Source of the DNA: a virus
IMG/VR virus record: IMGVR_UViG_3300042987_000942
Location: 1-22,141 of that record
Strand: one strand, 5' to 3'
Length of the DNA: 22,141 bases
The position numbers and the translations under genes were made by a program. The notes under the pieces were generated by a model. It did not search any database, was not told the DNA's origin, and saw only the letters and a program-made list of their open reading frames with translations. Position 1 is the stretch's first letter. Each line of letters begins with the position of its first letter. Of this stretch, positions 1 to 22,141 are shown in pieces.

Positions 1-1
1 T

Positions 2-838
2 ACGTTTACACCAAGAGTCGTTTCTGGTTCATATGGACCGTTTCCTGGAAACTCAGACATAGGTTTGGTGTATTCAACAATGTCTTATAGCAGTGTTGAA
101 AAGCCAAACGCGACGTATCGCGGATATGAAGTTCGCTCAATTGGCGAAGAGCTTGATGAGTATTCTGACTTTCCAGACGGTTTTGAGTATCGAATCGACT
201 GCGACTATGACACCGGCACGTCATCATTCACGCGCACGTTCACGCTGCTGCCACTTCAAGTGCCGAACCCGCCGGCGGCAGGAGAAGTGTCTCCATTAAG
301 TAGATTCGGTGCCGATGAGCTTGTTTTTGAGTATCCCGGAAATATTTACGATGTTAGCATTGACGAATCTGCTGAAAACTCTGCAACAAGATTTTTTGTG
401 ATTGGAAATATCGGAGATCTTGGTGAAGATGCGAGTCAACCGTACGCCGTCGCTACTTCTACTGAGCTTCTTGATCTTGGCTGGCCTCTTCTTGATATGC
501 AGGAAGCAAAGAACGATATCTCTGATGAACTTGATTTGTACGAAAACGCTGAGCGGTACCTATCGGAGTTTAGGCCGCCGGTGTCTGACATTAAGGTTCG
601 TGTAAACGGCTCCGTCGCGCCTGTTGTCGGCTCGTACGCGCCGGGGGACTGGTGCGCGCTTATTGTTAATGATCCGTTTATTCAACTTCGTCTTGCTAGC
701 GATCTCGAGGTGCGTGACGATATTCTTGTAAGAAAAATTGAAAATATAAAAGTTTCTGTGCCAGACGGCGTCCCGTTCCCTGAAGAAGTCGAACTATTGC
801 TAATACCTGAGTGGGAGATCGATCGAGTTGGCGAGTAA
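2..838 (+). CDS. Minor tail protein, C-terminal part (Gp37-like), cut by the window edge
   Basis: The frame is open from the first bases of the window, so the N-terminus is missing; 279 codons are visible up to the TAA at 836-838. An internal ATG at 80 or GTG at 65 is unlikely to be the real start, because the sequence upstream reads as ordinary protein (TFTPRVVSGSYGPFPG). The segment GFEYRIDCDYD, followed by a beta-rich stretch and LVFEYPGNIYDVSIDE, resembles C-terminal regions of siphovirus minor tail proteins of the ReqiPepy6 Gp37 type, which sit at the tail tip or baseplate. This match is from memory. The last codons overlap the downstream fibre gene by 11 bp, which fits an order of baseplate protein followed by fibre. 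No catalytic motif is visible. Confidence 0.65.
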   Translation, partial: TFTPRVVSGSYGPFPGNSDIGLVYSTMSYSSVEKPNATYRGYEVRSIGEELDEYSDFPDGFEYRIDCDYDTGTSSFTRTFTLLPLQVPNPPAAGEVSPLSRFGADELVFEYPGNIYDVSIDESAENSATRFFVIGNIGDLGEDASQPYAVATSTELLDLGWPLLDMQEAKNDISDELDLYENAERYLSEFRPPVSDIKVRVNGSVAPVVGSYAPGDWCALIVNDPFIQLRLASDLEVRDDILVRKIENIKVSVPDGVPFPEEVELLLIPEWEIDRVGE

Positions 839-2453
839 TCTTAGAAGAAGCAGAAGAACGTTCGGTCAACGGTACCTGACCACTGAACAGCGCCTTACGC
901 AGGTTCGAGCTCGTGGGACGACGACAAGAATAGGCGCGAGAATTATTCGTACGTCAAACATCGCGCCACGAGCGATACGTCTACCAAATCTCGGCAATGA
1001 TGTAACTGGCGAGCTTGACTTTATTCAAGCCACGGCTGACGGCAAAAACACAATATATCGGCAGGCAACTGCTCCATCTGGCGGCACATACGCTGTCGGC
1101 GATCTATGGTTTGACACCGATGACGACAATAAAATCTATAGAAATACCGTCGCAGGCAGCACTCCAACCTGGGCAGGTTTTACTCTTGGCACAAATGCTG
1201 TTGCTAATCTAAACGCAAGCGTGATCACTGCCGGGACACTTGACGCAAGCGTGATCACCGTTTCTAACCTCAACGCAGGCAACATTGTCACTGGCACATT
1301 GTCCGGCATCACTATCAGCGGTAACACTGTCAGCGGTAATACAATTACCGGTGGCACAATCGCTATTGGCAGCGGCAACACTATTTTTAAGGCCGACACT
1401 AACGGTATCTACCTCGGTAACGCCACTTTTGGTAGCGCGCCGTTTCGTGTGACACCCGCAGGGGCTCTTACTGCGACAAACGCAAGCATCACTGGAAGTA
1501 TCACATCAAGTTCAATCTCAGGCGGAACAATATCCGGAACCACGATCACAGGTTCTACTCTAACTACAGCGGCTTCTGGAAACCGTGTCCATGTAAACAC
1601 TAACGACATTACTTTGTATTACAACGCTGACAACGTCAGCAATATTCTGTTCTCAGGCCCAAACGTTTATACTTCTTTGATTTCTTCAGACGGCAGTTTA
1701 ATCATACGCGGGCTAGGTAGCTCGGCTCACGGCAGTGTCCGAGTTGGGAGAAGACCAAGTCTCCTTCTTGGGACGTACATTTACGGCACAGAGGGCGTAG
1801 AAATCGCTGGTGGAACAGACTCGCAGAGCGCTGGTTACGCAAATTTAATTGTCAGCGGCCCAACATTGACTCAAACAGCGTTGTCATTCATGTGCCAGAA
1901 CACCCATATTCAGTTAAGAACAGCTAACAATGACTCAAAGCTGTATATAAGAAGAGCAAATGACACGGCGTACGCCGACATGTCATTAGGCGTACTTATC
2001 AATAATGGAGCCGGTGTTATATTTGCTGGTTCATCGGTTGGAGGCGGCGCTGCAAATCAGATGGGGATGTCGTGGGCGAACCCGAACATTCTCGGCACCG
2101 TTGATAACGCTGTTTCCGCAGTTTTAGGTACTGTCTCAGACAGAAGAATAAAGACAAATATAGAAACTTTTACTAGTGGACTGTCTGAACTTCAGAATCT
2201 TAGAGTCGTGAAATATAATCCGTACGTTGTAACTGAGTTTACAGAAGATGGTCCGACTGTTTCCGGCGCGTCAGAACAGACAATGATAGGTCTTATTGCT
2301 GACGAAGTCGAGCAAGTCGCGCCGTGGCTTGTTCAAGGCACCGCGTCGAAGAGAGAGCTTCAAAGCGTGAACTACGCTTTGATTACTCCGCTTTTGATAA
2401 ATGCCGTAAAAGAGCTAGACAAAAGGCTATCAGATCTCGAGAATAACAGTTGA
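828..2453 (+). CDS. Tail fibre/spike with beta-helical repeats and C-terminal S74 auto-processing chaperone
   Basis: This 541-residue protein probably binds the host surface. Residues 1-55 are Arg-rich and may dock to the tail. Residues 65-120 form a small domain with GDLWFDTDDDNKIYR, common at phage fibre N-termini. Residues 125-245 are Thr/Ser/Gly/Asn-rich quasi-repeats (NAGNIVTGTLSG, SGGTISGTTITG) typical of a trimeric beta-helix. The C-terminus (about 436-541) is an S74 intramolecular chaperone: SDRRIKTN, then IGLIADEVEQVAP, VNYALITPLLINAVKEL and a short coiled coil. In this family a Ser-Lys pair five residues apart cleaves the chaperone off after trimerisation; here they would be Ser437 and Lys442. 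The start is a TTG at 828 inside the end of the preceding gene, with GGGAG about 11 nt upstream. No terminator is evident downstream. Confidence 0.88.
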   Translation: MASNLRRSRRTFGQRYLTTEQRLTQVRARGTTTRIGARIIRTSNIAPRAIRLPNLGNDVTGELDFIQATADGKNTIYRQATAPSGGTYAVGDLWFDTDDDNKIYRNTVAGSTPTWAGFTLGTNAVANLNASVITAGTLDASVITVSNLNAGNIVTGTLSGITISGNTVSGNTITGGTIAIGSGNTIFKADTNGIYLGNATFGSAPFRVTPAGALTATNASITGSITSSSISGGTISGTTITGSTLTTAASGNRVHVNTNDITLYYNADNVSNILFSGPNVYTSLISSDGSLIIRGLGSSAHGSVRVGRRPSLLLGTYIYGTEGVEIAGGTDSQSAGYANLIVSGPTLTQTALSFMCQNTHIQLRTANNDSKLYIRRANDTAYADMSLGVLINNGAGVIFAGSSVGGGAANQMGMSWANPNILGTVDNAVSAVLGTVSDRRIKTNIETFTSGLSELQNLRVVKYNPYVVTEFTEDGPTVSGASEQTMIGLIADEVEQVAPWLVQGTASKRELQSVNYALITPLLINAVKELDKRLSDLENNS

Positions 2454-2460
2454 TTTAGAA

Positions 2461-2489
2461 ACACTTAGGTGTGAAAATCAATGTATGAT
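2461..2489 (+). promoter_or_regulatory. Weak candidate promoter before the 158-residue protein gene
   Basis: The 70-nt gap after the fibre gene holds TATGAT (2484-2489) preceded directly by TG. No convincing -35 box lies 17 nt upstream (ACACTT at 2461-2466). This is where late tail genes give way to nucleotide-metabolism genes, so a new promoter is expected, but the sequence support is thin. Confidence 0.3.
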
Positions 2490-2523
2490 GTAAACAAGTC
2501 TATTAGTTAGAAAGTAGTACACA

Positions 2524-3000
2524 ATGATTCAAGTAAAAGACGGCGACAGAACGCTACAGTTTGCTGGCAAGCTTCTTGGCAAGTCTTCATCGCAAAAAAG
2601 AGATTCTCTGCGCTGGATCGAGTTTGAGCTGTATAAAACTGAAAGCGGGTCATACGTTCTTTCTCGCGTTGGTATCTCTGTCGTGTATCACACGGCTTCG
2701 TGTCATCTTGTGAAAAGATACAATCTTGTTGAAGCAACTGTGCAAGACCTTAAAAGAGTTGACGAAATGGTGCCATGCGAGATATGCAGCCCTTCAATGA
2801 CTGCCGGTGTGGTCTTCCCTGAGAAAGATAGAACGTGGGCTCAGGTAAGTGATGACCCAAACGCGGTGCTTGAAGCATTATATAAATATGATGACAGTGG
2901 CGCTAGATACCTAACGCACGTCGCTCAACGGCTCTTAGAACAGGCAGCAAACGTCGACAAAGGGATTGAAGCCATCTACAGAATAGAAATAATCCCGTAG
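2524..3000 (+). CDS. Conserved-type phage protein of unknown function with a possible zinc site
   Basis: I do not recognise a named family for this 158-residue protein. The middle (about 50-95) has YHTASCHLVKRYNLVEATV followed by MVPCEICSP. His and three Cys in that arrangement could bind one zinc ion, and small phage proteins with a similar 'aromatic-H-T-x-x-C-H ... CxxC' layout are common. The C-terminal third is predicted helical (VAQRLLEQAANVDKGIEAI). There is no signal peptide or membrane segment. It starts at an ATG 70 nt after the fibre gene and is the first gene of the block leading into nucleotide metabolism. A DNA- or protein-binding adaptor role is possible but unproven. Confidence 0.7.
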   Translation: MIQVKDGDRTLQFAGKLLGKSSSQKRDSLRWIEFELYKTESGSYVLSRVGISVVYHTASCHLVKRYNLVEATVQDLKRVDEMVPCEICSPSMTAGVVFPEKDRTWAQVSDDPNAVLEALYKYDDSGARYLTHVAQRLLEQAANVDKGIEAIYRIEIIP

Positions 3001-3005
3001 TTCAT

Positions 3006-3035
3006 CACAGTTTACAGACCAAAAAGTTGTATAAT
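3006..3035 (+). promoter_or_regulatory. Candidate promoter for the kinase/dCMP hydroxymethylase operon
   Basis: A perfect TATAAT (3030-3035) lies 22 nt before the ATG at 3058, with a GGAGAGACGG ribosome site in between (3048-3057). TCACAG at 3006-3011 is separated from TATAAT by exactly 18 nt; the same arrangement recurs at 17729-17758. A TTTACA at 3011-3016 looks like a -35 box but is only 13 nt from the -10. Confidence 0.6.
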
Positions 3036-3057
3036 TCCGCAAACTACGGAGAGACGG

Positions 3058-4065
3058 ATGTTTATTGTTTTAGAAGGTGCTGACGCTTCTGGAAAGACAA
3101 CGCTCGCTGCGGCTGTAAAAAGTCAGCTTCAACGAGACTTTCCCGGTCATACTATTCACGAGTATCACAAGGGTAAGCCAGAAGAGCTGTCGCGCCGATG
3201 GGCTCTTCACGAGTACGCTGTAAGCCTTGAAAATGTTGACGTTCTCAGCAGACTGTCGATTGCTGACAGATGGCACTGGGGAGAAGTGACCTACGCTCCA
3301 CTAAAAAGACCTGACACAAACACAGACGGATTTGGTCTTCTTGGCATCGCAGGGTGGAGATGGGTAGAGTTGTTCATGGCTTCTCGAGGGATGACTCAAT
3401 TCTGGGTATACCAGCCGTCGAATGTCGTAAAGCGCAGAATAGAAAGCCGCGGAGACGATTTTGTCGAAGTAGACGAAGTAGAACAGATCATAGAGTACTA
3501 CAAAACAGCAAGCGCAAGCACGTATCTAACAGAGTCTAAGGTGCAGATTCCAGAAGGACTACAATACGTCAAGTCAATTGCAGCGGCAGTCATTTCAATG
3601 GCAGCCGATCGTGCCTCAGAGGTCGAGCTTCTTGCTGAGTTTCCTGAATACATCGGCGGGCCAAATCCGATACTGCTGCTTGTCGGTGACAAAAGAAATG
3701 AGCCGAGCGACACTATTCTGCCGTTCATGCCCGTAAATGGCAACTCAGGCGAATTTTTAATGTCGTCTTTGCCCGAAAGATCGTGGCGACGCGTAGGCAT
3801 TGTAAACGCTGGTGACGTAAATGGCGATAGACTGCGTAAATTGATTGGAGTGCTAAACCACCCAAAGGTAGCTGCTCTTGGCAGATCAGCAGAAAAGATC
3901 GTTTCTGACGCTGTATCTGACACCGAAAGATGGGAAGTTTTTCCGCACCCGCAACACGTTCGCAGATTCAACAACAGCTCAAAGGACGAGTATGGGCTTG
4001 CTCTATCGCATTACATGTACTCAAGACCGGAAGGATACATTAAGTGGACGCTTCAGCGCGACTAA
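3058..4065 (+). CDS. Deoxynucleoside monophosphate kinase (thymidylate-kinase type) fused to a UDG-like domain
   Basis: The N-terminal half (1-180) is a thymidylate-kinase-type P-loop enzyme: MFIVLEGADASGKTT holds the Walker A loop (residues 7-15, Lys13), ADRWHWGE at 69-76 matches the DR-Y/H motif of this fold, and RRIESRGDD at 126-134 looks like the lid. The C-terminal half (about 203-305) is not part of thymidylate kinase. PILLLVGDKRNEP (204-216), a VAALGRSAEK helix (271-280) and FPHPQHVRRF (295-304) follow the order of uracil-DNA-glycosylase-fold motifs (G-x-x-P-G region, LG-x-x-A, HP-x). The canonical GxxPG water-activating loop is not intact, so glycosylase activity is doubtful. The downstream TS-fold gene overlaps by 22 bp, suggesting this kinase phosphorylates that enzyme's product. 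Substrate is inferred. Confidence 0.75.
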   Translation: MFIVLEGADASGKTTLAAAVKSQLQRDFPGHTIHEYHKGKPEELSRRWALHEYAVSLENVDVLSRLSIADRWHWGEVTYAPLKRPDTNTDGFGLLGIAGWRWVELFMASRGMTQFWVYQPSNVVKRRIESRGDDFVEVDEVEQIIEYYKTASASTYLTESKVQIPEGLQYVKSIAAAVISMAADRASEVELLAEFPEYIGGPNPILLLVGDKRNEPSDTILPFMPVNGNSGEFLMSSLPERSWRRVGIVNAGDVNGDRLRKLIGVLNHPKVAALGRSAEKIVSDAVSDTERWEVFPHPQHVRRFNNSSKDEYGLALSHYMYSRPEGYIKWTLQRD

Positions 4066-4910
4066 TTGAAATTGAAGATGGTGTTAACGGGTACGTTGAC
4101 TTAGTTCGTCACGTGCTAAATAACGGAAAAGAGGCGTCTCCTCGAGGACTACGTACTCTTGAAATTGAAGACGCTACGGTGTACATCGACAACGTGTACG
4201 CAACTCTTCCGCTTGGGGTCGGCCGCGGGACAGTTGCAGGAATAGGCGCAGTCGAAGCGTGCCAACTAATTGGCGGTGTGTCGGTGCCAGAAACTGTAAT
4301 TGCTGTTGGCCCGCAGTTCAAAAATTACGCTGAAGACAACGGTGTTTTTCACGGCGCGTACGGTCTACGAACAGACGGGCAGTACGATCACGTTGTAGAT
4401 AAGCTTAAAGAAGACAGCGACACCAGGCAGGCAGTCGTGACTATCTGGAACCCAGACTACGACAATCTGCCAGGGAAGCGCGACTACCCATGCACGGTTC
4501 TCCATCAATTCAGAGTTCGTGACAACAAACTAAATATGAGCGTGTATATGCGCTCAAACGACGTATGGCTTGGCGCCGCCTACGACTTTTTTCAGTTTAC
4601 TCAAGTGCAACTCGCGATTAGTGGCATTCTCGGCATTGAACCGGGGACGTACGCTCATCATGTCGGCTCTCTCCACATCTACGAGTCAAACATCAGTGCC
4701 GCTGAAAATAACTTAAGGAAAACGGATGATGTTCAAATTACTCCGTACTTTAATGGTGACTCGTGGAACAGTGTTAGAATATCAGCAAACAGGAGTCTTC
4801 ACGCGGTAGTCGACAGAAGCGCACTACAAGATCTTTCTACAGAAGAGATGTGGTACGCGTCTGCAATGATCGCGGCAGTCGACAAGAACGCTGATAAGGT
4901 GAAAAAATGA
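4044..4910 (+). CDS. Thymidylate-synthase-fold enzyme with dCMP signature; likely deoxycytidylate 5-hydroxymethyltransferase
   Basis: This 288-residue protein has the complete TS active site: catalytic Cys150 (DYPCTVLHQF), RSNDVWLG with Arg170, Ser171 and Asp173, Gly177, and His211/Tyr213 in SLHIYES. A Glu at 71 sits where TS Glu58 is expected, and DTRQ (126-129) supplies the phosphate-binding Arg. The base-specificity position is changed: counting from RS, the residue equal to E. coli TS Asn177 is Asp181 (codon 4584-4586, GAC). Asp here marks dCMP-directed enzymes such as T4 gp42, while Asn marks thymidylate synthase. The product would be hydroxymethyl-dCMP, or 5-methyl-dCMP if it acts like a dCMP methylase. 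The start is a GTG at 4044 with GGAAGGA 8 nt upstream, inside the kinase gene. The stop overlaps the next start (ATGA). Confidence 0.82.
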   Translation: MDASARLIEIEDGVNGYVDLVRHVLNNGKEASPRGLRTLEIEDATVYIDNVYATLPLGVGRGTVAGIGAVEACQLIGGVSVPETVIAVGPQFKNYAEDNGVFHGAYGLRTDGQYDHVVDKLKEDSDTRQAVVTIWNPDYDNLPGKRDYPCTVLHQFRVRDNKLNMSVYMRSNDVWLGAAYDFFQFTQVQLAISGILGIEPGTYAHHVGSLHIYESNISAAENNLRKTDDVQITPYFNGDSWNSVRISANRSLHAVVDRSALQDLSTEEMWYASAMIAAVDKNADKVKK

Positions 4911-5092
4911 ACGAAGACTGGGAAGAAGAGTACTCTTCACCGATGCAAGCTGTAGCAATTAGCATGCATGAAATGTATGTTACTTTAAGAAAAGCCGGGT
5001 TCTCAAGACGAGATGGCATAGAGCTAATTGCAAAGATGCTGATAACTGGGATATCAGAGGCATCAGAACAAAGTGACGAAGAAGATGAGTGA
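4907..5092 (+). CDS. Small acidic helical protein of unknown function
   Basis: This 61-residue protein has an acidic start (MNEDWEEEYSS), a central amphipathic helix pair (AVAISMHEMYVTLRKAGFS and DGIELIAKMLITGI) and a strongly acidic tail (EQSDEEDE). The ATG overlaps the TS-like gene stop (ATGA), and its stop overlaps the ATG of the dCMP deaminase gene, so it is translationally coupled on both sides. The position between two nucleotide enzymes suggests an accessory or binding subunit, but no motif identifies a role. Confidence 0.7.
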   Translation: MNEDWEEEYSSPMQAVAISMHEMYVTLRKAGFSRRDGIELIAKMLITGISEASEQSDEEDE

Positions 5093-5580
5093 TGACAGCA
5101 GACAATCGCCCTTCGTGGGATGAAACGTGGATGTCAGTAGCTAAAACTATTGGCCTGAGATCAAGATGCTCGCGCGCTGGCATGGGCGCTGTTATCGTTT
5201 CAAATGAGCAGCGGTTGGTTGCTACTGGCTATAATGGACCAGCGGCCGCGTGGCCGGAGTCCGGAGAGTGTATTGAATGGTGTGCGCGTGCGAAAGGCGA
5301 AGCCCCTCTAAATAATCTGTACGACGAGTGCCCGGCAATACACGCGGAGGCAAACGCTCTTTTATATGTTGACAGAAGCAAGAGCACCAACGCGACTGTG
5401 TACGTCACCTCACCGCCGTGTATGCAATGCGCTAAGTTAATATCAAACTCAGGCGCGTCTCGTGTAGTTTGTCGTATTGGAGAGCAGGACATGCACAGAA
5501 GGCCAGAGACAGTTCTTGAGTACCTCAAAAAGTGCGGAATAGAAGTCGTAATTATGAAGGAAAATAATGACAACAAGTGA
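5092..5580 (+). CDS. Deoxycytidylate (dCMP) deaminase
   Basis: This is a zinc-dependent deaminase that converts dCMP to dUMP. The zinc and proton-shuttle residues are His84-Ala-Glu86 (CPAIHAEANALL) and Cys110/Cys113 (SPPCMQCAKLI). The N-terminal region RSRCSRAGMGAVIVSNEQRLVATGYNG is typical of the T4 cd/ComEB-type family, and 162 residues is a normal length. CxxxC residues around 60-64 (GECIEWC) may add the second zinc seen in some phage forms. I chose the ATG at 5092, which overlaps the previous stop; a GTG at 5089 would add one residue. It overlaps the polymerase gene by 14 bp. In the T4 scheme it feeds the thymidine pool while dCMP is diverted by the neighbouring enzyme; it could also act on hydroxymethyl-dCMP. 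Confidence 0.93.
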   Translation: MTADNRPSWDETWMSVAKTIGLRSRCSRAGMGAVIVSNEQRLVATGYNGPAAAWPESGECIEWCARAKGEAPLNNLYDECPAIHAEANALLYVDRSKSTNATVYVTSPPCMQCAKLISNSGASRVVCRIGEQDMHRRPETVLEYLKKCGIEVVIMKENNDNK

Positions 5581-7393
5581 TCTCTCAAATGTGCAGCTTC
5601 ACTTAGTAGACAGTGTTGAAAAAGCAAACGATTTTATTCATTGGCTGGGTCAACGACGGCCGCATAACGCCATCGCTGTCGACACTGAAACTGGCGAGCT
5701 ACCTGGGAAGCCACGTGAGCACGCGTTGTCACCGTGGCACGGCAGACTTCGACTAGTTCAGGTAGGAGACGGGGAGCAAGGTTGGTCTATCCCCTGGGAC
5801 GAATGGTCTGGTGTTTTTTACCAAGCGATGTCAAAGTTTGACGGGCCGCTCATCTGTCATAACATAGCGTTTGAAGCAAGATGGTTTGACGTGCAGTCCC
5901 GCTGGGACATTCCGTGGGAACGGGCGCACGACACTATGATCATGGCGCACGTTGTTGATCCTCTCGGCTCGGGCGCGTTGAAAAGACTTGCATCTCTTCA
6001 TGTAGATAGCAGAGCGGTGGCGTTGCAGGAAACTCTTGATGTCGAGCTGGCGAAACATGGTTGGACGTGGGGAACTGTTCCAACAAACTTTACTCCATAC
6101 TGGTCGTATGGCGCGCTTGACTGTGTTCTAACGACTCGTCTGTGGGAAATGTTCTACGATAAGTGCGGACCGCAGGGGCCGTACCACAAGGCGTATGAGC
6201 TTGAGATGGCGACAAGAAAGATCGTCACAAGAATGGAAATCAACGGTGCTCGAGTCGATCTCGACTACTCAAAGAGAAAGTACGACGAACTGACTTCGTA
6301 CACTGAGTCAGTGAAAAAGTGGGCAAAAGAAACGTACAATGGTGTGTCAATAACGAGTAACATTCAACTTGTCAATCTTTTTGAGTCTCTTGGTGCTGAG
6401 ATCACAGAATACACTCCGACAGGTCAGAAATCGTGCACAAAAGATCAGTTGCGTGGCTTAATGCGAGATGGAAACGCAGAAGTCTCTGCTCTTGCTGATA
6501 CTGTTCTTAAGCAGCGCAAGGCTGACAAACTTGCTGGTACTTACTTTTCAAACTTTCTTACGGAGTCAATTGACGGCCTTGTTCACCCGTCTGTGAAAAC
6601 TCTCGGTGCCAGAACAAGTAGAATGTCCATCACTAATCCGGCGCTGCAAACTTTACCTAAGAGCGATGATGTTGTTCGTAGAGCGTTCATACCCAAAGAC
6701 GAAAATCACGTCATCGTCACGAGCGACCTCGACCAAGTCGAGTTTCGTATGTTTGCTAGTCTTTCTCAGGACCCAAATCTTGTCGAGCTATTTAAGAGAG
6801 CCGACGCTACTGGATCAGACCCCTTCACTGAGATCGGCAGAGAAGTCTACAACGACCCGGCGATGGCTAAATCTGATAAACGTCGTGGCCTAATCAAAAG
6901 TATGATCTACGGTAGACTGTACGGCGCCGGTGTGGCAAAGCAGGCGCTTACGGCCGGCGTGCACGAAGCGCAGATGAAGCAAGTGTCAGATGCTTTCGAT
7001 GGCAGATTTCCTGGAATGTCCTACTTTCAACGTCAAATAGAAGATATCGGTATGAGAAGACTAAAGCAGGAGGGGCAAGGGTACGTGTACACTTGGACAG
7101 GCAGACGCTTGCCCTGCGACGAAGACCGAGTCTATACTTTAGTGAACTATTTAATTCAAGGCGGCGCCGCTGAAGTGTTCAAAGCTAATTTAGTCAAACT
7201 AGACCAAGCTGATTTGACAGAACTTCTTATCGTGCCAGTGCACGACGAAATCGTGCTACAAGCGCCGCGAAAAGACGCAGAAGAGGTTAAGCATCTCGTA
7301 AAACAGTGCATGACAACTGAAGAAGGTTGGGACGTCCCACTCACTGCTGACGTTGACGGCCCGCTGGAGACGTGGGGCGACAAGTATCGATGA
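5567..7393 (+). CDS. polA: Family A DNA polymerase with 3'-5' exonuclease domain
   Basis: This 608-residue replicative polymerase lacks the 5' nuclease domain of bacterial Pol I. Exonuclease motifs are Exo I AVDTETG (Asp39, Glu41), Exo II CHNIAFEARWF (Glu103 where E. coli has Asp) and Exo III YGALD (Tyr181, Asp185). Polymerase motifs are A, SDLDQVEFR (Asp387, Glu392); B, KRRGLIKSMIYGRLYG (Lys444, Tyr448, Tyr452); and C, VPVHDE (His559, Asp560, Glu561). Tyr448 corresponds to E. coli Phe762, as in T7 polymerase. That residue reduces discrimination against dideoxynucleotides and in phage surveys is associated with virulent lifestyles. The ATG at 5567 has AAGGA 5 nt upstream. The stop overlaps the next gene (ATGA). 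Confidence 0.96.
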   Translation: MTTSDLSNVQLHLVDSVEKANDFIHWLGQRRPHNAIAVDTETGELPGKPREHALSPWHGRLRLVQVGDGEQGWSIPWDEWSGVFYQAMSKFDGPLICHNIAFEARWFDVQSRWDIPWERAHDTMIMAHVVDPLGSGALKRLASLHVDSRAVALQETLDVELAKHGWTWGTVPTNFTPYWSYGALDCVLTTRLWEMFYDKCGPQGPYHKAYELEMATRKIVTRMEINGARVDLDYSKRKYDELTSYTESVKKWAKETYNGVSITSNIQLVNLFESLGAEITEYTPTGQKSCTKDQLRGLMRDGNAEVSALADTVLKQRKADKLAGTYFSNFLTESIDGLVHPSVKTLGARTSRMSITNPALQTLPKSDDVVRRAFIPKDENHVIVTSDLDQVEFRMFASLSQDPNLVELFKRADATGSDPFTEIGREVYNDPAMAKSDKRRGLIKSMIYGRLYGAGVAKQALTAGVHEAQMKQVSDAFDGRFPGMSYFQRQIEDIGMRRLKQEGQGYVYTWTGRRLPCDEDRVYTLVNYLIQGGAAEVFKANLVKLDQADLTELLIVPVHDEIVLQAPRKDAEEVKHLVKQCMTTEEGWDVPLTADVDGPLETWGDKYR

Positions 7394-7710
7394 ATAGATA
7401 TTTGAAAATGGCAGTTGATATTGCTGCACGAAGCAAGTGCCGTCATCGCCACGGCTGTGTAGTTGTAAAAAACGGCAAAGTTATATCAACATCGACAAAC
7501 AAAAAGATTGGCGATCCGTCAGTCGCGTGGCGTATTTCTCACATTCACGCCGAGTTTGCTGCTGTCGTTGCTGCCGGAACTTACGCGTGCGGCTCAAATG
7601 TGTACGTCGCTAGAGTCTCTGCCGACGGTTCTCCGGCGCCATCTAAGCCGTGCAAAAAATGCGAAAGTATCATGGAAAGATCTGGAGTTGCAAAGGTTGT
7701 GTGGACATGA
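7390..7710 (+). CDS. Second, compact cytidine/dCMP-deaminase-like protein
   Basis: This 106-residue protein has the minimal zinc-deaminase core: GCVVVKNGKVIS strands, His53-Ala-Glu55 (HIHAEFAAV) and Cys88/Cys91 (SKPCKKCESIM), ending VAKVVWT. All catalytic residues are present, so it is probably active, but substrate cannot be read from sequence; it could be a free base, a nucleoside, a nucleotide or a modified cytosine. It is much shorter than the dCMP deaminase encoded upstream and not a close copy of it. The ATG at 7390 lies in the polymerase stop (ATGA), and its stop overlaps the RuvC-like gene in the same way. Having two deaminases in one replication operon is notable. Confidence 0.82.
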   Translation: MNRYLKMAVDIAARSKCRHRHGCVVVKNGKVISTSTNKKIGDPSVAWRISHIHAEFAAVVAAGTYACGSNVYVARVSADGSPAPSKPCKKCESIMERSGVAKVVWT

Positions 7711-8174
7711 AAATAATTTTAGCTGTTGACCCGGGTAAGAAGAGTGGCATCTGCTCTTTTAAGTTTGACAAAGACACCGAACCTGAGTTGATATTTTCGG
7801 GAGAGTATTTGATGCCCGAGTATCACACTCCAATTATCGAAACTCTTTCTATGGCCAGCAGCAAAAATTTAAGTCTGGACATAGTGTGCGAAAGATTTAC
7901 GATTAACGCTCAGACTGTGAAAAATTCTCAGGCGCCATACAGCTTAGAGCAGATCGGGATATTGAAGTATTTAGCAATGTCCGCTGGTTTTGATCACGAG
8001 GGCATATTGTTTCAGTCGCCGTCTGACGCAAAACGAATGTTTTCAAATGATGCTCTTAAAAAATTAGAGTACTGGCATCGTGGTGGAGAAGGTCATGCCT
8101 TAGATGCTATTCGTCACGGGCTTTTGAGAGCTGTTAAGCTTGGGTGGATGCCTACTAGGCTTCTGTCTCAGTGA
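7707..8174 (+). CDS. RuvC-like Holliday junction resolvase
   Basis: This 155-residue RNase H-fold nuclease is expected to resolve branched DNA during replication or before packaging. The acidic active site is visible: Asp8 in LAVDPGKKSG, Glu62 in DIVCERF, and the C-terminal HALDAIRHG motif (His130, Asp133). This is the usual order for phage RuvC/Ruv-like enzymes, and the length is normal. The ATG at 7707 overlaps the previous stop (ATGA). An open frame extends 19 codons upstream but would lie inside the deaminase gene. It ends the first transcription block, because an 84-nt gap with inverted repeats and a promoter-like sequence follows. Confidence 0.85.
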   Translation: MKIILAVDPGKKSGICSFKFDKDTEPELIFSGEYLMPEYHTPIIETLSMASSKNLSLDIVCERFTINAQTVKNSQAPYSLEQIGILKYLAMSAGFDHEGILFQSPSDAKRMFSNDALKKLEYWHRGGEGHALDAIRHGLLRAVKLGWMPTRLLSQ

Positions 8175-8176
8175 GA

Positions 8177-8223
8177 CATACTAAGAAAAAATGCGCGCTA
8201 AGTCAATATTTTGACTTAGTATG
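8177..8223 (+). repeat. Nested inverted repeats before the helicase gene
   Basis: Two overlapping perfect 9-bp inverted repeats share an arm. CTAAGTCAA (8198-8206) pairs with TTGACTTAG (8211-8219) across a 4-nt loop. CATACTAAG (8177-8185) pairs with CTTAGTATG (8215-8223). The two pairings are mutually exclusive in RNA, and the right arm abuts the extended -10 of the next promoter. There is no U-tract, so a simple terminator is unlikely; an operator or RNA switch is more plausible. Confidence 0.7.
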
Positions 8224-8232
8224 TGGTATATT
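8224..8232 (+). promoter_or_regulatory. Extended -10 promoter for the helicase/recombination block
   Basis: TGG followed by TATATT (8224-8232) matches an extended -10 element (TGn-TATAAT) 27 nt before the chosen GTG start at 8259. TTGACT at 8211-8216 resembles a -35 box but is only 10 nt away, so recognition probably relies on the extended -10. The inverted repeat directly upstream could be an operator. Confidence 0.5.
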
Positions 8233-8258
8233 CAGTACGAAATGACAAGAGGTTGTAC

Positions 8259-10061
8259 GTGCCAGTAAGTGTTGAACTCTCTCCAGACAACAAGCACATC
8301 CGTATTGACACGGAGTGGCGCTTCAAAGAACTGTGTAAAAGCATACCAGGTGCTACGTGGTCCGCCTCGGACAAAGCGTGGAAGGCTCCGCTAGGGTGGG
8401 CGACGTGTCTTGCGCTGAGATCGGTGTTTAAGACAGAGCTTGCAATCGGTCCTAAGTTGGCAGAGTGGGCGACAAATGAGCTGCAAACACGTGTGCAGCC
8501 GTGTAATGATCTTCGAGATCTTGATACGGCAGATGGCGATGAAAAGCTGTTTCCGCATCAGCGCGCGGGAGTAAAATTCCTTGCGGCCGCTAGACGAGCA
8601 CTTCTTGCCGATGAGCCCGGTCTAGGCAAAACTGCGCAGACTATTCGCGCGTTGAAAGAACTAAATGATCGCGGAGAACAGGTGTTTCCGACACTAGTTG
8701 TCTGCCCAAACACGCTGAAGAAGAACTGGTTTCGCGAGTTTGCCATGTGGTGGCCTGGTGTAAAAGTGCAGGTTATCACCGGGTCTGCGACGCAAAGACG
8801 CAAGCAATTCAACGAGGAAAACGTTGATGTCTACGTAATCAACTGGGAGTCGCTGCGTAGCCACTCAAAATTAGCGGGGTACGGCTCCGTCGCGCTAGCC
8901 AGATGCGTAGACTGTGGCGGTCACGATGAAAAAGTTAGCGAAAACCGTTGTGAAGTTCATGTTCGCGAACTAAATGAAATCGACTTTAAATCGGTCATTG
9001 CAGACGAGATTCACAGATCAAAGGACCCAAAGAGCAAGCAAACAAGAGCACTCTGGGCGGCAACTGGGGCAGCTGACGTAAGATTTGCTCTTACAGGTAC
9101 TCCTATCGCGAACAACGTTCTTGACTTATGGCCGATTCTTCACTGGCTGTCGCCAGAAGAATGGCCAAGTAAGACACGCTGGATCGACAGAATGATCGAC
9201 ACGATGCTTAATGCGTTTGGCGGTATGATGGTCATCGGCGTCAAGCCTCACATGAGTGACGAGTTCTACGCTGCTATCAATCCAAGAATGCGCAGAATGT
9301 TGAAAGCCAGAGTGCTTCCTTGGCTACCGCCTGTCATGAAAGAGCGCCGCGACGTTGAGATGTCAACAAAACAGAAAAAGGCGTATGAGCAAATGAGAGA
9401 CGTCATGATCGCTCAGCTCGAGGACAGTGACGCGATCGCCGCTCCAAGCCCGTTGACGCAGACAATCAGACTTCTTCAATTTGCAAGCGCATACGCTACA
9501 GTAGATGTTGACGAGTTCACTGGCGAAATCGCGGTGCGCTTGGCAGACCCGTCGTGCAAAGTTGATGCTCTAATTGACGATATTGAAAGCGGCGACTTTG
9601 GGGAAGATTCAGTCGCAGTCTGCGCTGTCTCGCGGCAGTTAATTGAGCTGCTAAGCGCAAGAATGACAAAAGCTGGTATACGGCACGGGCTAATCACTGG
9701 TGCGCAGACTGAAGACGAGCGTCAGCAGTCTATTGATGACTTTCAAAGCGGCAAAACAAAATGGGTGTTGTTCACGGCCCAGGCAGGCGGCGTAGGTGTG
9801 ACGCTGACTGCGGCACGCAGACTGATAATGTTGCAGAGACCTTGGTCACTCGTTGATTACAAACAGGCTCTTGACCGTGTGCACAGAATCGGCAGTGAAA
9901 TTCACGACTCAATTACAATCACTGATTACGTTACGCAGGACACGATTGAAGAGCGCGTCATCCAAGTTCTAGATAGCAAAGCTGACAACTTCGAGCAGAT
10001 TGTTCGCGACAAAGACCAACTTATAAAAATGTTGCAAGAAGAAAGATCAGGGATAAAGTGA
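8259..10061 (+). CDS. SNF2-family DNA helicase/translocase
   Basis: About 600 residues of a superfamily 2 ATPase that translocates on double-stranded DNA. Visible motifs are Q-like FPHQRAGVKFL, I DEPGLGKTAQTI (about 119-130), II ADEIH (about 248-252), III ALTGTPIANN, V AGGVGVTLTAARRLIML and VI QALDRVHRIGS. Residues about 1-75 form a small N-terminal domain (ATWSASDKAWKAPL) of the HARP-like kind seen in phage and annealing helicases. Between motifs Ia and II, CVDCGGH...CEVH (Cys216, Cys219, Cys231, His234) could bind zinc. I prefer GTG 8259, with AAGAGG 6 nt upstream and downstream of the -10; the frame is open back to GTG 8223, which lies within the promoter. It overlaps the nuclease gene by 4 bp (GTGA). 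Confidence 0.9.
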   Translation: MPVSVELSPDNKHIRIDTEWRFKELCKSIPGATWSASDKAWKAPLGWATCLALRSVFKTELAIGPKLAEWATNELQTRVQPCNDLRDLDTADGDEKLFPHQRAGVKFLAAARRALLADEPGLGKTAQTIRALKELNDRGEQVFPTLVVCPNTLKKNWFREFAMWWPGVKVQVITGSATQRRKQFNEENVDVYVINWESLRSHSKLAGYGSVALARCVDCGGHDEKVSENRCEVHVRELNEIDFKSVIADEIHRSKDPKSKQTRALWAATGAADVRFALTGTPIANNVLDLWPILHWLSPEEWPSKTRWIDRMIDTMLNAFGGMMVIGVKPHMSDEFYAAINPRMRRMLKARVLPWLPPVMKERRDVEMSTKQKKAYEQMRDVMIAQLEDSDAIAAPSPLTQTIRLLQFASAYATVDVDEFTGEIAVRLADPSCKVDALIDDIESGDFGEDSVAVCAVSRQLIELLSARMTKAGIRHGLITGAQTEDERQQSIDDFQSGKTKWVLFTAQAGGVGVTLTAARRLIMLQRPWSLVDYKQALDRVHRIGSEIHDSITITDYVTQDTIEERVIQVLDSKADNFEQIVRDKDQLIKMLQEERSGIK

Positions 10062-11017
10062 CGATAAACGAAGTGAAGCTCGAACTAAACAGCCGCCCTC
10101 TACGAATCTCAAACTCCGAGATTCAGACATTTAAAGACTGCAGAAGAAAATGGTGGCTTTCGTACTACAGGCACTTGCAGCCTCAGACCCAAAACTTCAC
10201 AGGTGCCCTTGCGCTAGGGTCAAGAATTCACGCTGCTTTAGATGACTACTACTCAAAAGACATCCCGCTTCTTGAAGCGTACGCTATTCACGTTCAAAAA
10301 GACAAACAAGCTTTGATTGAAAGCTACAGAGACACAGTCGAACTAGAAACTGAAGCCGAACTCGGTCGCATTATGCTTGAAGGCTACCTAGACTGGGTAG
10401 AAGAAAACGGAATCGATGCTGAACTTGAGATGATTTCTACCGAAGAAATTATAAGTGTGCCTTTGTTTGATGGCAGAGTAGAGTTGCAGGGTAAACTTGA
10501 CATGAGAGTTCGCCGCAAAGCGGACGGTGTAAGAATGTTTAGAGACTTTAAGACAGTCGGCGGCTCTTTTACTGAATTTGCTGCTCTAGCTCATATGAAT
10601 GAGCAGATTCTGACCTACATGCTTCTTGAAGCAGCGCAGAATAAAGACGGAGAACGCTGTGAAGGCGGGATCTTTACGATGTTGAAGAAAGTTAAGCGTA
10701 CGTCAAACGCTAAGCCGCCGTTTTATGATCAAATAGAAGTGCGGCACAATCAATTTGCGTTGCGGGCTTTTTGGAACAGGGTTCATGGAACACTTAAAGA
10801 TATGCTTGCCACTAGGGACGCACTTGACGAGGGGCAAGATCACCACTATGTCGCCTACCCAAGACCGAGTAGAGACTGCAAATGGAAATGCCAATTTTTT
10901 GCTATATGCCCTCTCTTCGACGACGGTAGCGCTGCTGAGCACGCGATTACCGAACTATATGTAGAAGGCGATCCGTACAAGTACTACGAAACACCAGAGA
11001 CAAAAGGAAATGAATAA
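10058..11017 (+). CDS. PD-(D/E)XK nuclease, Cas4/RecB-like with iron-sulfur cysteines
   Basis: This 319-residue nuclease has the Cas4/AddB-type layout. An N-terminal Cys28 (TFKDCRRKWW) and a C-terminal cluster Cys274, Cys278, Cys284 (RDCKWKCQFFAICPLF) would hold a 4Fe-4S cluster. Between them lie His58 (RIHAALDDYY), Asp148 (GKLDMRV) and the catalytic Asp163-Phe-Lys165 (FRDFKTV), followed by a Q-x-x-x-Y helix (EQILTYMLL). Such enzymes process DNA ends. In phages they accompany Sak4-type recombinases and SSB, exactly the order seen here. It starts at GTG 10058 overlapping the helicase stop, and its TAA overlaps the next ATG by one base. No CRISPR array or cas1/cas2 is nearby, so this is a phage recombination enzyme. 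Confidence 0.88.
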   Translation: MTINEVKLELNSRPLRISNSEIQTFKDCRRKWWLSYYRHLQPQTQNFTGALALGSRIHAALDDYYSKDIPLLEAYAIHVQKDKQALIESYRDTVELETEAELGRIMLEGYLDWVEENGIDAELEMISTEEIISVPLFDGRVELQGKLDMRVRRKADGVRMFRDFKTVGGSFTEFAALAHMNEQILTYMLLEAAQNKDGERCEGGIFTMLKKVKRTSNAKPPFYDQIEVRHNQFALRAFWNRVHGTLKDMLATRDALDEGQDHHYVAYPRPSRDCKWKCQFFAICPLFDDGSAAEHAITELYVEGDPYKYYETPETKGNE

Positions 11018-11769
11018 TGGGAGAAGTACAAAGATCACTAACAATCATGGTGTACGGCGAGTCAAAGGTAGGCAAGTCTACTTTTGCCGTAACCGCGCCG
11101 TACCCACGGCTAATGCTTGACGTAGAAGGCGGACACCGATTCCTCCCTATCAACGTTAAGTACTGGGACCCGCTGCGCGAAGAGCCGCCGGTCGCCGATG
11201 GAACGTGGGACACATGCGTTGTCAACGTAGTTGAATACGACACAGTGCTCAAAGCGTATCAGTGGTTGCAGCTCGGGCGTCATCAATTTAAGTCATTGAT
11301 CATTGACTCGGTGTCAGAACTGCAGGTCAAGTGTGTTGACAACATTGCTGGAAAAAATCAGATGCAGATGCAGCAGTGGGGCGAACTTCTGCGTCACATG
11401 GGAGCTCTTCTTCGAGATCTTCGCGATCTAACCATGCACCCAGTAGCGCCTCTTGAGGCGGTTGTATTGACCGCTATGGCGCGCCAGAGCCAGGATGGCC
11501 GGTACCGTCCTTACCTTCAAGGTCAGCTCGCAATTCAAGCTCCGTATTTTTACGACATTCTTGGCGCTATCACGGTAGAAGAGTTTCAGAATCCAGACCC
11601 AACGCAAGGGCCGTACAAGGCGCGCAGAATGTATGTAGAGCGTACGCCAATGTACGAGGCTGGAGAGCGTGTTCAAGGTCGTCTCGGCAAAATTGTCGAA
11701 CAAGAAAGTCTCGGGGTTGAAGCGATGCTTGACCTCGTGTTTGGGCCACGTCAGCGTGACTCTAAGTAG
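11017..11769 (+). CDS. Sak4-like RecA-fold ATPase (single-strand annealing/recombination)
   Basis: This 250-residue P-loop protein has Walker A GESKVGKST (14-22) and Walker B SLIIDS (93-98, Asp97), with a RecA-like core but no RecA N-terminal or C-terminal domains. LMLDVEGGHRFLP near residues 32-44 and ILGAITVEEF near 185 are typical of the Sak4 group found next to phage DUF669/SSB genes. Sak4 proteins pair homologous DNA strands with help from a cognate SSB. The gene lies between the Cas4-like nuclease and an SSB-like protein, which supports the role. The ATG overlaps the previous stop (TAATG). The identification is by motif and context. Confidence 0.8.
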   Translation: MGEVQRSLTIMVYGESKVGKSTFAVTAPYPRLMLDVEGGHRFLPINVKYWDPLREEPPVADGTWDTCVVNVVEYDTVLKAYQWLQLGRHQFKSLIIDSVSELQVKCVDNIAGKNQMQMQQWGELLRHMGALLRDLRDLTMHPVAPLEAVVLTAMARQSQDGRYRPYLQGQLAIQAPYFYDILGAITVEEFQNPDPTQGPYKARRMYVERTPMYEAGERVQGRLGKIVEQESLGVEAMLDLVFGPRQRDSK

Positions 11770-11805
11770 CAGTAACCACACAAGAAAGAGAGACAGGTAA
11801 AAACA

Positions 11806-12378
11806 ATGAGTACACTAAATTGGGGGGAGCTCGTCAAAGAAGCTGGCGACGCCACCGGATATGACCCGCTGCCAGACGGCGACTACGATCTCGTAATCGT
11901 AGAAGCGCAGGCTAAGGTCACACAGACTGGCAAGACGATGTTCGCCATCAAGGCGCAAGTGCAGACTGGCGCCCACGCTAAGCGTCTGGTGTGGGACAAT
12001 TTGGTAGTTTCAACCGATAACCCGAACGCGCTCGGCATCTTCTTCCGTAAGATGAACGCGCTTGGGCTTGGAAGAGACTTCTTTGCCGGCAACCCGACAA
12101 ACGCCCAGATTGAGCAAGCGGTCAAGGGTCGCCAGTTCCGCGCGCAAGTTGGCAGCCGTGTTTGGCAGGGCCAGAAGAAGAATGAGATTAAGTCGTACTA
12201 CGCTTTGGCAGCTTCTTCGACTGCGGCGCCTGCTCCGGCGCCTGCTCCGGCGCCTGCTCCGGCGCCTGCTCCGGCGCCTGCTCCGGCTCCGGCCGCAGCG
12301 CAGCAGCCCATCGTCGAGCAGCAGCCCATCGTCGAGCAGCAGCCGCAGACTTCCAACCCGCCAGCAGCTCCGTTCTGA
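11806..12378 (+). CDS. DUF669/SSB-like single-stranded DNA-binding protein with Pro-Ala linker
   Basis: A 190-residue protein. Residues 1-135 have the DUF669-type pattern: DPLPDGDYDLVIVEAQAKVTQTGKTMFAIKAQV, consistent with an OB-fold, then FFRKMNALGLG and a strand ending KNEIKSYYAL. Residues about 138-163 are an almost pure Ala-Pro run, followed by two QQPIVE repeats and the end PPAAPF. Bacterial SSBs also have a flexible tail ending in Pro-Phe that recruits partners, though their tips are acidic (DIPF) and this one is not. The gene follows Sak4, whose known partners are such proteins. A 36-nt gap with Sak4 holds AGAGAGACAGG as the ribosome site. Transcription probably ends at the hairpin 12391-12432. 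Confidence 0.78.
   Translation: MSTLNWGELVKEAGDATGYDPLPDGDYDLVIVEAQAKVTQTGKTMFAIKAQVQTGAHAKRLVWDNLVVSTDNPNALGIFFRKMNALGLGRDFFAGNPTNAQIEQAVKGRQFRAQVGSRVWQGQKKNEIKSYYALAASSTAAPAPAPAPAPAPAPAPAPAPAPAAAQQPIVEQQPIVEQQPQTSNPPAAPF
12226..12336 (+). repeat. In-frame minisatellites: five 12-bp units and two 18-bp units
   Basis: GCGCCTGCTCCG is repeated five times without a change (12226-12285) and encodes Ala-Pro-Ala-Pro. CAGCAGCCCATCGTCGAG then occurs twice in tandem (12301-12318 and 12319-12336), with a partial third copy, and encodes QQPIVE. Perfect identity suggests recent expansion by slippage; both unit lengths keep the frame. Confidence 0.95.
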
Positions 12379-12390
12379 TCAATCAAACTT

Positions 12391-12432
12391 CGCGGCCGTC
12401 CGTTTGAACTACTGTTTAAGCGGGCGGCCGCG
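12391..12432 (+). terminator. GC-rich hairpin after the SSB-like gene
   Basis: Positions 12391-12405 pair with 12418-12432 as a 15-bp stem with only two G-U wobbles, around a 12-nt loop. It begins 12 nt after the SSB-like stop codon. The downstream TTGTACTATT is only moderately U-rich, so it may be a weak intrinsic terminator or an mRNA 3'-end stabiliser. TACTAT (12436-12441) directly after it could be a -10 box for the next gene. Confidence 0.6.
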
Positions 12433-12455
12433 TTGTACTATTACAAAGGTGCGTA

Positions 12456-13664
12456 ATGAAAATACTTATGACAGGTTTTACTGCTCTTCAAATAAACACA
12501 GAGCATAAAACAATTAAAAAGATCGACGTCCCGGCTTCAATTGTAGACGCGCTGACACAAAGCGGGCACGAAGTAGACTGGCGGCGTGTAACGCCTGGAG
12601 AAGACTTAACAGGTTATGACGTAATCTGGGTAAATCTTGGCCCACTTAATTCTTTGAACGGTCGCCAGGGCGCGATGGGCGCGCTCTATGCGTTGTCGTC
12701 TGGGGTGCCTGCGGTTGGGTTTTTTGACGACTGGCAGTTTGCACAGGTGTTCAACGCGTGCAGATCGCTCGTTCGTCACCCAGAAAGTCTCTATAAGTAC
12801 CTGTTGTCTGGGTCATCCGTTCGCGGCGACGAAGAAGCTACATACTACTCGTACGACGACGCAAAAGCCGCGCTAGATAGAATACTGCAAACAAATCCAG
12901 ACGCTGCAAAGAAATGCGCGATTGGCAGATACTTTTTTAACGACACAGATGAAAACATAAAACAGTACGAAGGCCAACTAGTCGCCACAGGCGCCGCACT
13001 TCTTGCTGAACGCTGGAGTGCCGGGCTTGTGCCAGTGTGCCCAATGTACTCTTTCGGCGATCGATCTCTTGTAAGAAAAAGAATGCCGAAAGAAATGGCA
13101 CCTATTGAAGCGCTCGATCCAAGTTCGACAATCTACAATATTCTGTCGTCGTGTGACCCTGCTCCATTTGAGTCAAAACAGAGATCTTGGGTTCTTGGCG
13201 CGCTAATGCCGCACGACACTTGGCTTGAAAAGAAAAAACCAGAGTGGCCGGTAGAAATTATCGGTAGTAGAAAACTAATACGTAAGTTTGGTGGACAACG
13301 ACTTGACAGTGAAGAAGATGTTCTAGCTTTTTACAATAACTACTGGGGCATTTTATCTCCCCCGTACCCGCACGCCGGGAGCGGCTGGTGGAGAAGTAGG
13401 TTTATGTACTCCGCCCGCGTTCGGTCAGTTCTTGTTACTGACAAAGGAGAAGGTGCCCCGCTTGGGTCTGCGTACAAATTGACAATAAAAGATGTCGAAG
13501 CAATGTCAGACTCAGAGCTCGCCAATGCGGCGACAGCTCAGGCGGACGCTCTTCGGCGGCACATGCCGACTTACGATTCGTTCGTCGCGCAGTGCAATCA
13601 CATCGTCAACAGAGCATATAGCGAAGACAAGGGACTAAAGATTAACCCAGACGGCACGCGATAA
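12456..13664 (+). CDS. GT-B-like glycosyltransferase, candidate DNA (hydroxymethylcytosine) glycosyltransferase A
   Basis: This 402-residue protein starts MKILMTGFTALQ, has a long N-terminal Rossmann-like half with YDVIWVNLGPLNSL and AVGFFDDWQF, and a C-terminal Rossmann half with RSWVLGALMPHDTWL, VEIIGSRKLIRKFGG, LSPPYPHAGSGWWRSRFMYS and VLVTDKGEG. That two-domain order, with Arg residues before the last helices, is the GT-B plan and recalls T4 beta-glucosyltransferase (similar N-terminus, a central GG/GS strand, a late R-x-x-E/R segment). I cannot show homology without a search. The next gene is a divergent paralogue. ATG 12456 has AAAGG 6 nt upstream. With a dCMP hydroxymethylase candidate in the genome, DNA glycosylation is the leading idea; tail protein or cell-wall sugar transfer is the alternative. 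Confidence 0.6.
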   Translation: MKILMTGFTALQINTEHKTIKKIDVPASIVDALTQSGHEVDWRRVTPGEDLTGYDVIWVNLGPLNSLNGRQGAMGALYALSSGVPAVGFFDDWQFAQVFNACRSLVRHPESLYKYLLSGSSVRGDEEATYYSYDDAKAALDRILQTNPDAAKKCAIGRYFFNDTDENIKQYEGQLVATGAALLAERWSAGLVPVCPMYSFGDRSLVRKRMPKEMAPIEALDPSSTIYNILSSCDPAPFESKQRSWVLGALMPHDTWLEKKKPEWPVEIIGSRKLIRKFGGQRLDSEEDVLAFYNNYWGILSPPYPHAGSGWWRSRFMYSARVRSVLVTDKGEGAPLGSAYKLTIKDVEAMSDSELANAATAQADALRRHMPTYDSFVAQCNHIVNRAYSEDKGLKINPDGTR

Positions 13665-14692
13665 TGAAGAAAATCTACATAACTGGGATGACTGCGCAGC
13701 AGTCGTCACCTCGTTTGGCGCAGAAAAATGTGACATTTAGCGGTACTGTAGTTCAAATGCTCGAAGACGCGGGCTACACCGTTCATCATAACTATCCGAG
13801 TGTTGAAACAGACTATAAGGCACTAAATGAGTATGACCTTGTTTTAGTTGGAGTGTCTCCAATACTTAGCCTAAGCTCAAACAGAGCGTACGGGGCCCTT
13901 AAAGTCATCAACGAACTAAAAACATCAGAAAAAATGATGTACATAGTTGACTCGCCTGAACCTGAAAAGATACAAATTTCTTTAAGATCTGTCTTAAAAA
14001 GTCCAGAGACGTTGTTTAAGAATTTTTATAAGTCAAGATCAGAATTTTCGCGCGTGTCTGAAGATAAAAATACAAGAAACAATTTACTTTCAGCGGTTGA
14101 GCATCTTTCTCTGTCGTGGGGTAAGAAAACAATTTATCCAAGTAGCCCGTTCATCAACGATGAAGACGTAGATCGCGCTGTTTTTCGCGACGAGACTCGG
14201 TATTTTCGCGGTGTTTCAATCGACAGCCGGCTAATGTCTACGAACGTGTTCGATCTTTTGTTCCCGAGAGCGCGAAAAAAATCGTGGGTTGCTACTGACA
14301 TTAGATCAAAATGGGTGTCTAATTTGAAAAAGACGCTTAGGCACGACGTAAGAGCTCTTAAAAAATCAAAAGCAGACAACGATGTTGATGTAGAACTATC
14401 GATATCTGACTCGCTCGGCCTAATTGCTGGCCCTCAAGCGAACAGAATGCTGTGGTGGTCGTACCCAATAGTGCAGGCCATGAACACTGGAACCGTTGTA
14501 GCGACAGACTGGCAGATCGGTGCAAAGGCCGGTGGGTCATGGACGTATCTCCCGTCATACTTTGAAGACTGCCAAAGCGTGCACGAACTAATTGACATTG
14601 CTAGATCACAAAGAGAAACGTATCTTGGTAATATCGACTCAGTAAAAGAAGCAGTAGACAGACTAGTGAATGAAATAGAGAATCCAATATGA
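13664..14692 (+). CDS. GT-B-like glycosyltransferase, candidate DNA glycosyltransferase B (paralogue)
   Basis: This 342-residue protein is a divergent tandem paralogue of the preceding one. Shared landmarks in the same order are ITGMTAQQ against MTGFTALQ, YDLVLVGVSPILSL against YDVIWVNLGPLNSL, LRSVLKSPETLFKNF against CRSLVRHPESLYKYL, KKSWVATDI against QRSWVLGAL, and LGLIAGP...WWSYPIVQAMNTGTVVATD against GILSPP...WWRSRFMYSARVRSVLVTD. It is shorter and more basic in the middle (RHDVRALKKSK), which could aid DNA binding. The two genes overlap by one base (TAATG), so they are made together. Two sugar transferases would allow two linkages or a disaccharide. Assignment rests on pattern and context. 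Confidence 0.58.
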   Translation: MKKIYITGMTAQQSSPRLAQKNVTFSGTVVQMLEDAGYTVHHNYPSVETDYKALNEYDLVLVGVSPILSLSSNRAYGALKVINELKTSEKMMYIVDSPEPEKIQISLRSVLKSPETLFKNFYKSRSEFSRVSEDKNTRNNLLSAVEHLSLSWGKKTIYPSSPFINDEDVDRAVFRDETRYFRGVSIDSRLMSTNVFDLLFPRARKKSWVATDIRSKWVSNLKKTLRHDVRALKKSKADNDVDVELSISDSLGLIAGPQANRMLWWSYPIVQAMNTGTVVATDWQIGAKAGGSWTYLPSYFEDCQSVHELIDIARSQRETYLGNIDSVKEAVDRLVNEIENPI

Positions 14693-15165
14693 GCGATCTG
14701 TTCAATCGCTGGTTAGAAAAAACCAGAGAACTTCAAGTAAATGCGTACAATGTGGACTATTCCGTGTATTCTGGCGACTCTCCAGACAACATAAACGCGC
14801 TGATAGACTACATTCGGTGGAACATGCTGGCAATAGACGATGAGCTTGCAGAAGTTAGAAAAGCTATTTCGTGGAAACCGTGGCAGCACGACGAGCCGTA
14901 CGCAGATCGCCATGAGATTCTTAAAGAATGCGTAGATGTTCTTCATTTTGTTGCAAACATTCTTTGCGCGACAGGCGTCTCAGACGAGGAGCTCGATCGC
15001 GAGTATCTTGCCAAGATGCAGAAAAACGCAGATCGACAAAAGAATGGCTACAAAGTTCTAGACGAAAACGTTAAATGCTCGACTTGCTTTAGAGCATTAG
15101 ACGACTACGACACTTCAAGGTGCGTTGAAGACGGCTGCCCGTGGAGAAAAAATGAAAGCCAATAG
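14689..15165 (+). CDS. Dimeric dUTPase/dCTPase-family (all-alpha NTP pyrophosphatase) with C-terminal zinc ribbon
   Basis: Residues 1-122 match the dimeric dUTPase/T4 gp56 dCTPase group: IDDELAEVRKAISWKPW (metal-binding Glu52, Glu55), ILKECVDVLHFVANIL (Glu80, Asp83) and the family ending NADRQKNGYKV. These enzymes hydrolyse dUTP or dCTP to the monophosphate and pyrophosphate. In T4, gp56 destroys dCTP so that only the hydroxymethyl form is polymerised, and also supplies dCMP to the hydroxymethylase. An extra C-terminal segment (CSTC...CVEDGC; Cys130, Cys133, Cys145, Cys150) looks like a zinc ribbon. The ATG overlaps the glycosyltransferase stop (ATGA), placing it in the same operon. dUTP versus dCTP preference cannot be read here. 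Confidence 0.8.
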   Translation: MSDLFNRWLEKTRELQVNAYNVDYSVYSGDSPDNINALIDYIRWNMLAIDDELAEVRKAISWKPWQHDEPYADRHEILKECVDVLHFVANILCATGVSDEELDREYLAKMQKNADRQKNGYKVLDENVKCSTCFRALDDYDTSRCVEDGCPWRKNESQ

Positions 15166-15385
15166 CTGGGAAAGTGTAAACCCGCTTACAGTATGCGTTG
15201 GCGACGTTCTACGCGTCAAATTAGATGCCTACAGATCAGACGCTGGCAAAATTCACAACGGGAGAATAGTAAAAGTCAATCAAATTAAAGACGGGGACGT
15301 GTACGTCACAACGGTTGACTACAAAAGCCCTCACATACAAACAGCTAGGCATTCTCCATACGTTCTAGAAAGAGCGGTTAGATAG
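15152..15385 (+). CDS. Small beta-rich protein of unknown function
   Basis: This 77-residue protein (MKANSWESVNPLTVCVGDVL...) alternates short strands: VGDVLRVKLD, GRIVKVNQI and GDVYVTTVDY, ending SPYVLERAVR. The pattern suggests a small beta-barrel, possibly SH3-like. The ATG at 15152 has GGAG 5 nt upstream and overlaps the previous gene by 14 bp. No named family is recognised. Confidence 0.68.
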   Translation: MKANSWESVNPLTVCVGDVLRVKLDAYRSDAGKIHNGRIVKVNQIKDGDVYVTTVDYKSPHIQTARHSPYVLERAVR

Positions 15386-15391
15386 GTAAAA

Positions 15392-15742
15392 ATGCTAAAT
15401 AGCGTTTTAACAAGATTTGTTCACCAAGGGTTTCCTCCAGAAATTAAGTGCGAATCTGGGTGGTATGACTTGATAAGAAGCCTTGATGCAGAACTCTCTG
15501 CCATCGACCCGACATATACTATCTATCAGATAAAAGAAAAATTTGGAGTGCTTAGAGTGTATGTCGAGTCGTCTGCTTCAAAAAAGAAAATTGAAAAGAT
15601 GAATCAGATTATTCGTAAGTACGAGCTTTTGTCGTCTACAGTGTGTGAAATAACAGGCACTTCAGGCAGACTTATGAGAAAAGACGGAGTGTACAAAACA
15701 CTGAATCCGCATAAAGCACCAAACGGTTACGAAATAGTTTGA
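15392..15742 (+). CDS. Conserved phage protein with GWYDLI / IKEKFGVLRVYV motif
   Basis: This 116-residue protein matches from memory a widespread phage family of unknown function with the pattern CGDGWY-x-LI, then Q-x-KEKFG-x-LR-Y, then S-x-x-x-CE-x-CG. Here those read CESGWYDLIRSL (20-31), YQIKEKFGVLRVYV (45-58) and SSTVCEITGTSG (81-92). The second cysteine of the usual CExCG pair is Thr, so any zinc site is reduced. The function is unknown. It begins 6 nt after the preceding gene, with AGG 5 nt upstream. Confidence 0.72.
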   Translation: MLNSVLTRFVHQGFPPEIKCESGWYDLIRSLDAELSAIDPTYTIYQIKEKFGVLRVYVESSASKKKIEKMNQIIRKYELLSSTVCEITGTSGRLMRKDGVYKTLNPHKAPNGYEIV

Positions 15743-15745
15743 CCT

Positions 15746-15958
15746 ATGAAAAGAATACTAGTTAGAAGTGCCGTACGCTGCCTGGTCTGCGGAGTTGTAA
15801 TAGAGTCAAAACACAGACGAGACTACGTCAGGTGCGAATGCCCAAGCGACAGCGATACGTCTGTGACAATAGATGGTGGACTATTGTACCAAAAAATTGG
15901 ATACGGAATTAGATCAGAATTTGAAGACATTTCAGAGTGGGAAGAGTACGAAAAATGA
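15746..15958 (+). CDS. Small zinc-finger-like phage protein (DUF7695-like)
   Basis: This 70-residue protein has CLVCGVVIESKHRRDYVRCECPSD with four Cys (12, 15, 30, 32), then VTIDGGLLYQKIGY. A treble-clef-like knuckle followed by 'DGG-x-x-Y-x-R/K-x-G' is a pattern I associate with a small uncharacterised phage family (DUF7695). It probably binds zinc; its partner is unknown. It starts 4 nt after the preceding stop, and its stop overlaps the next ATG. Confidence 0.7.
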   Translation: MKRILVRSAVRCLVCGVVIESKHRRDYVRCECPSDSDTSVTIDGGLLYQKIGYGIRSEFEDISEWEEYEK

Positions 15959-16152
15959 TACGAGCAACACTAACAGTAGAAGTAGCAGAGAGTACCCTTG
16001 AAAAGATAATGAGTGCACTACTCCATGAGTGGCGAACATTCACGTTGGACGCAGAAGCTACTTTACCGCATGACGCGGAAATATCAATTAGTAAACTTGA
16101 GGGCGAAGAATCGTATACTGCAAAGCTGTACTTAAGAATTCGAGTTGACTGA
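15955..16152 (+). CDS. Small protein of unknown function
   Basis: This 65-residue protein runs MIRATLTVEVAESTLEKIM... and is followed by KLYLRIRVD, a beta-alpha-beta arrangement compatible with a small ferredoxin-like fold. The ATG overlaps the previous stop (ATGA). No motif suggests a function. It is unremarkable except for being tightly packed between its neighbours. Confidence 0.62.
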   Translation: MIRATLTVEVAESTLEKIMSALLHEWRTFTLDAEATLPHDAEISISKLEGEESYTAKLYLRIRVD

Positions 16153-16480
16153 CGTGCTGCCTAGAGAAGAAATGCTTATTGAAGCGTCTAAGATAATTTC
16201 AGGCCAACGTGATAAGCAGTACGGCGGGCCTGAAGACAACTTTGGAAGAATTGCGCAGATTTGGAGCGCTATCTTTGGCAGAAAGTTTACTAAAGAAGAC
16301 GTTGCTATTGCAATGATTGCAGTTAAGATCGCGAGGTACGCGTCTGACTACGGTTTTCAACCAGACACTTGGACTGACATTGCCGGCTACGCGGCTTGTG
16401 GCTATGAAGTCGGCAAAAATGCGCAGACCTTGCAAAGATCGCAGTATATAGTTTCTAAAGCTACGGGAGATGAATACTAA
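16145..16480 (+). CDS. DUF6378-type phage protein
   Basis: This 111-residue protein has the pattern EASKIISGQRDKQYGGPEDNFGRIAQIWSAIFG, then DVAIAMIAVKIARYAS and WTDIAGYAACGYE. It matches a common phage family (DUF6378) whose helical layout resembles all-alpha NTP pyrophosphatases, though activity is unproven. The start is uncertain: TTG 16145, GTG 16154 and ATG 16172 all share the frame, and none has a strong ribosome site. I give the longest. The stop overlaps the methyltransferase ATG by one base. Confidence 0.78.
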   Translation: MTDVLPREEMLIEASKIISGQRDKQYGGPEDNFGRIAQIWSAIFGRKFTKEDVAIAMIAVKIARYASDYGFQPDTWTDIAGYAACGYEVGKNAQTLQRSQYIVSKATGDEY

Positions 16481-17709
16481 TGAAATTTTCTGACTGCAAC
16501 GGTCTTGCCGGCTTTATGAGCCTTGGGTTTGTCCGTGCCGGAATGGACATGAACGTTCGAACTGGGACACTTAACTTTGGAAACCCAGTCGCTGAAGTAA
16601 ATAGAAAGCACCTAGGAGACGGGTGGCTGTCGTTTTTTTCTGAAGACTCAAATGAGTGGCCGACCGAAACAGACACCGACGCTGTGATTGGCTGCCCACC
16701 GTGCTCAGGCTGGTCGCTATGGTCTGGCCCAGCTAACCGCGGGCCGGACGCGGCGGCTCATGAGCATACTCGAGCGTTTATGAGGTACGCTGCCCGTGTA
16801 AAACCAAAGATAGTCGTGTTCGAGTGTGTGCAACAGGCCTACACTCAAGGGCGCGCTGTCATGGCGCAGTACAGACAGATGCTTGAAGAACTTTCTGGCA
16901 AAAAATACGATCTTTATCACGTTAAGCACAACAATCTTCAACTTGGCGGGTTTTCGTACAGAATGAGATACTTCTGGGTAGCTGTTGAAGAAGGGATGAA
17001 GTTTGGGGCTCATGCAGAAACTCCAAAAGAGCTGCCAAAGATGATTGATGTAATTGGCGACTTAGAGCACCTTGAGATCACTTGGAATAAGCAAAAGTAT
17101 TCTGGTGAACCTTCAAATTTTGTTGCTAACTTGAGAAATCAAGACGGATATGTAGACGGCCACATGTGCCGTGACAATCTTGAGAAGCAGCGGATTGATG
17201 AAATATTTGAGATCATCGGTAACGAAGGATGGAAGCCGATGGCCCCAATGAATGAAGCGCTTAAAGCCGCTGTTGAAAAAAATGGAGACAAGTTTCCGCA
17301 GTCGTGGCTGACAAAAGAGAAAAAAATTAGAGAAAACGACTATTACATGGGCTTTTCGCTGCCAGCTCGTTGGGACGCCGAATCTTTCTGCCACGTAATG
17401 ACTGGCAGTGCTCTTGATCACGTCGTTCATCCGACTCAGCCAAGAAGAATAACTCACAGGGAAGCTGCAAGAATTCAAGGACTGCCAGACGACTGGGAAT
17501 TTGCTAGCGTGAAAGATTACACGCCACTTGGGGCGACGTGGGGCAAAGCAGTAGCTGTTCAGGCCGCGACCTGGATTGGTGAAGCTACTGTAGCCGCTCT
17601 AAACGGTCAGCCAAACGGCCCTCAAGGAGAGCTTATTGGCGATAGAGAATGGCTTCTTGACACAGACAAGGGTTTTAGCAGGAACTTTGTAAAAAAGAAC
17701 TACTATTAG
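16480..17709 (+). CDS. DNA (cytosine-5-)-methyltransferase
   Basis: This 409-residue SAM-dependent enzyme has C5-methyltransferase motifs in order: I GLAGFMSLGFVRAGM (8-22), IV IGCPPCSGWS with catalytic Cys75, VI FECV with Glu115 (usually ENV), VIII GGFSYRMRYFWVAV (Arg161, Arg163), then a long target-recognition region (about 180-320), IX RRITHREAARIQGLPDDW and X WGKAVAVQAATWIG. Motif I departs from the usual DLFAGxGG, with FSDCNGLAGF in its place, and an extra VRTGTLNFGNP strand follows it. The target site cannot be read from sequence. No restriction partner is adjacent, so it is a solitary methyltransferase that could protect against host restriction. If the phage replaces C by hydroxymethylcytosine, this gene needs explaining. 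Confidence 0.9.
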   Translation: MKFSDCNGLAGFMSLGFVRAGMDMNVRTGTLNFGNPVAEVNRKHLGDGWLSFFSEDSNEWPTETDTDAVIGCPPCSGWSLWSGPANRGPDAAAHEHTRAFMRYAARVKPKIVVFECVQQAYTQGRAVMAQYRQMLEELSGKKYDLYHVKHNNLQLGGFSYRMRYFWVAVEEGMKFGAHAETPKELPKMIDVIGDLEHLEITWNKQKYSGEPSNFVANLRNQDGYVDGHMCRDNLEKQRIDEIFEIIGNEGWKPMAPMNEALKAAVEKNGDKFPQSWLTKEKKIRENDYYMGFSLPARWDAESFCHVMTGSALDHVVHPTQPRRITHREAARIQGLPDDWEFASVKDYTPLGATWGKAVAVQAATWIGEATVAALNGQPNGPQGELIGDREWLLDTDKGFSRNFVKKNYY

Positions 17710-17728
17710 AAATAATGCAAAAAGTACG

Positions 17729-17758
17729 TCACAGATTTTCTAGCTACTTCCGTATAAT
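17729..17758 (+). promoter_or_regulatory. Candidate promoter before the MSMEG_6728-like gene
   Basis: TATAAT (17753-17758) is preceded by TCACAG (17729-17734) with 18 nt between, identical in motif and spacing to 3006-3035. The ATG at 17788 follows 29 nt after the -10, with GGAG at 17778-17781. Confidence 0.6.
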
Positions 17759-17787
17759 ATGTGAAGCATCTAGTGATGGAGTGACAC

Positions 17788-18300
17788 ATGCAATCATTTC
17801 TTGTATCAACATCCTCGTTTGAGGAAACCGCAGCAATTCTTGACAACAAGCGCTTGCACAAGCAAACACTTGAAGCGTGGCAGTGCCTTCTTACTATTAC
17901 GCAGCAAGATCCAGAAGGTAACTACAGAAACCCAAAAGGCTGGGTAAATCACCCTGTAGTCAAGATGTGGCGAGGCTATGAAACTGTGTTTGTTTCTTAC
18001 ATGTCAGCCACGTACTTTGAGTGGCGCTCTCGTGGCTACAAGTCTACATTACTCGACAAGATCTATAAAACATACGATCTAGCAGTTAGTAGAGGCACTA
18101 TCTCAAATGACTTTATTCTTCCTCCATGGATTGTAGACACTGACTACTTTTCCCGTCTGTGCAGCACGCATAGAACTGCTTTGTTGTGCAAAAACTATGA
18201 GTGGTACTCAAAGTTTAATTGGCAAGAAGACACTGGATCTCGACCAGAAACATACGAGTACCTATGGCCGCATCTCGGCGGGTACTACGTAGCCGCGTAA
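17788..18300 (+). CDS. MSMEG_6728/Pyr_excise-type protein (pyrimidine-dimer glycosylase-related)
   Basis: This 170-residue protein has the family landmarks MQSFLVSTSSFEETAAILDNKRLHKQTLEAWQCL, then WVNHPVVKMWRGYETVFVSYMSATYFEWRSRGY, then LPPWIVDTDYFSRLCSTHRTALLCKNYEWYSKF. Actinobacterial members are called MSMEG_6728 family. They are related to the T4 endonuclease V (pyrimidine dimer DNA glycosylase/AP lyase) group, which repairs UV damage. That activity is not proven for this subfamily, and the classical N-terminal catalytic Thr of T4 endonuclease V is not evident here. It has its own promoter and ribosome site, so it can be expressed apart from the methyltransferase operon. Confidence 0.8.
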   Translation: MQSFLVSTSSFEETAAILDNKRLHKQTLEAWQCLLTITQQDPEGNYRNPKGWVNHPVVKMWRGYETVFVSYMSATYFEWRSRGYKSTLLDKIYKTYDLAVSRGTISNDFILPPWIVDTDYFSRLCSTHRTALLCKNYEWYSKFNWQEDTGSRPETYEYLWPHLGGYYVAA

Positions 18301-18315
18301 AATTCCACCACTGGC

Positions 18316-18334
18316 CTTAGAAATGACTTCTAAG
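18316..18334 (+). repeat. Short inverted repeat after the MSMEG_6728-like gene
   Basis: CTTAGAA (18316-18322) and TTCTAAG (18328-18334) form a perfect 7-bp stem with a 5-nt loop, 15 nt after the stop codon. No U-tract follows, so if it terminates transcription it does so weakly; an operator is the other option. Confidence 0.45.
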
Positions 18335-18378
18335 ATCGTCAAACTATAGTCAAGGAAAAGACTACCGCTTTCAACTAA

Positions 18379-18399
18379 GACGGTATACAATGTACCGTC
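18379..18399 (+). promoter_or_regulatory. Hairpin abutting the start codon, with a -10-like core
   Basis: GACGGTA (18379-18385) pairs perfectly with TACCGTC (18393-18399), and the ATG begins at 18400. The centre reads TACAAT (18386-18391), a -10-like hexamer placed so that transcription would begin at about the ATG. There is no Shine-Dalgarno sequence. The element may be promoter and operator of a leaderless mRNA. Confidence 0.5.
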
Positions 18400-18750
18400 A
18401 TGAAAGATTCACGAATTGGCGAGTCACTTTGGCTCGAGTGGTTTGGCTACTACTACGAGTCGCGCGATGAAGACTCAGTAGTTTTCTATACAAACGACCA
18501 CGTAGATCTTGACAACGATGTTGTCAAACGAGCACTAGCTTCTGCTGTCCAGCGCGAAGGCATAGCAGTCTCTCTTGGAGAAGGCTACAAAATGGTCGAA
18601 TCTGCAAAAATACATACTGGGTACTCAGGAGAATTTGAAGACGAGTTGCTACCTGCCGAGTGTGACAATAGTGGAGAGACGTACTACGGAGACACTCTTA
18701 TCAATGTCACACCGACAACTTGGGTAGAAATCGTATGCCAAAGCACATAG
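18400..18750 (+). CDS. Acidic protein of unknown function, possibly from a leaderless mRNA
   Basis: This 116-residue protein (MKDSRIGESLWLEWFGYYYE...) has several aromatic strands, an acidic middle (DEDSVVFYTNDHVDLDNDVV) and the end TPTTWVEIVCQST. There is no signal peptide, membrane segment or known motif. Its ATG sits directly against a perfect inverted repeat and lacks a ribosome site. It overlaps the WhiB-like gene by 16 bp, so the two are probably co-expressed. Size and acidity are compatible with a host-takeover or antirepressor protein, but that is speculation. Confidence 0.68.
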   Translation: MKDSRIGESLWLEWFGYYYESRDEDSVVFYTNDHVDLDNDVVKRALASAVQREGIAVSLGEGYKMVESAKIHTGYSGEFEDELLPAECDNSGETYYGDTLINVTPTTWVEIVCQST

Positions 18751-19220
18751 ATAGCTGGTCTTGGAGAGAAAACGCCGAGTGCGCGAAACCAGAAAATTCT
18801 CACTTAAAACCGTTTTTCTTTTCTGACGTGCCTCGAGAAAAATACGATGCTAGAAATCTGTGCTACACGTGTGACGTTAGAAAAGACTGTCTTAAATACG
18901 CACTAGAAAACAAAGAGTTGTGGGGTGTATGGGGCGGAAAAGATGAAGCTGACATTAGAAGAGCTTTGTCAGTTTCTCATGAAGGAAAAGAAATTAGAAG
19001 AACTAGGTTTCCAAACTGCCCGTACTGCGGGGCACGGCCAGGGAAATTGACAGTTATTGTGGCGCCTACGCCAGAAGGCGGGAGATGGTCTACAATGAAA
19101 CTCGTGCAGTGCACCGCGTGCGAGTTTACTTGGAGAAGTAGAACTAGCGCGAACGCCGTGACAGCGTATCACGCGGGGAAGAAAAAATCTAAGAAGCCTG
19201 CTGGTCCGCAGACTTCTTAG
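18735..19220 (+). CDS. WhiB-like iron-sulfur regulator with added C-terminal zinc ribbon
   Basis: Residues 1-75 are a WhiB domain: Cys16 (NAECA), Cys43-x-x-Cys46 and Cys52 (NLCYTCDVRKDCLKYAL) form the 4Fe-4S site, followed by the turn GVWGGKDE (64-71). WhiB proteins are confined to actinobacteria and their phages and bind the host primary sigma factor. Residues 85-135 add CPYC...CTAC (Cys95, Cys98, Cys126, Cys129), a zinc-ribbon layout not usual in WhiB, and the tail is Lys-rich. Phage WhiB proteins can block host WhiB function or exclude other phages. I chose ATG 18735 over TTG 18720; neither has a strong ribosome site. The stop lies in the palindrome shared with the opposite-strand gene. 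Confidence 0.9.
   Translation: MPKHIDSWSWRENAECAKPENSHLKPFFFSDVPREKYDARNLCYTCDVRKDCLKYALENKELWGVWGGKDEADIRRALSVSHEGKEIRRTRFPNCPYCGARPGKLTVIVAPTPEGGRWSTMKLVQCTACEFTWRSRTSANAVTAYHAGKKKSKKPAGPQTS
19189..19220 (-). terminator. Intrinsic terminator of the minus-strand operon, shared by two convergent stop codons
   Basis: On the minus strand, 19220-19209 pairs with 19200-19189 (8 bp, one C-A mismatch, 4 bp) with loop and closing bases between. It is followed at 19188-19181 by A, six Us and C. This is a textbook intrinsic terminator for minus-strand transcripts. On the plus strand the U-tract becomes an A-tract in front of the stem and the far side (CGTCTATTTC) is only mildly U-rich, so plus-strand termination is weaker. 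Confidence 0.82.
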
Positions 19221-19347
19221 CGTCTATTTCACTGTTCAGTGCTGCAATTGTTGCTTCTAAAATAGCAATTCTCTGGGCTTGCTGAGCTACCTGTGAAGAA
19301 AGACTATCTACAATCTTTTGAACGTCAAGTTGCAAGTTATCGGCCAT
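19189..19347 (-). CDS. Small coiled-coil protein (52 residues)
   Basis: This protein reads MADNLQLDVQKIVDSLSSQV, then AQQAQRIAILEATIAALNSE, then IDAKKSADQQAS. Hydrophobic residues fall at heptad positions (V9, I12, V13, L16, V20 and I27, I29, L30, I34, L37), so it should form a coiled coil. It starts 13 nt after the minus-strand glycosyltransferase stop without a clear ribosome site, which points to translational coupling. Its stop codon lies in the terminator stem and overlaps the WhiB-like gene by 32 bp. Small coiled coils of this type sit next to lysis or tail genes in many phages. The function is unknown. Coding status is supported by heptads, spacing and the terminator. Confidence 0.62.
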   Translation of the reverse strand: MADNLQLDVQKIVDSLSSQVAQQAQRIAILEATIAALNSEIDAKKSADQQAS

Positions 19348-19360
19348 GCTGCTATTTTAC

Positions 19361-20146
19361 TTACTTAAGCCCAAGAGTGCTGCATCTTTTGTCAATTAAG
19401 TCCGAGTATTTTGAAGAGATCTGCTGAACTAATTCCTGTATCAATGCGTTTCTCTGTCGCTGCGTAGTGTGGTCGCTAATGTGCTGCTTATACAGCATTT
19501 TTTTGACGTGTGCGCATTTTGTTGTTAGAAATGTTCTAATGAACAGTTCGTAGTCGTCGGCAACTGTCAAATTTTTATTGTGCCCGTTGAGAGATCTATA
19601 GGTGTCTGCTCTCCACGCGCGCACGTGATTAGGTGCCGAAACTATGTGTTTTAGCGTTGTAGCGTTCAACTCCGGCGATGACATAACCCATACCTTGTGC
19701 TCGTCTGACCAGTAGTCTGAGCCATAACCAAATCCCCACCCGGGTGGGTACCTCCCAGACTGGCCATTTGGCAGTAGTTCACACCAGTCAGAGTAGACAA
19801 ATCCAACTGACTCGTCTTTTGAAAACTCCTCATGTATAAGTTGAAGAGCGTCACTTGTTAGTTCGTCGTCGTGGTCTAGTTCAACTAGTATGTCTCCGTT
19901 TGAAACCATAAACCCGCGGCGTTTTACTTCACCGATTGATCCAGAATGAACATGAGATTTGTGAGCAGATATTTTGTATCTTTCGTCAGACGCGAACCCG
20001 TAGACCTGACGCCACACGGCGTCGGTAGTTGAGTCGTCCCATACAACCCACTCCCAGTCTTTAAACGTTTGTGACTTAAGAGAAGCCCAGGTTCTTGCTA
20101 GAACGTTGTAGTCAGTGTTGTACGTTGGAGTGATTACAGAAATCAT
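19361..20146 (-). CDS. Family 2 (GT-A) glycosyltransferase
   Basis: This 261-residue protein has the GT2 start MISVITPTYNTDYNVLARTWASLKSQTFKDWEW, nucleotide-binding VVWDDSTTD (34-42), GSIGEVKRRGF, the metal site ELDHDDE (89-95, DxD type) and an acceptor-side ADDYELFIRT (about 216-225). The last residues are helical and basic. It would transfer a sugar from a nucleotide-sugar to an unknown acceptor. It differs in fold from the two GT-B-like proteins encoded at 12456-14692. It lies downstream of the endolysin, so tail or capsid glycosylation, or change of the host envelope, is as likely as DNA modification. The ATG at 20146 has AAGAAAG upstream. Confidence 0.88.
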   Translation of the reverse strand: MISVITPTYNTDYNVLARTWASLKSQTFKDWEWVVWDDSTTDAVWRQVYGFASDERYKISAHKSHVHSGSIGEVKRRGFMVSNGDILVELDHDDELTSDALQLIHEEFSKDESVGFVYSDWCELLPNGQSGRYPPGWGFGYGSDYWSDEHKVWVMSSPELNATTLKHIVSAPNHVRAWRADTYRSLNGHNKNLTVADDYELFIRTFLTTKCAHVKKMLYKQHISDHTTQRQRNALIQELVQQISSKYSDLIDKRCSTLGLK

Positions 20147-20183
20147 GCTTTCTTTTGTTCTGTATACGACAAAACTTAGCTAC

Positions 20184-20684
20184 TTACTTGAGCCCTTCGA
20201 GAGCTTTAGTGATTTCTGTTAGAATGTCTGTGAATACTTTTTCTACCTTAGCTGGGTCGTTTGCCATTTCCGGCGAAATTTCGTAGTGCACCCAGTTGCC
20301 GCCAGGGCCGATCATGTTCTTATCGTAGACTTTCCACGCGTCGCGATCGCAACGGTAGCCGGCGCCAAAGCCTTTAGTCTGCATATAGTGACCTTTGTAG
20401 TCGTGGATCTCTTCAATACCCAGTCGATCACGCCAGTCGAACAAAAACGCCGTAGCCTCTTTGCACTGCTTGGCGTCTCCACCAAGGTCGCAGGCACGCC
20501 CTGTAGCGTGAACTGATAGTGGCGGGGTAGCGCTACCAGATCCGCGAACTGCGCGATTAGCGTAGATCCCGAGATTTTTCATTCCAAACAAGAAGCACAT
20601 GAGGTTCTGAAATGATTGTGTCCCTGGTTTGGCCCCTGTGACACCGGCGGCGTCTTTGTTCCCTGTGTACGGTCTCTTAGCCAT
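20184..20684 (-). CDS. Endolysin, M15/VanY-type peptidase (L-alanyl-D-glutamate or D-Ala-D-Ala peptidase)
   Basis: This 166-residue zinc peptidase has LSVHATGRACDLGG (the S-x-H-x-x-G-x-A-x-D motif; His59, Asp66), an acidic EEIHDYKGHY near 91-100 and WVHYEISPEM near the end (His133, Glu135). These are the zinc ligands and base of the M15/DD-peptidase family, here cutting cell-wall peptides at lysis. There is no separate wall-binding domain or signal peptide. I chose ATG 20684 because GGAGG lies 6 nt upstream, the strongest ribosome site in the window; a TTG at 20696 would overlap it. No holin is recognised nearby. A consensus promoter precedes it at 20715-20743. Confidence 0.88.
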   Translation of the reverse strand: MAKRPYTGNKDAAGVTGAKPGTQSFQNLMCFLFGMKNLGIYANRAVRGSGSATPPLSVHATGRACDLGGDAKQCKEATAFLFDWRDRLGIEEIHDYKGHYMQTKGFGAGYRCDRDAWKVYDKNMIGPGGNWVHYEISPEMANDPAKVEKVFTDILTEITKALEGLK

Positions 20685-20714
20685 TTTTTCCTCCAAATTG
20701 TTTGTAGTCTTTAC

Positions 20715-20743
20715 ATTTTACCTTATTTTGTAGCCATTGTCAT
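20715..20743 (-). promoter_or_regulatory. Sigma70-type promoter for the endolysin gene
   Basis: On the minus strand, ATGACA (20743-20738) and TAAAAT (20720-20715) are separated by exactly 17 nt. Transcription would start near 20708, giving a leader of about 24 nt with GGAGG at 20694-20690 and ATG at 20684. This is the most canonical promoter seen in the window. Confidence 0.65.
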
Positions 20744-20808
20744 CTTAGGTATTTTACTTTCATTTACTGGCACAACAAGTAGTAGCGACAGTGGCAGTAG
20801 ACTATTAG

Positions 20809-21450
20809 TTAGTTTGGATGAGCGTGAAACTCGGTGCTGCACTCCAAAAATGAACTCAGAATTAGCTTGTCCGACGATATGGTAAGCAACGATTCGTGCG
20901 GGTACATCCAGTGCGCTGGAAACACAACAACGCCGCCTTTTTCTGGTTTTACTTTTAGATTTTGATACGGAAAGTACGTTTCACCGCCTTCTTCGACAGT
21001 GTTAACATAGCACACGATGGCGCCGACTCGTCGGTGAACCCGATAAACCCACTGCTGACCGTCAACATGTTCGCGGTAGTATCCGTCATTTTGTTTATAC
21101 ATTTGCCACAGATACCCGGTGTCAGTGATACCGGGGGCCTCAGCCAGATATTTGAATCTTCCTAGATATTCTGAAATCACCGGCCGCAGTTCTTGGTAGA
21201 TAAGTTCATCGATGCGAGAGCGCTCGGTCTTAACACTAGCACTGGTGTCCGAACTGTTCCAGTAGCCTTCCTGGTCCATTGTGTTTTTCCAGCGCTCACC
21301 GCCTGGTGTCAAAGGCTTACCTGAGATCGTCACTCCTGGCCTTGCTAGATCAAGGTTGCTGTAGTAGAAAGACCAAATTACGTCGCACAACTCGTCACTG
21401 AGCCCGTGCTCGTAAAAGATAATACCGTTGCCATAGTCTCTGGGCTTCAT
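20809..21450 (-). CDS. 2-oxoglutarate/Fe(II) oxygenase, prolyl-4-hydroxylase-like
   Basis: This 213-residue double-stranded beta-helix oxygenase has iron ligands His128-x-Asp130 (YREHVDG) and His185 (MYPHESL), with Lys195 (SSDKLIL) to bind 2-oxoglutarate. The sequences AIVCYVNTVEEGGETYFP and KGGVVVFPAH are typical of the prolyl 4-hydroxylase/phage P4H group. It would hydroxylate a protein side chain, or possibly another substrate, using oxygen. P4H-like proteins are frequent in aquatic phages and their targets are mostly unknown. The ATG at 21450 has GAGG upstream and follows the preceding stop by 6 nt. It ends 112 nt before the endolysin promoter region. Confidence 0.9.
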   Translation of the reverse strand: MKPRDYGNGIIFYEHGLSDELCDVIWSFYYSNLDLARPGVTISGKPLTPGGERWKNTMDQEGYWNSSDTSASVKTERSRIDELIYQELRPVISEYLGRFKYLAEAPGITDTGYLWQMYKQNDGYYREHVDGQQWVYRVHRRVGAIVCYVNTVEEGGETYFPYQNLKVKPEKGGVVVFPAHWMYPHESLLTISSDKLILSSFLECSTEFHAHPN

Positions 21451-21456
21451 ACGTCC

Positions 21457-22141
21457 TCAGTTTGTTAGTGCGCGATAGAACATTGCGACGTTAGGGTACA
21501 GCATTTTTGTTTTAATCCACGCATCGACAGTGCGGGTGATTGAACTCAGTTCCGGTACGTCGGGCTGTTGGCGTGCATTGGTATCACCGCGCAAATACCG
21601 GTAAACATGCATTGGTCCGTGTGACCCAATGCTGTCTTTTACTGCACTGGGCATCTGAAGTTTTTCAAAGAATTGATTGGCCGCTAGGGCAATGTTGTCT
21701 GTTGAGTTCCATGGGTCATCGGTCACTGACGCCCACTCCAACATCAGTTTAAATAGCGGGAAGATGCTCCTAGTGGCGGCCGGCAGGTCACTCTCACTCA
21801 GGACAAAGTGCTCATTATCGTCATGGCGACCAGAAAAATACTTGCAGTAAACAATATGGCCCACGCCGTCTACTGACAACAGCACATATACCGACTCTAT
21901 GTCGGATTTGCTCACCGGTAGTAGGGCGTTTCCAACGCCGGCGGCAACCTGGCCCGGGCGAAGGAATGTTGATGGCGCGTTCCTTCGCCCGATGTCGCAC
22001 CTACTGGGGTCAGTGTCCGTAAGCGGTTCGGAACCGAGGAACTGAAAAATGCCGATTGTGTTGGATGGTCCCCATTTAAGGAGATGCTGCACCTCTTCGT
22101 AATGAGTGCAGTTGATGTAGTAGTCGCTACCACCGTAGGAC
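21457..22141 (-). CDS. Unidentified protein, N-terminus cut by the window edge
   Basis: The frame is open on the minus strand to the window edge (visible start SYGGSDYYINCTHYEEVQHLL), so at least 227 residues exist and the true start is outside. I recognise no family. The middle (GVGNALLPVSKSDIESVYVLLSVDGVGHIVYCKYFSGR) looks like a beta-sheet domain, and the C-terminal third is helical (AANQFFEKLQM, TVDAWIKTKML). There is no membrane segment or obvious catalytic motif. It is co-directional with the oxygenase, 6 nt upstream of it, so the two may act together; it is also a candidate substrate. A GTG at 22092 could be an internal start but lacks a ribosome site. Confidence 0.75.
   Translation of the reverse strand, partial: SYGGSDYYINCTHYEEVQHLLKWGPSNTIGIFQFLGSEPLTDTDPSRCDIGRRNAPSTFLRPGQVAAGVGNALLPVSKSDIESVYVLLSVDGVGHIVYCKYFSGRHDDNEHFVLSESDLPAATRSIFPLFKLMLEWASVTDDPWNSTDNIALAANQFFEKLQMPSAVKDSIGSHGPMHVYRYLRGDTNARQQPDVPELSSITRTVDAWIKTKMLYPNVAMFYRALTN

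Follow-up and report, generated by a model that had tools for sequence, protein, structure and literature searches.

We identified a hairpin at positions 19189-19220 of the window, the 22,141-nt stretch of viral DNA analysed here, which probably (at a rough probability of 0.68) acts as a one-way intrinsic (Rho-independent) terminator of minus-strand transcripts running through a glycosyltransferase gene and a 52-codon gene. The assignment is confined to the minus-strand genes because a C.A mismatch makes the stem weaker on the plus strand, where there is also no U tract. The gene overlap, the stem, the U tract, the asymmetry between the strands and the conservation of the gene pair can be read directly from the sequence, and in all respects that sequence can test, the minus-strand signal fits an intrinsic terminator, with RNA polymerase predicted to terminate at 19182-19187. 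This terminator would lie wholly within the 32-nt overlap of the 52-codon gene with a convergent WhiB-like gene (Table 1), such that one set of bases would provide both C-termini, both stop codons and the stem, with the U tract just past it.

Table 1. Features at the convergent junction of the window, and matching arms in relatives
Feature	Position	Strand	Description	Basis
32-nt overlap and hairpin	19189-19220	-		fold, shuffle tests, terminator scan
A plus six-U tract of the terminator-like site	19182-19188	-		sequence, terminator scan
WhiB-like gene	18735-19220	+	ATG 18735 (TTG 18720 also in frame); stop TAG 19218-19220	ORF, Pfam, alignment
52-codon coiled-coil-like gene	19189-19347	-	tail AKKSADQQAS-stop; stop TAG 19191-19189	ORF, homologues, third-position bias
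Glycosyltransferase gene	19361-20146	-	upstream of the 52-codon gene, same strand	PF00535, E 2.9e-16
L041 arms hairpin	3926-3947		CTAAGAAG-4 nt-CTTCTTAG, both TAGs at outer ends, dG -7.5; distant lineage	
L042 arms hairpin	5459-5480		CTAAGAAG-4 nt-CTTCTTAG, both TAGs at outer ends, dG -7.5; distant lineage	
L033 shortened arms	5431-5444		CTAAG-4 nt-CTTAG	

The sequence evidence identifies both convergent genes as real members of an overlapping pair, since the WhiB-like protein has a Pfam match (PF02467, E 1.8e-15) and the small gene has homologues and third-position bias. Homologues of the 52-residue protein occur at the matching position in relatives (identity of 56-60% to L002, L004, L014 and L017), and its matches to known families are weak, with SlyX at E 0.0024 falling below Pfam's cut-off. 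Within the group formed by L004, L014, L017 and L018, both genes vary chiefly at third codon positions. The WhiB-like protein closes with a Lys-rich tail, KKKSKKPAGPQTS, directly before its stop, and its last residues (KKPAGPQTS) align in register with those of the small protein (KKSADQQAS). Past the WhiB domain it also has a second conserved cysteine set (CPYCG ... C..C), found in all relatives aligned. The glycosyltransferase gene is presumably co-transcribed with the small gene and would share the transcript that ends at the hairpin.

The overlap between the two genes is exactly one inverted repeat, which reads CTAAGAAGCCTGCTGGTCCGCAGACTTCTTAG on the plus strand and has one gene's TAG at each end. 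On the minus strand it folds into a stem of 13 contiguous pairs, one of them G.U, with arms CUAAGAAGUCUGC and GCAGGCUUCUUAG closing a 6-nt loop, GGACCA (dG -20.3; none of 200 shuffles was as good). Directly 3' of this stem is ATTTTTTCTT, one A and then six U, the latter being antisense to two Lys codons (AAA AAA, 19182-19187) of the WhiB-like gene just before the arm. The minus strand thus combines a stable stem-loop, with a loop in the 3-8 nt range of intrinsic terminators, and a U tract 0-2 nt past the stem, and this is the best terminator-like site in the window. The first-pass annotation had located the arms, both TAG stops and the six Us of the minus strand correctly; the arms are longer than it gave, and one A precedes the Us.

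Shuffled sequences indicate which part of this arrangement is unusual. Hairpins with a U-rich tail and a dG of -20.2 or lower arose 0.02 times per shuffle (200 dinucleotide shuffles of the whole window), and bare stems of at least 13 pairs without a U tail occurred in 40% of 40 shuffles. Since bare stems are not rare in shuffles and equally strong stems with a U tail are, what stands out is the combination of stem and U tract, placed exactly where the genes end. The minus-strand value was also the top one of the 21 junctions tested and was equalled in 0 of 150 shuffles. No match for the junction hairpin was found in Rfam. Elsewhere in the window, a far stronger hairpin of 19 bp (12391-12432, plus strand; dG -39.5 including flanks, z -9.1 on that strand) starts 12 nt past an ORF at 11806-12378 and has no U tract; when 12300-12460 was searched in three related records, the only match was one of 21 nt at the ORF end.

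A rival reading is that the palindrome terminates both convergent transcripts. The plus strand does fold, with 12 pairs and a dG of -14.9, and intrinsic terminators lying between convergent genes are often bidirectional (PMC7566282). However, the G.U pair of the minus strand becomes a C.A mismatch on the plus strand, the tail that follows, CGTCTATTTC, is poor in U just past the stem and contains no U tract, and the pairing of U tract and stable stem that a bidirectional terminator would show on the opposite strand is not found at 19189-19220. The best plus-strand score at this junction, obtained by the rule applied to the minus strand, was no better than shuffles, and the closest candidate on that strand to have a U run lies 261 nt beyond the WhiB stop. 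We rejected two-way termination on the mismatch and the tail, and consider it improbable; the related idea of one set of bases carrying coding, stop and termination signals is supported by the sequence for the minus strand and not for the plus strand. The distant candidate (19481-19498, plus strand), a hairpin GTGCTGCTTATACAGCAT followed by TTTTTTGA, is antisense inside the glycosyltransferase gene and is a possible weak stop for plus-strand read-through; none was present at the matching place in the relatives scanned. Another role for the junction hairpin would be to protect the mRNA 3' end against exonucleases, with termination brought about by Rho or elsewhere. A stable 3' hairpin would give such protection anyway, which speaks for this role, but a U6 run immediately following the stem is what characterises an intrinsic terminator, and we regard this reading as very improbable.

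The coincidence of stops and arms can be understood from the phase of the overlap, 123:132 in the notation of PMC2174442. In this phase, an NCT-AAG of either gene spells TAG in its partner, and AAGAAG faces CTTCTT. The WhiB-like gene contains TCT-AAG-AAG and the small gene GCT-AAG-AAG, each of which includes the partner's TAG, and NCT-AAG likewise holds the opposite stop in L041, L042 and L033. Because AAG-AAG tails face each other in this phase, the eight outer pairs and the alike C-termini can be explained without invoking selection for a palindrome. The similar C-terminal codons pointed out by the first-pass annotation (AAG AAG ... TCT TAG) follow from the overlap of Lys-rich tails in one phase rather than from the palindrome.

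The same considerations speak for a rival account, in which two Lys-rich tails meeting end to end produced the hairpin incidentally, without any part in termination. The outer arms would follow from the AAG-AAG codons and the complementarity of NCT-AAG and TAG, and relatives cope with weak hairpins or none. Just one DNA sequence can encode both peptides (about half of random 33-nt stretches in phase 123:132 are equally fixed), so the stem is not tunable apart from the peptides. Lys-rich tails nevertheless leave the inner CTGC/GCAG stem unexplained; these pairs are seen only in the window's lineage and strengthen the stem from about -8, the value of the L041 form, to -20. Chance would also seldom produce so strong a stem with a U tract (0.02 per window), and here it stands exactly at the gene ends. 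On balance we view a functionless by-product as unlikely, though worth keeping in mind. For the one-way terminator that we favour, the likely origin is an overlap of two Lys-rich tails in phase 123:132 that produced a facing AAG-AAG inverted repeat, which the inner CTGC/GCAG stem would then have made into a strong hairpin.

To place the junction among relatives, we ran two viral-contig scans, with the WhiB protein and with its alignment, which gave 46 distinct junctions including the window. A profile search found the small convergent gene at 27 of these, that is, at 26 distinct related junctions besides the window. The overlap at these 27 junctions is 4 nt (CTAG/CTAA) in 8, between 14 and 65 nt in 16 including the window, and absent in 3, and every one of these 16 longer overlaps is in phase 123:132. 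The closest relatives (L002, L004, L014, L017 and L022) have the 4-nt convergent overlap, CTAG or CTAA, described in PMC2174442, whereas the window has 32 nt instead.

The strong stem is absent from all relatives at the related junctions compared, and the full-stem pattern from the viral contigs scanned, so that selection on the strong stem has no comparative support. The arm pattern occurs in nine stretches of these contigs, of which only those of L041 and L042, identical to the window's eight-base arms, are at the matching WhiB/small-gene junction; the others are in or beside unrelated genes. Three relatives with 4-nt overlaps (L004, L014 and L017) have a hairpin rich in A and U whose loop contains the stops (dG about -7 to -8), and at most remaining junctions terminator-like hairpins are weak or absent. 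The junction thus does not behave as a conserved RNA element with a homologous stem kept by paired substitutions, its arms recurring only in L041 and L042 and, shortened, in L033. Paired substitutions in related phages had been suggested as a check, but in most relatives there is no homologous stem on which to score them, and the complete hairpin is confined to the window's lineage.

The WhiB tree puts the window and L041 in different clades, and elsewhere in the window's clade, the genes at junctions found to have the small gene overlap by 4 nt or not at all. The tails of the two are nonetheless alike (KSKKP..S and AKK..AS before the stops). Since the tree groups the window with short overlaps, apart from L041, the long overlap looks like either a later lengthening of the two genes or a tail from shared descent or exchange that was lost in between. 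The virus fragment is related to a lake-water phage of actinobacteria; among known phages, DNA similarity gave no near match and one distant one, DSL-LC01, in which the WhiB gene overlaps a glycosyltransferase gene instead and the junction hairpin is missing.

Terminators within convergent overlaps are known from E. coli, where a Rho-independent terminator serves one gene in 19 of 58 overlaps and both in 2 (21 of 58 in total) and likewise lies inside the coding sequence of the overlap (PMC2174442). Unlike those cases, the window hairpin and its overlap have identical limits, with TAG at each end; in the literature searched, with its partial coverage, we found no description of a single terminator stem with a stop codon at either end, which is weak evidence of novelty. 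Bidirectional terminators of the Zymomonas mobilis type (PMC7566282) also use one hairpin at a convergent junction, with an A-rich flank as the other strand's U tract, but they are intergenic and serve both strands, whereas the window hairpin is coding and would serve one.

The position of the hairpin also bears on how well it could work. In E. coli, ribosomes repress terminators situated near the end of a translated ORF, or close to or just beyond its stop, as Li et al. (PMC4824070) showed with tR2. The window hairpin likewise ends at a stop codon, where a ribosome can block folding, and we counted this against the window terminator, as its entire stem is coding and finishes at the small gene's stop. 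A ribosome following closely behind the polymerase should weaken it, and translation of the small gene may antagonise the terminator. Where translation keeps pace, the terminator would be weaker and transcripts would continue, in antisense, into the WhiB-like gene; otherwise, transcription would terminate. A broader and unlikely extension is that the Lys-rich C-terminal tails of the two convergent genes in this phage group are a coding device that supplies, in one fixed phase, the partner's stop, the terminator arms and the U tract, with strength set by translation of the 52 codons, such that translation would control antisense transcription into the WhiB-like gene.

The window is a new, tidy example of a known arrangement, the terminator inside a convergent overlap, and its 32-base overlap hairpin is neat but ordinary genome compaction. 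It offers a compact case in which coding sequence and terminator would share every base of the stem, and its relatives show how variable such a junction can be, with overlaps from none to 65 nt and a single phase for all those above 4 nt. Should the terminator prove sensitive to translation, the junction would provide a simple switch governing antisense transcription into a regulator gene.
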